This document shows positions 1-64,000 of a stretch of 64,000 bases of DNA, one piece after another. Position 1 is the first letter of the stretch, and each line of letters begins with the position of its first letter. The stretch is from Modestobacter italicus (GTDB lineage: Bacteria; Actinomycetota; Actinomycetes; Mycobacteriales; Geodermatophilaceae), in contig NC_017955.1 of NCBI RefSeq assembly GCF_000306785.1, positions 4,960,001 through 5,024,000 of the forward strand, in the 5' to 3' direction. A program made the translations under genes and the position numbers. Under the pieces are notes generated by a model that was not told the origin of the DNA, made no database searches, and worked only from the letters and a program-made list of their open reading frames with translations.

Positions 1-1005
1 GACGATCGAGTCGGTCTCGTCGAAGACCATCAGCGCGGTGGTGCCGAGCATCGAGCCGGCCGCGGCGACCGAGTCGAAGTCGAGCGGGACGTCGAGGTGC
101 TCAGCGGTGAAGTAGGGCGTCGACGAGCCGCCCGGGGTCCAGAACTTGAGCTCGTGGCCCGGCCGGACGCCACCGGCCATCTCCAGCAGCTCGCGCATCG
201 TCGTCCCCATCGGGGCCTCGTACTGGCCGGGGCGGACGACGCGGCCGGACAGCGAGTAGATCTTCGGGCCGGGCGACTTCTCCGGGCCCATCGTCTTGAA
301 CCAGTCGGCGCCGCCGCGGATCACGTAGGGCACGGTGGCCAGCGTCTCCACGTTGTTGATCACCGTCGGGCCGCCGTAGAGGCCGGCGACGGCGGGGAAC
401 GGCGGCTTGAGCCGGGGCTGGCCGCGGTAGCCCTCGAGGGAGTCCAGCAGCGCCGTCTCCTCCCCGCAGATGTAGGCGCCGGCGCCGGCGTGCACGACCA
501 GCTCCAGGTCGTAGCCCGAACCCAGGACGTCGGTGCCGAGGTAGCCGGCGGCGTAGGCCTCCTGGACCGCGGCCACCACCCGGCGGTGGGCGTGCACGGC
601 CTCGCCCCGGACGTAGATGACGGCGAAGGAGCAGCGCACCGCGTAGGCGGAGATGATCACGCCCTCCACCAGGGAGTGCGGGTCGGCCATCATCAGCGGC
701 ACGTCCTTGCAGGTGCCCGGCTCGCCCTCGTCGGCGTTGACCACCAGGTACTTGGGCATCGCCGCCGGGCCGGTCGGGGTCTCCCCCGGCTTGGGCTGCG
801 GGATGAAGCTCCACTTCATGCCGGTCGGGAAGCCGGCGCCGCCGCGGCCGCGCAGCCCGGAGTCCTTGACCAGGGCGACCACCTCGTCCGGCGCCATCGT
901 CAGGGCCTGGCGCAGCGCGCGGTAGCCGTCGAGCCGTTCGTAGGTCTCCAGCGTCCAGGAGCGCGGCTCGGCGAAGCGTGCGGTGAGCACGGGGGTGAGC
1001 GGCAT
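1..1005 (-). CDS. nuoF: NADH-quinone oxidoreductase subunit F (3' end cut by window)
   Basis: This is the NADH-oxidising flavoprotein of respiratory complex I. It binds NADH, FMN and a 4Fe-4S cluster in the peripheral arm and passes electrons to NuoE and NuoG. The visible 335 residues begin MPLTPVLTARF and contain the FMN/NADH-site signature GLRGRGGAGFPTGMKW, the NADEGEPGTCKD segment and GAGAYICGEETALLDSLEG. The C-terminal Cys ligands of the 4Fe-4S cluster lie beyond the window start. The ATG at 1005 lies two bases after the nuoE stop, so the two are co-translated. It is part of the nuoA-F operon on the minus strand. Confidence 0.97.
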   Translation of the reverse strand, partial: MPLTPVLTARFAEPRSWTLETYERLDGYRALRQALTMAPDEVVALVKDSGLRGRGGAGFPTGMKWSFIPQPKPGETPTGPAAMPKYLVVNADEGEPGTCKDVPLMMADPHSLVEGVIISAYAVRCSFAVIYVRGEAVHAHRRVVAAVQEAYAAGYLGTDVLGSGYDLELVVHAGAGAYICGEETALLDSLEGYRGQPRLKPPFPAVAGLYGGPTVINNVETLATVPYVIRGGADWFKTMGPEKSPGPKIYSLSGRVVRPGQYEAPMGTTMRELLEMAGGVRPGHELKFWTPGGSSTPYFTAEHLDVPLDFDSVAAAGSMLGTTALMVFDETDSIV

Positions 1006-1007
1006 GG

Positions 1008-2008
1008 TCAGACCTCTCGCTCGACGGAGGTGCCCGAGCCGGCCTGGCCCTGGGTGGCGGGCCGGTCGGTGCCCTCGGCACCGCGCTCGGCCGGCTGCCG
1101 GCCGGCGGGCTCGGGGGTGTCGGGGTGGTGCTGGGCGGCGCCGGCGCGCTCGGCCGGGGTGTCCGCCGAGGCGACCGCGGTGTCGGCCGCCTGCTGGGCG
1201 GGGGTCTCCCCGGTCGTCCCGGCCGGGGTGACGTCGGGCTCGGGCGCGTCGTCGGGCTGCGCGCCCGACATCGGCGGCGCGGTCTCGCCGCGCTCGGCGG
1301 CCAGCCGCACCCCGCGCAGCGTCGGCTCCCCGGTCGAGGGCCCGTCGACGGCGGCCTGCGCCGCGGCGGGGTCGGCGTGCTGGGAGAGCCCGGCGAGCTG
1401 GCGGGAGACGCCGCGAAAATCGGTCAGCGCCGCGCCGCGGGTGGGCGCCGGCTTCTCGCCGCGGCGCAGCGCGGCCACCAGCTCCCGGGCGCTGTCGACG
1501 TCCTGCTGGTCGTAGAACTCGTAGTCGACGGTGACCACCGGCGCGTAGTCGCAGGCGGCCAGGCACTCGGCGTGCTCGAGGGTGACCGAGCCGTCGGCGG
1601 CGGTCTGGTCGTGGCCGACACCGAGGTCAGCGGAGACGGCGTCGTAGATGCGCTGCCCGCCGAGGACGGCGCACAGCGTGTTGGTGCAGACGCTGACCAG
1701 GTGCCGACCGGTCGGGTGGCGCTTGTACATCGTGTAGAAGGTCGCCACCGCGCCGACCTCGGCCTTGGTCAGGCCGAGCAGCCGGGCGCAGAAGCCCACG
1801 CCCTCGGGCGAGACGTAGCCCTGCACCGACTGGACCAGGTGCAGCATCGGCAGCAGCGCGGACCGGGCCTGCGGGTAGCGGGCCATCAGCTCACGCGCCT
1901 CGGCCTCGTGCTGCGCGGTCAGCCGCGGCAAGTCGGGCGCGGCGGGCTCCACCGGGCTGGAGTCCAGCCCGGTGACCGCCGTCCCCTCGAAGGAACCAGG
2001 CAGAGCAC

Positions 2009-2012
<4 letters not shown>
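1008..2012 (-). CDS. nuoE: NADH-quinone oxidoreductase subunit E with long C-terminal tail
   Basis: This is the 2Fe-2S (N1a) subunit of complex I, partner of NuoF. The thioredoxin-like domain covers roughly residues 30-190 and carries the four expected ligands: C109 and C114 in VSVCTNTLC, and C150 and C154 in HAECLAAC. The protein is 334 residues, against about 160-250 for most NuoE. The extra 130 or so residues are low-complexity (Pro, Ala, Thr, Glu, Gly) and probably disordered. The start codon overlaps the nuoD stop (ATGA), indicating translational coupling. A tail of this sort is known in some actinobacterial NuoE proteins; its role is unknown. Confidence 0.96.
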
Positions 2013-3331
<1,319 letters not shown>

Positions 3332-3336
3332 TGTGT

Positions 3337-3401
3337 CTTCGCCTCGACTCCGGTCTCGTTCCGCTCCTCGGTCGCTGGCGCTCCCTGCGATGCTCGCTCA
3401 A
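3337..3401 (-). repeat. Dispersed junction repeat A, copy 1 (nuoC-nuoD gap)
   Basis: The 76-bp gap between the nuoC stop and the nuoD start is almost entirely this element. Read on the minus strand it begins TGAGCATCGCAG, continues GAGCGCCAGCGA and GAGGAGCGGA, and ends CGGAGTCGAGG. The same blocks in the same order occur at 62497-62551. Its right end supplies the only Shine-Dalgarno-like sequence (GAGG) in front of nuoD. Other nuo junctions here have overlaps or gaps of only a few bases, so this looks like an insertion into a compact operon. Confidence 0.6.
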
Positions 3402-3407
3402 CCGTCG

Positions 3408-4106
3408 TCATCGGTAGCTCCGGCGCTCGTCGGGGGGCGGGATCTGCGCGCCCTTGTACTCGACCGGCACGCCCCCGAGCGGGTAGTCCTTGCGCTGGGG
3501 GTGGCCCTCCCAGTCGTCGGGCATGAGGATCCGGGTCAGCGCCGGGTGGCCGTCGAAGACGACGCCGAACATGTCCCAGGTCTCCCGCTCGTGCCAGTCC
3601 GCGGTCGGGTAGACCCGGGTCACCGAGGGGACGTGCGGGTCCTCGGCGGTGACCGCGACCTCGAGCCGGATCCGGCGGCGGTAGGTCATCGAGGTCAGGT
3701 GGTAGACCACGTGCAGCCGCGGGCGGTCCGGGGTCGCGACCGGGCCGCCGCTGTCGGCGTAGTCGACCCCGGAGACGCTGCTGCACAGCTCGAAGCGGAG
3801 CGCGTCGTCGTCCCTGAGCGCCTGCACCAGCGTGAGCAGGTGCTCCCGGACGACGAACCAGGTGATCTCGCCGCGGTCGACCAGCACCCGCAGGACGGCG
3901 GCGTCGTAGGTGGCCTGGCCGACGGCGTCGATCAGCGCGTCGGTGACCTCGTCGAACCAGCCGCCGTAGGGCCGCTCGGAGGAGTGCAGCGCCACCGCAC
4001 CGCCGGGCTCGACCCGGACCAGGCCGCCGAAGCCGGAGGTGTCGCCGCTGCCGGTGACGCCGAAGGCGCCGCGGCGGAAGCCACCGGTCTCGGGGACCTC
4101 CGTCAT
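3408..4106 (-). CDS. nuoC: NADH-quinone oxidoreductase subunit C
   Basis: This is the 30-kDa-type hydrophilic subunit of complex I, structural partner of NuoD. It is 232 residues long. The family signature is present: [16 protein letters not shown], followed by [21 protein letters not shown]. The N-terminal 45 residues are Gly-rich and variable, as is usual in actinobacteria. The start at 4106 overlaps the nuoB stop (ATGA). It is encoded separately from NuoD, unlike the fused NuoCD of enterobacteria. Confidence 0.97.
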
Positions 4107-4777
4107 CGTGGGGCCCCCGCCCCGGGCAGGACGACGGCGTTGCCTCCACGCTGCTCGATCGCGAACTGGCCGGTACGCCCCGCGGCGGCGGCCTGCTCGT
4201 AGGCGCGGCGCGCGTCCTTGTCGGCGCGGACGCTGGAGGGCATCTCGACGTGCAGGTCGGGGGCCGTGCCGTCGGCGCGGGCGGCGGCCTGCTGGGCGGC
4301 GCGCTTGGCACCGAGCGGCTCGTGCTGGATCTTGTGGTGCAGCTTGAGGATGGCGTCGGTGAGCATCTCCGGCCGCGGCGGGCAGCCCGGCAGGTACATG
4401 TCCACCGGGACGATGTGGTCGACGCCCTGGACGATCGCGTAGTTGTTGAACATCCCGCCGGAGCTGGCGCACACGCCCATCGCGAGCACCCAGCGCGGCT
4501 CGGGCATCTGGTCGTAGATCTGGCGCAGCACCGGGGCCATCTTCTGGCTGACCCGGCCGGCGACGATCATCAGGTCGGCCTGGCGCGGCGAGGCGCGGAA
4601 GACCTCCATGCCGAAGCGGGCCAGGTCGTAGCGGCCGGCACCGGAGGCCATCATCTCGATCGCGCAGCAGGCCAGGCCGAAGGTGGCCGGCCACAGCGAG
4701 GACTTGCGGGTCCAGTTGACCAGCTTTTCCACGCTGGTCAGCAGCACGCCGCTGGGCAGCTTCTCCTCGAGACCCAT
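4103..4777 (-). CDS. nuoB: NADH-quinone oxidoreductase subunit B
   Basis: This PSST-type subunit carries the terminal N2 4Fe-4S cluster next to the quinone pocket. It is 224 residues long. The cluster ligands are visible as C37-C38 in GLACCAIE, C103 in GVCASSGG and C132 in [10 protein letters not shown]. The conserved core ends near residue 165; a charged tail of about 60 residues follows. It starts nine bases after the nuoA stop and overlaps nuoC by four bases, which places it firmly in the operon. Confidence 0.97.
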
Positions 4778-4786
4778 GTCAGGCCC

Positions 4787-5149
4787 TCACTCCCACTCGA
4801 GCCCGCCGCGCCGCCACACGTAGGCGTAGGCGATGAAGACGGTGACGATGAAGACGGCCATCTCGACCAGGCCGAAGACGCCGAGGGCGTCGTTGGCGAC
4901 GGCCCACGGGTAGAGGAAGACGATCTCGATGTCGAAGACGATGAACAACATCGCGGTCAGGTAGTACTTGACCGGGAAGCGACCGCCGGTGAGCGGCTGG
5001 TCGACCGGCTCGATGCCGCACTCGTAGGCCTCGAGCTTGGCCCGGTTGTAGCGCCGCGGGCCGATGAACGGGGCAGCGGTCACCGAGAAGAGGGCGAAGG
5101 CGGCGGCGAGCGCGAAGAGCCCGACGAGGGGCACGTAGTTCGACAGCAT
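4787..5149 (-). CDS. nuoA: NADH-quinone oxidoreductase subunit A
   Basis: This small membrane subunit of complex I is the first gene of the operon. The 120-residue protein starting MLSNYVPLVG has three hydrophobic helices (about residues 5-27, 63-83 and 91-113) and the conserved loop YECGIEP containing the Cys typical of NuoA. The reading frame is open further upstream to 5218, but the ATG at 5149 gives the normal family length and follows an AGGTGGG sequence. A promoter and a Rex operator lie upstream at about 5278-5315. Confidence 0.95.
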   Translation of the reverse strand: MLSNYVPLVGLFALAAAFALFSVTAAPFIGPRRYNRAKLEAYECGIEPVDQPLTGGRFPVKYYLTAMLFIVFDIEIVFLYPWAVANDALGVFGLVEMAVFIVTVFIAYAYVWRRGGLEWE

Positions 5150-5277
5150 CAGCGGCAGCCCACCTGACCGGGACCGGGCACCGGACCAGCCGGCCACCCG
5201 CCCCTGACGGGTGTGCACCTCGTCGTGCAGACCACGGAGACGACCTCCACCTCACCCGGGAAGCCCCGGCGTGTCGC

Positions 5278-5315
5278 TTGTGAACTACTTCACAAAGTCG
5301 AGCGGTGGAAGCCTA
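5278..5315 (-). promoter_or_regulatory. nuo operon promoter with Rex operator
   Basis: At 5278-5295 there is an 18-base inverted repeat, TTGTGA-N6-TCACAA, matching the actinobacterial Rex operator (TTGTGAAC...GTTCACAA type). A TAGGCT -10 element for the minus strand lies at 5310-5315, so the operator would sit just downstream of the transcription start, where a bound repressor blocks initiation or elongation. The rex gene is in this window (about 33 kb) and has a related site. In Streptomyces, nuo is a known Rex target that is derepressed when the NADH/NAD+ ratio rises. The site here is a sequence match only. Confidence 0.75.
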
Positions 5316-5336
5316 TGCCTGCGGGGCGTCAGAAAG

Positions 5337-5376
5337 CCAGGACCCCCGGTGACCGAGTTCACACGGGGGGTCCTGG
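5337..5376. terminator. Strong hairpin upstream of the nuo promoter
   Basis: The arms CCAGGACCCCC (5337-5347) and GGGGGTCCTGG (5366-5376) are perfectly complementary, and the stem can extend inward through GTGA/TCAC. There is no T-tract. It lies between the transposase stop and the nuo promoter, so it could end transcription coming from the IS or from a gene that once preceded nuo. It could also belong to the IS end. The sequence alone does not decide. Confidence 0.5.
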
Positions 5377-5410
5377 GCGGGCTGTCCGGGCTGGACGCTC
5401 CTATGACGCG

Positions 5411-6463
5411 TCAAGCGGTGGCCGGTGGTGATTCGAGGCGGCGGTAGAGCTCGCGGGCGATGTAGCGCTTGAGGCAGCGTTTGATCTCGCGGTCGGTCTT
5501 GCCTTCGGCGCGGCGGCGGTCGGCGTAGGCGCGGGTTCGTTCGTCGCGTTGCAGTCGGCTGAGGACGACGGTGTGCAGGGCGCGGTTGAGCTGGCGGTCC
5601 CCGGAGCGGTTGAGCCGGTAGCGCACGGTCTTGCCCGAAGACGCCGGGATCGGGGCGGCGCCGGCCAGCATGGCGAAGGCGGCGTCGTCGCGGCAGCGGC
5701 CGGGATGGGACCAGGCGGTCAGCACGGTGGCGGCCACGATCGGGCCGACTCCGGTCAGCTCGAGCAGGTCCGGCCGCCAGGTCCGCACGATGGCGCGGAT
5801 GGCCTTCTCATGGTTGAGGGCTTCGGCCTCGAGGAAGCGGATGCGGCCGGCCAGCTCGTGCAGCACGGTCAGCGCGGTAACCGTCTCGATGTCACCACTG
5901 CAGGCGCCTGGGCGCAGCCTGGCGGCGGTGCTGATCATGGCGCGGGTGGTCTGCCCGCGGAACCGGGCGCGCACCGGCTCCGGGGCGGTGATGACCATCG
6001 CCAGCAGCTGCCGCTGACCGGTGCTGGCGGCCTCCACAGCCGCTCGCCGGGCGGTCAGGCGCATCTGCAGCGCGGCCCGCTCGGCGCCGGTCTTGGGCTC
6101 GGCGAGTCGGGTGCGGGCCAGCGCATCGCGGGCGGCGCGTTCGGCGTCGATCGGATCGGACTTGGCGCCGGCCCGCCGGGCCGGCCGCTTGGGCCGGTCC
6201 AGCTCGACGACCATCTCCTCGCCGGCGGCCAGATGCCGGGCCAGACCAGCGCCGTAGCCACCGGCGCCCTCCATCGCCCAGGCCCGCAAGCCCGAGTGCT
6301 GCTCGGCCAGAGCGACCAACTCGGCGTAGCCGTCGGGATCGGCGGTGACCGTCGCGCGGGCCAGCACGCCACCGGTACGCGCATCGACGACGGCGGCGGT
6401 GTGGGTCTGGCTGTGGGTGTCGACGCCGATGACGACCTCGACCAGTTCTGCCAGCATGGACAT
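5411..6463 (-). CDS. IS110-family transposase (DEDD recombinase)
   Basis: This recombinase moves the IS by DEDD/serine chemistry. The 350-residue protein starts MSMLAELVEVV, with an AAGGAGAAG ribosome site seven bases upstream. The RuvC-like N-terminal domain shows the four acidic residues D15 (VIGVDTH), E65 (AMEGAGGYG), D103 and D106 (KSDPIDAERA). The C-terminal Transposase_20 domain has the helix-hairpin-helix segment LTGVGPIVAATVL and the serine motif PIPASSGKTVRYRLNRSGDR. Both domains are complete, so the element may still be active. The frame stays open 5' of 6463, but the strong ribosome site decides the start. Confidence 0.92.
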   Translation of the reverse strand: MSMLAELVEVVIGVDTHSQTHTAAVVDARTGGVLARATVTADPDGYAELVALAEQHSGLRAWAMEGAGGYGAGLARHLAAGEEMVVELDRPKRPARRAGAKSDPIDAERAARDALARTRLAEPKTGAERAALQMRLTARRAAVEAASTGQRQLLAMVITAPEPVRARFRGQTTRAMISTAARLRPGACSGDIETVTALTVLHELAGRIRFLEAEALNHEKAIRAIVRTWRPDLLELTGVGPIVAATVLTAWSHPGRCRDDAAFAMLAGAAPIPASSGKTVRYRLNRSGDRQLNRALHTVVLSRLQRDERTRAYADRRRAEGKTDREIKRCLKRYIARELYRRLESPPATA

Positions 6464-6716
6464 GCGTTCTTCTCCTTGACCGGGGGGACGCAGCAGGTCC
6501 CGGTCCGGTGCGGAGATGGCAGGACTGTGATGAGACACGCCAGCGCCTACTGGCGGTCAAGCTCCTGATCAGGCCAACGTCTCCGGCCGGGCCGGTGCCG
6601 ACAGCAGCAGGCGGACAAGTCCGGCCAAGGGCACAAAGCCAGTCAGGCGAAGGGTCACGCCCACTGCTGCCGACCGTCAGCCCATCACCGATGAACCGAC
6701 CCGGCCAGCCTCACAG
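6464..6716 (-). ncRNA. Candidate IS110 bridge RNA region
   Basis: This is the non-coding leader directly upstream of the transposase. IS110-type (not IS1111-type) elements are known to encode their bridge RNA in this position. On the minus strand the segment around 6590-6640 can fold: GGCCGGACTTGTCCGCC forms an inner hairpin flanked by GTGCC/GGCAC arms. Further paired segments lie nearer the gene. No loops have been matched to target or donor sequences, and the RNA ends are unknown. The assignment rests on position and folding potential only. Confidence 0.4.
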
Positions 6717-6872
6717 TCAGGTGAGCGGGCCCGGCGACGGCGCCGGCGGTGGCGCCGTCGGGTCGGTCGGCGTGGGCTGCGGGAAGGGCGCCGGCTCCGG
6801 CGGGGGCAACGGGTCGATCGGCGACGGTGAGGGCGAGGGCGGGTCGGGCTGCGGGACCGGTGGTGTCGTCAT
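6717..6872 (-). CDS. Small proline-rich hypothetical protein
   Basis: A 51-residue reading frame starts MTTPPVPQPDPP and is more than one third proline, with PSPSP and PPPEP stretches; it ends PSPGPLT. Upstream there is GGAGGAG (about 13 bases away) and AGGG (seven bases). It has no recognisable domain, signal peptide or membrane segment. It lies between the HNH nuclease gene and the IS, in the same direction as both. Low complexity makes a chance ORF possible. The stop codon falls close to the presumed IS end, so the C-terminus could be altered by the insertion. Confidence 0.35.
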   Translation of the reverse strand: MTTPPVPQPDPPSPSPSPIDPLPPPEPAPFPQPTPTDPTAPPPAPSPGPLT

Positions 6873-7032
6873 GCACCGACCCTGCTCCTCCCCGGCCGCC
6901 GACGGAACGGCTCGGCGACCGCGTTCGCGCAGAGCACAGCGGACGGCGGCCCCGCCATGGCGAGGGCGGGGTCGAGCGCACGACACATCGCGATCGGCCA
7001 ACGGCCACCGGCTCGCACCACCACCCCGCTTG

Positions 7033-8661
7033 TCAAAAGGGCGGCGGATCGTCGGCTGGGTCCGGTGGTGGGCCGCCGACCGGGACCAGGACGAGTTCGC
7101 CGGGCAGGCGGAGGCCCGGTGGTCTCGTGGTGCGGGTGACCCCCGACGGGGTCGTCACCGACAGGACCCCGTCGTCGGTCATGGTGAACCGCCAGCCCGG
7201 TGCGTGGGTCTTCAGCCGGTGGTGCCGGCGGCACAGCGAGCACAGGTTCTCGCAGGCGGTCTGCCCGCCCTCGGCGTGCGGGTGGACGTGGTCGGCCTCG
7301 GTCCACCGCGCCGGTCGCCGGCAGCCGGGGTGCCGGCAGGTGCGGTCCCGGGCCTTGACGAACCGCTGCTGCGCCGGGGTCGGCCGGTAGCGGTCCACCG
7401 GCGGCGGCCGGTCCAGCACCGCGCAGCCGCAGTCGCTCGCGGCGCCGTGCTGCGGGCAACCGCGGCGGACCAGCTGCTCCAGCTCACCCCGGGTCACCGT
7501 CGCCCGCAGCGCCCCGGTGGCGGGGTCGGTCAGTGAGATGCCCAGGCTGCCGCCGGTCGGTGCCTGCAGCCCGCCCGGGCAGAGGGCGTCGAGCTGTTCC
7601 AGCAGCTCCCGCAGCTGCCCGGCGGTGATCGGCGCGCCGTCCACCGTCGCGGTGTCGGAGTCGGTCGGGGGCGTGAACGGGCGCAGGTCGCCGCCGGTCG
7701 GCCGGGTGCCCTCACCGGCCGACCGGGTGCCCAGCCCCGGCAGCGGGGCGATGACCTGCAGGTGCGCGGTCACCGGCTCCCGGGTCGTGTCCCAGGGGCG
7801 GAGGATCAGGTCGGCCATGATCTGCGCCCGCAGCTGACCGATCGGCCGGGTGTCCCCGTCGGCCTTGGCCATCCGGGCGTAGCCGTCCACCGCGTCCCGG
7901 CACGCCGCCGCCACCGGCATCGGCAGGTCCGCGACCAGCTGCCCCATCCCGTCGGCGGTGGCCTTGGCCTGCACGTCCATGCACTGCTCGGCCTTGCGCC
8001 GCCGCCGGTCGGCCGCCGCGGCGTCCACCGCGATCAACGCCGCCGCCGTCCGCTCGGCCAACCGCACCGGCGTCTCCCCGGCCAGCGCCCACTGCAGCGC
8101 CTGCGCCTCCACCTCACCGACCACGGCCGGGTCCACCCGGCCACCGGCGTCGGTCGACTGCCCACCGAGGGCCTTGACGATCGCGTTCGCCCGCGGGTGG
8201 TCGATCAACCCGTCGGCCAGCGCCGCCCAGGTGTCGGGCAGCTCCCGGCGCAGCACCAGTGACCGCTCGGTCAACGCGGTCGCCGCCGCGCGGGAGATCC
8301 CGGCCACCACCGCCAGCTCGTCCGCGAAGAACTCACTCACCCCCGCCGGCGCCCGGTCCGGCAGGTAGCCCTCCACGCCGTGGCCGGGCTGGTCCTCGGT
8401 CAGGTCCGACTGCTGCGGCCGGCGCGCGGCGAACCCGGCCACCAGCGCCGCCTCATAGGCCGCCAGCTTCGCCCGACCCACCGCGACCGCGACCAGCTCG
8501 CGGGCCATCTCGGCGTCGTCGAACCCGTCCACGTCCAGCAGGTCGGTCACGCGCGCCGGACGACGGGTCACCCCCTCTGGAGCGGGACCCCACGCGTCCG
8601 GGTCCAACGGCCGGGCAGGCGCCACCGTCAGCGCCACCCCGTACCCACCGGCCTCGAACAC
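7033..8661 (-). CDS. DUF222 / HNH endonuclease domain protein
   Basis: The 542-residue protein belongs to the actinobacterial DUF222-HNH group that includes the mycobacterial 13E12 repeat proteins. The DUF222 region occupies about residues 50-330. The C-terminal HNH domain shows CRHPGCRRPARWTEADHV, then HAEGGQT, ENLCSLCRRHHRLKTH: a Cys-paired zinc-ribbon type HNH with the catalytic His in the DHV position. Such genes occur in many copies per genome and are thought to be mobile or selfish; cellular function is not established. The GTG at 8661 follows a TAGCTT element by six bases, suggesting a leaderless transcript. Confidence 0.85.
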   Translation of the reverse strand: MFEAGGYGVALTVAPARPLDPDAWGPAPEGVTRRPARVTDLLDVDGFDDAEMARELVAVAVGRAKLAAYEAALVAGFAARRPQQSDLTEDQPGHGVEGYLPDRAPAGVSEFFADELAVVAGISRAAATALTERSLVLRRELPDTWAALADGLIDHPRANAIVKALGGQSTDAGGRVDPAVVGEVEAQALQWALAGETPVRLAERTAAALIAVDAAAADRRRRKAEQCMDVQAKATADGMGQLVADLPMPVAAACRDAVDGYARMAKADGDTRPIGQLRAQIMADLILRPWDTTREPVTAHLQVIAPLPGLGTRSAGEGTRPTGGDLRPFTPPTDSDTATVDGAPITAGQLRELLEQLDALCPGGLQAPTGGSLGISLTDPATGALRATVTRGELEQLVRRGCPQHGAASDCGCAVLDRPPPVDRYRPTPAQQRFVKARDRTCRHPGCRRPARWTEADHVHPHAEGGQTACENLCSLCRRHHRLKTHAPGWRFTMTDDGVLSVTTPSGVTRTTRPPGLRLPGELVLVPVGGPPPDPADDPPPF

Positions 8662-8834
8662 ACCCTCAAGCTATGGGAGGGGTACGACAGTTCCGGGGGT
8701 CAGCGCGTCACTGAGCTGGGAGTTCCTCGACATCCGTGCCGATCGGTGACGACCGCGGTGCCACGGCGCCGACCGGCGTCCTCCGACCTCAACCGCCGTC
8801 CGTCGCCCGCCGGGGATGGTGCGGGGGCTCGGCG

Positions 8835-9287
8835 TCAGTCCTCGAGCCGCTCCTGGCGGTCCCGCGCGCGGCTGCCGGCGACGCGGCCGGGGCGAGGAAG
8901 CACGGCCGCGCGCAGCGCCGTCTCCCGACGGCGCCGGACCGCCCGCCGCAAGCGCTCCGCGCGGGAGCCGGGCGGGTCGGCGAGCCAGACGAAGCCGTCG
9001 TCGACGTCCGGCGCCTCGTCGTCGGCGAGGAGGAACGCCAGCAGCTCGGTCATCAGGGCGTCGTCGGCGAGCAGCCGGCCGAGCGGGTCCTCCCCCAGGT
9101 CGTGCTGCTCGAGGAAGTGTGGGAAGCGGGAGAAGACGCCGGGGCCGAAGATCGCCGCCGCCCGGTCCTGCATGAAGTTCACCGAGTCGTCCAGCCCCTC
9201 GAGCGCCTCGGCCGCCCGCTCCACGCCCAGCCAGGCGCGGAGGGTGAACGTGTCCGGGCCGCCGGAGGCGGACCAGTCGTCAGGCAC
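8835..9287 (-). CDS. Conserved hypothetical protein downstream of menG
   Basis: The 150-residue protein ([14 protein letters not shown]...) is not recognised. It is acidic in the middle ([13 protein letters not shown]) and its last 45 residues are Arg-rich ([15 protein letters not shown]). It has no signal peptide or membrane segment. The GTG at 9287 overlaps the menG stop by eight bases (GTGCCTGA), so it is co-transcribed and probably translationally coupled to menaquinone synthesis. A fragment motif [16 protein letters not shown] may be the conserved core. The 170 bp separating it from the HNH gene show nothing else identifiable. Confidence 0.6.
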
Positions 9288-9996
9288 GGGTGCCGCGGTG
9301 CAGCGCGACGGCGCCGCCGGTCAGGTTGCGCCAGGCGACGTCGACCCACCCGGCCGACTGCAGCCACCGCGCCAGCTCGGGCTGCGCGGGCCAGGCCCGG
9401 ATCGACTCGGCCAGGTAGACGTAGGCCTCCGGGTTGCTGCTCACCGCCCGGGCGATCACCGGCAGCGCCCGCATCAGGTACTCCGTGTAGACGGTGCGGA
9501 ACGGCGCCCACACCGGGCTGGAGAACTCGCAGACCACCAGCCGGCCCCCCGGCCGGGTCACCCGGGCGAACTCCCGCAGGGCCGCGACCGGGTCGGCGAC
9601 GTTGCGCAGCCCGAAGGAGATGACGACGCCGTCGACGCTCTGGTCGGCCAGCGGCAGCGCCATCGCGTCACCGGCGACCTTCGGCACCGGGCGCGCGGCA
9701 CCGGCTGCCAGCATCCCCTGGGAGAAGTCGCAGGCGATCGCGTGCACCCCGCCGGCGGCGAGCTCCACGGTGGACACCGCCGTGCCGGCCGCGACGTCGA
9801 GCACGGTGGACCCCCGGCGCGCGCCCAGCGCCTCCCGGGTGGCCCGCCGCCACCCGGCGTCCAGGCCACCGGAGAGGACCGTGTTCGTCAGGTCGTAGCG
9901 CCCGGCGACCCGGTCGAACATCGCCGCGACCTCGTCGGGGCGCTTGTCCAGCCCCGCCCGCGTCCCCGCTGCCCCTGCCCGCCCACCGGTCGCCAC
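9280..9996 (-). CDS. menG: Demethylmenaquinone methyltransferase
   Basis: This SAM-dependent C-methyltransferase (UbiE/MenG family) makes the last step of menaquinone synthesis, methylating demethylmenaquinone. It is 238 residues long. Motifs include [13 protein letters not shown] at the N-terminus, the SAM-binding VLDVAAGTA, and [23 protein letters not shown]. The GTG start lies seven bases from a TAGCGT element (10004-10009), so the transcript is probably leaderless. It is transcribed divergently from menF across a shared 35-45 bp promoter, and its neighbours are other men genes. Confidence 0.93.
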
Positions 9997-10003
9997 GTCG
10001 GCG

Positions 10004-10028
10004 ACGCTACCTGCGCGCCTCCTACCCT
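10004..10028. promoter_or_regulatory. Compact divergent leaderless promoters menG/menF
   Basis: On the minus strand, TAGCGT occupies 10004-10009, seven bases from the menG GTG. On the plus strand, TACCCT occupies 10023-10028, six bases from the GTG at 10035. Both fit the -10 pattern of leaderless actinobacterial genes. The two -10 elements are only 13 bases apart, so each promoter's -35 region lies inside the other, and the two genes may compete for polymerase or be co-regulated. Confidence 0.55.
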
Positions 10029-10031
10029 GGG

Positions 10032-11300
10032 GTGGTGACCATGGCTGCCGAGGCGACGGACGCGACGAGCGTCACCACGACCGCGCTCGGTCCGCGTCGC
10101 ACCCCGCTGCTCACCCTGCTGCCCGCCGAGGGGGCGCTGGCCTGGGTCCGCCGTGGTGAGGGGCTGGTCGGCTGGGGCGAGGCGGACCGCCTCGAGGTCA
10201 CCGGCCCGCACGCCCTGGCCGAGGCCGCCGCGTGGTGGGCCGACCGGTGCGCGCGCACCGACGCGCACGACCCGCTGGGCGTCCCGGGCTCGGGCCCGGT
10301 CGTCTTCGCCTCCATCGCCTTCGACCCGGCAGCGGGGACGTCGGTCTTCGTCGTCCCCGAGGTGGTCGTCGGCCGGCGCGACGGGCAGACCTGGGTGACC
10401 GTGGCCGGCGAGGCCGACGACGACCGGGCCGTGGTCGAGACCTCGCCGCAGGAGGCCGCCACCTCCATCGGCCGGCTCGCCTACGCCGACGGCGCGCTGG
10501 ACCCGGTGACCTGGTGCGGGGCCGTCGGCGCGGCCGTGCGGCGGATCGACGCCGGCGAGCTGGACAAGGTGGTGCTGGCCCGCGACCTGCTGGTCACCGC
10601 CGACCGCCCGCTGGACCCCCGCCGGCTGCTGCTGCGGCTGGCCGAGCGCTTCCCCGACACCTGGACCTTCGCCGTCGAGGGGCTGCTGGGCGCCACCCCG
10701 GAGCTGCTGCTGCGCCGCACCGGCCGGCACCTCGACGCGCGGGTGCTCGCCGGCACCGCGCCGCGCGGCGCCGGTGCCGACGACGACCGGCTCGCCGCCG
10801 GCCTGGCGGGGTCGGTGAAGGACCACGCCGAGCACGCCTACGCCGTCACCAGTCTTGCCGACGCGCTGCGGCCCTTCGTCGACGAGCTGCACGTGCCCGA
10901 GCACCCCTCGCTCCTCACCCTGCCCAACGTCCGGCACCTGGCCAGCGACGTGCACGGCCGCCAGCGCGACGGCGACGGCACCGGCCTGCTGGAGCTGGTG
11001 GCCGCGGTGCACCCCACCGCCGCCGTCTGCGGCAGCCCCACCGCCACGGCCGCCCGGCTGATCGGCGAGCTGGAGGGCATGGACCGCGGCCGGTACGCCG
11101 GGCCGGTGGGCTGGCTGGACGCCCGCGGGGACGGCGAGTTCGGGCTGGCGCTGCGCTGCGCCGAGCTGACCGGAGCCGAGGGCGGCCGGCAGGCCCGGCT
11201 GTTCGCCGGCTGCGGGATCGTCTCCGGTTCCGACCCGATCGCCGAGCTGGCGGAGACGCAGACCAAGCTCGCCGCCTTCCAGGCGGCGCTGGAGGACTGA
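10032..11300 (+). CDS. menF: Isochorismate synthase
   Basis: This chorismate-utilising enzyme converts chorismate to isochorismate at the entry of menaquinone synthesis. The 422-residue protein contains the chorismate-binding core at about residues 160-410: [56 protein letters not shown] and [15 protein letters not shown] siderophore isochorismate synthase would look similar, but the men neighbours favour MenF. Three in-frame starts are possible (GTG 10032, GTG 10035, ATG 10041); TACCCT at 10023-10028 best fits leaderless initiation at 10035. Confidence 0.9.
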
Positions 11301-11368
11301 CCTCACCCGGACGAGCGGGGGCCGGGACCGGCGTTCAAGCACCAACAGAACCGGCCGATCTCGTATCT

Positions 11369-14044
11369 GTGACCGTCCTCCGCGCCTGCCGCCCCACGCC
11401 GGGTCTGTGCGTGCTGGCCGGGGTCCTGGCGTGCTGCCTCGGGACCGTGGTCCTGGCCCCGGACAGCACCCTCGGCGACTGGGCCTACCTGGCCGTCAGC
11501 GTCGGCGGCGCGGCTGCCGCCTGGCTGGCCGACCGGCGCCGTCCGCAGAACCGGCGCGGCGGGGTGCCCTGGGTGCCGCTGGCCCTGACCGGCAACGCGG
11601 CCGGGGACGTGGCCTGGCAGGCGATCACCTGGACGACCGGCTCCGCACCCGAGGTGTCGGTGGCCGACCTCGGCTGGCTGGCGGGCTACGCCACCCTCGT
11701 CGGCACCGCCATGAACGGCCGCATCGGCGGGCAGCATCGCCGGGGCTCGAGGGCCTACGCCGCGCTCGACGGCATCGCCGCCCTCGCCGTCTCCCTCCTC
11801 GTCGTGTTCCAGACCCCCGTCGTGGCCACGCTCACCGACGCCGGGCTCCCGGCGCTGACCCGGCTGGCCTTCATCGGCTACCCGGTGCTGGACGCCGTCC
11901 TCATCGGCCTGATGGCCTGGCGCCTGGTGCTGCACGGGCGGGTGCGGCCCGCGGTCGCCCTGCTGCTGGCCGGCACGACCTGCTGGCTGGTCGCCGACCT
12001 GGGGTGGCTGCTGCTGGCCTCCCCCGACACCGTCGCCGGCTGGCTGGACGCCGGCTGGCTGCTCGGCGTCGCCTGCTTCGCCGTGGTGCCGTGGCTGCCG
12101 CAGTCCCGCACCGAGGACCCCACCGCCGGCCGGGGCCCCGGCCACGGCCCGTGGCGGATGGCGCTGACCGTCGCCCCCTTCGCCGCGCCCGCCGTGCTCG
12201 AGGTCGTCGCCTGGGACGACGGCGTGGACGTCAACCCGGTCCCCGGCCTGGTCGTGTGGGGCGTGCTGCTGGTGCTCACCACCATCCGCACCCGGCTGGT
12301 GGCCCTCGACGGCCAGCGCGCCTGGGCGCTGGTCCGCTCCCAGGCGCGGCGCTCGGAGGCGCTGGCGGTCAACTCCTCGGACGCCGTCGTCGTCGTCGAC
12401 GCCGCCGGCCGGCTCACCGCCGAGTCGGCGTCGCTGGCCCGCTCCCTCGGGGTGCCCGCACCGGCCGGCGCCGAGCTGGCCGAGCTGGTGGCCCGGGCGG
12501 GCGGGGACGCGGAGGACGCGCGGCTGCTGCTGACCCGCAGCGCGTCGCTGCCCGGCGTCCCGGTCCAGCTCGAGCTGGAGGGGCTGCTGCCCGACGGGGC
12601 GGCCCGCTGGCTGGGCGGCCGGGCGGTCAACCTCGCCGGCGACCCCGACGTCGCCGGCACCGTGGTCAGCCTCACCGACGTCACCGCGCGCAAGCTGGCC
12701 GAGCTGGAGCTCGCGCACCAGGCCTTCTACGACGGCCTGACCGGGCTGGCCAACCGCTCGCTGTTCCTCGACCACACCGAGCAGGCGCTGCGCCGCGCCC
12801 ACCGCAGCGGCACCCCTCCGATCGTGCTGTGCCTGGACCTCGACGGGTTCAAGGACGTCAACGACAGCATCGGCCACCTGGCCGGCGACGAGCTGCTGTG
12901 CACCGTAGCGGCGCGGCTGAGCAGCGTCGTCCGGGCCACCGACACCGTCGCGCGGCTCGGCGGCGACGAGTTCGTCGTCCTCGTCGACGACATCGCCGGC
13001 GGGCTGCCCGAGGCCACCGAGCTCGCCCAGCGGCTGCTCGAGGCGATCGCCGAGCCGGTCGACCTGCACGGGCACCGGGTGAGCGTGGCGGCCAGCATCG
13101 GCGTCGTCGTCGCCGAGCCCGACGCCACCCCGCTGTCGCTGTTCCGGGACGCCGACATCGCGATGTACCGCGCCAAGGCCGCCGGCCGCGCCCGGTGGGT
13201 GGTCTTCGACGCCGGCATGCGCACCGCCGCGCTCGAGCGCATCGAGCTCGAGCGCGAGCTGGCCGCCGCGCTCCCGGCCGGGCAGCTGCGGCTGGTCTAC
13301 CAGCCCGTGGTCGACCTGCGGACCGAGGAGGTCACCGGCTTCGAGGCCCTGCTGCGCTGGCAGCACCCGACCCTGGGTGCCGTCGGCCCGGACAAGTTCG
13401 TGCCGATCGCCGAGGACACCGGCGAGATCGTGCCGATCGGCCGCTGGGTGCTGGGCGAGGCGACCCGCACCGCGGCCCGGTGGCAGCGCGCCCACCCCGG
13501 CGCCCCGCTGACGATGGCGGTCAACGTCTCCGCCCGGCAGCTGGTCGGCGTGGACCTGCTCCGCGACGTCGCCGCGGCGCTGTCGGTCAGCGGGCTGGCG
13601 CCGTCCTCGCTGGTCCTGGAGGTGACCGAGACCGCGCTGGTCACCGACCCGAACGCGGTCGCCGAGCGGCTCGCCGAGCTGCGCGCGCTGGGGGTCCGGC
13701 TGGCGCTGGACGACTTCGGCACCGGCTACTCGTCGCTGAGCTACCTGCGCCAGTTCGACGTCGACGTCCTCAAGATCGACCGCTCGTTCGTGAGCCTGCT
13801 CGACGGCTCACCCGAGGACGGCGCCATCGTGCACGGGCTGGTCCAGCTCGGCCGCACGCTGCGGCTGGAGGTCGTCGCCGAGGGCGTGGAGACCGAGGCC
13901 CAGCGCGACCTGCTGCGCGCCGAGCACTGCGACCTGGCCCAGGGCTGGCTGTTCGCCAAGCCGCTGGAGGCCGACGAGGCCGAGCTGCTGCTGCTCGGCC
14001 GGTCCGCGCCGCCGGCGACCCCCCGGACGCTCGCTCAGAGCTGA
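11369..14044 (+). CDS. Membrane-bound GGDEF-EAL c-di-GMP enzyme
   Basis: The 891-residue protein combines diguanylate cyclase and c-di-GMP phosphodiesterase domains. About the first 320 residues hold a series of hydrophobic segments (probably eight or so helices), followed by a PAS-like region (about 330-440). The GGDEF domain has an intact GGDEF motif near residues 531-535. The EAL domain has EALLRW near 659, DDFGTGYSSLSYL, KIDRSF and EGVET. All canonical catalytic motifs look intact, so net activity cannot be predicted. The GTG at 11369 is the best start after menF. The gene ends tail-to-tail with menD, overlapping by ten bases. Confidence 0.9.
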   Translation: MTVLRACRPTPGLCVLAGVLACCLGTVVLAPDSTLGDWAYLAVSVGGAAAAWLADRRRPQNRRGGVPWVPLALTGNAAGDVAWQAITWTTGSAPEVSVADLGWLAGYATLVGTAMNGRIGGQHRRGSRAYAALDGIAALAVSLLVVFQTPVVATLTDAGLPALTRLAFIGYPVLDAVLIGLMAWRLVLHGRVRPAVALLLAGTTCWLVADLGWLLLASPDTVAGWLDAGWLLGVACFAVVPWLPQSRTEDPTAGRGPGHGPWRMALTVAPFAAPAVLEVVAWDDGVDVNPVPGLVVWGVLLVLTTIRTRLVALDGQRAWALVRSQARRSEALAVNSSDAVVVVDAAGRLTAESASLARSLGVPAPAGAELAELVARAGGDAEDARLLLTRSASLPGVPVQLELEGLLPDGAARWLGGRAVNLAGDPDVAGTVVSLTDVTARKLAELELAHQAFYDGLTGLANRSLFLDHTEQALRRAHRSGTPPIVLCLDLDGFKDVNDSIGHLAGDELLCTVAARLSSVVRATDTVARLGGDEFVVLVDDIAGGLPEATELAQRLLEAIAEPVDLHGHRVSVAASIGVVVAEPDATPLSLFRDADIAMYRAKAAGRARWVVFDAGMRTAALERIELERELAAALPAGQLRLVYQPVVDLRTEEVTGFEALLRWQHPTLGAVGPDKFVPIAEDTGEIVPIGRWVLGEATRTAARWQRAHPGAPLTMAVNVSARQLVGVDLLRDVAAALSVSGLAPSSLVLEVTETALVTDPNAVAERLAELRALGVRLALDDFGTGYSSLSYLRQFDVDVLKIDRSFVSLLDGSPEDGAIVHGLVQLGRTLRLEVVAEGVETEAQRDLLRAEHCDLAQGWLFAKPLEADEAELLLLGRSAPPATPRTLAQS

Positions 14045-15786
14045 CGCAGCGCCGCGGCGGCGGCCGCGCGCAGCCGCACCCCGAGGGCGGCCTCGGCGGC
14101 CGCGTCGGTGCGGACGACGACCACCCGCGGCCCGCCGGCACCCAGCGCGTCGACCAGCTGGCCGGGGTCGGTGACCGCCGTGGCCGCCCAGCCCAGCGAC
14201 CGGGCCACCGCCACCAGGTCCCGGCCGTGCGGGGTGCCGAACACCCGCCGGAACCCGGCCGCGTACTGCGGCTGCCCCGGCTCGAGCTGGGCGAAGATGC
14301 CGCCGCCGTCGTTGTCCGGGACGACGACGGTCAGGTCGGGCACCGCCTCGCCCTCGCCGGTGAGCAGTCCGGTGAGGTCGTGCAGGAACGTCAGGTCGCC
14401 CATCAGCGCGAACGCCGGCCCGCCGCCGGCGCCCTGGTGCGCCAGCGCCGCGCCCACGGCGGTCGAGATGGTGCCGTCGATGCCAGCGACGCCGCGGTTG
14501 GCGAGCACGGTGAGCCCGGGCCGGGGCACGGCGTACCGGTCGACGTCGCGCACCGGGGTGGAGGAGCCCAGCACCAGCAGCGCCCCGGCCGGCAGCAGGG
14601 CCACCAGGTCGCGGGCCAGCCGGGGGGCGGTCAGCCGGCCGGGCAGGTCGTCGAGCTCGGCGTCGACCGCCCGCCCCACCCGGGCCGCCGCCCCGGTCCA
14701 CAGCTGCGCCCAGGTCCGGTCCGGGCGGGCCGCGCCCTCCCGCACCGCCAGCCCGGGGTCCAGGTGCGCGCTGCCCACCAGCGCGCTGCCGCGCCCCGGG
14801 TCGGCCCAGCGCGGCGTCGCGCCGTAGGTCTCCACCGGCACGGCCGGGTCGGCGAGCAGCGCCGACACCGGCCGGGACAGCATCGGCCGGCCGACCACGA
14901 CCACCCGGTCGGGCCGCTGCCCGGCCAGCCACTCCTGCGCGCCGAGCAGCAGCGCCGGACCGCGCACCGCGCCGGACGCGCCCCACGCGCCGCTGCTCGG
15001 CTCGGCCAGCACCGGCCAGCCGCGCTGGTCGGCGACCACGGCGGCGGACCGGCCGACCGCCGGTGGCGCGTCGCCGGCGACCAGCAGCGTGCGCGGCGGG
15101 CCGTCGGCGGTCAGCGGCGCGGCGTACCGCGGCTCGCCCGCAGCCGCCGCAGCGGTCCACGGGGCGCCGTCGGGGCGTCCGGCCAGGTCCCCGGACGGCG
15201 GGGCCGGCCGGGTGCCGGGAGCGGCGTCGTCGGGCATCAGCGGCTCGCGCAGCGCCAGGTTCAGGTGCACCGGCCCCGGGTCGCCGGACAGCTCGCCGCG
15301 GGCCACCAGCAGCGCCTTGGCGACCAGCGAGCGCCAGTACCGGTTCTGCGCCGCCTCGCGGCCGGGCTCGGGCACCCCGACGTCGGCGGCCCAGCGCACC
15401 GCGCGGCCGTAGAGCCCCGGCTGGTCGATCGTCTGGTTCGCCCCGGTGCCGCGGAGCTCCGGCGGCCGGTCGGCGGTCAGCGCCAGCAGCGGCACCCCGC
15501 TGGAGTCGGCCTCCAGCACCGCGGCGTGCAGGTGCGCGGTCGCCGTCCCGGAGGTGGTGAGCACCGGCACCGGCCGGCCGGAGGAGCGGGCCAGCCCGAG
15601 CGCCAGGAAGGCGGCGGTCCGCTCGTCGATCCGCACGTGCAGCCGGAGCAGCCCGGCCGCCTCGGCGTCGGCCAGCGCCAGCGCGACCGGCGCCGACCGG
15701 GAGCCGGGGGCGACCACGGCGTCGCTGACACCGCCGCGCAGCAGCTCGTCGACGAGCACCCGGGCGAAGGCGGTCGAGGGGTTCAC
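14035..15786 (-). CDS. menD: SEPHCHC synthase
   Basis: MenD is a thiamine-diphosphate enzyme that joins isochorismate and 2-oxoglutarate in menaquinone synthesis. It is 583 residues long. The N-terminal part shows VVAPGSRSAPVALA, the ThDP-activating IDERTAAFLALGLA, TTSGTATAHLHAAVLEA and GTGANQTIDQPGLYG. The C-terminal part shows NRGVAGIDGTISTAVG and GDLTFLHDLTGLL followed by VVPDNDGGGIF, the Mg/ThDP site. The GTG start overlaps the menC stop (GTGA), so menC-menD form an operon. Confidence 0.96.
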   Translation of the reverse strand: MNPSTAFARVLVDELLRGGVSDAVVAPGSRSAPVALALADAEAAGLLRLHVRIDERTAAFLALGLARSSGRPVPVLTTSGTATAHLHAAVLEADSSGVPLLALTADRPPELRGTGANQTIDQPGLYGRAVRWAADVGVPEPGREAAQNRYWRSLVAKALLVARGELSGDPGPVHLNLALREPLMPDDAAPGTRPAPPSGDLAGRPDGAPWTAAAAAGEPRYAAPLTADGPPRTLLVAGDAPPAVGRSAAVVADQRGWPVLAEPSSGAWGASGAVRGPALLLGAQEWLAGQRPDRVVVVGRPMLSRPVSALLADPAVPVETYGATPRWADPGRGSALVGSAHLDPGLAVREGAARPDRTWAQLWTGAAARVGRAVDAELDDLPGRLTAPRLARDLVALLPAGALLVLGSSTPVRDVDRYAVPRPGLTVLANRGVAGIDGTISTAVGAALAHQGAGGGPAFALMGDLTFLHDLTGLLTGEGEAVPDLTVVVPDNDGGGIFAQLEPGQPQYAAGFRRVFGTPHGRDLVAVARSLGWAATAVTDPGQLVDALGAGGPRVVVVRTDAAAEAALGVRLRAAAAAALRQL

Positions 15787-16757
15787 GAGCCCAGCACCGC
15801 GGCCAGCCGCTCCCGCCAGCGCCGCTCGGTGGCCGCGTCGGCGACGCACTCGGCCAGCCGGTCCGGCACCGGCCGCACCACCGGCAGCGCGCCGTCGAGC
15901 GGGAGCAGCGGCTCGCTGGTGACGTCGCCGGTGAACAGCGCGACCGTGCCCAGCCCGCACGCGAACGGCAGCTCGGGCAGCGCCGCCGCCAGCGCGACGC
16001 CGGCGGCGATGCCCACCGAGCTCTCCAGCGCGGAGGAGACGACGCAGGGCAGCCCGTGCGCCTCCGCCACCTCCAGCGCGGCCCGCACGCCGCCGAGCGG
16101 CTGCACCTTGAGGACGACGACGTCGGCGGCCTCGGCCAGCGCGACCCGGCGCGGGTCGACCGCCCGGCGCACCACCTCGTCGGCGGCGATCCGGACGTCG
16201 ACCCGGCGGCGCAGCGCGGCCAGGTCCTCGATCGTCGGGCACGGCTGCTCGGCGTACTCCAGGCCGAACCGGTCCAGCTCGCGGAGCCGGACCACCGCGG
16301 TGTCGACGTCCCAGGCCGCGTTGGCGTCGACCCGGACGGCGCCGGTGGGCCCCAGCGCGTCCCGGACGGCCTCGACCCGGGCGACGTCCTCGGCCGGGGA
16401 CTGCCCCGGCTCGGCGACCTTGACCTTCGCCGTCCGGCAGCCGGAGGCCCGCACGATCGCGTGCGCCTGCTCGGGCCCGACCGCGGGCACGGTCACGTTC
16501 ACCGGGACGGAACTGCGGACCGGGTCCGGCCAGCCCAGCACGGCGGCCTCGTGCGCGGACGCCCACCAGCGGCGGCTCTCCGCGACGTCGTAGTCCCAGA
16601 ACGGGGAGAACTCGCCCCAGCCGGCCGGCCCGTGCACCAGCACGCCGTCGCGGACCTCGATGCCGCGGAACCGGGTGCGCATCGGCACCGACCACACGTG
16701 CGCCTCCAGCGCCGCCGGGACCCCGCCCGGAGCGTCGGCGGCGGGAGCAGCAGGCAT
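15783..16757 (-). CDS. menC: o-Succinylbenzoate synthase
   Basis: This enolase-superfamily dehydratase converts SHCHC to o-succinylbenzoate. It is 324 residues long. Catalytic features visible are TAKVKVAEP (Lys pair), VDANAAWD (metal Asp), EYAEQPC (metal Glu), IAADEV (metal Asp) and VLKVQPLGG (catalytic Lys). The ATG at 16757 lies seven bases after a TAGGCT element (16765-16770), implying a leaderless transcript. It is the first gene of menC-menD, on the strand opposite to menE-menA. Confidence 0.94.
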   Translation of the reverse strand: MPAAPAADAPGGVPAALEAHVWSVPMRTRFRGIEVRDGVLVHGPAGWGEFSPFWDYDVAESRRWWASAHEAAVLGWPDPVRSSVPVNVTVPAVGPEQAHAIVRASGCRTAKVKVAEPGQSPAEDVARVEAVRDALGPTGAVRVDANAAWDVDTAVVRLRELDRFGLEYAEQPCPTIEDLAALRRRVDVRIAADEVVRRAVDPRRVALAEAADVVVLKVQPLGGVRAALEVAEAHGLPCVVSSALESSVGIAAGVALAAALPELPFACGLGTVALFTGDVTSEPLLPLDGALPVVRPVPDRLAECVADAATERRWRERLAAVLGS

Positions 16758-16855
16758 GGGTGACAGCCTAGGCGCGCCGCTGCGCAGGACTCGGGCACGA
16801 TCGGGACGTGCAGCGCGGCGCCGTCCCGACGAACGACGAACCCCCGGAGGTCAGC

Positions 16856-17548
16856 GTGGCCCACTCGACGGCACCCCGGCCCGCCGCCGACCTGAGCCCG
16901 CGCCGCCCCGGGCTGCCGGCGCGCTGCGGCGTGCGCGGCTGCGGCTGCGAGGACCCGCGTCAGCTCCGCAACGCCGCGAACCTGGTGACCGTCCTCCGCA
17001 CGGTGGCCTCGCTGGCGCTGGTGACGACCGCGGCGGTCCAGCACTCCTGGCCGTGGCTGCTGGCCGCCTACCTCACCTACTGGATCGGCGACTCCGCCGA
17101 CGGCAACATCGCCCGCTGGCAGCACCAGGAGACCCGGTTCGGAGCGGTCTTCGACGTCGTGTGCGACCGGATCAACTGCGTCAGCTGCGCCCTGGTCTTC
17201 CTGCAGTTCGTCGACGCCCCGTGGCCGATCGCGGTGTTCCTGTTCCAGTTCGTGGTCGTCGACCTGCCGCTCACCCTGCTGCCGATGCGCTGGCCGGTGC
17301 TCTCGCCCAACTACTTCTACCTGATCGACCGGCTGGCCTACACGCTGAACTGGCATGTGGTCGCCAAGGTCACCAACACCACGCTGCTGATCACCCTGCT
17401 GGTCCTCCTCCCCGACCAGCAGTGGGTCGCCCTGGTCGCCGCCACCACCGTGCTGCTGGTGAAGATCTGGTCGCTGGCGCGGGTGCTCCGGCTGACGACG
17501 CCGACGGGCACCCCGCACGTGCCCCAGGGCATGCCCGCCCGTGCCTGA
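16856..17548 (+). CDS. CDP-alcohol phosphatidyltransferase family protein
   Basis: This integral membrane enzyme transfers a phosphatidyl or similar group from a CDP-activated donor to an alcohol. The 230-residue protein has the complete family motif D-x2-DG-x2-AR-x8-G-x3-D-x3-D in GDSADGNIARWQHQ...FGAVFDVVCDR, followed by several hydrophobic helices. A Cys-rich N-terminal patch (RCGVRGCGCEDP) precedes the first helix. The GTG at 16856 has GGAGG five bases upstream and is preferred over the frame opening at 16808. The acceptor alcohol cannot be told. Its presence inside the men region suggests only shared membrane metabolism. Confidence 0.85.
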   Translation: MAHSTAPRPAADLSPRRPGLPARCGVRGCGCEDPRQLRNAANLVTVLRTVASLALVTTAAVQHSWPWLLAAYLTYWIGDSADGNIARWQHQETRFGAVFDVVCDRINCVSCALVFLQFVDAPWPIAVFLFQFVVVDLPLTLLPMRWPVLSPNYFYLIDRLAYTLNWHVVAKVTNTTLLITLLVLLPDQQWVALVAATTVLLVKIWSLARVLRLTTPTGTPHVPQGMPARA

Positions 17549-17553
17549 CCCCC

Positions 17554-18114
17554 GTGCCTGACCTCGCGACCGTCGGCCTGGTCGCGCTGGGCCTGGTGGT
17601 CGGCGCGGTCTCCGCGGTCACCCCGTTCCTGCCGGTCGAGGCCTACGTCATCGGGCTGGCGGTCACCCACCCGGCCGGGGTCGCGGTGGCCGGCGCGGTC
17701 GCCGCCGCGGTCGGGCAGACCGTGGGCAAGGTGCTGCTGTTCACCACCGCCCGGGGCGCGGCGAGCTCGAAGTGGCTGGAGCGGCTACGGGAGCGGGGCG
17801 CCAAGGAGGCCGCGGAGATCACCGCCGCCGAGGAGGCCGGCGAGGAGCCGCCGGGCGGCCCGGTCCGGCGCGCGCTCCGGCCGGTGGGCCGCTGGGTCAA
17901 GCGGGTCAACGCCGCCTGCATCGCGCTGCTGTCCGGCCGCTGGGGACCCGGCGTGGTGCTGCTGAGCGGAGCGGTGGGCATCCCGCCGCTGCTGGCGATC
18001 GCCTTCTACGCCGGGACGTCGAAGATGACCCTCCGCGCGTTCGTCGTCACCTGCCTGCTGGGCCGCGCGATCCGGTTCGTCGTCCTGGCGCTGGTGCCCG
18101 ACCTGCTCCCGTGA
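17554..18114 (+). CDS. VTT-domain-like membrane protein
   Basis: The 186-residue protein has about four hydrophobic segments: residues 5-25, 38-60 and two near the C-terminus. It carries TPFLPVEAYVIGLA and a final GIPPLLAIAFYAGTSKM segment resembling VTT/SNARE-associated (DedA-like) proteins. A charged amphipathic stretch (KWLERLRERGAKEAAEITAAEEAGEE) separates the two halves. It lies five bases after the preceding CDP-alcohol transferase gene and overlaps the alternative menE start (GTGA), so all three may be one transcript. Substrate and role are unknown; lipid handling is plausible. Confidence 0.65.
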   Translation: MPDLATVGLVALGLVVGAVSAVTPFLPVEAYVIGLAVTHPAGVAVAGAVAAAVGQTVGKVLLFTTARGAASSKWLERLRERGAKEAAEITAAEEAGEEPPGGPVRRALRPVGRWVKRVNAACIALLSGRWGPGVVLLSGAVGIPPLLAIAFYAGTSKMTLRAFVVTCLLGRAIRFVVLALVPDLLP

Positions 18115-18152
18115 GCGGTGCCCCCGCGGGCCGCGCCGTAGCCTGGCTCCCC

Positions 18153-19298
18153 GTGGCCCGGCCGTTGACCCTCGTGCCCGCGCCGCCTCCCGAGGCCGCC
18201 GCGGCGGCGCTGGGCACCGTCTGGCCCGCGCTGCGCCGCGCCCTGGCCGGCGACGCCCCGCTCGCCGTGCTGCCGGCCGGTGCCGGCCCGGCCGACGCGG
18301 CGCGTGCGGTGCTGCGTCCCGACCGGCCGCTGGAGCCGGGGACCGACCTGGTGGTGGTCACCTCCGGCTCCACGGGCGGCGGGAAGGGCGTGCTGCTGTC
18401 CGCGGCCGCGCTGCGCGCCTCGGCGGCCGCCACGCTCGGCCGGCTCGGCGGCCCGGGCAGCTGGCTGCTGGCGCTGCCCACCTCGGCGGTCGGCGGGCTG
18501 CAGGTGCTGGTGCGCAGCGCGCTGGCCGACCGCGAGCCCGCCGTCCTGGACCGCGGGGAGCCGCTGGCCGCGGCGCTGGCCCGGCTCCCCGCCGGCGACC
18601 GCCGGTACACCGCGCTGGTGCCCACCCAGCTGCGCCGGTACCTGGCCGACGAGCCCGACGCGCTCGCCTCCTTCGACGGCATCGTGGTCGGCGGGGCGGC
18701 CACGGACCCGGCGCTGCTCGCCCGCGCCCGCGCCGCCGGCGTGCGGCTGCACACCTCGTACGGGATGAGCGAGACCGCCGGTGGCTGCGTCTACGACGGC
18801 GTCCCGCTCGACGGCGTCGGCGTGCGGGTGGCCGAGGGCGTCGAGCTCACCGGCCCGGTGCTCGCGCACGGCTACCGGCTGGACCCGGCCGCCACCGGGG
18901 AGGCGTTCGCCGACGGCTGGTTCCGCACCCGCGACGCCGGCTCGCTGGCCGCCGACGGCACCCTCACGGTGCACGGCCGGCTGGACGACGTGGTGATCAG
19001 CGGTGGGGTCAACGTCGCCCCGCAGGCCGTGGAGGCCGCGCTGCGCGAGCACCCGTCGGTCGCCGACGCCGTCGTCACCGGCCGGCCCGACCCGGAGTGG
19101 GGCCAGCGGGTGGTGGCCGGGGTCGTCCCCGCCCCCGGCGCCGTCCCGGAGCTGGCCGAGCTGCGCCCGTGGGTCGCCGCCCGGCTCGGTGCCGCCGCCG
19201 CCCCGCGGGAGCTGCACCTGCTCGACAGCGTCCCGACCCTGCACACCGGCAAGCCCGACCGCCGGGCCGTCGCGCGACTCCACGGAGGAGATCAGTAG
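18153..19298 (+). CDS. menE: o-Succinylbenzoate-CoA ligase
   Basis: This adenylate-forming enzyme activates o-succinylbenzoate with ATP and CoA. At 381 residues it is shorter than generic acyl-CoA ligases, as is usual for actinobacterial MenE. Motifs are the P-loop VVTSGSTGGGKGV, TSYGMSETAGG (A5), DGWFRTRDAG (A7) and HGRLDDVVISGGVNV (A8), plus the C-terminal catalytic Lys in HTGKPDRRA. GTG 18153 lies eight bases after TAGCCT, suggesting leaderless initiation. An alternative in-frame GTG at 18111 overlaps the stop of the upstream gene and would add 14 residues. Confidence 0.92.
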   Translation: MARPLTLVPAPPPEAAAAALGTVWPALRRALAGDAPLAVLPAGAGPADAARAVLRPDRPLEPGTDLVVVTSGSTGGGKGVLLSAAALRASAAATLGRLGGPGSWLLALPTSAVGGLQVLVRSALADREPAVLDRGEPLAAALARLPAGDRRYTALVPTQLRRYLADEPDALASFDGIVVGGAATDPALLARARAAGVRLHTSYGMSETAGGCVYDGVPLDGVGVRVAEGVELTGPVLAHGYRLDPAATGEAFADGWFRTRDAGSLAADGTLTVHGRLDDVVISGGVNVAPQAVEAALREHPSVADAVVTGRPDPEWGQRVVAGVVPAPGAVPELAELRPWVAARLGAAAAPRELHLLDSVPTLHTGKPDRRAVARLHGGDQ

Positions 19299-20167
19299 TG
19301 GCCACCCCTGCCCAGTGGCTGGAGGGCGCCCGCCCCCGGACCCTGCCGGCCGCGCTCGCGCCGGTCCTCGTCGGCACCGGCGTCGCCGCCGCGCTCGACG
19401 GCTTCCGGCTCGGCCCCGCGCTGCTCGCGCTGCTGGTCGCCCTCGCCCTGCAGGTGGCGGTGAACTACGCCAACGACTACTCCGACGGGAAGCGCGGCAC
19501 CGACGCCGACCGGGTCGGGCCGATGCGGCTGGTCGGCTCCGGCGCGGCCACCCCGAAGCAGGTGCTGGTCGCCGCCGGGGTGGCCTTCGCCGTCGCCGCG
19601 GTCGCCGGCCTCGCGCTGGCCGCGGTGTCCAGCTGGTGGCTGGTCGCCGTCGGCGCGGTGAGCATCGTCGCGGCCTGGACCTACACCGGCGGCCCGATCC
19701 CCTACGGGTACCGGGCGCTCGGCGAGGTCTTCGTGTTCGTCTTCTTCGGCCTGGTCGCCGTCGTCGGGACGACGTTCGGGCAGACCTCGTCGCTGGACGG
19801 GCTGGCGTTCGCCGCCGCCGTCCCGATCGGGCTCTGCTCGACGGCGCTGCTGGTGGTCAACAACCTGCGGGACGTGCACGGCGACGCCGCCGTCGGCAAG
19901 CGGACCCTGGCGGTGCTGCTCGGGGAGAGCCGCACCCGGGTCGCCTACACCGGCCTGCTCGTGGTCGCGTTCGTCGTCGTCGTTGCGATCGGCGTCGTCC
20001 GGCCGTGGGCCCTGCTCGGGCTGCTGGCGGCGCCGCTGGCCGTGCCGCCGGTGCGCACGGTGCTCGGCGAGGGCCGGGGCCCGGTGCTGATCGGCGCGCT
20101 GAAGGGCACCGGCCAGTTGACCCTGGCCGTGGGCGTACTGCTCGGCCTCGGTCTCGCGCTGAGCTAA
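19298..20167 (+). CDS. menA: 1,4-Dihydroxy-2-naphthoate polyprenyltransferase
   Basis: This UbiA-family membrane prenyltransferase attaches the isoprenoid chain to dihydroxynaphthoate. The 289-residue protein has about eight or nine hydrophobic helices. The two Asp-rich prenyl-diphosphate motifs are present: NYANDYSDGKRGTD near residues 50-63 and NNLRDVHGDAAVGKRT near 185-200. YTGGPIPYGYRALGE is typical of MenA. The GTG at 19298 overlaps the menE stop by one base (TAGTG), with GGAGGAG upstream, so menE-menA are coupled. It ends tail-to-tail with the DUF4229 gene, overlapping by four bases. Confidence 0.95.
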   Translation: MATPAQWLEGARPRTLPAALAPVLVGTGVAAALDGFRLGPALLALLVALALQVAVNYANDYSDGKRGTDADRVGPMRLVGSGAATPKQVLVAAGVAFAVAAVAGLALAAVSSWWLVAVGAVSIVAAWTYTGGPIPYGYRALGEVFVFVFFGLVAVVGTTFGQTSSLDGLAFAAAVPIGLCSTALLVVNNLRDVHGDAAVGKRTLAVLLGESRTRVAYTGLLVVAFVVVVAIGVVRPWALLGLLAAPLAVPPVRTVLGEGRGPVLIGALKGTGQLTLAVGVLLGLGLALS

Positions 20168-20484
20168 GCGTCGTCCGCGTCGGTCCCGCGGAGCTCGGCG
20201 CGCAGCGCCTCCTTGCGCTCGCTGCGGGCCACCAGAGCGCTGGTGAGCCGCTGGCGCACCGGGCTGAGCACCAGGAACGAGACGGGCATCGCCAGCAGCA
20301 CGCCGAACAGGAAGCCCGGGGTGCCGGGCAGGCCGAGCGCCCACAGCAGCGCGATCAGCGCGGCGGCGATGGCCAGCCGCCCGAAGGTGTAGAGCAGGAA
20401 CCACGGCACCAGCGGTGGGGCGGGCGGCGCGCCGCCGGCGGCGGACGCCCCTGCGTGCTCGGGAGTTCCGGTCTGGTCAGCCAC
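20164..20484 (-). CDS. DUF4229-like membrane protein
   Basis: The 106-residue protein starts at GTG 20484 with GGGAGGG six bases upstream. After a variable N-terminus (about 25 residues, with GGAPPAPP) there are two hydrophobic helices separated by a short Pro-Gly turn (LGLPGTPGFL), then a basic tail SPVRQRLTSALVARSERKEALRAEL. This matches the actinobacterial DUF4229 layout often found next to menaquinone genes. No function is established. It overlaps the upstream Lrp-family gene by eight bases and is probably co-transcribed with it. Confidence 0.75.
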   Translation of the reverse strand: MADQTGTPEHAGASAAGGAPPAPPLVPWFLLYTFGRLAIAAALIALLWALGLPGTPGFLFGVLLAMPVSFLVLSPVRQRLTSALVARSERKEALRAELRGTDADDA

Positions 20485-20905
20485 GACGGCCCTCCCACTT
20501 GGTCGACAAGACAACGGTCGTCCGGGTGCGGGCGACGCCCCGGATCCTGTTCAACGCGCTGATGGTGTCCTCGAGTGCCCGGATGTCGGGGACCCGGACC
20601 TTGAGCACGTAGCCCTCACTGCCGGCCACCCGCCAGCAGTCCTCCACCGGGGGCAGCGCGGCCAGCGCCTCCTCCAGCCCGGTGTCGTCGACCTGGTCGC
20701 TCTCGATGACGCCCACCAGGGCGGTGACCCCCAGGCCCACCGCGGCGGGGTCGACGACGGCCCGGTAGCCGGTGATGACCCCGGCGGCCTCCAGCTTGCC
20801 GACCCGCTCGTGCACCGAGGGTGCCGACAACCCGACCTGCCGGGCCAGCTCGGCGTAGCTCGCCCGCCCGTTGGCCCGGAGCAGGCTGATCAGCTGCTCG
20901 TCCAC
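20477..20905 (-). CDS. Lrp/AsnC-family transcriptional regulator
   Basis: The 142-residue protein has the N-terminal winged HTH (LLRANGRASYAELARQVGLSAPSVHERVGKLE, residues 8-40) and the C-terminal RAM effector domain (GVTALVGVIESDQVD, DCWRVAGSEGYVLKVRV). These regulators sense amino acids or related small molecules; the ligand is unknown. The first canonical in-frame start is GTG 20905, but the best ribosome site, GGAGG at 20921-20925, stands six bases before an in-frame ATC codon at 20912-20914. Starting there would add VDA-type residues typical of Lrp proteins. The downstream membrane protein gene overlaps its end. Confidence 0.9.
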   Translation of the reverse strand: MDEQLISLLRANGRASYAELARQVGLSAPSVHERVGKLEAAGVITGYRAVVDPAAVGLGVTALVGVIESDQVDDTGLEEALAALPPVEDCWRVAGSEGYVLKVRVPDIRALEDTISALNRIRGVARTRTTVVLSTKWEGRRG

Positions 20906-21043
20906 CGCGTCGATGACTGACCTCCGGTCCTCGTCTGCGCCCCGGACCCGGTCCGGCGCGGGCTGCTGCGCGTGTGGTGCGGCACCACCGCGTCCGAGTA
21001 TCTCCGCGGTCGTACATTGGAGGGAGACAAGGGGGGTGGCCTG

Positions 21044-21268
21044 ATGGTCTTCCTGGTGATGTTGGTGATCGCGGTGGCCGTGGTCGTGCTGGTCATGCGT
21101 GCGGCGTCGGCCCAGTCCGGCGGCCCGGGGGGCACCACCCGACCGGCCCGCCCGCCGAAGCGGCCGCGCGCCCAGCGGGAGACGCGCTTCGTGGCCCCGG
21201 ACGACGACCCCGAGTTCATCCGCGAGCTCGAGCGGCGCACCCGCCGCGACGACGGCTCCCCCGCCTGA
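21044..21268 (+). CDS. Small membrane-anchored protein
   Basis: A 74-residue protein (MVFLVMLVIAVAVVVLVMRAAS...) has a single N-terminal transmembrane helix of about 18 residues. A cytoplasmic basic, Pro-rich stretch (TTRPARPPKRPRAQRETRF) and an acidic-to-basic end (DDDPEFIRELERRTRRDD) follow. A TACATT -10 element at about 21012-21017 precedes it. It is not assigned to a family with confidence; a membrane-tethered scaffold or regulator is possible. It is transcribed divergently from the Lrp gene. Confidence 0.6.
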   Translation: MVFLVMLVIAVAVVVLVMRAASAQSGGPGGTTRPARPPKRPRAQRETRFVAPDDDPEFIRELERRTRRDDGSPA

Positions 21269-21285
21269 CGGCCACGCACGGCACC

Positions 21286-21408
21286 TCAGGCGGCGGGTCT
21301 GCTCCCGCCCGGCCAGCCGAGGCCGCTGCCCTCCCGAGGGTCGCCGGGCCAGCCCAGCGCGCCGTCGTCGGTCGAACTGCCATCCACCGGGTCACCGGGA
21401 TCGGTCAT
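21286..21408 (-). CDS. Very small hypothetical protein (40 residues)
   Basis: This frame encodes MTDPGDPVDGSSTDDG..., ending SRPAA. It is acidic and Gly-rich, with a short internal duplication (LGWPGDP and LGWPGG). The start codon is ATG. No clear Shine-Dalgarno sequence is present; a possible leaderless start would use the GATCCT region just upstream. It fits neatly in the gap between ccsB and the small membrane protein gene, on the strand of the cytochrome genes. It is unrecognised and could be a chance frame. Confidence 0.35.
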   Translation of the reverse strand: MTDPGDPVDGSSTDDGALGWPGDPREGSGLGWPGGSRPAA

Positions 21409-21459
21409 GCACCCAGGATCGCACGGGGCCGGGGGTGACCGGCCCGCCACCGCCGAGGG

Positions 21460-22407
21460 TCAGCTGACCCCGGCGTAGCTGTGCAGCCCGGTGGAGACGA
21501 AGTTGACGTACAGCAGGTTGAAGACCATCACCGCGAGCCCGACGACGTTGATCCACGCGGACGGGCGGCCCCGCCAGCCGGACGTCGTCCGGGCGTGCAG
21601 GTAGGCGGCGTAGACGACCCAGGCGATGAAGGCCCACGTCTCCTTGGGGTCCCAGCCCCAGAACCGGCCCCAGGCGCTCTCCGCCCAGATGGCCCCGGCG
21701 ATGACCGCGAAGGTCCAGATCGGGAAGCCGAACACGACGGTGCGGTGGGCCGTGCGGTCCAGGGCGGCCGCCGAGGGCAGCCGGTCCAGCAGCGAGGGGG
21801 CCGGCACCGCGCCGGCGGCGACCCGCTCCTCGCGGCGGCTCTTGACCAGGTACAGCACGCTGACGATGCCGCTGACGAAGAAGATGCCGAAGCCGAGCGT
21901 CGCCGTCGTCACGTGCACCGCGAGCCACCACGACCGCAGGGCGGCCACGAGCGGGCCGGCCTGCACGTAGAGGACCAGCCGGATGAGGGCCATGGCCACC
22001 ACGACCGGGCCCATGACGAAGAGCCCGATGTGCCGCAGCTCCGGGGCGCGCACCGCCAGCAGCGTGTAGGAGACCACCGCGACGAGCACGACGACGGTGG
22101 TGAACTCGTACATGTTGCCCCAGGGCAACCGGTCGGCGGCCAGGCCGCGGGTCACCACGACGGCGGCGTGGGTGAGCAGCCCCAGGCCGGTGAGGGCCAT
22201 CGCCACCGCACCCAGCCGGCGGGCGCGGACGGGCTCGACGTCCGGCTGCTCGGCCGGGACGTCGCCGGCGGCGACCAGCTGCCGGGTGCGCGCCGCCGGC
22301 CGGCCGAAGGCCAGCTCGGCGCAGAAGGCCACGACGGCCAGCGAGTACACCACGACCGTGATCGTGAAGAACGTGTCGGACAACCTGGCGAGCGACTCGT
22401 CGATCAC
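21460..22407 (-). CDS. ccsB: Cytochrome c biogenesis protein CcsB (haem handling)
   Basis: This membrane protein works with ResB (Ccs1) in System II cytochrome c maturation, moving haem across the membrane and attaching it to apocytochrome. The 315-residue protein has about eight helices. The haem-handling WWD motif is seen as WGRFWGWDPKETWAFIAW near residues 245-262, and conserved His residues occur in LLTHAAV and LAVHVTT. The start overlaps the resB stop (ATGA). It is the last gene of the tlpA-ccdA-resB-ccsB run. Confidence 0.93.
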   Translation of the reverse strand: MIDESLARLSDTFFTITVVVYSLAVVAFCAELAFGRPAARTRQLVAAGDVPAEQPDVEPVRARRLGAVAMALTGLGLLTHAAVVVTRGLAADRLPWGNMYEFTTVVVLVAVVSYTLLAVRAPELRHIGLFVMGPVVVAMALIRLVLYVQAGPLVAALRSWWLAVHVTTATLGFGIFFVSGIVSVLYLVKSRREERVAAGAVPAPSLLDRLPSAAALDRTAHRTVVFGFPIWTFAVIAGAIWAESAWGRFWGWDPKETWAFIAWVVYAAYLHARTTSGWRGRPSAWINVVGLAVMVFNLLYVNFVSTGLHSYAGVS

Positions 22408-24035
22408 GACGGCGGTGCCTCCTCGGAGAGTTGCTGAGCGGCCGGGGCCGCCGTGCTGCGCGCGGTGAGCGCCGCCTGGACGGCGTCGGTGAGCGCCGTG
22501 AACCGGGGCCCGGTGTCGGCGCTGCCGCGGGTCAACGAGCCGATCGACAGCACGGTACCCCCGCCGTCGGCGGCCGGTGCGACACGGGCGAACACCCGCT
22601 CGCGGCGGACCAGCAGCATGCCGAGCAGCCCGGCGAGGACCGCCACCGCCGCCCCGAGCACCCAGATCTGGCCCGGGTCGTGGGACACCTGCAGCGCGGC
22701 GAACTCCTTGACGCCGCTGAAGGTGACCACCGTCCCGTCAGGCAGCGTCATCGACTCCCCCGCCGCGAGGTTCGCCCGGCCCTGCTCGGTGAGCAGGCCG
22801 CGGTCGATCTGGTTCTGGTCGAGGGAGAACACCGACTGCGGGAGCCCGGAGTCCAGGCCCAGGTAGCCGGTGTAGACCACGACCGCCACCTGCGGGTCCA
22901 GCGGCCGAGGGTCGACCGAGGTGAGCACGCCGCCCTGCAGCGCGCCGGTCGGCGCGAAGAACCCCTCGATCGCCAGCTGGTCGGTGGCACCGGCCCCCAG
23001 GTCGGGGACCTTGAGCACGCCCTGGCTGGCCATGGTGCCCTGATCGGCTGGGATGAACGGCGCGGAGAGGTCGGTGAACGTCGTCCCGTCGGGCAGCGTG
23101 ATGCTGAACTCGGGGCTGTAGCCGTGGCCGGTGACGTACACCCGGGCACCGTCGATGCGCAGCGGGTCGTTGACCCCGATCGTCACGGGGGGTTCAGCGG
23201 AGCCGTCGAGCTGGTAGTCGATGTCGGCGGTGTAGGACGCAGCGGTGAGGTCGTCCTCGTACTGCGCCTGGAAGTCGGTCAGGTCCACGCACAACGGCGC
23301 CAGGTCACCGCTGTCGACCAGCGGACCCGAACGGTAGGTGTCGTACTGCTGGAAGGAGTTGCAGAAGCCCTGGCCCTCGGTGACCAGGATGCTGCCCTCG
23401 TAACCCCACATCTTCCCGGCGGCCAGCCCGAGCAGCAGCGCCAGCAGCGAGAAGTGGAAGAGCACGTTGCCGGTCTCCCGCAGGTAGCCCTTCTCCGCGG
23501 ACAGCTCCGGACCCGACCGGCCCTCGCGGCGGACCACCCGGAAGCGGCGGACCCGCAGCTCCTCCTCGACGACGTCGAGCGCCGCCGGGCCGGCCAGCGG
23601 CGCCTGCAGCTCGGTGTTCTCCGGCAGCCGCAGCAGGTGCCGGGGGGCGGTCGGCGGCGGGGCGAACAACGACCGGGCGTGCTCGACGGCCCGCGGCACG
23701 ACGCAGCCGATGAGCGAGATGAACAGCAGCAGGTAGATCGCGGCGAACCACGGCGAGCTGAAGACGTCGAACAGGTACAGCCGGTCCAGCCAGGGGGCGA
23801 GCGTCGGGTGGTCGACGAAGTACTGGCTGACGTTGCTCTGCGACAGCGACCGCTGCGGCAGCAGCGACCCCGGGATCGCCGCCACGGCGAGCAGGAACAG
23901 CAGCACCAGCGCGGTCCGCATCGCGGTCAGCTGCCGCCACCAGCGCAGCAGCCGGTTGAGCACCCGCCGGCCGGCCGACGGCCGGGACGGTGGCGTCGGC
24001 ACCGCGGCCGGCCGTGGAGGAGCGGTCGTCGTCAC
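22404..24035 (-). CDS. resB: Cytochrome c biogenesis protein ResB (Ccs1)
   Basis: This is the partner of CcsB in the System II cytochrome c synthetase. The 543-residue protein has three N-terminal helices (roughly 40-60, 98-118 and 190-208), a large extracytoplasmic domain of about 250 residues and a final helix near residue 460. FHFSLLALLLGLAAG holds a conserved haem-ligand His. The GTG at 24035 overlaps the ccdA stop (GTGA). The C-terminal 60 residues are variable and cytoplasmic. Confidence 0.92.
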   Translation of the reverse strand: MTTTAPPRPAAVPTPPSRPSAGRRVLNRLLRWWRQLTAMRTALVLLFLLAVAAIPGSLLPQRSLSQSNVSQYFVDHPTLAPWLDRLYLFDVFSSPWFAAIYLLLFISLIGCVVPRAVEHARSLFAPPPTAPRHLLRLPENTELQAPLAGPAALDVVEEELRVRRFRVVRREGRSGPELSAEKGYLRETGNVLFHFSLLALLLGLAAGKMWGYEGSILVTEGQGFCNSFQQYDTYRSGPLVDSGDLAPLCVDLTDFQAQYEDDLTAASYTADIDYQLDGSAEPPVTIGVNDPLRIDGARVYVTGHGYSPEFSITLPDGTTFTDLSAPFIPADQGTMASQGVLKVPDLGAGATDQLAIEGFFAPTGALQGGVLTSVDPRPLDPQVAVVVYTGYLGLDSGLPQSVFSLDQNQIDRGLLTEQGRANLAAGESMTLPDGTVVTFSGVKEFAALQVSHDPGQIWVLGAAVAVLAGLLGMLLVRRERVFARVAPAADGGGTVLSIGSLTRGSADTGPRFTALTDAVQAALTARSTAAPAAQQLSEEAPPS

Positions 24036-24856
24036 AGCGGAGCCCCCTGACCCAGGCCGGTGGCGGCCAGCCAGCCCCGCAGCCACTGCATCAGCTCGGT
24101 CCACGCGCCGGTCACCAGCATCAGCCCCACTCCTATCAGGACGACGCCACCGACCCGGGTGACGGTGCGCGCGTGGGTGCGCAGGAACGACGTCGCCCCC
24201 ACGGCCCAGCGGGCGCCCAGCGCGACCAACACGAAGGGCACGCCGAGGCCGAGGCAGTAGGCGACGCCGAGGAACGCCCCCCGGCCGGGGTTGGCCTCGG
24301 TGAAGGCCAGCGAGTTGACCGCCGACAGCGTAGGCCCCAGGCACGGGGTCCAGCCCAGGCCGAAGACGATGCCCAGCAGCGGAGCGCCGGCCAGCCCGAC
24401 CGCCGGGCGGGCGCTGAGCCGGGCGGTGCGCTGCAGCAGCGGCAGCCAGCCCAGGAAGCCGAGCCCGACGACGATGGTGACCACGCCCAGCACGCGGGTG
24501 ATCGCGTCGTTGTGCTGCAGCAGCAGCCGGCCCAGCCCGCCCACGGCGGTGCTGATGGTGACGAAGACCAGGGTGAACCCGAGCACGAACAGCAGCGCGC
24601 CGGCGACCATCCGGCCGCGGCCGGGCCGCTCGTCGGTGCGCACCGCGGTGGCGACCGCGCCGGCGCCGGCCGGTGCCGGGGTCGCGGCGCGGGCGCCGGT
24701 GCCGGTGCCGACCAGCCCGGTCACGTAGGAGAGGTAGCCGGGCACCAGCGGCAGCACGCAGGGCGAGGCGAAGCTGATCAGGCCGGCCAGCGCGGCGACG
24801 ACGGCGGCCACCAGCAGCGGCCCGTCGGTGACGAGGTCGGTCACGCCCTCGGCCAT
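24032..24856 (-). CDS. ccdA: Cytochrome c biogenesis protein CcdA
   Basis: This membrane thiol-disulfide transporter passes reducing power from cytoplasmic thioredoxin to outward-facing proteins that keep the CXXCH Cys pair of apocytochrome c reduced. The 274-residue protein has six or seven helices. The two redox cysteines lie in SFASPCVLPLVPGY and GLGWTPCLGPTL, as in the family. An extra cytoplasmic loop (TGTGARAATPAPAGAG...) lengthens it slightly. It lies one base after the TlpA-like gene and overlaps resB by four bases. Confidence 0.94.
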   Translation of the reverse strand: MAEGVTDLVTDGPLLVAAVVAALAGLISFASPCVLPLVPGYLSYVTGLVGTGTGARAATPAPAGAGAVATAVRTDERPGRGRMVAGALLFVLGFTLVFVTISTAVGGLGRLLLQHNDAITRVLGVVTIVVGLGFLGWLPLLQRTARLSARPAVGLAGAPLLGIVFGLGWTPCLGPTLSAVNSLAFTEANPGRGAFLGVAYCLGLGVPFVLVALGARWAVGATSFLRTHARTVTRVGGVVLIGVGLMLVTGAWTELMQWLRGWLAATGLGQGAPL

Positions 24857-24857
24857 C

Positions 24858-25430
24858 TCACGCCTCCCCGGTCAGCTCGGCCAGCACGGTGCGCAGGTCG
24901 TCCTGCCGCACCTCACCGGTGTACACCGCGGCCACCCGGCTCTCCCGGTCCAGCACGATGGTGGAGGGGATGGCGCTGGCCGGGTAGTCCCGGAACGCCA
25001 GGGCGACCTCGCCCTTGGGGTCGAACAGCGACGGGAAGGTGATCCCCTTGCTGTCGACGAACGCCTCGGCGAACTGCTCCTGGTCCTTCACGTTGAGCCC
25101 GAGGAACTGCACGCCGGAGTCGGCGACCTCGGTGTAGACCTCCTGGAACTCCGGGGTCTCCACCCGGCACGGCGCGCACCAGGAACCCCAGAAGTTGAGC
25201 ACCGCGACGTCCCCGGCCAGGTCGGTCGAGGAGAACTCGGCGCCGTCCAGCAGCGTGCCGGCGAACTCCGGCGCGCTGGCGCGCTCGGCCACCGGGATCA
25301 CCTCGCCGGCCGCCGTGCCGGCGACGAAGCGGAACTCCCCGCCGTTGTTGACGTCGACGGCGGTGCCCTCGCCGCTGGTGCAGCCGGTCAGCGCCACGGC
25401 GGCGAGCAGCAGGACCAGGCTGCTACGCAC
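24858..25430 (-). CDS. TlpA/ResA-like thioredoxin lipoprotein
   Basis: This extracytoplasmic thiol reductase probably keeps apocytochrome c cysteines reduced, receiving electrons from CcdA. The 190-residue protein has a lipoprotein signal with lipobox LTGC at about residue 17. The thioredoxin fold contains the active site FWGSWCAPCRVETPEF, and AIPSTIVLDRESRV holds the cis-Pro. The GTG start overlaps the end of the histidine phosphatase gene by eight bases. It is the first gene of the cytochrome c maturation cluster. Confidence 0.92.
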   Translation of the reverse strand: MRSSLVLLLAAVALTGCTSGEGTAVDVNNGGEFRFVAGTAAGEVIPVAERASAPEFAGTLLDGAEFSSTDLAGDVAVLNFWGSWCAPCRVETPEFQEVYTEVADSGVQFLGLNVKDQEQFAEAFVDSKGITFPSLFDPKGEVALAFRDYPASAIPSTIVLDRESRVAAVYTGEVRQDDLRTVLAELTGEA

Positions 25431-26055
25431 CGGGCACCGCGTCCTGGTCGGTGGCGCCGGCCGGCTCGGCGTACTCCAGCCGCACCAGCCGGTCGTCGTC
25501 GTAGACCAGCGAGGTGACGCTGGCCAGCCCGCACTCGCGCTTGCGGGGGTCGTGCAGGTAGCTGCGGCCCTCGAGGTGCAGCCGCACCGTCCAGATGGGC
25601 AGCTGGTGGCTGACGCAGACGGCCTCGTGCCCGCGCGCCGCCTCCCGGGCGGTGGCGACCGCGCCGAGCATCCGGGCGGCGATCTCGCGGTACGGCTCGC
25701 CCCACGACGGCTTCCACGGGTTCCGCAGCCGCCACCAGTTCTCCGGGTGCTTCATCGACCCGTCGCCGACGCCGAAGGTCTTGCCCTCGAAGTCGTTCCC
25801 GGCCTCGATCAGCCGCTCGTCGGTGGCGATCTCCAGGCCGAGGCTCTCGGCGATGGGCCGGGCGGTCTGCTGGGCCCGCTCCAGCGGGCTGGCGACCAGG
25901 TGGGTGACGTCGCGCTCGGCGAACCAGCCGGCGGCCGTCTTCGCCATGGCCTCACCGGCGTCGGAGAGCCGGAAGCCGGGGAGCCGGCCGTAGAGCACGC
26001 CGCCGGGGTTGAACACCTCGCCGTGCCGCATGAGGTGGACGGTCGTCAGCGTCAC
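25423..26055 (-). CDS. Histidine phosphatase family protein
   Basis: The 210-residue protein is a phosphoglycerate-mutase-like phosphatase. The catalytic RHG motif is at the N-terminus ([12 protein letters not shown]). The second conserved His lies in CVSHQLPIW, and a substrate Glu probably lies in [11 protein letters not shown]. It matches, from memory of gene order, Rv0525 next to hemL and the thioredoxin gene in Mycobacterium tuberculosis. The natural substrate is unknown. The GTG at 26055 overlaps the hemL stop (GTGA). Confidence 0.88.
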
Positions 26056-27419
26056 GGCTGGAGCTCCTGGGCGTCGTAGGACTGCGGAGACGGCGCCCGG
26101 CCGCCGAGCGCGGCCGCGGCGGCCTCCGCAGCGGCCGGCAGCGCCGCCAGCACGTGGTCGACGGCGTCGTCGTCCAGCGCGGCGCTGACGAACCAGGCCT
26201 CGAACGCCGACGGCGGCAGGTAGACCCCGCGGGCGAGCATCGCGTGGAAGAAGGCGCTGTGCGCGGCGACGTCCTGGCTGCGGGCGTCGTCGTAGTCGCG
26301 CACCTGGCGCTCGTCGGGCACGAAGAAGACCGAGAACATCGACCCGGCCTGCTGCACCCGGTGCGGGACGCCGGCCCCGAACAGCGCCGCGCTGGCCGCC
26401 CCGCGCAGGGTGGCCGCGACCTCGTCGCAGCGGGCGTAGACCTCGTCGGTGCACAGCCGCAGCGTGGTGAGCCCGGCGGCGACGGCGACCGGGTTCCCGG
26501 CCAGCGTGCCGGCCTGGTAGACCGGGCCGGAGGGCGCCAGCTGGTCCATGACGTCGGCCCGGCCGCCGAACGCGGCGGCCGGCATACCGCCGCCCATCAC
26601 CTTGCCGAAGGTGAACAGGTCGGCGTCGACCGGGTCGAGCCCGTACCAACCGGACCGGGAGACCCGGAAACCGGTCATCACCTCGTCGACGACCAGCAGC
26701 GCGCCGTGCGCCGCGGTGATCCGGCGCAGGTGGCCGTTGAAGCCGTCCAGCGGCGGGACGACGCCCATGTTGCCCGGCGACGCCTCGGTGATCAGGCAGG
26801 CGATCTGGTCACCCCGCTCGGCGAACACCTGCTCGACCGCGGCGACGTCGTTGTAGGGGACGACGATCGTGTCGGCGGCCGCCCCGGTGGTGACGCCGGG
26901 GGTGTCGGGCAGGCCCAGGGTCGCGACGCCGGAGCCGGCGGAGGCCAGCAGCGCGTCGACGTGCCCGTGGTAGCAGCCGGCGAACTTCACCACCAGCGGC
27001 CGGCCGGTGTACCCCCGGGCCAGCCGGACGGCGGAGAGCACCGCCTCGGTGCCGGAGTTGACCAGCCGGACCCGCTCGACCGGCGCGACCCGGCCGACGA
27101 TCTCCTCGGCCAGGTCGACCTCCCCGGAGGTGGGGGTGCCGAAGGTGAACCCGCGGCGCGCGGCGGCGGTGACCGCGTCGACCACCTCGGGGTGCGCGTG
27201 GCCCAGGATCATCGGGCCCCACGAGGCGACGAGGTCGACGTAGCGGCGGCCGTCGACGTCGGTCAGCCAGGCCCCGGACCCGGAGGCCATGAACCGGGGG
27301 GTGCCCCCGACGGCGCGGAAGGCGCGCACCGGGGAGTTGACCCCGCCCGGCGTCACCTGCCCCGCCCGGTCGAACAACTGCGCCGACACGGGCGCCTCGT
27401 ACGGGTACGGCTCGGTCAC
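26052..27419 (-). CDS. hemL: Glutamate-1-semialdehyde 2,1-aminomutase
   Basis: This PLP enzyme makes 5-aminolevulinate from glutamate-1-semialdehyde, the second step of the C5 haem pathway after HemA. The 455-residue protein has [10 protein letters not shown] at the start, [16 protein letters not shown] (phosphate cup), [16 protein letters not shown] (PLP Asp) and the Schiff-base Lys in [11 protein letters not shown]. It heads the hemL-phosphatase-tlpA-ccdA-resB-ccsB run. It is separated from hemB by about 110 bp containing a dispersed hairpin element. Confidence 0.96.
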
Positions 27420-27464
27420 GGCTCCACTCTCCCAGGGTCAGCTGTGCGGCCGGTCCCGCACACT

Positions 27465-27531
27465 GGACGGCCCCCTCTCAGGGCCCCGCGCCGAGGTTGC
27501 GAGGCGTGGGGGGAGAGGGGGTCCTTCCTCA
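27465..27531 (-). repeat. Dispersed covarying hairpin element B, copy 1 (3' end of hemB)
   Basis: In the hemB direction the element starts within the hemB stop codon, reading TGAGGAAGGACC. Outer arms GGACCCCCTCTC and GAGAGGGGGCCGTCC pair over twelve bases. An inner stem encloses a loop with CCTCGCAACCTCGG. Three further copies with different but still complementary arms occur at 40845, 55027 and 61021. It could serve as a factor-independent terminator without a U-tract, or as an mRNA 3'-end stabiliser. Confidence 0.75.
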
Positions 27532-28524
27532 GCGGAGCCAGCGGGCGGCCTCGACCGCCCAGTAGGTCAGCACCGACCCGGCCCCGGCCCGGCGGATCGC
27601 GGTGAGGGTCTCCAGCACGGCCCGGCGGCGGTCGATCCAGCCGTGCGCGGCGGCGGCCTCGATCATCGCGTACTCGCCGCTGACCTGGTAGGCGCTGACC
27701 GGGACGTCGACGGCGTCGGCGACCTTCGAGACGATGTCCAGGTACGGCAGCGCCGGCTTGACCATGACGGCGTCCGCGCCCTCGGCGAGGTCCTGCGCCA
27801 CCTCGCGCAGCGCCTCGTCGGCGTTGGGCGGGTCCATCTGGTAGGTCGAGCGGTCGCCGAACTGCGGCGCCCCCTCGGCGGCCTCCCGGAACGGCCCGTA
27901 GAAGCCCGACGCGTACTTGGCGGCGTAGGCCAGCACCGGGGTCTCGGTGTAGGCGCTGGAGTCCAGCCCGGCCCGGATCGCGGCGACCTGCCCGTCCATC
28001 ATCCCGCTGGGGGCGATGACGTGGGCGCCGGCCCGGGCCTGCGCGATGGCGACCGCGGCGTAGCGGTCCAGCGTCGGGTCGTTGTCGACGACGCCGGCCG
28101 GGGTGATGACGCCGCAGTGCCCGTGGTCGGTGTACTCGCACAGGCAGAGGTCGGCCATCAGCACCAGCTCGTCGCCGAGGTCGGCCCGCAGCTGCTGCAG
28201 GGCGACGTTGACGATCCCGTCGGCGGCGTCGGCCTGCGAGCCGACCGCGTCCTTCTCCGCCGGGATGCCGAACAGCATCAGCCCGCTGATGCCGGCCTCC
28301 GCGGCCTCGTGCGCGGCCTTGCGCAGCGAGTCCAGCGAGTGCTGCACGACGCCGGGCATCGAGGAGATCGGCTGCGGGTCGGTCAGCCCCTCCTTGACGA
28401 AGACGGGCAGCACGAAGTCGGCGGGGGCCAGCCGGGTCTGCGCCGTCCAGCGCCGCATGGCCGGGGTCGAGCGGAGCCGGCGGCCCCGCGCGAACCCCGG
28501 GTTCGCGCCGCCCCCGGAGGTCAC
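27529..28524 (-). CDS. hemB: Porphobilinogen synthase (5-aminolevulinate dehydratase)
   Basis: This enzyme condenses two 5-aminolevulinate molecules to porphobilinogen. The 331-residue protein shows the metal-site segment LMADLCLCEYTDHGHCG (Cys-rich, zinc type) and the two catalytic Lys segments LAYAAKYASGFYGPFR and VMVKPALPYLDI, with YQVSGEYAM following. The GTG at 28524 overlaps the hemD stop (GTGA). It is the last gene of the rex-hemA-hemC-hemD-hemB run. Confidence 0.96.
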   Translation of the reverse strand: MTSGGGANPGFARGRRLRSTPAMRRWTAQTRLAPADFVLPVFVKEGLTDPQPISSMPGVVQHSLDSLRKAAHEAAEAGISGLMLFGIPAEKDAVGSQADAADGIVNVALQQLRADLGDELVLMADLCLCEYTDHGHCGVITPAGVVDNDPTLDRYAAVAIAQARAGAHVIAPSGMMDGQVAAIRAGLDSSAYTETPVLAYAAKYASGFYGPFREAAEGAPQFGDRSTYQMDPPNADEALREVAQDLAEGADAVMVKPALPYLDIVSKVADAVDVPVSAYQVSGEYAMIEAAAAHGWIDRRRAVLETLTAIRRAGAGSVLTYWAVEAARWLR

Positions 28525-30074
28525 TTCTCCGCCTCCGCCTCGGCCCGGCGGGCCTGGGCGAACTCGGCCAGCGCGTCGACCAGCGGGCCGACGGCGGCAA
28601 CCTCGGGCTGGACGTCGACCCGCAGGCCGAACTCGGTGGCGCTGGCCGCGGTGGCCGGCCCGATCACCGAGACGACGGTGCGGGCGTGCGGCTTGCCGGC
28701 GATGCCGACGAGGTTGCGCACGGTCGAGGAGGAGGTGAAGCAGACCGCGTCGAAGCCACCGCCCTTGATCGCCTCGCGGACCGCGGCGGCCGGCGGCGCG
28801 GCGCGCACCGTGCGGTACGCGGTCACGTCGTCGATCTCCCAGCCGCGCTCCTTGAGCCCGGCGGCGAGGGTCTCGGTGGCGATGTCGGCGCGCGGCAGCA
28901 GCACCCGGTCGATCGGGTCGAAGACGTCGTCGTAGGGCGGGAAGTCGGCGAGCAGGCCCTCGCTGGACTGGTCACCGGTGGGCACCAGCTCCGGCACGAT
29001 GCCGAACTCCCGGACGGCGTCGGCGGTCTGCTGGCCGACGCAGGCGACCTTGACCCCGGCGAACGCGCGGGCGTCCAGGCCCAGCTCGGTGAACTTCTCC
29101 CGGACCGCGCGCACGGCGTTGGTCGAGGTGAACACGATCCAGCCGTAGCGGCCGGTGACCAGGCCCTTGACCGCGCGGTCCATCTGCGCGGGGCTGCGCG
29201 GCGGCTCGACGGCGATGGTCGGCACCTCGACCGGGACGGCGCCGTAGGCGCGCAGCCGCTCGCTCATGTCGCCGGCCTGCTCCTTGGTGCGGGGCACCAG
29301 GACCCGCCAGCCGAACAGCGGGCGGCTCTCCCACCAGGACAGCTTGGCGCGCTTGTCGACCGCGGCACCGACGGTGACCACGACGCCCCCGGTGAGGCTG
29401 TCCAGCCCCGCGGACTTCTCCGCGACCGCGGACAGCTTGCTGGCCACGCTCTTCTGCGCGGTGCCGGTGCCCTCGGTGGTGACGACCACCGGGGTGCTGC
29501 CCGGCATGCCGCCGTCGACCAGCGCGGCGGCGGTGGTGGGCAGCTGCTCGGCGGTGGCCTGCAGCACCAGCGGGCTGCCGGTGCCGGTGGCGGCGGCGGC
29601 CAGCGCGGCCAGGTCGACGGGGGCGTCGACCGCGCGCAGGTCGGCCTGCACGGAGCTGGCGCCCAGCGGGACGCCGGCGTAGGCGGGCACCGCGGTGCCG
29701 ACGGCGACACCGGGGACGACGTCGAAGGCGACGCTGGTGCGGGTGACCGCCAGCGCCTCCTTGACCACGGCGTCGCTGGTGAACGGGTCGCCGGCGACCA
29801 GCCGGACGACGACGCCGCCGTTCTTGGCGGCGGCGACGGCGCCCTTGGCGACCTCGGCCGGCTCACCGCTGACCGTGGTGAGCTCGAGGTCCGGGTGCGC
29901 CGTGCGCACCGCCTCGAGGACGGCAGCGGACACGTCCGGGTCGGCCAGCACGGTGTCGGCACCGGCGATCGCGGCGCCGGCCCGGACGGTGAGGAGCTCC
30001 GGGTCGCCGGGGCCGGCGCCGACGAAGACCACCGTGCCCTTGCCGTTGCCGTTCTGCTTGCGTGAGCGCGTCAT
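28521..30074 (-). CDS. hemD: Fused uroporphyrinogen-III C-methyltransferase / uroporphyrinogen-III synthase
   Basis: The 517-residue protein joins two activities. Residues 1-245 are CobA/SUMT-like, with the SAM site VFVGAGPGDPELLTVRAG and LVAGDPFTSD. Residues 255-510 are uroporphyrinogen-III synthase, with FTSTNAVRAVREKF, VACVGQQTADAV and CFTSSSTVRNLV. Fusions of this type are usual in actinobacteria. Whether the methyltransferase half is active is unclear, because several canonical residues after the first motif differ. It overlaps hemB by four bases and starts 106 bp after hemC. Confidence 0.92.
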   Translation of the reverse strand: MTRSRKQNGNGKGTVVFVGAGPGDPELLTVRAGAAIAGADTVLADPDVSAAVLEAVRTAHPDLELTTVSGEPAEVAKGAVAAAKNGGVVVRLVAGDPFTSDAVVKEALAVTRTSVAFDVVPGVAVGTAVPAYAGVPLGASSVQADLRAVDAPVDLAALAAAATGTGSPLVLQATAEQLPTTAAALVDGGMPGSTPVVVTTEGTGTAQKSVASKLSAVAEKSAGLDSLTGGVVVTVGAAVDKRAKLSWWESRPLFGWRVLVPRTKEQAGDMSERLRAYGAVPVEVPTIAVEPPRSPAQMDRAVKGLVTGRYGWIVFTSTNAVRAVREKFTELGLDARAFAGVKVACVGQQTADAVREFGIVPELVPTGDQSSEGLLADFPPYDDVFDPIDRVLLPRADIATETLAAGLKERGWEIDDVTAYRTVRAAPPAAAVREAIKGGGFDAVCFTSSSTVRNLVGIAGKPHARTVVSVIGPATAASATEFGLRVDVQPEVAAVGPLVDALAEFAQARRAEAEAEK

Positions 30075-30107
30075 CGCGTGCTCCTGTTCCTGCCCCTGGA
30101 GGGGGTC

Positions 30108-30160
30108 GCTGCGGGTGGTGCGGGACGGGTGGGTGGGTGGCGGGGTGGGTCGGAGACGAG
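30108..30160 (+). other. G-rich tract, possible G-quadruplex (hemC-hemD gap)
   Basis: The plus strand here has at least five runs of three or more G separated by one to five bases (GGGTGGTGCGGG, GGGTGGGTGGG, GGGGTGGG). The hem genes are on the minus strand, so the G-rich strand is the template and the transcript is C-rich. In an otherwise tightly packed operon this 106-bp spacer is unusual. A folded template could slow polymerase between hemC and hemD. No other feature is seen apart from the hemD ribosome site AGGAG. Confidence 0.4.
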
Positions 30161-30180
30161 GTGCACCGCGGGGGGAGGGG

Positions 30181-31122
30181 TCATCGGCTGGCCGCCATCA
30201 GCGCGGCGGCGTCCCGGTCGAGCAGCTCGGCGGCGAGCCGCCGGCCCAGGGACTCGGCCTCGGCGGCCGGTCCGGAGACCGAGTCGCGGACGGAGTCGCT
30301 GCCGTCGATCGCGGTGACCGAGGCGCGCAGCCACAGCTCGGCGGAGCCGTCCTCGGCCTCGGTGAGCTCGGCGTGCGCGGCCACCGGTGCGCTGCAGCCT
30401 GCCTCGAGCGCGGCGAGCACGGCCCGCTCGGCGGCGACGCAGGCCCGGGCGGCCGGGTCGTCGAGCGCGGCGAGCAGCTCCCGGACCCGGGTGTCGTCGC
30501 TGCGGCACTCCACGGCCAGGGCGCCCTGCGCCGGGGCGGGCAGGACCTGGATCGGGTCGAGGGTCTCGGTGACCGCCGACAGCCGGCCGATCCGGGCCAG
30601 CCCGGCGCGGGCCAGGACGACGGCGTCCAGCTCACCGGAGGCGACCTTGCCCATCCGGGTGTCGACGTTGCCGCGGATCGGCACGATCTCCAGGCCGAGC
30701 CCGAGCGCGCGCAGCTGGGCCATCCGCCGCGGCGCGCCGGTGCCGATCCGGGCACCCGGGGGCAGCTCGCCGAGCGTCAGCCCGTCGCGGGCGACGAGCA
30801 CGTCGCGCGGGTCCTCGCGGGCCGGCACGGCGGCGACGGTGAGCCCGGGGGTGGGCGCGGTCGGCAGGTCCTTGAAGCTGTGCACGGCGAGGTCGACGGT
30901 GCCGGCGTGCAGGGCGTCGCGCAGCGCGCTGACGAACACGCCGGTGCCGCCGAGCTGGGCGATCGCCTCGGTCGACCGGTCGCCGTAGGTGCTCACGTGC
31001 ACCAGCTCGACCGGCACGCCGCTGGAGCTGCTCAGCGCGTCGGCGACCAGCTGGGACTGGGTCAGCGCCAGCTGGCTGGCCCGGGTGCCCAGCCGGAGGG
31101 TCGCGGTCCGCAGGTCGGTCAC
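30181..31122 (-). CDS. hemC: Hydroxymethylbilane synthase (porphobilinogen deaminase)
   Basis: This enzyme polymerises four porphobilinogen units into hydroxymethylbilane. The 313-residue protein has [14 protein letters not shown] at the N-terminus, VHSFKDLPT with the catalytic Asp region, [22 protein letters not shown], and the dipyrromethane-cofactor Cys in [13 protein letters not shown]. The GTG at 31122 overlaps the hemA stop (GTGA), so hemA and hemC are translationally coupled. Confidence 0.96.
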
Positions 31123-32507
31123 TCGGGGGCCCCCTCGACGGAGAGGACGTCCAGGGAGGACAGCCGCGTCCCGGCCGGGAGCTGGGGGTCGACGGTGACC
31201 GCGCGGGAGAGGCTGGCGGTGTCGCCGTCGAGGCCGAGTCCGAACAGCGCCCGCAGCGCGTCGGCGTAGTCGGTGCCGTTCGGCGTGCTGGCCAGCTCCT
31301 TGACCCGCACGGTCGGCTCGTGCAGCAGCTTGTCCACGACCCGGCGGACGGTGCGCGCGATCTCGCTGCGCGCCTTCGCGTCCAGGTCGGGCAGCCGGGT
31401 GGACAGCCGGAGCAGCTCCGCGTCGACCACCTCGGCGGCCTGGCTGCGCAGCGCGGAGACGGTCGGGGCCACCGCCGCGGCCTGCCGCTCGGCGCGCAGC
31501 AGCGAGGTCTCCAGCTCGACCAGGGCGTGCGCGGCGGCGATGTCGTCGGCGGCGACCGACCCGGCCACCGGGCGGCCGGGGTGCGCGGCCCGCTCGCCCT
31601 GCAGCATCGCCAGGTCGACGACGTGCACGCCGGGCATCCCGGCGACGGCGGTGTCGACGTCGCGGGGCAGCGCCAGGTCGACGACCACCAGCGGGCGCCC
31701 GCCGCGGCCGGCGAGCGCGGTGGAGACCACGTCGGTGCCGATGACCGTGCCGGTGGCCCCCGTGCAGGTGACCAGGACGTCGGCGGCGGTGAGCTCCTCG
31801 GGCAGCTGCTCGAGGTCGGCCTGCCGGCCGCCGACGGACTCGGCGAGCCGGGCGGCGCTGGCCGGCGTCCGGCTGCTGACGGTGACCTGGGCGCCGCGGC
31901 GGGCCAGCGTGGTGGCCGCGAGCGCACCCATCGAGCCGGCGCCGACCACCAGGACCGGCCGGCCGGCCAGCTCACCGAGGACGTCGGTGACCCGGTCGAG
32001 GGCGACCGAGACCAGCGAGGCGCCGGCCTTGTCGATGCCGGTCTCGGCGTGCACCCGCTTGCCCACGCGCAGCGCGCGCTGGGCGATCGGGTGCAGCTCC
32101 CGGCCGATCGTGCCCTCCTCCTGGGCCAGCGCGTACGCCGCCCGGAGCTGGCCGAGGACCTGGGTCTCGCCGACCACCATGGAGTCCAGGCCGGCGGCGA
32201 CGGTGCACAGGTGCGCGATCGCCTGGTCCTCGTAGTGGACCGTCACGTACGGGGCGAGCTCCTCCACCGTCGCGCCGGCGTGCCGGGCGAGCACGTGGCT
32301 GACGTCGGTGATCCCGCCGTGGAACCGGTCGACCTCGGCGAAGACCTCGATCCGGTTGCAGGTGGCGAGCACGAGCGCCTCGCTGACGTGCTGGGCGTCG
32401 AGCAGCTCGTGCAGCGTCTTGACGGTGTCGTCGCCGCTCATGGCGACCTGCTCGAGCAGGGAGACCGGCGCGGTCTGGTGGCTGATGCCGACGGCGAGCA
32501 GGCTCAT
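31119..32507 (-). CDS. hemA: Glutamyl-tRNA reductase
   Basis: This NADPH enzyme reduces glutamyl-tRNA to glutamate-1-semialdehyde, the committed step of C5 haem synthesis. The 462-residue protein has [13 protein letters not shown], the catalytic Cys in [25 protein letters not shown], and the NADPH-binding [14 protein letters not shown]. The C-terminal dimerisation domain runs to about residue 420. The start codon overlaps the rex stop (ATGA), so HemA synthesis is tied to that of the redox repressor, as in the Streptomyces rex-hemACD operon. Confidence 0.96.
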
Positions 32508-33196
32508 CGGACCGACTCCCGCGCGTCGGCGCGGAGCGCGGTGACCACGGGCGCGGAGCCGTCGCGCTGCTGGTCGAGGAAGGCCAGCACCTGCAGCTCC
32601 ACCGAGAGGTCGACCTTTCGGACGTCGACGCCCGCAGGGACCGTCAACGCCACCGGCGCGAAGTTCAAGATGCTCCTCACCCCGGCCGCGACGAGCCGGT
32701 CGCAGACCGCCTGCGCCACCTCGGCCGGTGTCGTGATGACCCCGATGGTCGCCCCGGTGCGGGCGACGACGACCTCGAGCTCCTCGGCCGGGTGGACCGG
32801 GAGCCCCCCGACCTCGGTGCCGACGGTGCGCGGGTCGCTGTCGAGCAGCCCGACGAACTGGAAGCCCCGGCTGGCGAACCCGGCGTAGTCGGCCAGCGCC
32901 GAGCCGAGCCGGCCGATGCCGACCAGCACGCACGGGCGCGACCGCTCCCCGCCGAGCACCTCGGTGAGCCGCTCCCGCAGGCCGGCCACGGAGTAGCCGA
33001 CGCCGCGGACGCCGCACGGGCCGAGGTAGGAGAGGTCCTTGCGCAGCCCGGCCGGGTTCACCCCGGCCGCGGAGGCCAGCTCACCGGAGGAGACCGAGCT
33101 GCGGCCGCCGTCGGCGAGGCCGGCCAGCACCCGCAGGTACACGGCCAGACGAGCGACGGTGGCCTCCGGGACGATCCGGGGCCGCGACTCCGACAC
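32504..33196 (-). CDS. rex: Redox-sensing transcriptional repressor Rex
   Basis: Rex is a winged-helix and Rossmann-fold repressor that binds DNA when NADH/NAD+ is low and releases it when NADH rises. The 230-residue form has IVPEATVARLAVYLRVLAGLA, VSSGELASAAGVNPAGLRKDLSYLG (recognition helix), VLVGIGRLGSALADY (NAD(H) site), LLDSDPRTVG and ILNFAPVALTVP. GTG 33196 has GGAG seven bases upstream and gives normal family length. GTG 33274 would add 26 residues but has no ribosome site. It heads the rex-hemA-C-D-B operon and carries its own operator upstream. Confidence 0.94.
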   Translation of the reverse strand: MSESRPRIVPEATVARLAVYLRVLAGLADGGRSSVSSGELASAAGVNPAGLRKDLSYLGPCGVRGVGYSVAGLRERLTEVLGGERSRPCVLVGIGRLGSALADYAGFASRGFQFVGLLDSDPRTVGTEVGGLPVHPAEELEVVVARTGATIGVITTPAEVAQAVCDRLVAAGVRSILNFAPVALTVPAGVDVRKVDLSVELQVLAFLDQQRDGSAPVVTALRADARESVR

Positions 33197-33303
33197 GGGC
33201 AGACTCCACAGCGATCCGATCGCGACCGGGAGGACCCGGGGTCGATCGGGGGGACTTCGGACTGAGACACTCACCAGCGGGCGCGGGGCGTCCGACGTCT
33301 GCC

Positions 33304-33332
33304 ACGGTAACCGCTTGTGAAGGCCTGAACAA
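33304..33332 (-). promoter_or_regulatory. rex-hem promoter with Rex operator
   Basis: On the minus strand a -35 TTGTTC (33327-33332), a 17-base spacer and a -10 TACCGT (33304-33309) form a plausible promoter. The sequence TTGTGA-N6-GAACAA at 33315-33332 overlaps the -35 and spacer and resembles the Rex operator, with one imperfect half. The surrounding bases CGCTTGTGAA and ACAAAGTCG are shared with the nuo operator at 5278-5295. This predicts autoregulation of rex and the hem genes. Confidence 0.7.
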
Positions 33333-33417
33333 AGTCGCCGGGAGCGTCTGCGCAGGTCGCGGGCCCCCGCTGTGTCGAGGACCACGCCCCGGACCACCCG
33401 TCCGGGGCGCCGGTGGG

Positions 33418-33663
33418 TCAGCCGAGGCCGAGGTCCCGGCGCAACCGGACGACGTCGACGGTGAAGCAGCTGTGCTCCCGGCCGTCCAGCAGCACCACCG
33501 GCACCAGGTCGCCGTACTCGGCCCGCAGCTCGGGGTCGGCGTCGACGTCGACCAGCTCCACGGGCAGGCCGGCCTCCTCACCGGCGATCCTGGTCAGCGT
33601 CTCCGCGGCGACCACGCAGAGGTGGCAGCCCTGGCGGGTGAGCAGCTGCACGCGCTCAGCCAT
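33418..33663 (-). CDS. Glutaredoxin-family protein
   Basis: The 81-residue protein (MAERVQLLTRQGCHLCVVA...) has a thioredoxin/glutaredoxin fold with the redox pair CHLC at residues 13-16 and a DLVPVVLLDG cis-Pro segment. It ends in a charged helix. It corresponds, by position between rex/hemA and a sigma factor, to the small glutaredoxin-like gene at the same place in Streptomyces and Mycobacterium. The electron donor is unknown (mycothiol or thioredoxin possible). It overlaps the acyl-CoA ligase gene by eight bases. Confidence 0.85.
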   Translation of the reverse strand: MAERVQLLTRQGCHLCVVAAETLTRIAGEEAGLPVELVDVDADPELRAEYGDLVPVVLLDGREHSCFTVDVVRLRRDLGLG

Positions 33664-35293
33664 CGGTCTCCTCCGCGGCGGCGGCGGCCGCGGCGGCCCG
33701 CTCCAGCCCCAGCTCCCGCAGCCGCGCCCGGCTGACCTTGCCGGCCAGCGAGTGCGGCAGCTCGGCGACGAAGTGCACGCCGACCGGCACCTTGAACCGG
33801 GCCAGCGACCGGGCGGCGTGCTCGCGCAGTTGCTCCTCGGTGACCTCGCCGTCCGGGGTGCGGACGACGACGGCGTGCACGGCCTCCCCGGTCCGCGGGT
33901 CGGGCACGCCGATGACCGCGCTCTCGGCCACGTCCGGGTGCTCGTCGAGGACGCGCTCCACCTCGCCGGGGTAGACGTTGAAGCCGCTGACCAGCACCAG
34001 GTCGCGGCGCCGGTCGACCAGCCGGAGGTCGCCGTCGGCGTCCCGGTAGGCGATGTCGCCGGTGGGCAGCCAGCCCGCGGCGTCCGGGCCGTCGGCACCG
34101 TCGGGCCAGAACCCGCTGAACAGGTTGGGCCCGCGGGCGCAGATCTCGCCGGCCTCGTCCGCGTCGGACTCACCGTCCTCCTCGGCGAACGGGTCGCCGA
34201 AGACGTCCTGGCGGACCCGGCTGCCCGGGTCGGGGCCGGCGGTCGGGCCGCCGGCGGTGTCGCGCAGGACGAGCTCCACGCCGGGCAGCGGACCGCCGAT
34301 GCACTCGGGCTTCGCCCGCCCGGTGGCCAGCGTGCTGGTGAGCACCGGCCCGGCCTCGGTGAGCCCGTAGCCCTCCCAGACGGTGACCGCGGCCCGGGTG
34401 CGCATCGCCTCGAACAGCGCGCCGGGCATGGGGGCGGCGCCGCAGCTGGCGGTGCGCACCGCGGCGAACCCGCGGCGCAGCGCGGCGTCGCTGCCGGCCG
34501 CGTCGGCGACGGCGAGCCAGGCGGCGTACATCGGCGGCGCGCCGGGGACGGCGGTGACCTCCTCCTCGGCCATCAGCCGGAGCGTGGCCGCCGGGTCGAA
34601 CTCCTCGACCAGCACGGCGCAGGCGGCGGTCTCGGCGACCAGGCCCCAGCCGGCGTTGAGGCCGTAGACGTGGAAGAGCGGGAGGACCAGCAGCACGCGG
34701 TCGCCGGTGCGCACCGGCGCCGGGTCCAGCCCCAGCAGCTGCTGCTGGTTGGCCAGCAGGGCCGCGTGGGTGAGCATCGCGCCGCGCGGGCGGCCGGTGG
34801 TGCCGCTGGTGTACGCCAGCAGGGCGAGCGCGTCCGGGTCCTCGGGGTCGGCGGGGGCCGGGTCGTCCGACGCCGGCGGCCCGACGCTGACCGGCACCCC
34901 GGCGAGCTCCTCCCGCGGGGTGCCGACGACGAGCAGCCGGGCACCGGAGTCGCCGAGCAGGTGCTCGGTCTCCGGGTCGGTGAAGGCCGTGTTCACCGGC
35001 ACCACCACCAGCCCGGCCCGCAGCGCGCCCATCACCGCGACCACCCAGTCGACGCCGTTGCGCAGCTGCACCGCGACCCGCTCACCGGGGTCGAGCCCGC
35101 GGGCCCGGTACCCGGCCGCGGCCCGGTCGACCCGGGCGTCGAGCTCCGCCCAGCTCAGCCGCACGTCGCCGGCGACCAGGGCCGGCGCGGCGCCGGCCGC
35201 GTCGGCCGCCCGGCGGACCAGCGCGGAGAAGGACCGCACCTCACCGGGTCGCGCCGCGGCCACGTCGGCAGCCGGCACCTCGTCGACCGGCAC
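33656..35293 (-). CDS. Long-chain fatty-acid/acyl-CoA ligase family protein
   Basis: This adenylate-forming enzyme of the AMP-binding family is 545 residues long. Motifs are LLAYTSGTTGRPRGAMLTH (P-loop), VWEGYGLTEAGP, TGDIAYRDADGDLRLVDRRRDLVLVSGFNVYPGEVE, and the C-terminal SLAGKVSRARL with the catalytic Lys. An acidic insertion (DPFAEEDGESDADEAGE) lies between A5 and A7. The acid substrate cannot be told. GTG 35293 has GGAGG six bases upstream. It is divergent from the sigma-factor gene and overlaps the glutaredoxin gene downstream. Confidence 0.88.
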   Translation of the reverse strand: MPVDEVPAADVAAARPGEVRSFSALVRRAADAAGAAPALVAGDVRLSWAELDARVDRAAAGYRARGLDPGERVAVQLRNGVDWVVAVMGALRAGLVVVPVNTAFTDPETEHLLGDSGARLLVVGTPREELAGVPVSVGPPASDDPAPADPEDPDALALLAYTSGTTGRPRGAMLTHAALLANQQQLLGLDPAPVRTGDRVLLVLPLFHVYGLNAGWGLVAETAACAVLVEEFDPAATLRLMAEEEVTAVPGAPPMYAAWLAVADAAGSDAALRRGFAAVRTASCGAAPMPGALFEAMRTRAAVTVWEGYGLTEAGPVLTSTLATGRAKPECIGGPLPGVELVLRDTAGGPTAGPDPGSRVRQDVFGDPFAEEDGESDADEAGEICARGPNLFSGFWPDGADGPDAAGWLPTGDIAYRDADGDLRLVDRRRDLVLVSGFNVYPGEVERVLDEHPDVAESAVIGVPDPRTGEAVHAVVVRTPDGEVTEEQLREHAARSLARFKVPVGVHFVAELPHSLAGKVSRARLRELGLERAAAAAAAAEETDG

Positions 35294-35450
35294 GACGGAC
35301 CTCCGCAGGGTCAGGGCGACCGGCCGGGCGGCCGGGTCGCGTGGACGCAGGGCTCCGATGTTGTCACCATGGGGCGCGGGCCGCAGCGTCCCCGCGCGTG
35401 CTCGGCCAGGTTCCCCCTCGGGTGGGGGCGTGAGGAGGCGCGGGACCGGC

Positions 35451-36062
35451 ATGACCCGCGCCCGTCCCACCCCGGCCCCTCCGCCGGTCGCCGCCCCTGC
35501 GCCACCGCCGGACGACCAGCGCGCCGTCTGGGAGCTCGTCCGCCGGGCCCAGGACGGCGACGCCGAGGGCTTCGGGGAGCTCTACGACCGCTACGTCGAC
35601 GTCGTCTTCCGCTACCTGTTCCACAAGGCCGGCGACCGGGCGACGGCCGAGGACCTCACCAGCGAGACCTTCGTCCGCGCGCTGCGCCGGATCGACTCGC
35701 TGAGCTACCAGGGCCGGGACGTCGGCGCCTGGCTGGTCACCATCGCCCGCAACCTGCTGCTGGACCACGTGAAGAGCAGCCGGTACCGGCTGGAGGTGCC
35801 GACCGCGGACATGCGCGACGCCGACCGGGCCACCGCGGGCCCCGAGGAGGCGGTGCTGCAGCGGCTGGCCGACGCCGAGCTGATGGCCGCGGTCGCGCGG
35901 CTGTCCGCCGAGCAGCGCGAGTGTCTGCAGCTGCGCTTCGTGCAGGGGCTGTCGGTCGCGGAGACGGCGGCCGCGATGGGCAAGCGGGAGGGCGCCGTGA
36001 AGGCGCTGCAGCACCGGGCGGTGCGCCGGCTGGCCAGCCTGGTACCGGAGGGGCTGCGGTGA
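35451..36062 (+). CDS. bldN: ECF sigma factor, probable BldN orthologue
   Basis: This 203-residue protein is an extracytoplasmic-function sigma factor. Region 2 covers about 27-95 (AEGFGELYDRYVDVVFRYLFHKAGDRATAEDLTSETF split across it) and region 4 covers 148-195 (RECLQLRFVQGLSVAETAAAMGKREGAVKALQHRA). The gene order hemC-hemA-rex-glutaredoxin-sigma-membrane protein-HAD matches the Streptomyces bldN locus, and the next gene has a consensus BldN promoter. The N-terminus is short and Pro-rich; an in-frame ATG at 35358 would add 31 residues, which could act like the BldN pro-sequence. Confidence 0.82.
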   Translation: MTRARPTPAPPPVAAPAPPPDDQRAVWELVRRAQDGDAEGFGELYDRYVDVVFRYLFHKAGDRATAEDLTSETFVRALRRIDSLSYQGRDVGAWLVTIARNLLLDHVKSSRYRLEVPTADMRDADRATAGPEEAVLQRLADAELMAAVARLSAEQRECLQLRFVQGLSVAETAAAMGKREGAVKALQHRAVRRLASLVPEGLR

Positions 36063-36102
36063 CCGGTGGGGCCGGTCCGGCACCGATGACCGGCCGGCAC
36101 CC

Positions 36103-36131
36103 CGTAACGGCCGGTGCGACGGGGTCGTTGA
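36103..36131 (+). promoter_or_regulatory. Consensus BldN-type promoter upstream of the anti-sigma gene
   Basis: A -35 CGTAAC (36103-36108) and a -10 CGTTGA (36126-36131) are separated by 17 bases. Both hexamers match exactly the published Streptomyces BldN consensus as I recall it (CGTAAC and CGTTGA, 16-18 spacing). The predicted start near 36139 gives a leader of about 50 bases before the GTG at 36190. In Streptomyces, rsbN is itself transcribed by BldN, so the arrangement implies negative feedback. Confidence 0.75.
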
Positions 36132-36189
36132 CCGGACAGGGGTGCCCGGTGCGGCGGCGCCCGGGGCGAGCGGGACGCGGAGGGACACG

Positions 36190-37380
36190 GTGACGGGGCA
36201 CGACGACGGCGCGCCGGGTGCTGCCCGCCGTGGCGTCGGGCCCGCCCGGTCGGAGGAGGCGCTGCTCGGGCGGCTGCAGGCGCTGGCGGCCGAGCACGCC
36301 GCCACCCCGGACGAGGACTTCCGCACGGCCACCCGGGCCCGGCTGGTGGCGATGGCCGCCGTCCGCTCCCCCGCCGCAGCGCGCGCTCCCCGCCGGCGGA
36401 CCCGGCTGACGGCGGGCCTGGTCGCTGCGGCGCTGACCCTCGCCGCGCTCGGCGGGCTGCTCGCCTCCGCCCAGGGCGCCCGGCCGGGCGACCTGCTGTA
36501 CGGCGTGAAGCGCGGCGGCGAGCAGACCCGGCTCGCACTGGCCGGCGACGACCGCGGCCTGACCCTGCTCGGCTTCGCGACCACCCGGCTCGACGAGCTC
36601 GGCCAGCTCGTCGGGGTGCAGCCGCACGCCGCGCCCGTCGCCGGCGTCGTCCCCGCCGGGAGCCCGGTGCTGGCCGCCGGCCCGGACCTCGACCTGGTGG
36701 TGGACACCCTGCAGACGATGGACGCGCAGACCGCGGAGGGCACCGCCGCGCTGACGACGACGGCCGTGACGCACGCCGACACCGGCGCCCTCACCGTGCT
36801 CACCGGCTGGGCCGACGCCCAGCAGGCCGGCATCGACCGGCTGGCCCGGGCCGTTCCTCCCGGCGCCGAGGCCACCCTGACCGCCGCCCGCGACCTCGCC
36901 GTCCGGGTCGCCGCCCGCGGCGCCGACCTGGGCCGGGCGCTGGGCTGCCCCGTCGGCCCGTCGACCGGGGGCACCGACGAGCTCGGTCCCCGCCCCGCCC
37001 CCTGCCCCGCGGAGCCCGCGCCGCCGGCTGCTCCCCCGACGGCTGCCGGCACGACGGCACCGAGCACCACGGCCGCCGTGCCCGCGACGCCGAGCAGCGC
37101 GCCGACGAGCGCGGTTCCCGCGGTGCCGACGTCCGCCGCGCCCGCGCCGACCTCGCGCACGGGCCAGCCGCTGCCGAGCCTCCCAGTGCCCAGCCGGCCC
37201 GCGCCGAGCCTCCCCGCGCCGAGCCTCCCGGTGCCCACCCTGCCCGTGCCCAGCCTCCCGCTGCCGTCGCTGCCCGGCGGACCGGCACCGTCCGCGCCGC
37301 CCGGCCCGGTGGTCTCCGTGCCGCCGGTGGTGCCGGGGGTGTCGGTCTGCCTGCCCCCGCTGATCACCGTGGGCTGCTGA
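36190..37380 (+). CDS. DUF5667-type membrane protein, probable anti-sigma factor (RsbN-like)
   Basis: The 396-residue protein has a cytoplasmic N-terminal part of about 70 residues ([31 protein letters not shown]) that could bind the sigma factor, one transmembrane helix at about 73-95, and a DUF5667-like extracytoplasmic domain ([22 protein letters not shown]). The last 120 residues are a Pro/Ser/Thr/Ala-rich tail with repeated PSLP and VPSLP units. GTG 36190 has GGAGGG upstream. It lies 127 bp after the BldN-like gene. In Streptomyces, RsbN at this position is the BldN anti-sigma factor; that role here is inferred from position, topology and promoter. Confidence 0.7.
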
Positions 37381-37453
37381 CCGGCTCCGGAGCGGTCAGC
37401 CCACGACGCTAGGGTCGCGGTCGACGGTGGGTCGACGCCGGGAGGTGGTGCGC

Positions 37454-38368
37454 GTGGTCCGAGTGCCCTTCCGCGGCCGTGCCGCGCGCATGCCGGCGGA
37501 GGTCGACGACCACGAGACCCGCGCGCTCGTCGCGGGTGAGGCGTCCGCCGCCGCAGCCGAGACCGACGTCCCCGAGGCCCCCGCGCCCGACCGCACCGCC
37601 GCCGCGTTCTTCGACGTCGACAACACGATGATGATGGGCGCCTCGATCTTCTGGTTCGCCCGTGGCCTGGCCGCCCGCAAGTACTTCACCGGTCGCGACG
37701 TCGCCTCGTTCGTCTGGCAGCAGTTCAAGTTCCGGGTCGCCGGCACCGAGGGCGCGGTCGACATGCACACGGTGCGGGACAACGCGCTCGCCTTCGTCGC
37801 CGGCCGCCCGGTCGAGGAGATCGTGCAGGCCAGCGAGGAGATCTACGGCGAGCTGATGGCCGACCGGATCTGGTCGGGCACCCGGCTGCTGGCCCAGCAG
37901 CACCTCGACGCGGGCCAGCGGGTCTGGCTGGTCACCGCCACTCCCGTGGAGCTGGCCTCGATCATCGCCCACCGGCTGGGGCTCACCGGCGCGCTGGGCA
38001 CGGTCGCCGAGGTCGTCGACGGGAAGTTCACCGGGCGACTGGTCGGCGAGATGATGCACGGCGAGGCGAAGGCCCAGGCGGTGCGGGCGCTGGCCGAGCG
38101 CGAGGGCCTGGACCTGTCGCGGTGCACCGCCTACAGCGACTCCACCAACGACATGCCGATGCTCAGCCTGGTCGGCACGGCGGTCGCGGTGAACCCCGAC
38201 TCGGAGCTCAAGGCGGTGGCCCGCTCCCGCGGCTGGGCGGTCAAGGACTTCCGCACCGGCCGCAAGGCCGCCAAGATCGGCGTCCCGACGGTGGGCGCAG
38301 CCGCCCTGTCCGGCGGCGTCGTCGGCGGCCTGGTGGCCCTCCGCCGCCGCAACCGCTGGCCCTTCTGA
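37454..38368 (+). CDS. HAD-IB family hydrolase (SerB/CicA-like)
   Basis: The 304-residue protein is a haloacid-dehalogenase-type phosphatase. Motif I is [13 protein letters not shown], motif II is [12 protein letters not shown], and motif III/IV is [16 protein letters not shown]. The final 30 residues contain a hydrophobic segment ([17 protein letters not shown]) ending in basic residues, so it may be membrane-associated. Substrate is unknown; related proteins act on lysophospholipids or phosphoserine. GTG 37454 has GGAGG eight bases upstream, and TAGGGT at 37410-37415 is a likely -10. The gene is conserved next to bldN in Streptomyces. Confidence 0.88.
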
Positions 38369-38441
38369 TCGTGACCCTTCGGGCCACACCGAGGCCAGGA
38401 GCCGTGCCCCTGCTGCGCTGAGCCGTTGAGCTCGTTCCTCG

Positions 38442-38460
38442 GGGAGGCCTCCGGCCTCCC
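38442..38460. terminator. Hairpin between convergent HAD and acyltransferase genes
   Basis: GGGAGGCC and GGCCTCCC form a perfect eight-base stem with a three-base loop. It lies in the 158-bp gap between two convergent genes and can act in both directions. There is no T-tract. Nothing else is seen in the gap. Confidence 0.5.
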
Positions 38461-38526
38461 GTCGTCACGAGTCACTGTGGCGGGTCCACCAGCTCACCCA
38501 GCTCGCTGTGCGTGCGTCGCCTGCGC

Positions 38527-39435
38527 TCAGCTGAAGACTGACCGGCGCTGCAGGAGGAGGCGGTAGAGCGAGTGCTGGATGGTCTCGCGGACCTGGTCGG
38601 TCAGGTTGAACACGACCATCGGGTCGTCGGCGGCGGCCGGTCCGTAGGACGCGGTCTCGATCGGTTCGCCGAAGGCGATGAACCACTTCGAGGGCAACGG
38701 CACCAGCCCGGCCGGCCCGAGGAGCGGGAACGTCGGCGTGATCGGGAAGTACGGCAGGCCCAGCAGCCGCGCGGCGGTGCGGGCGTTGCCGATCATCGGG
38801 TAGATCTCCTCGGCGCCCACGATCGCGCACGGCACGATCGGCGCCCCGGTGCGCAGCGCCGCGCTCACGAAGCCGCCGCGGCCGAAGCGCTGCAGCGTGT
38901 ACCGCTCGCTGAACGGCTTGCCCACGCCCTTGAAGCCCTCGGGGAACACCCCGACCAGCTCACCCTCGGACAGCAGCCGCTCGGCGTCCTCGTTGCAGGC
39001 CAGCGTGGTGCCCAGCTTGCGCGCCAGCGCCCCGACGAAGGGCACCTGGAAGACCAGGTCGGCACCGAGCAGCCGCAGCCGGCGCGACGCCGGGTGGTCG
39101 TCGTGCAGCGCGACGGTGGCCATCAGCGCGTCGACCGGGATCGTGCCGGAGTGGTTGGCCACGACCAGCGCACCGCCGGTGTCCGGCACGTTCTCCAGCC
39201 CCTGGGTCTCCACCCGGAACCAGCGCTCGAACCACGGCCGCAGCATCGGCAGCAGCACGTGGTCGGTCAGGTCGGGGTCGAAGCCGAACTCGTCGGTGTC
39301 GTACTCCCCGGTGACCCGGCGGCGGAGGAACTCCAGCCCACCGGCCAGCTGGTCCTCCCAGGACGGGGCGGCCGGCGGCGGCTGCGGCGGCGGGTCGTCG
39401 TCCGGACGCAGGGGGATCACCCGTGCCTCAGGCAT
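38527..39435 (-). CDS. 1-Acylglycerol-3-phosphate O-acyltransferase family protein
   Basis: This PlsC-family acyltransferase is 302 residues long. The HX4D catalytic motif is NHSGTIPVD near residues 94-102, followed by LGTTLACNEDAERLL and the FPEGFKG substrate motif near 165. It lacks clear transmembrane helices and probably associates peripherally with the membrane. By position it matches Rv0502 next to galE2 in Mycobacterium tuberculosis. The acyl acceptor is not known. Its start overlaps the end of the epimerase gene by eight bases. Confidence 0.87.
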   Translation of the reverse strand: MPEARVIPLRPDDDPPPQPPPAAPSWEDQLAGGLEFLRRRVTGEYDTDEFGFDPDLTDHVLLPMLRPWFERWFRVETQGLENVPDTGGALVVANHSGTIPVDALMATVALHDDHPASRRLRLLGADLVFQVPFVGALARKLGTTLACNEDAERLLSEGELVGVFPEGFKGVGKPFSERYTLQRFGRGGFVSAALRTGAPIVPCAIVGAEEIYPMIGNARTAARLLGLPYFPITPTFPLLGPAGLVPLPSKWFIAFGEPIETASYGPAAADDPMVVFNLTDQVRETIQHSLYRLLLQRRSVFS

Positions 39436-40558
39436 CGCGCACCGCCCGCAGTCCGGGCACCGGGGGTGCGGGGCGGCGCCTGCCCCCGACCACGGCGTGC
39501 ACGGCGCTCACCCCGCCCGCCACCGCGCCGACCACCGAGCGGGCCGCTCCAGTCACGTCGCCGACGAGCTCGGGCCGGACGACGGGGGCCACCGTGTCGG
39601 CGTAGTCGGCGAGGGCCTCGGCGGTGGTGTAGCGGGGGGTGTAGCCGAACTCCTCGCGGAGCACGCGGGTGTCGACCACCCGGCCGAAGTTGAGCAGCCG
39701 CATCTGCTCCGGGGACCACTCGGCCGCCCCGTCGACCAGCCGCGCCCGCCGGGCCAGCTTCCGGACGGTGCCCATCGCGGACTGCGGCACCGGCAGCGCG
39801 ACACGGCCCAGCCGGCGGATCGCCTGGGACAGCAGCACCGTGCCGGACGCGCCGACGTTGACCGTGCCGACGAAGTCGCCCACGGTCGCCTGGCGGAGCA
39901 CCGCGACGGCGTCGTCCTCGTGCAGCAGCTGCACCCGGGCGTCGTAACCGAGCGCGGTCGGCACCACCGGCATCCGGAGGAACCCCGACAGCAGCGAGTC
40001 GATCCGGGGGCCGATCAGGTTGGTGAAGCGCAGCACCGCGACGCCCACGTCGGGGCGGCGGCGCGCGAACGAGCGGACGTAGCCCTCGATGTCGAGGCTG
40101 TCCTTGGCGAACCCGCCCGCCGGCACCCGGCGAGCCTGCATGGCCTCGGTGAAGACGGCGGGGTCGCGGGGGCTTGCGCCGTAGACCGCGCTGGTCGACT
40201 TGAGCACCAGCCGGCGGACGGCGGGGGCGCGCTGACACGCGGCGAGCAGCTGCATGGTGCCGATGACGTTGAGCTCCTTCATCGACGCCCTGCCGCCGGC
40301 CGCTGCCGGCGTCGTGCTGATGTTCATGTGCACCACGGTGTCCACCGACGCCGACTCGATGACCTTGGCGATCAGCGGGCTGCGGATGTCGGCGCGGACG
40401 AACTCGGTGCGCCCCAGGCGCCGGAGCACCTCGGGGGCCGGGGGGACGGTGTCCACCCCGATGACCCGGTCGATCGACGGGTCAGCGGCGAGCTCGGCCG
40501 CCAACGCGCCGCCCAGCCACCGGCTCACACCGGTGACGAGGACGACCGCGGGCGGCAC
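39428..40558 (-). CDS. NAD-dependent epimerase/dehydratase family protein (GalE2-like)
   Basis: The 376-residue protein is an extended short-chain dehydrogenase. The N-terminal Rossmann site is VVLVTGVSRWLGGALA. VVHMNISTTP, KSTSAVYGASP (Ser/Tyr region) and LRFTNLIGP follow. The C-terminal 60 residues are Ala/Val-rich and hydrophobic (GAVAGGVSAVHAVVGG). The canonical YxxxK is not clear, so catalytic competence is uncertain. Gene order (proC, HTH, bS22, this gene, acyltransferase) matches the galE2 locus of mycobacteria. GTG 40558 lies ten bases after the small ribosomal protein gene. Confidence 0.82.
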   Translation of the reverse strand: MPPAVVLVTGVSRWLGGALAAELAADPSIDRVIGVDTVPPAPEVLRRLGRTEFVRADIRSPLIAKVIESASVDTVVHMNISTTPAAAGGRASMKELNVIGTMQLLAACQRAPAVRRLVLKSTSAVYGASPRDPAVFTEAMQARRVPAGGFAKDSLDIEGYVRSFARRRPDVGVAVLRFTNLIGPRIDSLLSGFLRMPVVPTALGYDARVQLLHEDDAVAVLRQATVGDFVGTVNVGASGTVLLSQAIRRLGRVALPVPQSAMGTVRKLARRARLVDGAAEWSPEQMRLLNFGRVVDTRVLREEFGYTPRYTTAEALADYADTVAPVVRPELVGDVTGAARSVVGAVAGGVSAVHAVVGGRRRPAPPVPGLRAVRDA

Positions 40559-40568
40559 GAGCGTCAGC

Positions 40569-40667
40569 TCACTTCTTGTTGCGCCGCTGGACGCGGGTCT
40601 TCTTGAGGAGCTTGCGGTGCTTCTTCTTCGCCATCCGCTTGCGGCGCTTCTTGATGACCGAACCCAT
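40569..40667 (-). CDS. Ribosomal protein bS22-type (AURKAIP1/COX24 domain), 32 residues
   Basis: The tiny basic protein reads [20 protein letters not shown] and continues to the end RVQRRNKK, with about 20 of 32 residues Lys or Arg. It matches the actinobacterial small protein next to galE2 (Rv0500B in Mycobacterium tuberculosis), found in mycobacterial ribosome structures as bS22. It binds 16S rRNA near the decoding region. It is co-directional with the epimerase gene ten bases downstream. A TAGTCT -10 element lies about 130 bases upstream at 40797-40802. Confidence 0.92.
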
Positions 40668-40844
40668 TGTCCTGCTCCCGACGTCGTTGTCCGCGCGGCG
40701 CCGGGGGCTGCGACCGGATCGGTCACGCCGGCACCGTGCGGGTGATCAGCTCGTGCGCGGCCCGCCCCACGAGGAGGCGGCACCGCTCAGCGCCTGAGAC
40801 TACCTGGGAGACGAGGTGTGGGGACGGCCCCCTCGCCACCTGCT

Positions 40845-40912
40845 GGAACGGCCGCCCTGCAGGGTCCCACCCTGAGCCTGCGAAGGGTGGGGGGCAGGGT
40901 GGTCCTTCCTCA
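40845..40912 (-). repeat. Dispersed covarying hairpin element B, copy 2 (3' end of HTH gene)
   Basis: The element begins in the stop codon of the upstream HTH gene (TGAGGAAGGACC). Arms GGACCACCCTGC and GCAGGGCGGCCGTTCC pair with one mismatch. The loop contains TTCGCAGGCTC. An additional arm-like remnant, GGGACGGCCCCCTC, sits just beyond it at 40822-40835, perhaps a decayed neighbouring copy. Confidence 0.7.
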
Positions 40913-41263
40913 GGCGATGTCGGTGTAGGCCTCACGCAGGTAGTCGTGCACGGCGCGCTCCGGCACGCGGAACGAGCGGCCGACGCGGACGGCGGAGAGC
41001 TCGCCGCCGTGGACGAGGCGGTAGACGGTCATCTTCGAGACCCGCATGATCGCGGCGACCTCGGCGACGGTCAGGAAGGCGACGGCGGCGCGGGGCGCGG
41101 GCACCTGGGCCGGGCGGCCGACGGGCACGGAGGCCGGGTGGGCGGCGGGCACCGGACGCGACAGCGAGGCGGCCGAGATGGGCCGGCCCATCTGGCGCGG
41201 AGCGGGGACACCCGGGCGGGTGGTCTGGATGGTGGCGCGCTGGGGCATGGTCACGTCGTTCAT
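40910..41263 (-). CDS. Excisionase-like helix-turn-helix regulator (Rv0500A-type)
   Basis: The 117-residue protein has a disordered N-terminal half rich in Pro, Ala and Arg. The MerR/excisionase-type HTH covers about 62-115: FLTVAEVAAIMRVSKMTVYRL, then VGRSFRVPERAVHDYLREAY. It lies between proC and the bS22 gene, as Rv0500A does in mycobacteria, where the protein is a transcription factor. Starts at ATG 41263, GTG 41254 and ATG 41248 are all possible; only the disordered end differs. TATGGT at 41334-41339 (minus) is a likely -10. Confidence 0.85.
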   Translation of the reverse strand: MNDVTMPQRATIQTTRPGVPAPRQMGRPISAASLSRPVPAAHPASVPVGRPAQVPAPRAAVAFLTVAEVAAIMRVSKMTVYRLVHGGELSAVRVGRSFRVPERAVHDYLREAYTDIA

Positions 41264-41579
41264 CTCCGGTCTCAGCACAACCCGCGGCCACCGGCTTCCC
41301 CACCGGCGGGCGTGTCACGTTCGTGCTGGAAGAGACCATATGGGGACCGGAGTGACGGAAGCGATGGGTGAAACGGACAGGCGGACCGGTCCGTCCTGGG
41401 CACAAGTGGACAGAGACAACGCGTGACACTCCAGTCACGGCGTGTTGTCCCCAAGTCGACTCGTCCCGACGGGTCGCTGTCCACAGAAATCTGTGGACAA
41501 CTACACACGTGTGATTCGCCTGGTGCGACCTGGGACACACGGTGCGCGCGTGCCCCGTGCCCGACGTGCGGGCACCCGG
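41264..41579. promoter_or_regulatory. Upstream region of HTH gene with DnaA-box-like cluster
   Basis: This gap holds no gene. It contains a perfect palindrome TGTCCACAG-AAAT-CTGTGGACA at 41478-41499. Its right half is the actinobacterial DnaA box TTGTCCACA in reverse (41492-41500); the left half is CTGTCCACA. Similar nonamers occur at 41405-41413 (CTGTCCACT reversed) and 41445-41453 (TTGTCCCCA). Other inverted repeats are GTGAC-N6-GTCAC (41423-41438) and CGGACCGGTCCG (41382-41393). TATGGT near 41334-41339 could be the -10 for the HTH gene. Confidence 0.55.
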
Positions 41580-42401
41580 TCAGTCCGCGGCACGTCCCAG
41601 GGCGACCGACCGGTCGTGCGCTGCCTCGATCGCCGCGATCAGCGCCGCGCGCACGCCGTGCCGCTCGAGCTCGCGGATCGCGGCGATCGTCGTCCCGCCG
41701 GGGCTGGTGACGGCCTCGCGCAGCTGCACCGGGTGCTCCCCGGACTCCCGGAGCATCACCGCGGACCCGTAGGCGGTCTGCACGATCAGGTCGGCGGCCA
41801 CCGCACGCGGCAGGCCGAGCAGGATGCCGGCGTCGATCATCGCCTCGACGAGGAAGAAGAAGTAGGCCGGACCGCTGCCCGACAGCGCCGTGACCGCGTC
41901 CTGCTGCCCCTCCGGGACGCGGCGCACCTGCCCCACGGGTGACAGCAGCGCCTCGGCCTCGTCCAGGTGCTCCTCGCGGGCGTGCGCGCCGGCCGAGATC
42001 ACGCTCATCCCGGCGTCGACCAGCGCGGGGGTGTTGGGCATGACCCGCACCACCGGCGTCCCGGCCGGCAGGGCCGCCTCGATCCGGCTGGTGGGCACGC
42101 CGGCGGCCACCGACACCACCAGGTGCTCGGCGGTCACGTGCGGGGCCAGCAGGGCGAGCAGGCCGTCGATGTCCTGCGGCTTGACCGCCAGCAGCAGCAC
42201 CCGGGACCGCGCGGCCGCCTCGGCCAGGTCCACCGCGGCGGTGCCGTGCCGGGCGGCCAGCTCCGCCGCCCGCTGCGGGCTGCGCTCGACGACGACGACG
42301 CCGTCCCCGCTGCCCGCCTGGCGGACCAGGCCGGCGAGCAGCGCCTCGCCGATCTTGCCGCCGCCGATGATGGCCAGGCCCGTCCGCCCCGCGGTGATCA
42401 T
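41580..42401 (-). CDS. proC: Pyrroline-5-carboxylate reductase
   Basis: This enzyme performs the NAD(P)H-dependent last step of proline synthesis. The 273-residue protein has the Rossmann motif LAIIGGGKIGEALLAGL, VKPQDIDGLL, VRVMPNTPALVDAGMS, the signature VTALSGSGPAYFFFLVEAM, and VTSPGGTTIAAIRELE. The ATG at 42401 is seven bases from TACCGT (42409-42414), suggesting a leaderless message. Confidence 0.95.
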   Translation of the reverse strand: MITAGRTGLAIIGGGKIGEALLAGLVRQAGSGDGVVVVERSPQRAAELAARHGTAAVDLAEAAARSRVLLLAVKPQDIDGLLALLAPHVTAEHLVVSVAAGVPTSRIEAALPAGTPVVRVMPNTPALVDAGMSVISAGAHAREEHLDEAEALLSPVGQVRRVPEGQQDAVTALSGSGPAYFFFLVEAMIDAGILLGLPRAVAADLIVQTAYGSAVMLRESGEHPVQLREAVTSPGGTTIAAIRELERHGVRAALIAAIEAAHDRSVALGRAAD

Positions 42402-42454
42402 GCCCGCGACGGTAGTGCCCCGGCCGGTGCGGCGGTGCGCCGGCCGGACCGCGC

Positions 42455-43429
42455 TCAGCCGGCGAGCAGGCCGGCGGCGGGGGCGATGACGAGCACGGTG
42501 CCGGCGAGCAGCAGCACGGCCAGCAACCGCACCCCCAGCGCTCCCTGACCCCGCTTCTGGCGCCAGGCGGCCACCCCGGCGACCAGCGCGGTCACCGTGA
42601 GCGGGGCCGCGGCGAGCGCCACGTAGGGCATCAGCTCCCACAGGACGGTGAAGGCGAAGTACAGGCCGATGCCGACGGCGAGGGCGACGACGAGCTCCCC
42701 GGCGAAGCGGAGCCAGGCGAGGGCGCTCTCCTTGGCGGTGAGCGGCTCCTCCTCGACCACGGCGGGCTCGCCCGCCGAGCGCTGCACCGGGATCGGGCCG
42801 GTGACCGGGTGGGCCTCCGCCCGCCGGTGGGTCGTCGTGCCGGTGGCCGGGATGGCCGACGTCGACGGCCCGGTGCCGAACAGGCCGGTGGACGCCGAGG
42901 TCGCCGGGCCGGCCACCGCATCGCTCTTCCGGCGGCCGGTCTGCACGCCCGGGGTCCCGGCGCTGCGGCCGGTCCCGGGCCCGGTCGTCACCGCCCGGTC
43001 GGCCGGCGAGGCGGTGCGGACCGGCGCGGCCTCGCGGGCGGCCACCGGGCCGGCCAGGCCGGCCGCCGGGCGGGGACCGGCGGTGCCGGACTGGTCGGGC
43101 CACGTCGTCGCCGGGGTGCGACCGGCGGACGACGCCCCCGCCGGGGCGCGACCGGTGGACGACGCCCCCGCCGGGGAGCGGACGGCGGCGGGGGCCGGAC
43201 CGGGCGTGCGCGGCGGGGTCGTGGCGCGGGCCGCGGCGGCCGGGCGGCCGGGGGCCTGGGGGCGGGGGGCCGGCTCGACGCGCGGCGCGCGGCCGGTGAC
43301 CTCCGGGTCGTCGGAGGTGCGGCGTCGACGGCCCGGGCGGGTGCCCAGCTCGGTCTCCAGCCCGTGCTCGCGCAGGATCTCGGCGAGCGAGCGGACGCTG
43401 TACTCCCCCGAGTTCGGCGGCTCCGACAT
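42455..43429 (-). CDS. Conserved membrane protein with disordered N-terminal region (Rv0497-like)
   Basis: The 324-residue protein starts with a short conserved helix (YSVRSLAEILREHGLETELG), then about 170 residues of Pro/Ala/Gly/Thr-rich disordered sequence, including a duplicated PAGASSTGR/PAGASSAGR unit (43127-43180). It ends with three hydrophobic helices (about 240-260, 262-285 and 300-320). Its place between proC and the Ppx gene matches Rv0497. Function is unknown. ATG 43429 overlaps the ppx stop; GTG 43432 is also possible, and GGAGGGA lies just upstream. Confidence 0.7.
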   Translation of the reverse strand: MSEPPNSGEYSVRSLAEILREHGLETELGTRPGRRRRTSDDPEVTGRAPRVEPAPRPQAPGRPAAAARATTPPRTPGPAPAAVRSPAGASSTGRAPAGASSAGRTPATTWPDQSGTAGPRPAAGLAGPVAAREAAPVRTASPADRAVTTGPGTGRSAGTPGVQTGRRKSDAVAGPATSASTGLFGTGPSTSAIPATGTTTHRRAEAHPVTGPIPVQRSAGEPAVVEEEPLTAKESALAWLRFAGELVVALAVGIGLYFAFTVLWELMPYVALAAAPLTVTALVAGVAAWRQKRGQGALGVRLLAVLLLAGTVLVIAPAAGLLAG

Positions 43430-44373
43430 CACGCTCCCTCCAGCTGGTCCAGGCGGCGCAGGATGATCCCCTCCCGCAGCGCCCAGGGGCAGATCCGGAC
43501 GAACGGTACGTCCACGGCACGCATCGCGGCCCGCGCCACGACGGCGCCGGCCGGGACCTGGTGCGCGCGTTGCGCCGACACGCCCTCCAGCTCGGCCAGC
43601 GCCGCGGACTCGATCCGGGAGACGAAGCCGATCACCTGGGTCAGCCCGGTGGCGGTCAGCTCCCGCGGGACGGTCAGCCCGGCGGCGTAGGGCGCGGCGC
43701 CGGCCAGCCGGGCGAGCGTCCGGAAGGTCTTCGACGTCGCGACCGCGAACTCCGGTTCACCCGCGCCGAGGAGCTCCTTGCCGGCGGGTGCGAGCACCTC
43801 TTCGGCGTACTCGTCCAGCCGGGCCAGCGCCCTGAGGTCCGGCCGGCCCCCGGTCTCGGCTGCCGGGAGGAACTGCCGGGTCATCCGCCCGGCCCCCAGC
43901 GGCACCGACAGCGCCACCTCGGGGTCCTCGTCGACCCCCGCGGCCAGCTCCAGCGAGCCGCCGCCGATGTCCATGACCAGCACCCGCCCGGCGCTCCAGC
44001 CGAACCAGCGGCGCACCGCCAGGAAGGTCAGCCGCGCCTCGTCCTCGCCGGTGACCACCTGCAGCTCGACCCCGGTCTGCTCGCGGACCCGGCGGAGCAC
44101 CGCCGCCCCGTTGTCGGCCTCGCGGATGGCCGAGGTGACGAAGGCCAGCAGCTCGTCGCACCGCCGGTCGGCGGCCTGCCGCTTGGCCTGCTGCACCGCG
44201 TTGAGCAGCGCCTTCTCCCCCGCCTTCGACAGCTTGCCGTCCTTGCCGACGTGCTCGGCGAGCTTCAGCACCCAGCGGTCGTCGTGCATCGGGGTCGGGT
44301 GCGCGCCGCGGTGCGCGTCGACCACCACCAGGTGCACCGTGTTCGAGCCGACGTCCAGCACCCCGAGTCGCAT
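43429..44373 (-). CDS. Exopolyphosphatase / guanosine pentaphosphatase family protein (Ppx/GppA)
   Basis: This ASKHA-fold phosphatase hydrolyses polyphosphate or pppGpp. The 314-residue protein shows [17 protein letters not shown] (phosphate 1), [30 protein letters not shown] and [12 protein letters not shown] (phosphate 2). It is of the short actinobacterial type without the C-terminal HD extension, like Rv0496. The ATG at 44373 is preferred; the frame opens at 44412. It is divergent from the Cys-rich gene, and its stop overlaps the next gene's start. Confidence 0.9.
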
Positions 44374-44461
44374 GACGGAGAGTCTGCCGTCTGACGGCGC
44401 AGCGTGTCGCAACCCCCACGCTGGGTCCGTGCTGCGCCGGCGCTGCGCCTACTCTCCCCGG

Positions 44462-45301
44462 GTGGAACCGAGCACCCCAGTCGGCCCCCTGCCCGAGGTC
44501 GCGCTGGACTTCGCGCGCGAGTGGATCGAGTTCACCGACCCGGCCGACCCCGACCACCGGGTGCGGGCCGACCTCACCTGGCTGACGAGCGCGTGGACGT
44601 GCGTCTTCGGCCGGGGCTGCGCCGGCGTCGTCGAGGGGCGGGCCGAGGACGGCTGCTGCAACCACGGCGCCTTCTTCACCGACACCGACGACCTCGACCG
44701 GGTCGAGGCGGCCGTCGCCGAGCTGACCCCGCTGGACTGGCAGCGGCACCCCGGCACCGCGGTCCGCCGCGCCGACTGGACCGAGGCCGACACCCTGGCC
44801 GAACCGGCCGACGGCGAGGTCGCCGAGGAGGCGCTGCGCACCCGGGTGGTCGACGGGGCGTGCCTGTTCCTCAACCGGCCCGAACACCCCGGCGGCGCCG
44901 GCTGCGCGCTGCACGCGATGGCGCTGCGGCAGGGCCGGCACCCGCTGGAGACCAAGCCCGACGTCTGCTGGCAGCTCCCGGTGCGCCGCGAGCAGGAGTG
45001 GGTCGACCGACCCGACGACACCCGGGTGCTGGTCTCCAGCATCGGCGAGTTCGACCGCCGCGGCTGGGGCCCGGGCGGGCACGACCTGCACTGGTGGTGC
45101 ACCGGCTCGCCGGCCGCGCACGTCGCCAGCGAGCCCCTCGTGGTCACCTACGGCCCGGAGCTGACCGCCCTGCTGGGCACGGCGGCCTACGCCGAGCTAC
45201 GCCGGCTGACCGAGGCCCGCCTCGACGCCGGCCTCGTCGCCCCGCACCCCGCCAGCCCCCGGCCAGTGCCGGTGGAGCTGCACCGGCGCCGTCCCGGCTG
45301 A
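44462..45301 (+). CDS. Cys-rich conserved hypothetical protein (Rv0495c-like)
   Basis: The 279-residue protein has many conserved Cys and His: [44 protein letters not shown] and DVCWQLP. The pattern suggests a metal or Fe-S site of the UPF0153/DUF3109 kind. Function is unknown. It is the neighbour of the Ppx gene, as Rv0495c is of Rv0496. TACTCT at 44450-44455 stands six bases before the GTG, so the message is probably leaderless. Its last 105 bases overlap the 3' end of the AraC-type gene on the other strand. Confidence 0.8.
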
Positions 45302-46270
45302 GGCGGCCGCCCGGAAGGTCTGCCGGTAGGCGCGCGGGGAGACCCCGCGGCGCCGGGCGAACTGCTCGCGCAGCCCGGCCGCCGTGCCGAAGCCGACCAG
45401 CCGGGCGATCTCCTCCACCGGGGCGTCGCTGTCCTCCAGCAGCCCCTCGGCGGCGGCCAGCCGCTGGCCGAGCAGCCACGCGTGCGGCGTCGTCCCGGTG
45501 GTGGCCTTGAACCGGCGGGCGAAGCTGCGCGGGCTCATCAGCGCCCGGCGGGCCAGCGACTCGACGCTGATGTCCTCGGCCAGGTGGGCCCGCGCCCACT
45601 CCAGGACGACGCCGAGCAGGTCGTCCTCGCAGCGGGCGACCGGGGTGTCGATGAACTGGGCCTGCCCGCCGTCGCGGTGCGGGGGCACGACCATGTCCCG
45701 GGCCAGGGCGTTGGCCGCGGCCGCGCCCCACTCCCGGCGCACCAGGTGCAGCAGCGTGTCGACGCCGGCCGCCGTCCCGGCGCCGGTGAGCACCCGGCCG
45801 CAGTCGACGTAGAGCACCGACGGGTCGACGCGCACCGCCGGGAACCGGGCGGCCAGCTCGCCGGCGTAGCGCCAGTGCGTGGTCGCCCGGCAGCCGTCGA
45901 GCAATCCGGCGTGGGCCAGCACGAAGGCGCCGGTGCACTGGCTGACGATGATCGCGCCGCGGTCGTGCGCGGCGCGCACCGCGTCGATGAGGGCCGGTGA
46001 GGGCACCCGCTCGAACAGCTCCCAGGCGGTGAGCGTGACGATGTCGGAGACGGCCAGCCGGTCGAGCCCCGCGTCGACCAGCATCGCCAGCCCGGTGTCC
46101 GTGCGGACGACCCCCGGCTCCTCGGTGACCAGCGCGTAGTCGAACCGCGGCAGGCCCATCGCGGTGCGGTCGTAGCCGAAGATCTCGGTGGTGACACCCA
46201 GCCCGAAGCTGCCGACGACCCCCTCGCTCACCACGGCACTGACGACGAGGGGGCGGTCAGGTGTGCGCAT
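45197..46270 (-). CDS. GlxA-family AraC-type transcriptional regulator
   Basis: The 357-residue protein pairs an N-terminal DJ-1/PfpI-like domain ([46 protein letters not shown], residues about 5-190) with a C-terminal AraC double HTH ([49 protein letters not shown]). GlxA regulators often control amine or carnitine catabolism; the target here is unknown. The ATG at 46270 is chosen; GTG 46276 is also possible. The C-terminal 34 residues are encoded antisense to the end of the Cys-rich gene, so this tail may be a recent extension. Confidence 0.88.
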
Positions 46271-46351
46271 GGACACATGATGGCAGGAAAACCGCGACCG
46301 TGGTCAGTCCTGCCACTCGTCGAGTGGCCGGAGTCCGAGCACGCTCGTCCC

Positions 46352-46606
46352 ATGTTGCTGATCACCTGCCCCGTGACCCGGACCGACGAGCTGGTCGCTG
46401 ACCGGCGCATCCGATCGGTCACCAACCACCCGACCCACCTCGCCCTGCACGTCGAGTGCCCGGCCTGCGGCGCGGTGCACGTCTACCGCACCGGCCGCCG
46501 CTGGGACACCGCCCGCACGCGCACCCGGATCGCCGACCGCGCGGCCGCCCAGTCGTCGGCCGACGCCGCCGCGGCTCGGGCTGCACGAGTCGCCGTCCCC
46601 GCGTAG
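46352..46606 (+). CDS. Small hypothetical protein with zinc-ribbon-like Cys pair
   Basis: The 84-residue protein starts MLLITCPVTRTDELV and contains HVECPACGAVHVY, a CPxCG knuckle with a lone upstream Cys and nearby His residues. The C-terminal third is Ala/Arg-rich. No family is recognised; a small metal-binding protein is plausible. It sits ten bases before the DUF3072 gene but that gene has its own promoter. Confidence 0.55.
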   Translation: MLLITCPVTRTDELVADRRIRSVTNHPTHLALHVECPACGAVHVYRTGRRWDTARTRTRIADRAAAQSSADAAAARAARVAVPA

Positions 46607-46616
46607 CTTCGAACAC

Positions 46617-46838
46617 ATGAGCGAAGCCAACGTGAACACCGGCCAGGCCGGCGACCCCACCGCCGAGAAGGACCCCTCGGACTGGGTGACCGGCGACGAG
46701 CCCGCCACCGGTGCGCAGAAGAGCTACCTGCACACCCTCGCCCGGCAGGCCGGCGAAGAGGTGCCCGACGACATCTCCAAGGCCGACGCCTCGATCAAGA
46801 TCGACGAGCTCCAGGAAGAGACCGGAAGAGGTCAGTAG
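46617..46838 (+). CDS. DUF3072 family small protein
   Basis: The 73-residue acidic protein (MSEANVNTGQAGDP...) has the DUF3072 core TGAQKSYLHTLARQAGEEVPDD followed by ASIKIDELQEETGRG. The core resembles the helical segment found in other small actinobacterial proteins with no known role. TAGCTT at 46604-46609 lies seven bases before the ATG, a clear leaderless arrangement. It is convergent with regX3 across a 177-bp gap that holds two hairpins. Confidence 0.85.
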   Translation: MSEANVNTGQAGDPTAEKDPSDWVTGDEPATGAQKSYLHTLARQAGEEVPDDISKADASIKIDELQEETGRGQ

Positions 46839-46900
46839 GAGCTCGCCCCCTGGGCGGCCGTGCGGCTCACTCGGGGGACGAGTACGGACGGCGGAGCCGG

Positions 46901-47004
46901 TCACGCCGGACGGCGGCCCCGAAGGGGTCACCTCCGGCGTGACAGGAAACGGCTCAGTGCCAGGCGAGCAGGCACCTGGCCGCGGTGCGATCCGTCAGGA
47001 TCGC
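46901..47004. terminator. Two hairpins between convergent DUF3072 and regX3 genes
   Basis: The first hairpin has ten-base arms TCACGCCGGA (46901-46910) and TCCGGCGTGA (46933-46942), with an inner CCCC-GAA-GGGG stem. The second has seven-base arms GCGATCC and GGATCGC (46987-47004) with loop GTCA. Neither has a full T-tract, though AT-richer sequence follows the second. They probably separate the two converging transcripts. Confidence 0.6.
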
Positions 47005-47015
47005 AATGTGCACAG

Positions 47016-47696
47016 CTAAGCCTCGAACTTGTAGCCCAGCCCCCGGACGGTCACCAGGTAGCGCGGGTTGGCCGGGTCGGGCTCGAGCTTGGCGCGCAGC
47101 CGCTTGACGTGGACGTCGAGGGTCTTGGTGTCGCCGACGTAGTCCGCGCCCCAGACCCGGTCGATGAGCTGCCCGCGGGTGAGCACCCGCCCGGCGTTGC
47201 GGAGCAGCAGCTCGAGCAGGTCGAACTCCTTCAGCGGCAGCGAGACCGGCTGCCCGTCGACCGCGACCACGTGCCGGTCGACGTCCAGCCGCACCGGTCC
47301 GGCGGCGAGCGCCGCCTCGGTGGAGACCTCGGGCTCGGTGCCGCGGCGGAGCACGGCCCGCATCCGGGCGACCAGCTCGCGCGCGGAGTAGGGCTTGGTG
47401 ACGTAGTCGTCGGCCCCCAGCTCCAGCCCGACGACCTTGTCGATCTCGGTGTCCTTGGCGGTCAGCATGATGATCGGCACGGAGCTCTTGGTGCGCAGTG
47501 CCCGGCAGACCTCGGTGCCGGAGAGCCCCGGCAGCATGAGGTCCAGCAGCACGATGTCGGCCCCGGCCCGGTCGAACTCGGCGAGCGCGTCCGTCCCGGA
47601 AGCGGCCACGACGGTGTCGTAGCCCTCCCGGCGCAGCATGTAGGACAGCGCATCGGAGAAGGACTCCTCGTCCTCCACCACGAGCACTCGGGTCAT
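47016..47696 (-). CDS. regX3: OmpR/PhoB-family response regulator RegX3
   Basis: This 226-residue response regulator has a receiver domain with the acidic pocket VVEDEES and the phospho-acceptor in IVLLDLMLPG (about residue 52). The Lys is in YVTKPYSARELV. The winged-helix output domain (about 130-225) ends TVRGLGYKFEA. Position next to senX3, gpm and a phoU gene identifies it as the phosphate-starvation regulator RegX3/PhoP. The start overlaps the senX3 stop (ATGA), so both proteins are coupled. It binds direct GTTCAC-type repeats in other actinobacteria. Confidence 0.94.
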   Translation of the reverse strand: MTRVLVVEDEESFSDALSYMLRREGYDTVVAASGTDALAEFDRAGADIVLLDLMLPGLSGTEVCRALRTKSSVPIIMLTAKDTEIDKVVGLELGADDYVTKPYSARELVARMRAVLRRGTEPEVSTEAALAAGPVRLDVDRHVVAVDGQPVSLPLKEFDLLELLLRNAGRVLTRGQLIDRVWGADYVGDTKTLDVHVKRLRAKLEPDPANPRYLVTVRGLGYKFEA

Positions 47697-48973
47697 GACC
47701 GTCCTCTCTCCAGGTCGTTCTCCTGCAGGGCCCCGGTGGGGCCCTCGTCTGTGGCCGGCCGGCCGTGCAGCGGGGGCACCGGCGGCCGTTCCGGGCCGGC
47801 CTCGTCGGCCGGCTGGTCGGCGTCGGTGCCCAGCGGGATGCGCAGGGTGAAGGTGGAGCCGAGGCCCTCCTCGCTCCACACCGTCACCGCGCCACCGTGG
47901 TTGCTCGCGACGTGCTTGACGATCGCCAGCCCGAGGCCGGTGCCGCCGGTGGCGCTGGCCCGGGACTGGTCGACCCGGTAGAAGCGCTCGAACACCCGCG
48001 ACCGGTCCGAGCGCGGGATGCCGATCCCCGAGTCGGTGACCGCGATCTCGGCGAACCCGGACCGCGCGCGGGCGCCGACGGCGATCGTCGTCCCCGGCGG
48101 GCTGTAGGCGACGGCGTTGGCCAGCAGGTTGGTCAGCGCGGTGGCCAGCTGGGCCTCCACGCCGCGCACGACCAGCCCGGGCTGGGCGGCGACGGCCAGC
48201 TGGATGTCCTTGGCGGCGGCCGCGGCCCGCGTCCGGTCGACGGCCTCGGCCACCACCGTGCCGACGGCGACCGGCACCAGCTCGGGCAGCGGCTCGGCAC
48301 CCTGCAGCCGGGAGAGGTCGATCAGCTCGCGGACCAGCCGGGCCAGCCGGTCGGCCTCGTGCTGCATGCGGGCGGCGAAGCGCTGCACCGTCTCCGGGTC
48401 GTCGGCCGCGCCCTGCACGGCCTCGGCCAGCAGCGCGAGCGCGCCGACGGGGGTCTTCAGCTCGTGCCCGACGTTGGCGACGAAGTCGCGGCGCACCGCC
48501 TCGACCCGGCGGGCCTCGGTGACGTCGGTGAGCACCAGCGCGACCGGGCCGGGCGTCACGACCGGGCCGCTGCCCAGCCGGATGCCGTGGACGCCGACCA
48601 TCCGCGGACCGGTGCCCACCACGTTCCCGGGCAGCGCGACGTCGGCCCGCTGGCTGCCGGTGACCTGCACGCTGCGGGCCACGTCGACCAGCCCGGGGAC
48701 CACCAGCCGGTCACCGCGCAGGATGCCCAGCGCCCGGGCGGAGGGGTTGGCCAGCACCACGGCGTCGTCAGGGCCGAGCAGGACGACGGCGGGGTCCATC
48801 AGGTCGACGAGCCGGCGGCTGAGCGCGGCGTCGCTGTCGACCCGGTCGACCAGCAGGTCCGCACTCCTCGCGGCCCCGCCCTCGTCGACCTGCCGCATCC
48901 GGGTGCGGACCACGGTCAGCGCCAGCATCAAGCCGATCACGAGGCCCGCCGTGAGGGCGAGCAGTGGTTCCAC
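47693..48973 (-). CDS. senX3: Sensor histidine kinase SenX3
   Basis: This 426-residue membrane kinase is the partner of RegX3. It has one N-terminal hydrophobic stretch (LLALTAGLVIGLMLALTVV), a PAS-like region (about 65-165), the dimerisation H-box FVANVGHELKTPVGAL, the N-box LTNLLANAVAYSPPG, G1 DSGIGIP, F-box and G2 GGTGLGLAIVKHV. The tail is Pro-rich. The GTG at 48973 lies seven bases from TAGCAT (48981-48986), a leaderless start. It is divergent from phoU, which is the typical Pho arrangement. Confidence 0.93.
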   Translation of the reverse strand: MEPLLALTAGLVIGLMLALTVVRTRMRQVDEGGAARSADLLVDRVDSDAALSRRLVDLMDPAVVLLGPDDAVVLANPSARALGILRGDRLVVPGLVDVARSVQVTGSQRADVALPGNVVGTGPRMVGVHGIRLGSGPVVTPGPVALVLTDVTEARRVEAVRRDFVANVGHELKTPVGALALLAEAVQGAADDPETVQRFAARMQHEADRLARLVRELIDLSRLQGAEPLPELVPVAVGTVVAEAVDRTRAAAAAKDIQLAVAAQPGLVVRGVEAQLATALTNLLANAVAYSPPGTTIAVGARARSGFAEIAVTDSGIGIPRSDRSRVFERFYRVDQSRASATGGTGLGLAIVKHVASNHGGAVTVWSEEGLGSTFTLRIPLGTDADQPADEAGPERPPVPPLHGRPATDEGPTGALQENDLERGRS

Positions 48974-49045
48974 ACCGACGATGCTAGAGCGGGTGCGGCC
49001 GCTGACCAGCCGCTCCGGCACTCCTCACCCGGTCGGGGCGGAAGT

Positions 49046-49112
49046 GTTCACGGCTGCGTGCCCCGTCGTTCACCTGGCAGCCCCCTGTGGCCGGGCCGGC
49101 GGTCTCTACGCT
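49046..49112 (+). promoter_or_regulatory. Candidate PHO box and phoU promoter
   Basis: GTTCAC occurs at 49046-49051 and again as GTTCACC at 49068-49074. The starts are 22 bases apart, which is two 11-base repeat units as in Streptomyces/mycobacterial PHO boxes; the middle unit is degenerate. TACGCT at 49107-49112 is a possible -10 for phoU. The region lies between divergent senX3 and phoU, where RegX3 would be expected to bind. Confidence 0.55.
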
Positions 49113-49210
49113 GGTCATGACACGTGCCGCGGCCGTCGAGCAGAGACGTCCGCGCGCGGCAGGGCGTCACCCGGGCAGCCCGCGCCCGGCGGCGCGACAG
49201 AGGAGGAACC

Positions 49211-49867
49211 GTGTTGCGCGAGAGCTACCGCGAAGAGCTGGACGACATCAACGCCTGCCTGGTGGAGATGGCGAACTCGGTGGGCTCGGCCATGAGCACG
49301 GCCACCACCGCACTGCTGGACGCCGACGTCGCCCTGGCGGACCTGGTCATCGCCGGGGACGAGCGCATCGACGCGGTCCGGGAGAGCATCGAGGAGCGCT
49401 GCTTCACCCTGCTGGCCCGGCAGCAGCCGGTCGCCACCGACCTGCGCGTCATCACCACGGCCATGCGGATCGTCAGCGACCTCGAGCGGATGGGCGACCT
49501 GGCCGAGCACATCGCGAAGGTGGCGCGGATGCGCTTCCCGGAGCACGCGGTGCCGCAGGAGGTCCGGCCGATCTTCCTGGAGGCCGGGCACATCGCCGAG
49601 AGCCTGGTGACCAAGGCCGGCACCATCATCGCCAAGCGGGACATCGAGGCCGCGGTCGAGCTGGAGGCCGAGGACGACCTGATGGACCAGCTGCACAAGC
49701 AGCTGTTTCGCGAGCTCCTGCTGCCGACGTGGGGCCACGGCATCGAGTCCGCCATCGACGTCACCCTGCTCGGCCGCTACTACGAGCGCTTCGCCGACCA
49801 CGCGGTCAGCGTCGCCCGCCGGGTGGTCTACCTGGTGACCGGCGAGAAGACCATCCCGAGTTACTGA
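49211..49867 (+). CDS. phoU: Phosphate signalling protein PhoU
   Basis: PhoU links the phosphate transporter to the SenX3-RegX3 sensor and dampens signalling when phosphate is ample. The 218-residue protein is two repeats of a three-helix bundle: MRIVSDLERMGDLAEHIAKVA in the first and LGRYYERFADHAVSVARRVVY in the second, with metal-binding E-R-x-x-D signatures in both. GTG 49211 has AGGAGG about five bases upstream. The mRNA leader is about 90 bases. It converges with gpmA across a strong hairpin. Confidence 0.93.
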   Translation: MLRESYREELDDINACLVEMANSVGSAMSTATTALLDADVALADLVIAGDERIDAVRESIEERCFTLLARQQPVATDLRVITTAMRIVSDLERMGDLAEHIAKVARMRFPEHAVPQEVRPIFLEAGHIAESLVTKAGTIIAKRDIEAAVELEAEDDLMDQLHKQLFRELLLPTWGHGIESAIDVTLLGRYYERFADHAVSVARRVVYLVTGEKTIPSY

Positions 49868-49881
49868 GCACGCGCACCGCT

Positions 49882-49920
49882 CGACGGAGCCCCGGCAGCC
49901 TGGCTGCCGGGGCTCCGTCG
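49882..49920. terminator. Bidirectional terminator between phoU and gpmA
   Basis: Two perfectly complementary 19-base arms, 49882-49900 and 49902-49920, are separated by a single base, forming a near-perfect 39-base palindrome starting CGACGGAGCCCC. It lies between two convergent genes and can fold in either transcript. A short T/C-rich stretch follows on the plus strand. Confidence 0.75.
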
Positions 49921-49924
49921 TCTC

Positions 49925-50677
49925 CTACTTCTTGCCCTGGTTCTTGACCGCCTCGATGGCGGCGGCCGCGGCGTCGGGGTCGAGGTACTGCCCGCCGGGC
50001 TGGGTGGGCCGCAGGTCGGCGTCCAGGTCGTAGCGGAGCGGGACGCCGGTCGGGATGTTCAGCCCGACCACCTCGTCGTCGCCCATGCCGTCGAGGTGCT
50101 TCACCAGCGCGCGCAGGCTGTTGCCGTGCGCGGCCACCAGCACGTTCTGGCCGGCCCGCAGGTCCGGGACGATCGCGTCGTACCAGTACGGCAGCATCCG
50201 GACGACGACGTCGGCCAGGCACTCGGTGGCGGGGCGGGACTCCGGCGGCAGGAAGGCGTAGCGCGGGTCGGCGTCCTGGCTGAACTCGCTGCCGGCCTCG
50301 ATCGGCGGCGGCGGGGTCGCGTAGCTGCGCCGCCAGGTCATGAACTGCTCCTCGCCGTACTCGGCGAGCGTCTGCGCCTTGTCCTTGCCCTGCAGGGCGC
50401 CGTAGTGCCGCTCGTTGAGCCGCCAGGACCGGCGCACCGGGATCCACTGCCGGTCCGCCGTGGCCAGCGCCAGCTCGGCGGTGCTGATCGCCCGCTTGAG
50501 CAGCGAGGTGTGCAGGACGTCGGGGAGCAGGCCCTGCTCGGCCAGCAGCTCGCCCCCGCGGGCCGCCTCGGCGCGGCCCTTCTCCGACAGCGGCACGTCG
50601 ACCCAGCCGGTGAAGAGGTTGGCCTTGTTCCACTCGCTCTCGCCGTGGCGGAGCAGGATGAGGGTGCCTGAGGTCAC
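49925..50677 (-). CDS. gpmA: 2,3-Bisphosphoglycerate-dependent phosphoglycerate mutase
   Basis: This glycolytic enzyme interconverts 3- and 2-phosphoglycerate. The 250-residue protein has the phospho-His motif [41 protein letters not shown], and the second His in [16 protein letters not shown]. Position next to senX3-regX3 matches gpm1 (Rv0489) in mycobacteria. The GTG at 50677 gives normal length; the frame opens earlier at 50707. Confidence 0.95.
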
Positions 50678-50722
50678 GGGCCCATCCTGCCCGACCGGCG
50701 CGGGCACCCGCCGGGCGGCCGC

Positions 50723-52285
50723 TCAGCGGTGCGGCAGCCGCCCGGGCATCCAGACCAGCACCACCGTCGTCGCGACCAGCGCGGCGGCCACCGTGCCGAG
50801 CGCGGTGAGGTGCATGGCGCCGACGAAGGCCTCCCGGGCGGGGTCGACGACCGCTGCCGCGGACCGGGCCGCCTCGACGTCCCCGCCCTGGGCCTGCTCG
50901 ACGGCGCCGAGGGTCGCCACGATCGACTCGCGGGCCTCCTCGCGGGTGCCCTCGGGCAGCCCGTCGACGGCGTCGCCGAGGCGGGTGGCGTACGCCGAGG
51001 CCATCACCGAACCGAGGATGGCCACCCCGAGGGCGCCACCGACCTGGCGGACGGAGTTGTTGACCGCGGCCCCGGCGCCGGCCTTCTCCCGCGGGACGAC
51101 GGCCATGATCGCCTCGGTCGCCGGGGCAAGCACCAGGCCCATCCCGCAGCCCTGCACGGCCAGGTCGACGAGCACCAGCCACAGCGGGGCGGTCTGGTCG
51201 AGCAGCTGGATGCCGGCGAAGGAGGCCGCCACCAGCAGGAACCCCGTCGCCACCACCAGCTTCGGCCCGAACCGGGCGGCCAGCCGGGAGCTCTGCGGCG
51301 CCATGACCGCCATCCCGACGGCCACCGGGATGAGCGCCGCGCCGCTCTGCAGCGGCGAGTAGCCGCGCACCCCCTGCAGGTAGAAGACCAGGTAGAAGGT
51401 GGCGCCCTGAAGCGCGAAGAAGTTCAGCGCCAGCGCGCCCGCCGAGGCGGAGAAGGCCGGGTTGCGGAACAGCGTGACGTCCAGCGCGGGGTGGGTGGTG
51501 CGCCGCTGCCACCAGACGAACACCGCCAGCAGCGCCGCCCCGGCGAGCAGCGGGCCGAGCACGCCCGGCGACCCCCAGCCGGCTCCGCCGCCGCCGCGGA
51601 TGATCCCGAACACAAGCGCCACCAGGGCGGCGATCGACAGCAGCACCCCGGGCACGTCCAGCCGGCCCGGCGAGGGGTCCTTCGACTCCGGGACGACGAG
51701 CAGGATGCCGGCGGCGCCGAGTGCGGCGACCGGGACTCCGAGCAGGAACACCGCGCCCCACCAGAAGTGCTCGAGCACCAGGCCGCCGGCCAGCGGCCCG
51801 CCGGCGACGGCGATGCCCGCGGCGCCGGCCCAGATGCCGATGGCCTTCCCGCGCTCGCCCGCCGGGAAGACGTTGGTGATGACCGCCAGCGTGGCCGGCT
51901 GCACCGCCGCGCCGCCGACGCCCATCAGCGCCCGCCAGGCGATCAGCTCGATCGCCGACCCGCTGAAGGCGGCCAGCACGGAGCCGACGGAGAAGATGGT
52001 CAGCCCCGCCAGCAGCACCTTGCGCCGGCCGATCCGGTCACCGACCACGCCCCAGCTGAACAGCAGCCCGGCGAAGACCAGGATGTAGGAGTCGATCGCC
52101 CACTGCAGCTCGCCCTGGGTGGCCGCGAGCTCCCGCTGCAGCGTGGGCAGCGCGACGTTGAGGATCGTGTTGCCCATGATCACCATCAGCAGGCAGACGA
52201 TCATCGTGGCCAGCACCCACCACCGCCGCGCGTAGCCCTCGGGGAGCTCCTCCGCCGTCGCCGCCGGGTGCTGGGTGGTGCTCAC
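50723..52285 (-). CDS. DHA2-type MFS drug/proton antiporter
   Basis: The 520-residue protein is a 14-helix major-facilitator exporter. The signature loop DRIGRRKVLLAG follows helix 2, and MGNTILNVALPTLQRELAAT marks the DHA2 N-terminal helix. GGPLAGGLVLEHFWWG is motif C-like. Substrate is unknown. In Mycobacterium the corresponding slot between gpm1 and the YbjN gene has a LysE-type transporter, so this gene is a lineage-specific replacement or insertion. Its start overlaps the YbjN gene stop (GTGA). Confidence 0.9.
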   Translation of the reverse strand: MSTTQHPAATAEELPEGYARRWWVLATMIVCLLMVIMGNTILNVALPTLQRELAATQGELQWAIDSYILVFAGLLFSWGVVGDRIGRRKVLLAGLTIFSVGSVLAAFSGSAIELIAWRALMGVGGAAVQPATLAVITNVFPAGERGKAIGIWAGAAGIAVAGGPLAGGLVLEHFWWGAVFLLGVPVAALGAAGILLVVPESKDPSPGRLDVPGVLLSIAALVALVFGIIRGGGGAGWGSPGVLGPLLAGAALLAVFVWWQRRTTHPALDVTLFRNPAFSASAGALALNFFALQGATFYLVFYLQGVRGYSPLQSGAALIPVAVGMAVMAPQSSRLAARFGPKLVVATGFLLVAASFAGIQLLDQTAPLWLVLVDLAVQGCGMGLVLAPATEAIMAVVPREKAGAGAAVNNSVRQVGGALGVAILGSVMASAYATRLGDAVDGLPEGTREEARESIVATLGAVEQAQGGDVEAARSAAAVVDPAREAFVGAMHLTALGTVAAALVATTVVLVWMPGRLPHR

Positions 52286-52797
52286 TCCCGCGGCCGCCGG
52301 GCGGGGTCGGCGAAGGCGGCGAAGGCCTCGAGGTTGCGCAGCGACTCCCCGCGCTTGACCCGCCAGTCCCACTCCCGGCGGATCGAGCTGCCGAACCCGA
52401 TCTCCAGCATGGTGTTGAAGTGCTCGTCGGCGTAGGTCAGCACCGAGCCGAGCAGCCGGTCGATCTCCTCGGCCGTGACCGCCGCGTGCGGCAGCCGGCC
52501 GGTCAGGTAGACGTCCCCGACGGTGTCGATGGAGTAGCTGACGCCGTACATCCGGGCGTTGTGCTGCAGCAGCCAGGCCCACAGCTGCTCGCGGTTCTCG
52601 TCCGGCTGCCGGCACACGAACGCCTCGACCCGGAACCCGTGGTCGCCGACCGTGAGCCCGACCAGCGTCTTGAGCTTCTTGACCCCGGGCAGCGTGACCA
52701 CGAACCGGCCCGGCCCGGGGTGCTCGTACTCCAGCTCGGCGGCGCGCAGCGTCTCCTCGATCACGGCGTCGAGGTCGGCGACGCGGTGCCCGCTCAT
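52282..52797 (-). CDS. YbjN-domain protein (Rv0487-like)
   Basis: The 171-residue protein has a YbjN/type III chaperone-like fold: [23 protein letters not shown] at the start and [32 protein letters not shown] (in two parts) in the middle, then [18 protein letters not shown]. Function is unknown; it is conserved next to mshA in actinobacteria. It overlaps mshA by four bases (ATGA) and the MFS gene by four bases. Confidence 0.85.
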
Positions 52798-54161
52798 CGG
52801 CCGAGCAGCCCCACGGCGCTGCGCCGGAGCTCCGCGGCGGGCCGCAGCAGCGGGCGGGCGGCGCGCATCTCGGCCATCGCCGCGGCGTACCCGTCGACGA
52901 GCGCGTCGGTGGTCCGGTCCCAGCTGAACGCGGTGGCGTGCCGGCGGGCACCGGCGCCCAGCAGCTGGCGGCGGACCATCACCCGGCGGATCGCGGCCGC
53001 GTAGTCGGCCGGGTCCCGGCCGGGCACCAGCAGCCCGGAGACGCCGTCGTCGACCGCGGTGCAGAGCCCGCCCACGGCCGCGGCGACCACCGGGGTGCCG
53101 CAGGCCTGCGCCTCCAGGGCCACCAGGCCGAAGGACTCGTTGTGGCTGGGCACGACGGTGACGTCGGCCGCCCGGTAGTGGTCGGCCAGCCGCTCGGGCC
53201 GCTGCGGCGGCAGGAAGCGGACGACGTCGGTGACGCCCAGCGCGACGGCGAGCTCCTGCAGCCGCTGCGGCTCGGCGAGCCCGGACCCGCTGGGCGCACC
53301 GACGACGAGCACCTGCAGCCGCGCGCGCAGCGCCGGGTCGTCGGCGAGCATCCGGGCCGCGGCGTGCAGCAGCATGTCCGGCGCCTTGAGCGGCTGGATC
53401 CGGCCGACGAAGAGCAGGACGACGGCGTCGGCCGGCACCCCGATCCGCTGCCGGGCGCGCTGCTGGTCACCGGGGCGGAAGACCTGCAGGTCGACGCCCG
53501 GGGGGATGACCAGGGTGCGGCGGGGGTCGGCGCCGTAGAAGTCGACGAGCTGCCGAGCCTCCTCGGCGGTGTTGGCCACCAGCCGGTCGGCCTCGGCGAC
53601 CACCTGCTCCTCACCGATCACCCGGGCCCGCGGCTCGGGCTCGTCGCCCTCGGCGAGCGCGGCGTTCTTGACCTTGGCCAGGGTGTGCGCGGAGTGCACC
53701 AGCGGCACGCCCCAGCGGTCCCGGGCCAGCCAGCCGACCTGGCCGGAGAGCCAGTAGTGGGAGTGCACGACGTCGAAGTGGCCGGGCTCGTGCTGGGCCT
53801 CCTCGCGCAGCACCGCCGCGGTGAAGGCGCACATCTGGGCGGGCAGCTCCTGCTTGCCCAGGCCCTCGAACGGGCCGGCGCTGACGTGCCGCACGGTGAC
53901 GCCGGGGGCCATCTCCACGACCGGCGGCTGCTCGCTCGAGGTCGCCCGGGTGAAGACGTCGACCGCGATCCCGCGGGCGGCCAGCCGGCGGGACACCTCG
54001 ACGACGTAGACGTTCATGCCGCCGGCGTCACCGGCACCGGGCTGCTCCAGCGGGCTGGTGTGCACCGAGAGGGTGGCGACCCGCCGGGGCACGACGAGCG
54101 GGGTGGGGGGCGGCGCGGCCCGCCAGGGCGTGGGCTGACGGGGATGGCGACGCGTGGGCAC
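52794..54161 (-). CDS. mshA: D-inositol-3-phosphate glycosyltransferase (mycothiol synthesis)
   Basis: This GT4 enzyme transfers GlcNAc from UDP-GlcNAc to inositol-3-phosphate, the first step of mycothiol synthesis. The 455-residue protein shows [21 protein letters not shown] (substrate loop, in two parts), [25 protein letters not shown]-type [24 protein letters not shown] and the EX7E motif [22 protein letters not shown] 54161 has GGGAGGAG upstream. The N-terminal 40 residues are disordered. Confidence 0.95.
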
Positions 54162-54246
54162 GCTGCTCCTCCCGCTCGGGCCGTCGAGCGCCCGGTCGGG
54201 ACACCCCTGTCGACTGCTCAGTGTCCTACAACGCCAGGATGGGCAC

Positions 54247-55029
54247 ATGTCCAGCCCCGTGCCCCCGTCGTCCTCCCGTGCCGCGTTCCCCGGTCAGGGC
54301 CGCGTCGCCGTCGTCACCGGTGCCTCCAGCGGGATCGGTGCCGCGACCGCTGAACGGCTGGCCCAGGAGGGGTTCGACGTCGTCCTGGCCGCCCGCCGGC
54401 TGGACCGGCTGACCGCGCTGGCCGAGCGGATCGGTGGCCGGGCGGTGCAGCTCGACGTGACCGATGCCACAGCGGTCGACGCCTTCGCCGCGGGCCTGGA
54501 CCGGGTGGACGTGCTGGTGAACAACGCCGGCGGCGCGTTCGACGCATCGCCGGTGGCCGAGGCCGACCTCGACTCCTGGCAGCGGGCCTTCGCGGTCAAC
54601 GTCCTGGGCTCGGTGGCGATGACCCGGGCGCTGCTGCCCGCCCTGCGCGCCTCCGGCGCCGGCGACCTGGTGTTCGTCGGCTCGACCGCGGGGCTGACCA
54701 GCTACGAGGGCGGGGCGTCGTACACCGCGGCCAAGCACGGGGTGCACACGCTGGCCGAGACGCTGCGCCTGGAGCTGGTCTACGACCCGGTGCGGGTGGT
54801 GGAGATCGCCCCCGGGATGGTCAAGACCGAGGAGTTCAGCCTCAACCGCACCCGGTCGCAGGAGCGGACCGACGCGATCTACCGCGGGGTCCGCGAGCCG
54901 CTGGTCGCCGAGGACGTCGCCGACTGCATCGCCTGGGCCGTCACCCGGCCGCACCACGTGAACGTCGACCTGCTCGTCGTCCGCCCGCGGGCGCAGGCCG
55001 CCCAGCACAAGGTCGCCCGCGACGAATGA
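54247..55029 (+). CDS. Short-chain dehydrogenase/reductase family oxidoreductase
   Basis: The 260-residue protein is a classical SDR. The cofactor site is [19 protein letters not shown], and LVNNAGG, the catalytic Ser in LVFVGSTAG and YTAAKHG (Tyr/Lys) follow. The best match of order is Rv0484c next to mshA and murB. Substrate is unknown; the TGxxxGIG and Arg at position +1 after beta-2 (AARRLDR) suggest NADP preference. The ATG is six bases from CAGGAT, a weak leaderless promoter. Its stop codon is the first base triplet of a dispersed hairpin. Confidence 0.9.
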
Positions 55030-55089
55030 AGGACCCCCGTGCCCCCCACCGCTCGCAAGCTCGCGGCGGGCCCCTGCACGGGGGCCGAA
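55027..55089. repeat. Dispersed covarying hairpin element B, copy 3 (between convergent SDR and murB)
   Basis: The element fills the entire gap between the SDR stop (TGA 55027-55029) and the murB stop (55090-55092). Outer arms GGACCCCCGTGC (55031-55042) and GCACGGGGGCC (55076-55086) pair perfectly. The inner loop has GCTCGCAAGCTCGC. Here it can serve both converging transcripts. Confidence 0.75.
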
Positions 55090-56124
55090 CTACGGGCGGA
55101 CGGCGGTGGGCTCGGGGACGAGGGTGACGCCGAACCGGGCCCGGACGGCGGCGACCACCTGCTCGGCGAAGGCCATCAGCTCGGTGGCCGTGGCGCCGGG
55201 CTCGGTGGTCAGCGCCAGGCTGTGCCGCGATGACGTCCCCACCCGGCCGACCCGCGTGCCGCGGCCGAAGCCGGCGTGCTGCACCAGCCAGGCCGCGCTC
55301 AGCTTGACCTGGGCGGCGCCGTCCGCGCCGATCCCGGCCGGCCACGACGGGCAGCCCTCCACGGCCGCCGCGACCGGGACGACGGGGTTGGTGAAGAAGG
55401 AGCCGGCGGAGCGGGAGTCCGGGTCGGCCGGGTCCCAGACCATGCCCTTGCCCCGGCGCAGCGCGAGCACGGCGGCCCGGACCTCGGCCAGCGGGGCGGT
55501 CTCCCCCAGCTCGACGCCGAGGGTGCGGGCGAGCTCGGCGTACCCGACCGGGCTCGACCGGTCCGAGGCCCGCAGCCGGAAGGTCACCGCGAGCACGACG
55601 AGCGCCCCGGGCTGGGCCTTGAGCCGGCTGTCCCGGTAGGAGAAGCCGAGCTCGGCCGGGCCGAGCACCCGCTCGGTGCGGGCCGCCCGGTCCCAGACGC
55701 GCACCTGCGTGATGAGCGCCGCGACCTCCTGGCCGTAGGCGCCGACGTTCTGCACCGGCGTCGCCCCGGTCGACCCGGGGATGCCGGAGAGGGCCTCCAT
55801 GCCGGCCAGCCCGTGCTCGACGGTGAACGCCACGAGGTCGTCCCACGGCTCGCCGGCCTCGACCTCGAGCTCGACCCCGTCGGGCGTGTCCCGGCGCGCC
55901 ACGCCCCGGGTGCGCACCAGGACGACGTCCCCGGGCCAGCCGCTGTCGGGCGCGACGACGTTGGACCCGCCCCCCAGCACCAGCAGCGGGCGGCCGGCGT
56001 CGTCGGCGTCACGCACGGCGCTGACCAGCTCCTGCCGGGTGGTGACCTCCAGCAGCCGGTCGATCGGGCCGCCCACCGACAGGGTGGTCAGGTCCGCCAG
56101 CACGGCGTCTCGGCGTTCCTGCAC
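55090..56124 (-). CDS. murB: UDP-N-acetylmuramate dehydrogenase
   Basis: This FAD enzyme reduces UDP-GlcNAc-enolpyruvate to UDP-MurNAc for peptidoglycan synthesis. The 344-residue protein shows LTTLSVGGPIDRLLEV, VLGGGSNVV, GMEALSGIPGSTGATPVQNVGAYGQEV (in two parts), FSYRDSRLK, AGSFFTNPVVP with the catalytic Ser, and a C-terminal domain ending with the Glu region. The GTG at 56124 is six bases from TACCGT (56131-56136), leaderless. It is divergent from the methyltransferase gene across about 40 bp. Confidence 0.94.
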   Translation of the reverse strand: MQERRDAVLADLTTLSVGGPIDRLLEVTTRQELVSAVRDADDAGRPLLVLGGGSNVVAPDSGWPGDVVLVRTRGVARRDTPDGVELEVEAGEPWDDLVAFTVEHGLAGMEALSGIPGSTGATPVQNVGAYGQEVAALITQVRVWDRAARTERVLGPAELGFSYRDSRLKAQPGALVVLAVTFRLRASDRSSPVGYAELARTLGVELGETAPLAEVRAAVLALRRGKGMVWDPADPDSRSAGSFFTNPVVPVAAAVEGCPSWPAGIGADGAAQVKLSAAWLVQHAGFGRGTRVGRVGTSSRHSLALTTEPGATATELMAFAEQVVAAVRARFGVTLVPEPTAVRP

Positions 56125-56130
56125 GCGCCC

Positions 56131-56156
56131 ACGGTAATCGGCCGCGCGACTACCCT
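56131..56156. promoter_or_regulatory. Compact divergent leaderless promoters murB / methyltransferase
   Basis: On the minus strand TACCGT is at 56131-56136, six bases from the murB GTG. On the plus strand TACCCT is at 56151-56156, eight bases from the GTG at 56165. The two -10 elements are 14 bases apart with opposite orientation, much like the menG/menF pair. Confidence 0.55.
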
Positions 56157-56164
56157 CGCTCACC

Positions 56165-57007
56165 GTGAGCGACCACACCCGCCGTGCGTCGCTGCCCGCG
56201 ACCCGCAGGCCGCGGCTGGCCGCCGGCCGCGCCCGGGCGCTCGGCCTGCCCACCCGCGGCACCACCAACGCCAACCGGCTGCGCCGGGTCGACCGCTGGC
56301 TGGTCAGCACCCAGGTCGCCCGGCTGCGGGACGCGGCCCGGCCGCTGGTGGTCGACCTCGGCTACGGCGCGTCGGCGGTCACCACCCTGGAGCTGGTCGA
56401 CCGGCTCGGGGAGGAGGTCGACGGCCTGGAGGTCGTCGGGCTGGAGATCGACCCCGAGCGGGTGGCGGCGGTGGCCGAGCACCGCGACCCGCCGCGGGTC
56501 GACTTCCGGCTCGGCGGGTTCGAGCTGGCCGGCCTGCGCCCGGTCGTGGTGCGGGCGTTCAACGTGCTGCGCCAGTACGACGAGGAGTCCGCCGCGCGGG
56601 CCTGGGACACCATGCGCGGCGCGCTCGCGCCGGGCGGGCTGCTCGTGGAGGGCACCTGCGACGAGTGGGGACGGCGGAGCACCTGGGTGGCGCTGGACGA
56701 GGACGGGCCGCTCACGCTCACGCTGGCCACCCGGGTGTCGGACCTGGAGCGGCCCTCCGACCTCGCCGAGCGGCTGCCGAAGGCGCTGATCCACCACAAC
56801 GTCCCCGGTCAGCCGGTGCACGCCTTCCTCACCGCGTTCGACGCCGCCTGGGCGTCCGCCGCCGGGCTGTCGACGTTCGGCCCGCGCCAGCGCTGGGCGG
56901 CGGCCTGCGAGGCGCTCGCCGCCGACGGCTGGCCGCTGGTCGGCCCGACCCGGCGGTGGCGGCACGGCGAGGTCAGCGTCCGCTGGGCCGCGGTCTCCCC
57001 GCGGTGA
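56165..57007 (+). CDS. Class I SAM-dependent methyltransferase-fold protein
   Basis: The 280-residue protein has a Rossmann SAM site (VVDLGYGASAVTTLEL) followed by GLEIDPERVAAVAE and FRLGGFELAG. An N-terminal basic stretch (RRASLPATRRPRLAAGRARALGLP) precedes it. RAFNVLRQYDEES fits a post-SAM helix. The substrate is unknown. Its 3' end overlaps the next gene by three bases (GTGA), so the two act together. It is conserved next to murB in related actinobacteria. Confidence 0.8.
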   Translation: MSDHTRRASLPATRRPRLAAGRARALGLPTRGTTNANRLRRVDRWLVSTQVARLRDAARPLVVDLGYGASAVTTLELVDRLGEEVDGLEVVGLEIDPERVAAVAEHRDPPRVDFRLGGFELAGLRPVVVRAFNVLRQYDEESAARAWDTMRGALAPGGLLVEGTCDEWGRRSTWVALDEDGPLTLTLATRVSDLERPSDLAERLPKALIHHNVPGQPVHAFLTAFDAAWASAAGLSTFGPRQRWAAACEALAADGWPLVGPTRRWRHGEVSVRWAAVSPR

Positions 57008-57870
57008 GCCGCCGGGACAGGGCGCACCTCGCGGCGCTGCCCGGCCGCACCGAGGTCGCCGGGGGGACGGCGGAGCTGCTCGCCGACGCCGACCGCGACG
57101 GCTCGTGGGAGCTGCAGCTCGACGGCGTCCCCCAGTCGCACGTGGACCTGGCCGACCCCACGCACCTGGAGTTCGAGTACGTCCGCCGGATGGGGCACGT
57201 GCTGGACTTGGCCGCCGAGCCGGGGCAGCCGCTCGACGTCGTCCACCTCGGCGGGGGCGCGCTCACCCTGGCCCGCTACGTCGCCGTCACCCGGCCCGGC
57301 TCGCGGCAGCGGGTGGTGGAGGTCGACGAGGCGCTCACCGACCTGGTGCGCCGGGAGCTGCCGCTCCCCCGCGGCGCCCGCGTCCGGGTGCGTGCCGCCG
57401 ACGCGCGGGAGGGGCTGGCCGCCCACCCCGACGCCAGCGCCGACGTCGTCCTGGTCGACGTCTTCGCCGGTGCCCGGACGCCGGCGCACCTGACCACCGT
57501 CGAGTTCGCCGCCGACGTCGCCCGGGTGCTGCGCCCCGGCGGGGTCACCGCCTGGAACGTCTCCGACGGTCCGCCGCTGCGCTTCGTGCGCGCCGAGACG
57601 GCCACCCTGCGCACCGTCTTCGCGCACCTGGCGCTGCTGGCCGAGCCGGGGACGCTGCGCGGCCGCCGGTTCGGCAACACGGTCGCGGTGGCGTCGGACG
57701 CCGAGCTGCCGATCGCCGGGCTGACCCGCCGCTGCGCGGGCGACCCGATGCCGTCGCGGGTGGTCAGCGACGAGGAGCTGGTCCGCTTCGTCGGGCAGGC
57801 CGCGCCGGTCACCGATGCGGACGCGCAGCCCTCACCGCAGCCACCGGCGGGCATCTTCGACCGGCCGTAG
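57004..57870 (+). CDS. Spermidine synthase-like methyltransferase-fold protein
   Basis: The 288-residue protein resembles spermidine synthase-type enzymes: SHVDLADPTHLEFEYVRRMGHVL, the ligand-binding VVHLGGGALTLARYVA, VVEVDEALTDLVRRELPLP, DARE and VVLVDVFAGARTPAHLTTVEF. The DVFAG segment differs from the canonical DxTDP of polyamine synthases, so the actual reaction may not be aminopropyl transfer. It is translationally coupled to the methyltransferase-fold gene upstream. Function is unproven. Confidence 0.75.
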   Translation: MSRRDRAHLAALPGRTEVAGGTAELLADADRDGSWELQLDGVPQSHVDLADPTHLEFEYVRRMGHVLDLAAEPGQPLDVVHLGGGALTLARYVAVTRPGSRQRVVEVDEALTDLVRRELPLPRGARVRVRAADAREGLAAHPDASADVVLVDVFAGARTPAHLTTVEFAADVARVLRPGGVTAWNVSDGPPLRFVRAETATLRTVFAHLALLAEPGTLRGRRFGNTVAVASDAELPIAGLTRRCAGDPMPSRVVSDEELVRFVGQAAPVTDADAQPSPQPPAGIFDRP

Positions 57871-57879
57871 GGTCGGGGC

Positions 57880-58083
57880 ATGACCGCACCCGTGTCCCGC
57901 CGGCTCACCCGCGACACCCGCCACCAGGTCATCGCCGGCGTCTGCTCCGGCCTCGCGCGCCGCTTCGGGCTGTCCCGGACCGGGCTCCGGGTGGCCTTCG
58001 TCGTCTCGTGCGTGCTGCCCGGCCCGCAGTTCATCGCCTACCTGGTGCTGTGGGTGGTCATGCCCGCCGACGACCGGTACTGA
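57880..58083 (+). CDS. PspC-domain membrane protein
   Basis: The 67-residue protein has the PspC core RDTRHQVIAGVCSGLARRFGLS followed by a single hydrophobic helix (VAFVVSCVLPGPQFIAYLVLWVVMP). PspC proteins respond to envelope stress in other bacteria; the small actinobacterial ones are of unknown role. TAGGGT at 57868-57873 is six bases before the ATG and overlaps the stop codon of the gene upstream, so it has its own leaderless promoter. Confidence 0.88.
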   Translation: MTAPVSRRLTRDTRHQVIAGVCSGLARRFGLSRTGLRVAFVVSCVLPGPQFIAYLVLWVVMPADDRY

Positions 58084-58108
58084 CCCGCTCCCCCCGGGAG
58101 CGGCGGGC

Positions 58109-58396
58109 TCACCAGCTGGAGTTGCCCCGGCGCAGACCGCGCACCGCCGGCCGCACGTCGACCAGGTAGACGACGCCGGCGACCACGGCGGGCAGGCCCA
58201 GGAAGCTGAGCGGGCCCTGCCACAGCAGGATGAGCGTCGCGATGCCGGTGATCGCCAGCCAGGCGGGCTTGGTCAGCTTCCCGGCGGCGACGAAGGCGGC
58301 CGCGGGGCGGACCACCGCGTCCACGAAGGCCCACACCGCCAGCGCGAGGGTGCCGTAGTAGACGACGAGGTTGATGAGCCCGTCGAAGGAAGCCAT
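58109..58396 (-). CDS. DUF2516 family membrane protein (Rv0476-like)
   Basis: The 95-residue protein (MASFDGLINLVVYYGTLALAV...) has about three hydrophobic helices and an NSSW-type C-terminus. It matches the DUF2516 protein next to the HbhA-like gene in mycobacteria (Rv0476). Function is unknown. TATCCT at 58404-58409 is seven bases from the ATG, so the message is leaderless. Confidence 0.85.
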   Translation of the reverse strand: MASFDGLINLVVYYGTLALAVWAFVDAVVRPAAAFVAAGKLTKPAWLAITGIATLILLWQGPLSFLGLPAVVAGVVYLVDVRPAVRGLRRGNSSW

Positions 58397-58468
58397 GCCG
58401 TCGAGGATAGGCGCGCCCGGCAAGACGCGGCCGACCCCGACCGGGACTGCCCCCTCCGGGGGAGACGA

Positions 58469-58545
58469 CGACGCCCCGGCTCCCGCACGAGGCGGGGACC
58501 GGGGCGTCGGTGCCGTGCGGGCGGGCCCCCGTCCGGGGGCCCGCC
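58469..58545. terminator. Tandem hairpins downstream of the HbhA-like gene
   Basis: The first hairpin has eleven-base arms CGACGCCCCGG (58469-58479) and CCGGGGCGTCG (58499-58509) with an inner stem. The second has eleven-base perfect arms GGCGGGCCCCC (58520-58530) and GGGGGCCCGCC (58535-58545) with a GTCC loop, two bases before the HbhA-like stop codon. Neither has a T-tract. Confidence 0.65.
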
Positions 58546-58546
58546 G

Positions 58547-59440
58547 TCAGCTGGCGGGAGTGCTCTTCGCGGGGACGGCGGTCGGGTCCGGGACCGGCGT
58601 GGTGCCGGCGGTCGCCTTCTTGGCCCGGGCCTTCGCGGGGGCCTTGGCCGGGGCCTTGGGGGCCGTCTTCCGGGCGGTGGCCCGGGTCGTGGCCGGCACC
58701 GGCACGCTGACGCCCTCGACCGGGGCGGTGGTCTCCGGCTCGGCGACGGCGCGGACGCCGGCCTTGGTGCCGGCGGCGGCCTCGCGGACCTCGTCGGTCA
58801 CCTCGTCGACGGCCTTGTCGGTGCGCGCCTTGGTCTTCTGCGCGACCGAGGTCACCTCGTCGGAGGCCTTGCCGACGGTCTCGGCGGTCTCCTCCAGCAC
58901 GTCCTCGAGGGTGTCCTCGACGGCGTCGACGGCGCGCTCGGTGCGGGCCACGACCTTGCGGAACGCGGGCTGGGTGCGCAGCTCGTCGACGACCTTCTCG
59001 CCGCGGCCGGCGAGCTCGGCGATGGCGGCCAGCGCCTGGTTGCGGGCGCTCTCCACCAGGCCGGTGACGGTGCCGAGCACGGTCTCCGGGCGGACGGTGG
59101 CAGCGGCGCTGGTCACCGCGGCGCGGGCCTGGGTGGCGGCGTCCTCGGCCTGGCTGCGGGCCAGGGCGGCCCGGGCGCGGGCCTCGGCGGCGGCGCGGGA
59201 CGCCCGCTCGCGGGCCTGCTCGGCGCGGGTCCGGGCCTCCTTGGCGGCCAGGTCCGCCTGGACCTGGGCCTCGCCGGGGAGCGCCTCGGCGCGGGTGCGC
59301 ACGGTGCCGAAGACGGCGCGGGCGCGGTCCACGGCGGCGTCGACCGCCACGTCGCCGGCGCCGATGGCGGCCAGCAGGCCGGTGCGGCCGGTGTCGACGA
59401 GGGTCTCGCCGTAGGACTTCAGGGTGTCGGTGCGGCTCAT
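58547..59440 (-). CDS. HbhA-like coiled-coil protein (heparin-binding haemagglutinin family)
   Basis: The 297-residue protein has an N-terminal helix (TLKSYGETLVDTGRTGLLAAIGAGDVAVDA in two parts) followed by a long Ala/Glu/Arg-rich coiled coil (about 40-220) and a Lys/Ala/Pro-rich tail (KTAPKAPAKAPAKARAKKAT). The layout matches mycobacterial HbhA (Rv0475), a surface adhesin whose Lys-rich tail binds heparan sulfate. In free-living species its role is unknown; envelope or polar growth roles have been suggested. It overlaps the HTH gene by four bases. Confidence 0.82.
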   Translation of the reverse strand: MSRTDTLKSYGETLVDTGRTGLLAAIGAGDVAVDAAVDRARAVFGTVRTRAEALPGEAQVQADLAAKEARTRAEQARERASRAAAEARARAALARSQAEDAATQARAAVTSAAATVRPETVLGTVTGLVESARNQALAAIAELAGRGEKVVDELRTQPAFRKVVARTERAVDAVEDTLEDVLEETAETVGKASDEVTSVAQKTKARTDKAVDEVTDEVREAAAGTKAGVRAVAEPETTAPVEGVSVPVPATTRATARKTAPKAPAKAPAKARAKKATAGTTPVPDPTAVPAKSTPAS

Positions 59441-59961
59441 GCCGTCTCCTCCTGGGACGTCGGGGTGGGGTGCGGGGTGCTCGCCGGCTCGCGCGCCGCC
59501 TGGGCGGCGTGCTCGCGGGCGTAGGTCTCGTAGAGCTCCAGCAGGACGGCCTTGTGCCGCTCGGAGAGCGCCTCGTCGGCGCGGATGGCGGCCACGGTGC
59601 CGGCCGTGCCGGACCGGCGGTCGAGGATGCCGGCCTGCTCGTACAGCGTCTCGGCCGAGATCTTCAGGCCCCGGGCGATCTGGGCGAGGATCTCCGCGGA
59701 CGGCTTGCGCAGCCCGCGCTCGACCTGCGAGAGGTAGGGGTTGCTCACCCCGGCGGTCCGGGCGAGCTCGCGCAGCGACACCTGGGCGGCGCTGCGCTGG
59801 GTGCGGATGAAGTCGCCGACCTGGGACCCGACCGCCGGGACCGACGAGGCCACGGTGGACGCCCCGGTCGAGGCGCCGGCCGCGGCAGACTGGGCAGCGG
59901 TGGCCACGGTCTCGCGGACCGCGGTCACCTGGTCCCGGACGAACTCCGTGGGTCGCTGCAC
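59437..59961 (-). CDS. XRE-family HTH regulator upstream of the HbhA-like gene (Rv0474-like)
   Basis: The 174-residue protein has an Ala/Ser-rich N-terminal region (about 1-45) and a central XRE HTH: LRELARTAGVSNPYLSQVERGLRKPSAEIL (in parts, about 63-93). A C-terminal helical region (ALSERHKAVLLELYETYAREHAA) follows. Position upstream of the HbhA-like gene matches Rv0474. GTG 59961 lies six bases from TACGCT (59968-59973). Its own promoter carries an inverted repeat likely to be its binding site. Confidence 0.88.
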   Translation of the reverse strand: MQRPTEFVRDQVTAVRETVATAAQSAAAGASTGASTVASSVPAVGSQVGDFIRTQRSAAQVSLRELARTAGVSNPYLSQVERGLRKPSAEILAQIARGLKISAETLYEQAGILDRRSGTAGTVAAIRADEALSERHKAVLLELYETYAREHAAQAAREPASTPHPTPTSQEETA

Positions 59962-59967
59962 AGGACG

Positions 59968-60010
59968 AGCGTAACCCGAAGTGCTAGCTCCTGCAAGCAG
60001 ACCGCTAGCA
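59968..60010 (-). promoter_or_regulatory. Promoter and inverted-repeat operator of the HTH-hbhA operon
   Basis: On the minus strand the -35 TTGCAG (59991-59996), a 17-base spacer and the -10 TACGCT (59968-59973) form a good promoter. The inverted repeat TGCTAGC-N15-GCTAGCA (59982-60010) straddles the -35, and an inner CTGC-AA-GCAG lies between the arms. A repressor bound there would block the promoter, so autoregulation of the XRE gene is likely. Confidence 0.65.
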
Positions 60011-60016
60011 GTCCGC

Positions 60017-60994
60017 TCAGCGCAGCGCGTCCGCGGCGCGGATGTCCCCCACCACGCCCTCGCCGCCGGACACCGGCGTGGTCAGCCAGCGGGACAACGT
60101 CCCGGCCGGCACGCCCAGCCGCTGCAGCCCGGCCGCCAGCGCCGGGGTGCGCCCCCGCTCACCCCCGTCGTCCAGCTTCAGCGCGACCGCCCCGGCACCC
60201 GGCAGCGCGGCGACGTGCACGCCGTCGGCCCCGCCCTTGACCAGCAGACCGGGGACCGCGCCCATCAGGTCGGTGTCCTCGCGCCCGGTGCCGGCGACCA
60301 GCCACGGGTGCGCGCGCATCGCGTCGGCGACCAGCCGGCCCGGCGTCCCGGACGGGGCCTGGACCAGCGACAGCACGCCGCGGGCCAGCCCGGTGAGGGA
60401 CAGCGCGTGCTGCGGTGCGCCGCAGCCGTCGGTGACCACCGCGGCGACCGGCTCCCCGGAGGCCTGACCGAGCCGGGCCTCGATGGCCTGCTGCAGCGGG
60501 TGGTCGCGCTCGAGGTAGCCGGCGGTCGGCCAGCCGGCGGCCACGCAGGCCGACAGCATCGCGGCGTGCTTGCCCGAGCAGTTCATCGCCAGCCGCTCCG
60601 GTGCGCGGCCGGCGACCAGCCACTGCGCCCGGGTGGCCTCGTGCTGCGGCAGCGCCGGCGGGCAGCCGAGGTCGTCGGGCCCGAGCCCGGACGCCGACAG
60701 CAGCGAGGCGACCAGCTCGACGTGCCCGTCCTCGCCGTTGTGCGAGGCGGCGCCGATCGCCAGCTCACGGTCGTTGCGCGGCCGCCAGCCGGCCGCGAGC
60801 AGCGCGGTGGCCTGCACCGGCTTGTTCGACGAGCGCGGCAGCACCGGCCGGGCGACGTCCCCGACCTCCAGCAGCGGGCTGCCGTCGGCCCCCAGGACGA
60901 CGAGCGCGCCCCGGTGCACCGACTCGAGCACCTCCGTGCCCAGCCCCCCACGCCGCACCTCGACCAGCACGGGGTTCCCCGGCCACGCAGACAT
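60017..60994 (-). CDS. Asparaginase family protein (asparaginase II type)
   Basis: The 325-residue protein belongs to the asparaginase II family (PF06089), distinct from the bacterial type I/II enzymes. Motifs are ALVVLGADGSPLLEVGD, RSSNKPVQATALL, ASHNGEDGHVE, MNCSGKHAAMLSAC and VVTDGCGAPQHALSL. It would hydrolyse asparagine to aspartate. The ATG at 60994 has GGAGG five bases upstream. It follows RsiG with a dispersed hairpin between. Confidence 0.88.
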   Translation of the reverse strand: MSAWPGNPVLVEVRRGGLGTEVLESVHRGALVVLGADGSPLLEVGDVARPVLPRSSNKPVQATALLAAGWRPRNDRELAIGAASHNGEDGHVELVASLLSASGLGPDDLGCPPALPQHEATRAQWLVAGRAPERLAMNCSGKHAAMLSACVAAGWPTAGYLERDHPLQQAIEARLGQASGEPVAAVVTDGCGAPQHALSLTGLARGVLSLVQAPSGTPGRLVADAMRAHPWLVAGTGREDTDLMGAVPGLLVKGGADGVHVAALPGAGAVALKLDDGGERGRTPALAAGLQRLGVPAGTLSRWLTTPVSGGEGVVGDIRAADALR

Positions 60995-61020
60995 CAGTTC
61001 CTCCATCAGTGCGGGAGAGT

Positions 61021-61087
61021 GGCCGGCCCCGTCCAGAGGCTCGGCGCGAGCTTGCGAGTGCTGAGGAGGACGGGGTCCTTCCGTTCA
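61021..61087 (-). repeat. Dispersed covarying hairpin element B, copy 4 (3' end of rsiG)
   Basis: Beginning three bases from the rsiG stop (TGA at 61085-61087), it reads ACGGAAGGACC. Arms GGACCCCGTCC (61068-61078) and GGACGGGGCCGGCC (61021-61034) pair over ten or more bases. The inner loop is CTCGCAAGCTCGC as in other copies. Confidence 0.72.
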
Positions 61088-61648
61088 TCCGTGGCGGGAC
61101 TCGTCCGCCAGCAGCTGAGCCACGTCGGCGAGGCCGTCGCGGTAGCGGCGGGCCAGCTCGCCGGCGACGGTGTCCATCACCTGCTGGACCCCGCGGCGCC
61201 GCTCGGACAGGCTGCGCTCGCCCGCGCCGAGCGCCCGGGCGGCCTGCTCCAGGCCGGCGTCGGGCAGCGACGGCACGTCGGAGAGGTCGACGCCCGGGGT
61301 CAGCCCGTTCACCCAGGTCTCGAACTGCTCGGGCGAGGTGGGCTGCACCGTCTGGTGCCGGCCGAGGCCGTGCGCGGGCCCGCGGCCCTTCTCGGACAGG
61401 ATCTCCGGCAGCAGGTCGACCAGCGAGCGGCCGTCGTGCTCGGCGCGGCGCTGCAGCTCGCGCCGGACGATGTCCAGCCGGCCCTGCAGCAGCCGCCGGG
61501 TGAAGGAGAGGTTGACCTCCTCCTGCTCGGCCCGGTGCCGCAGCGCGCGGACGTCGGCCATCGGCAGGTCCTCGACGCCGGCGAGGAACGACGGGTCGAG
61601 CAGCTCGTCGACGCCGGCGCCGCCGGCGGCAGAGGTGGGAGCAGTCAT
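61085..61648 (-). CDS. rsiG: RsiG, c-di-GMP-dependent anti-sigma factor
   Basis: RsiG binds c-di-GMP and then sequesters the sporulation/motility sigma factor WhiG. The 187-residue protein carries both c-di-GMP-binding repeats of the form E-x3-S-x2-R-x3-Q-x3-D: E44/S48/R51/Q55/D59 and E144/S148/R151/Q155/D159, exactly 100 residues apart. Flanking regions are helical (antiparallel coiled coil). The start overlaps the BKACE gene stop (ATGA), with GGAGGTCCCGCG before it. The WhiG gene is not in the window. Confidence 0.9.
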   Translation of the reverse strand: MTAPTSAAGGAGVDELLDPSFLAGVEDLPMADVRALRHRAEQEEVNLSFTRRLLQGRLDIVRRELQRRAEHDGRSLVDLLPEILSEKGRGPAHGLGRHQTVQPTSPEQFETWVNGLTPGVDLSDVPSLPDAGLEQAARALGAGERSLSERRRGVQQVMDTVAGELARRYRDGLADVAQLLADESRHG

Positions 61649-62487
61649 CGCGGGACCTCCACGGGTTCGGGGATGCCCAGCAGCTGCCGGGCCTCGGACG
61701 GGGTGAGCGGCGGGCGCTGGGCGATCCGGGCGAGCCCGGCCGCCCGGGCCACCAGCTGGGCGTTGTCGCGCACCGGCTCGTCCGGCGCGTACGTGAGGGT
61801 GTCCTCCATGCCGACCCGCAGGTGCCCGCCGGCCGACAGCGCGGCGAGCATGACCGGCAGCGACGTCCGGCCGACGCCGGTGGCGGCGAAGGTCGCGCCC
61901 GGCGGGAGGGCGGGCAGGCAGGCGGCCAGCGCGGCCGTCGTCCCGGGCATGCCGCCGGGGACGCCCATCACCAGGTCGACGTGCACGTGGCCACCGTGCG
62001 GCGTGCCGTGCCGGTCGAGCAACCGGGCGAGCGTGGCGAGCTGGCCGAGGTCGAAGACCTCGTACTCCGGCACGATCCCCCGCTGCTGCATCTGGGTGTG
62101 CAGCTCGACGATGAGGTCCCACGGGTTGTAGAAGACGTCCCGGCCGAAGTTCACCGTGCCCAGCGACAGCGAGGCGGCGTCCGGTGCGGCGTCCAGCACC
62201 GCGAGCCGGGCCTCGGCCGGGTCGGTGACGGCCCCACCGGTCGAGAGCTGGACGACCAGGTCGGTGGCCTCCCGGACGGCGGCGACCACCTCGCGCACCC
62301 GCGGCAGGTCCAGCGTGGGGCGGGTGTCGGTGCCGCGGACGTGCAGGTGCAGCACGGCGGCGCCGAGGGCCTGGCAGTCCCGGGCGGTGGCCACCACCTC
62401 GTCGACGGTGACCGGCAGCGCCGGGACGTCCGCCTTCGCCGACTCGGCCCCCGTGGGGGCGAGCGTCACGAGGGTGCCGGGTCTCAC
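61645..62487 (-). CDS. BKACE (DUF849) family beta-keto acid cleavage enzyme
   Basis: This family cleaves beta-keto acids using acetyl-CoA (3-keto-5-aminohexanoate cleavage in lysine fermentation is the founding reaction). The 280-residue protein shows LVTLAPTGAESAKADVPALPVTVDEV (split), LHLHVRGTDTRPTLD (metal His), LSTGGAV, SLGTVNFG, GGHVHVDLVMGVPGGMPGT and GMEDTLTYAPDEP. The substrate is unknown. GTG 62487 follows a GAGG nine bases upstream inside repeat A. It is followed by rsiG with overlapping stop and start codons. Confidence 0.88.
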   Translation of the reverse strand: MRPGTLVTLAPTGAESAKADVPALPVTVDEVVATARDCQALGAAVLHLHVRGTDTRPTLDLPRVREVVAAVREATDLVVQLSTGGAVTDPAEARLAVLDAAPDAASLSLGTVNFGRDVFYNPWDLIVELHTQMQQRGIVPEYEVFDLGQLATLARLLDRHGTPHGGHVHVDLVMGVPGGMPGTTAALAACLPALPPGATFAATGVGRTSLPVMLAALSAGGHLRVGMEDTLTYAPDEPVRDNAQLVARAAGLARIAQRPPLTPSEARQLLGIPEPVEVPR

Positions 62488-62496
62488 GATTGCGCA

Positions 62497-62551
62497 CCTC
62501 GACTCCGCAACCGCTCCGCTCCTCACTCGCTGGCGCTCGCTGCGATGCTCA
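62497..62551 (-). repeat. Dispersed junction repeat A, copy 2 (ygfZ-BKACE gap)
   Basis: Read on the minus strand the element begins at the ygfZ stop codon as TGAGCATCGCAG, continues GAGCGCCAGCGA and GAGGAGCGGAG, and ends CGGAGTCGAGG nine bases before the BKACE start. It corresponds block-for-block to 3342-3395. Both copies join a stop codon with the ribosome-binding region of the next gene on the same strand. Confidence 0.65.
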
Positions 62552-63676
62552 CGAACGCGTCGTCTCGGGGTGCATCGTCGCAGACCGGACGGCCTTGACC
62601 CGGTCACGGGCCGCCGCCACGGCCGCGTCGGGCTCCGGCGCGGTGTCCCCGGCGTCGATCGCGGCCACCGCCTCGCCCACCTTCAGCGCCGTCTCCGCCG
62701 TCACCGACTGCTTGACCAGCGCGAGCGCGATGACGCCCAGCTCGTGGTGGCGGACGGCGGTCCCCAGCCGGCCGACCTCACGGGCGCCGGCGGTCACCGG
62801 CGTGCCGGGTGCGGGCAGCGTCTCGCTCATCCCGTCCAGGTGCAGCAGCACCAGCCGCCGCGGCGGGCGACCCAGGTTGTGCACCCGGGCGACCGTCTCC
62901 TGGCCGCGGTAGCAGCCCTTCTCCAGGTGGACGGCGGTGCGCAGCCACTCCAGCTCGTTGGGGATCGTGCGGTGGTCGGAGTCGACCCCGGCCCGCGGGC
63001 GGCGGGCCTCGACCCGCAGCGCCTCATGGGCGTCCAGCCCGGCCAGCACGGCTCCGGCGCCCAGCAGCTCGTCGGCCCGGGCGGCGAGCTCCCCGCGCGG
63101 CACGAGCAGGTCGACCACGGCCGCCGTCCCGTCGCCGATCGCCGGCATCCGGCGCACCCAGCCACCACCGGGCAGCGCGAGGACGGCGTACGGCTCGACC
63201 GGGACCGGCCAGCCGGCGGCGGTCAGGACGGCGTCGCCCTGCGGCCCGACCAGCGACAGCAGCGCCCAGCGGTCGGTGACCAGCTCGGGGTCGACCCGCA
63301 GCATGAACCGCATCCGCTGCAGGAACTCGACCAGCGCGGCCCCGGTGCCCGGCTCGACATCACCCCAGGTGGTCCCGGCCAGCTCGGTGAGGACGACGTG
63401 GTGCTCGACGTGGCCGTGCGGGGAGAGGACGAGCGCCTCGGAGCCGGTGGCGTCACCCAGCCGCTCGAGGTGCTGGCTGGTGAGCGAGTGCAGCCAGCTC
63501 AGCCGGTCGGCACCGGGGACTGCGAGCACGTCGCGGTCGCTGCGGTCGACCAGCCCGGCGCCCTCCGCCAGCCGGCGCTGCTCGGGCAGCGGCTCGCCGT
63601 AGTGCGCGGCGACGGTGCCGCCGCCGGCCAGGTCGAGGGCGACGGCGCCGGGGCGCTGCAGCAGGGGGGAGCTCAT
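62549..63676 (-). CDS. ygfZ: YgfZ/GcvT-domain iron-sulfur assembly protein
   Basis: This tetrahydrofolate-binding protein assists maturation or repair of some Fe-S enzymes. The 375-residue protein has a GcvT-like fold and the YgfZ signature KGCYRGQETVAR near residue 235 with the redox Cys. GLVDRSDRDVLAVPGADRLSWLHSLTSQHLE (split) is the N-terminal domain. ATG 63676 has AAGGAG upstream. It overlaps the fur stop (ATGA). Confidence 0.92.
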   Translation of the reverse strand: MSSPLLQRPGAVALDLAGGGTVAAHYGEPLPEQRRLAEGAGLVDRSDRDVLAVPGADRLSWLHSLTSQHLERLGDATGSEALVLSPHGHVEHHVVLTELAGTTWGDVEPGTGAALVEFLQRMRFMLRVDPELVTDRWALLSLVGPQGDAVLTAAGWPVPVEPYAVLALPGGGWVRRMPAIGDGTAAVVDLLVPRGELAARADELLGAGAVLAGLDAHEALRVEARRPRAGVDSDHRTIPNELEWLRTAVHLEKGCYRGQETVARVHNLGRPPRRLVLLHLDGMSETLPAPGTPVTAGAREVGRLGTAVRHHELGVIALALVKQSVTAETALKVGEAVAAIDAGDTAPEPDAAVAAARDRVKAVRSATMHPETTRS

Positions 63677-64000
63677 GGGTGGTTCTCCTTCTCCGAGCAG
63701 GCGCGGCAGGTGCCGGACAGCGCCACGTGGCCCACGTCGACGGTGAAACCCAGGTCGGCCGCCAGACGTTCCGCCGCACCGTCGAGCAGCGCCGGGTCGG
63801 CCGAGCTGATCTGGCCGCAGGACTGGCAGACGACGTGCAGGTGCGGGTGCTGGGCGGCGTGGTAGACCGGCGCACCCTTGCCCAGGTGGGTGTGCCACAC
63901 CAGCCCGAGCCGCTCCAGCAGCTCGAGGGTCCGGTAGACGGTGGAGGTGTCCGGCGCGGCACCGCCGGGGCCGGCCTCCTCGCGGAGCCGGGCGTGGATC
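63673..64000 (-). CDS. Fur-family transcriptional regulator (5' end beyond window)
   Basis: Only the last 108 residues are visible. The winged-helix end (STVYRTLELLERLGLV) and the dimerisation/metal-binding domain are present: HPHLHVVCQSCGQIS, with the first CxxC, and GTCRACSEKENHP with the second, a structural zinc site. Metal specificity (iron, zinc, nickel or peroxide) cannot be told. It is coupled to ygfZ, and thus to Fe-S metabolism. Confidence 0.9.
   Translation of the reverse strand, partial: IHARLREEAGPGGAAPDTSTVYRTLELLERLGLVWHTHLGKGAPVYHAAQHPHLHVVCQSCGQISSADPALLDGAAERLAADLGFTVDVGHVALSGTCRACSEKENHP

Follow-up and report, generated by a model that had tools for sequence, protein, structure and literature searches.

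BldN is the sigma factor that enables Streptomyces to raise aerial hyphae. Within the 64,000-nucleotide stretch analysed here (the window), from the genome of the soil actinobacterium Modestobacter italicus, a BldN-like sigma factor gene is followed by a gene for a membrane protein, which raises the question of whether the two form a circuit like that of BldN and its anti-sigma factor RsbN, and which promoters such a circuit would read. On the sequence comparisons described below, the locus is with high probability a BldN/RsbN circuit in the form typical of Geodermatophilaceae, in which the sigma factor would read the promoter of its own inhibitor gene and a second promoter upstream of nadD.

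The sigma factor gene runs on the forward strand from an ATG at 35451 to a stop at 36062 and encodes 203 aa. Its best match among solved structures is 6dxo_A, sigma-BldN of S. venezuelae (E 6.4e-53, next chain 6.1e-24), it shares 59-62% identity with the proteins of 11 Streptomyces loci, and it has hemA, rex, glutaredoxin and HAD neighbours in common with them. By its closest solved relative and conserved neighbourhood it is a BldN orthologue, in agreement with the earlier note on this DNA, and an orthologue was found in 101 of 112 Geodermatophilaceae genomes (E ≤ 1e-40). The 'BldN family' model TIGR02952 is the top model for the protein, by 80 bits, with a score (191.4 bits) that lies 15 bits below the cut-off of 206.45; among eight proteins this cut-off was passed only by the sigma factors of Streptomyces (263.2) and Micromonospora (212.4), and was missed by those of Pseudonocardia (194.8) and four named Geodermatophilaceae (180.1-205.8). 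The N-terminus had been suspected to be shorter than that of BldN, and 28 residues indeed precede the conserved LVRRAQ motif, compared with 87-153 in six Streptomyces loci and 68-91 in five other Modestobacter, counted from starts preceded by a ribosome-binding site; several further loci have no such start or no motif. The shortest stretches (28-34 residues) were those of four genomes of the window's own clade. The long N-terminal extension of sigma-BldN is associated with proprotein processing. Upstream of the sigma gene, a block (TTGTCACCATGG) is conserved in 80 of 95 loci; it was considered as a BldD site, though its sequence is a misfit to the BldD palindrome.

The gene order in the window is hemC-hemA-rex-glutaredoxin-AMP-ligase-sigma-anti-sigma-HAD, where the names hemC, hemA and rex come from reading the sequences and not from a family search. 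The glutaredoxin-like protein (33418..33663) and the AMP-binding ligase (33656..35470, an open frame whose true start is uncertain, missed in the earlier note) are encoded on the reverse strand, and the HAD-family hydrolase (37457..38368) on the forward strand. The order had been said to equal that of Streptomyces, which it does not: an AMP-ligase was detected in none of the six Streptomyces/Kitasatospora loci checked, and all six have HAD on the opposite side of sigma from its position here, next to glutaredoxin and thus between the two.

The gene following sigma (36190..37380, forward strand) starts with GTG and encodes 396 aa; a GGAGGG ribosome-binding site was read from the sequence at 36179..36184, and the choice of start is backed by relatives. 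When 77 family proteins (genera g18 and g20 excluded) were aligned by hhalign with 12 Streptomycetaceae RsbN proteins, the alignment (probability 99.6%, E 1.3e-23) ran collinearly from helices 2 and 3 across the membrane span into the extracellular domain, and one Streptomyces protein of the RsbN set matches chain 6dxo_D (E 1.3e-36). The deposit names 6dxo_D 'BldN'; by sequence it is the anti-sigma partner. On these alignments the window protein is an RsbN orthologue. Counterparts of RsbN helices 2 and 3 were recognised from the sequence at residues 22-63 (36253..36378), followed by a single predicted transmembrane stretch at about residues 72-94 (36403..36471), read from the sequence and from the hydropathy of relatives, a DUF5667-like extracellular segment at residues 97-141 (36478..36612) and a Pro/Ser-rich tail. 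Of the proposed single-pass protein with a DUF5667-like domain, the one hydrophobic stretch thus stands, whereas the domain scores 20.7 bits against a Pfam cut-off of 27.

The helix-1 motif was found in 0 of 77 family anti-sigma proteins (again excluding genera g18 and g20) as against 12 of 12 from Streptomycetaceae; the g18 protein L201 retains an FAELV segment. The Geodermatophilaceae anti-sigma domain, newly described here, therefore appears to be a shortened one without this motif, and its binding to sigma may differ as a result. This short cytoplasmic domain would also suit a sigma-controlled effector or sensor rather than an anti-sigma factor, as would the outcome of aligning the isolated N-terminal domains of the family and of Streptomyces, which gave no significant hhalign alignment (probability 1%, E 0.022). 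We judge such a role very unlikely indeed, since the full-length alignment with RsbN is collinear from helices 2 and 3 to the extracellular domain and the gene sits beside sigma as rsbN does.

Between the two genes, where the earlier note had placed a BldN motif, a predicted sigma-BldN-type promoter occupies 36103..36131 of the forward strand (CGTAACGGCCGGTGCGACGGGGTCGTTGA), with a -35 element CGTAAC at 36103-36108, a 17-nt spacer and a -10 element CGTTGA at 36126-36131. It is the sole match in the window (0.00 expected from 100 shuffles). The match had been called exact; both hexamers are identical to the published consensus, but the spacing is N17 rather than the N16 given in PMC2375139 (CGTAAC-N16-CGTTGA). 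The genome search for further CGTAAC-N16-18-CGTTGA promoters that had been suggested, run with N15-19, found the window site alone in the whole 5.58-Mb Modestobacter genome (backward-read control, 1), and the shortened form CGTAAC-N16/17-CGTT likewise occurs genome-wide only at 36103-36131 (control, 1). For comparison across the family, sigma loci from the 101 genomes were collected except those of six (G050, G069, G071, G105, G106 and G107), and two of the resulting 95 loci, whose anti-sigma state is unknown owing to contig ends, were dropped. The core hexamers were present in the gap between sigma and anti-sigma genes in 78 of the 83 loci keeping the anti-sigma gene and in 0 of 10 without it; the control region upstream of sigma contained them in 0 of 95 loci, and shuffles in 0.0007 per locus. 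The promoter match is thus beyond chance. Spacers were N17 in 61 loci and N16 in 17, with none at 10-15 or 18-22 and with spacings of 23, 24 and 25 in one, one and two loci. The T equivalent to 36125 is invariant across the 78 loci with the core, and 87% of the 61 N17 promoters have a G at the offset of 36139; the likely transcription start, derived from the family's table of promoter positions, is 36139 (forward strand). Five of the 83 loci (L010, L130, L187, L198 and L200) have the anti-sigma gene but no core promoter.

The core also extends well beyond the family. Of 80 named actinobacterial loci 70 have it, with one occurrence in the upstream control of the same set, and among the 11 Streptomyces loci it is present in nine. 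Among the ten coreless named loci, two have lost the gene (L062, L063), one lies near a contig end (L112), four carry AGTAAC or AGTATC with CGTTGA (L081, L089, L090, L095) and three show neither (L077, L082, L123). The implicit suggestion that the circuit would be new outside Streptomyces is unsupported in view of this distribution and of precedent: a 2013 review states that an rsbN-like reciprocal match adjoins nearly all actinomycete bldN orthologues (PMC4255298). The predicted feedback loop, in all likelihood real, is the already known BldN/RsbN circuit.

Since an orthologous BldN/RsbN pair is combined with a BldN-type promoter before the anti-sigma gene, a negative feedback loop is the most likely arrangement. 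By analogy with the S. venezuelae complex, the RsbN orthologue would use its cytoplasmic N-terminal helices to keep sigma bound at the membrane until a signal frees it, and RNA polymerase carrying sigma would then read CGTAAC-N16/17-CGTTG promoters. With such a promoter directly before the anti-sigma gene, released sigma would raise its own inhibitor and the response would shut itself off. We infer that the sigma factor reads the anti-sigma promoter and that sigma and the membrane protein bind each other. AAC/GTT-like hexamers are frequent in ECF promoters, and the genome holds many such sigma factors (21 matches to the window sigma at E ≤ 0.001, itself included), so that another ECF sigma factor of similar preference might read the promoter, with the BldN-like sigma merely a neighbour. 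This has very little probability, given that the hexamers are identical to the published BldN consensus, that 70 of the 80 named loci carry them beside sigma, and that a second promoter of this type, described below, is absent from all eight Geodermatophilus genomes without sigma.

Loss of the anti-sigma gene with retention of sigma, also new here, has occurred at least four independent times in Geodermatophilaceae, and where it has occurred the HAD gene adjoins sigma directly. No relocated copy was matched in any of the 10 genomes lacking the gene at the locus (one of which, G032, is only 70% complete), and in nine sigma-less genomes a search for the anti-sigma gene gave only three weak matches (E 0.001-0.005). 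Because the promoter and the gene may be removed by one deletion, as in a seven-genome Modestobacter clade in which the entire sigma-to-HAD piece is missing (HAD gap 80-108 bp), their joint loss could be simple hitchhiking, silent on which sigma factor reads the promoter. A test on independent pairs had only four pairs (on average 2.9 in the same direction, 0 opposite and 1.1 without difference; p 0.25), too few to reach significance, and the co-loss was rejected as independent proof. The weight therefore falls on three other observations. Where the gene is kept, the hexamers are fixed while the spacer varies; two anti-sigma-less genomes hold what look like decayed remnants of the promoter (CGTGCC-N17-CGTCGA in G009, with flanks resembling those of its sister L010, and CGTGAC-N16-CGTCGC in G084), albeit with three mismatches, a level that the best unrelated match (G016) also reaches; and the unlinked site upstream of nadD shows a similar pattern. 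Hitchhiking as the whole explanation is accordingly extremely improbable, and reading of the promoter by the neighbouring sigma remains the preferred account. Sigma itself does not appear to be a decaying gene in the anti-sigma-less genomes, as no internal stop codon was present in 10 of 10. Changes at conserved sigma columns (genera g18 and g20 left out) numbered 5-8 in the seven-genome clade and one each in the other three; 78 others averaged 1.24, a mean that includes a broken row (G075, 40 changes).

A second, unlinked BldN-type promoter, not previously described, lies about 230 bp upstream of nadD, between proA and nadD. Outside Modestobacter it was sought in 30 chosen genomes (21 that carry both genes, G084, and the full set of eight Geodermatophilus lacking sigma); G015, whose upstream stretch is not the proA-nadD gap, was dropped from the counts, and G012, G032 and G033 gave no nadD match. 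Within one mismatch of 11, the site was found in 26 of the 32 genomes that have both sigma and anti-sigma genes, in 1 of 9 that keep sigma without the anti-sigma gene and in 0 of 8 Geodermatophilus genomes without sigma. Promoter and sigma thus track imperfectly, since 8 of the 9 anti-sigma-less genomes and 6 of the 32 two-gene genomes are without the site. The nadD-upstream promoter is very probably one of this sigma factor's own; instead of chaplins it seems to drive a small structured RNA, which in the window's genome is about 180 nt long. The predicted RNA contains a hairpin, GACCGGC-N-GCACGGGGG-N-GCCGGTC, whose loop CACGGGGG is nearly invariant (alignment of 23 of 27 sequences). It does not appear to be an RNA known to Rfam, since a scan of five proA-nadD loci gave no family at the gathering threshold (weak matches, among them ASpks with 23 of 52 bits, were set aside). 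The RNA is less likely to be a nadD leader, since a putative leaderless promoter of nadD itself, a TAGGCT-type element, lies a few bases before the GTG. Searched across the order with a cut-off of E ≤ 0.01, a model of the RNA matched 92 of 397 genomes. Sixty of these belong to the family; the 32 outside it (best E 2.0e-5) are more than the rough E-values would lead one to expect. The 20 outside places inspected, of the 32, all had neither nadD nor the promoter core within 2.4 kb; among these 20, a similar hairpin is common to three genomes of one genus.

A wide BldN regulon is not shown by promoter matches, the core motif occurring once in the genome. Across 23 Modestobacter genomes, the exact motif was found at 17 places (11 anti-sigma, 3 nadD and 3 others; control, 3) and CGTA[AT]C-N16/17-CGTTG at 41 (12 anti-sigma, 8 nadD and 21 others; control, 8). 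Since no two of 17 compared among those 21 others were alike in pairwise comparison, no further recurring target was found, though the loose-motif places exceed the control. Chaplin (PF03777) matches were absent from the window's genome and present in 4 of 112 family genomes, in a search in which 14 control genomes gave none and which had no positive control. These results allow a bolder reading, offered tentatively and at somewhat less than even probability, that BldN has been rewired in Geodermatophilaceae, with a core regulon of its own inhibitor and a new family-specific small RNA in place of chaplins, and has since eroded stepwise, with the stages still visible among living species. Erosion would begin with loss of the anti-sigma gene while sigma is kept, continue with decay of the RNA promoter and then loss of the RNA, and end with the disappearance of sigma and anti-sigma together, as in eight Geodermatophilus genomes.

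A 2013 survey asked what role developmental genes play in simple organisms (PMC4255298). Here the BldN switch is retained throughout the Geodermatophilaceae, of whose 112 genomes 108 are without a chaplin match. The predicted outputs conserved best are the inhibitor of the switch and a structured RNA, which make a short, testable target list. The orthologous gene pair, the conserved promoter and the absence or decay of that promoter where the anti-sigma gene has gone recur across these genomes, and the repeated natural losses of the anti-sigma gene beside an intact sigma provide ready-made comparisons of how cells cope with an unguarded sigma factor.

Among known RNAs, the predicted transcript loosely resembles Ms1 and 6S-like RNAs in being structured, about 180-230 nt long, intergenic and actinobacterial (PMC9130861). 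It was rejected as an Ms1 because its neighbours, proA and nadD, differ, and it is further set apart by the conserved CACGGGGG hairpin loop and the BldN-type promoter; Ms1 was not found in Geodermatophilales according to that study. The class III anti-sigma domain (ASDIII) was defined on RsbN, whose helices 1 and 2 are reported to contact sigma-4 (PMC7406223 and PMC8103513); the passage on ASDIII in PMC7406223 swaps the names BldN and RsbN. Helix 2 and the helix-3 core P-D-x-x-F-R-x-x-x-R-x-R-L-V-A-M align with RsbN, whereas not one of the 77 family proteins has the helix-1 motif (RRxNAFAQALE in Streptomyces). The locus further differs from that of Streptomyces in the sigma extension (28 versus at least 87 residues), the score of sigma below the NCBIfam BldN cut-off, the inserted AMP-ligase with HAD on the other side, and a second target that is probably an RNA gene, in a genome with no chaplin match. 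Like Streptomyces sigma-BldN/RsbN, it combines an orthologous sigma factor with an adjacent membrane-anchored anti-sigma factor homologous along its length, the same promoter hexamers before the anti-sigma gene, and hemA, rex, glutaredoxin and HAD as neighbours.

The ECF sigma factor gene at 35451-36062 (203 aa; the window is G000:C1:4960001-5024000 of a 5.58 Mb genome in a single contig) encodes a BldN orthologue. The protein's top PDB match, at 6.4e-53, is S. venezuelae sigma-BldN (6dxo_A; runner-up 6.1e-24), and its best NCBIfam model by far is TIGR02952, 'BldN family', with a score of 191.4 that does not reach the cut-off of 206.45. This cut-off was also missed by the Pseudonocardia sigma and four named Geodermatophilaceae sigmas tested, and passed by the Streptomyces and Micromonospora sigmas tested. 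Orthologues at E<=1e-40 were found in 101 of the 112 Geodermatophilaceae genomes. Upstream of the gene, 80 of the 95 family loci share a conserved block, TTGTCACCATGG at 35361-35372; it may serve the divergently oriented sigma and AMP-ligase genes as an operator or promoter element.

An exact BldN consensus promoter had been described in the earlier note between the sigma gene and a membrane protein gene (36190-37380; 396 aa, RBS GGAGGG, one hydrophobic stretch). CGTAAC-N17-CGTTGA was indeed present there, at 36103-36131, with hexamers equal to the consensus, but its spacing differs from the N16 of the form quoted from PMC2375139. The proposed genome search for further such promoters found the exact hexamers at this site only, which was the sole match in the window and the genome even after shortening to CGTAAC-N16/17-CGTT; a backward-read control also gave 1 match. 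A looser motif in 23 Modestobacter genomes occurred at 21 places other than the anti-sigma gene and nadD, versus 8 in the control. Across the 95 family loci, the core CGTA[ACT]C-N16/17-CGTT lay behind the sigma gene in 78 of 83 with an anti-sigma gene, in 0 of 10 without one and in both loci whose anti-sigma state is unknown, compared with a chance level of 0.0007 per locus in shuffled sequence and 0/95 in an upstream control. Spacing was 17 in 61 loci and 16 in 17; the hexamers were absent at spacings of 10-15 and 18-22, and occurred 1, 1 and 2 times at 23, 24 and 25. The T preceding CGTT is invariant across the 78 family promoters, the spacer is variable, and a G stands 8 bases past the -10 hexamer (36139 in the window) in 87% of N17 loci.

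Among 80 named loci from the wider Actinobacteria, 70 carried the core, including 9 of 11 from Streptomyces; of the other two, L112 breaks off close to sigma and L123 lacks the core. Four of the ten exceptions (L081, L089, L090, L095) have AGTAAC or AGTATC with CGTTGA. Five family loci have an anti-sigma gene and no core (L010, L200, L198, L187, L130): L010 reads CGTGAC with the rest intact, and the L198 promoter is decayed. In L130 (G100) the anti-sigma frame starts where the sigma gene ends, with no promoter between, and translational coupling may have replaced the feedback loop. Conservation of the putative promoter goes hand in hand with presence of the anti-sigma gene.

The DUF5667-like domain proposed for the membrane protein was recovered as a weak match, but at 20.7 bits it falls under the cut-off of 27. 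When a profile of 77 family proteins was compared with one of 12 RsbN proteins from Streptomycetaceae, they aligned at E 1.3e-23 (probability 99.6%) through helices 2-3, the transmembrane segment and the extracellular part. One Streptomyces protein of the comparison set matches chain 6dxo_D at 1.3e-36, a chain labelled 'BldN' in the deposit that by sequence is the anti-sigma partner. The first-helix motif FA-x-[ALV]-[LV] was present in 12/12 Streptomycetaceae proteins, whereas 0/77 family proteins carried it; a FAELV segment is retained in L201, from a deeper lineage. Since the N-terminal domains compared alone gave no significant alignment (E 0.022, probability 1%), their kinship rests on collinearity. 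By sequence, the window protein is an RsbN orthologue with a shortened domain. In L184 (G091) the sigma-HAD gap is short (878 bp) and an anti-sigma gene, perhaps shortened, is still detected.

HAD directly follows sigma in ten genomes, nine of Modestobacter and G084, with gaps of 80-226 bp, and no anti-sigma copy was detected elsewhere in any of the ten. On the sigma tree this loss requires four changes (G084, G032, G009 and a clade of seven genomes). Mutated promoter-like remnants with 3 mismatches each persist in G009 and G084, the flanks of the former matching its sister L010. Loss of the anti-sigma gene has left the sigma reading frame intact, so some other control of sigma must exist in these genomes. 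Sigma itself is absent at E<=1e-40 from eight Geodermatophilus genomes, and AMP-ligase adjoins HAD in all eight.

In several Modestobacter genomes the exact promoter motif also occurs at a distance of about 200 bp before nadD. Upstream regions of nadD were inspected in 50 genomes (20 Modestobacter and 30 chosen others; G015 was left out of the counts), allowing <=1 mismatch in 11. The site was present in 26/32 genomes with sigma and anti-sigma, 1/9 without the anti-sigma gene (G009) and 0/8 without sigma (both genes versus sigma-less, Fisher p 3.9e-5, uncorrected for kinship). The M. italicus site, CGTGAC-N16-CGTTG, has one mismatch. Behind the site stands a hairpin whose CACGGGGG loop is conserved in 26 of 27 predicted transcripts, G066 having one G fewer; both sides changed in 4 of 10 base pairs (23/27 sequences), and folding z was below -2 in 23/27 transcripts (mean -3.4; M. 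italicus -5.4). The element in the proA-nadD gap, G000:C1:1711766-1711996 (L232:1270-1500), outside the window, is a probable structured RNA gene with a second, unlinked promoter of BldN type, and it recurs across Geodermatophilaceae. A second hairpin precedes the putative promoter of nadD itself. No Rfam family reached threshold in five proA-nadD loci scanned, and literature searches found nothing on a nadD/proA small RNA nor, by title and abstract, on a proA-nadD RNA among Modestobacter small RNAs.

Among the sigma-less genomes, G082 keeps the hairpin with a mutated promoter, G083 has both altered, and a pattern search found no hairpin in the remaining six. In the clade of seven genomes without an anti-sigma gene, the promoter hexamers before nadD are gone, yet 6/7 keep the hairpin. 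Upstream of nadD, G001, G005, G008, G013, G029 and G034 have conserved the inverted repeat from the former spacer, GACGGCATCGTC, which hints that a protein may bind there at a site of its own. At E<=0.01, a covariance model built on the hairpin matched 60 family genomes and 32 outside; since neither nadD nor a promoter core lay near the 20 of 32 outside matches fetched, the RNA gene itself seems to be restricted to Geodermatophilaceae. Similar hairpins with an ACGGGGG loop occur in one outside genus (L344, L357, L358 of G306, G126, G420), away from nadD and without a promoter core. The G-rich loop of the proA-nadD RNA suggests, speculatively, pairing with C-rich sites.

In the model proposed here, RsbN would hold sigma at the membrane; freed sigma would most likely transcribe the anti-sigma gene, limiting itself, and in Geodermatophilaceae most likely also the proA-nadD RNA. 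Chaplins are the classical BldN targets. None was detected in the M. italicus genome, in a search where 14 control genomes gave no positive control. G113 (L335, L339, L340) has two open frames with many chaplin-like ChpA-C repeats (17 matches), which is unusual in the family.

The gene order had been said to equal that of the Streptomyces bldN locus. The neighbours are shared (hemA, rex, glutaredoxin, HAD) but their order is not: in 6/6 Streptomyces/Kitasatospora loci checked HAD separates glutaredoxin from sigma, and an AMP-ligase was detected in none of these six. The pair and its promoter are borne out outside Streptomyces; their novelty is not, since passages of PMC4255298 already report rsbN-like genes with nearly all actinomycete bldN orthologues, convincing bldN orthologues only in morphologically complex genera, and a BldN-dependent promoter of S. 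venezuelae rsbN. Beyond PMC4255298, no literature joining BldN with Geodermatophil- was found. RsbN is named the ASDIII prototype in sections of PMC7406223 and PMC8103513. The circuit in the window is thus most likely a conserved form of the known BldN/RsbN circuit of Streptomyces, and what is new here is the lost helix motif, the lost anti-sigma genes and the predicted RNA promoter.
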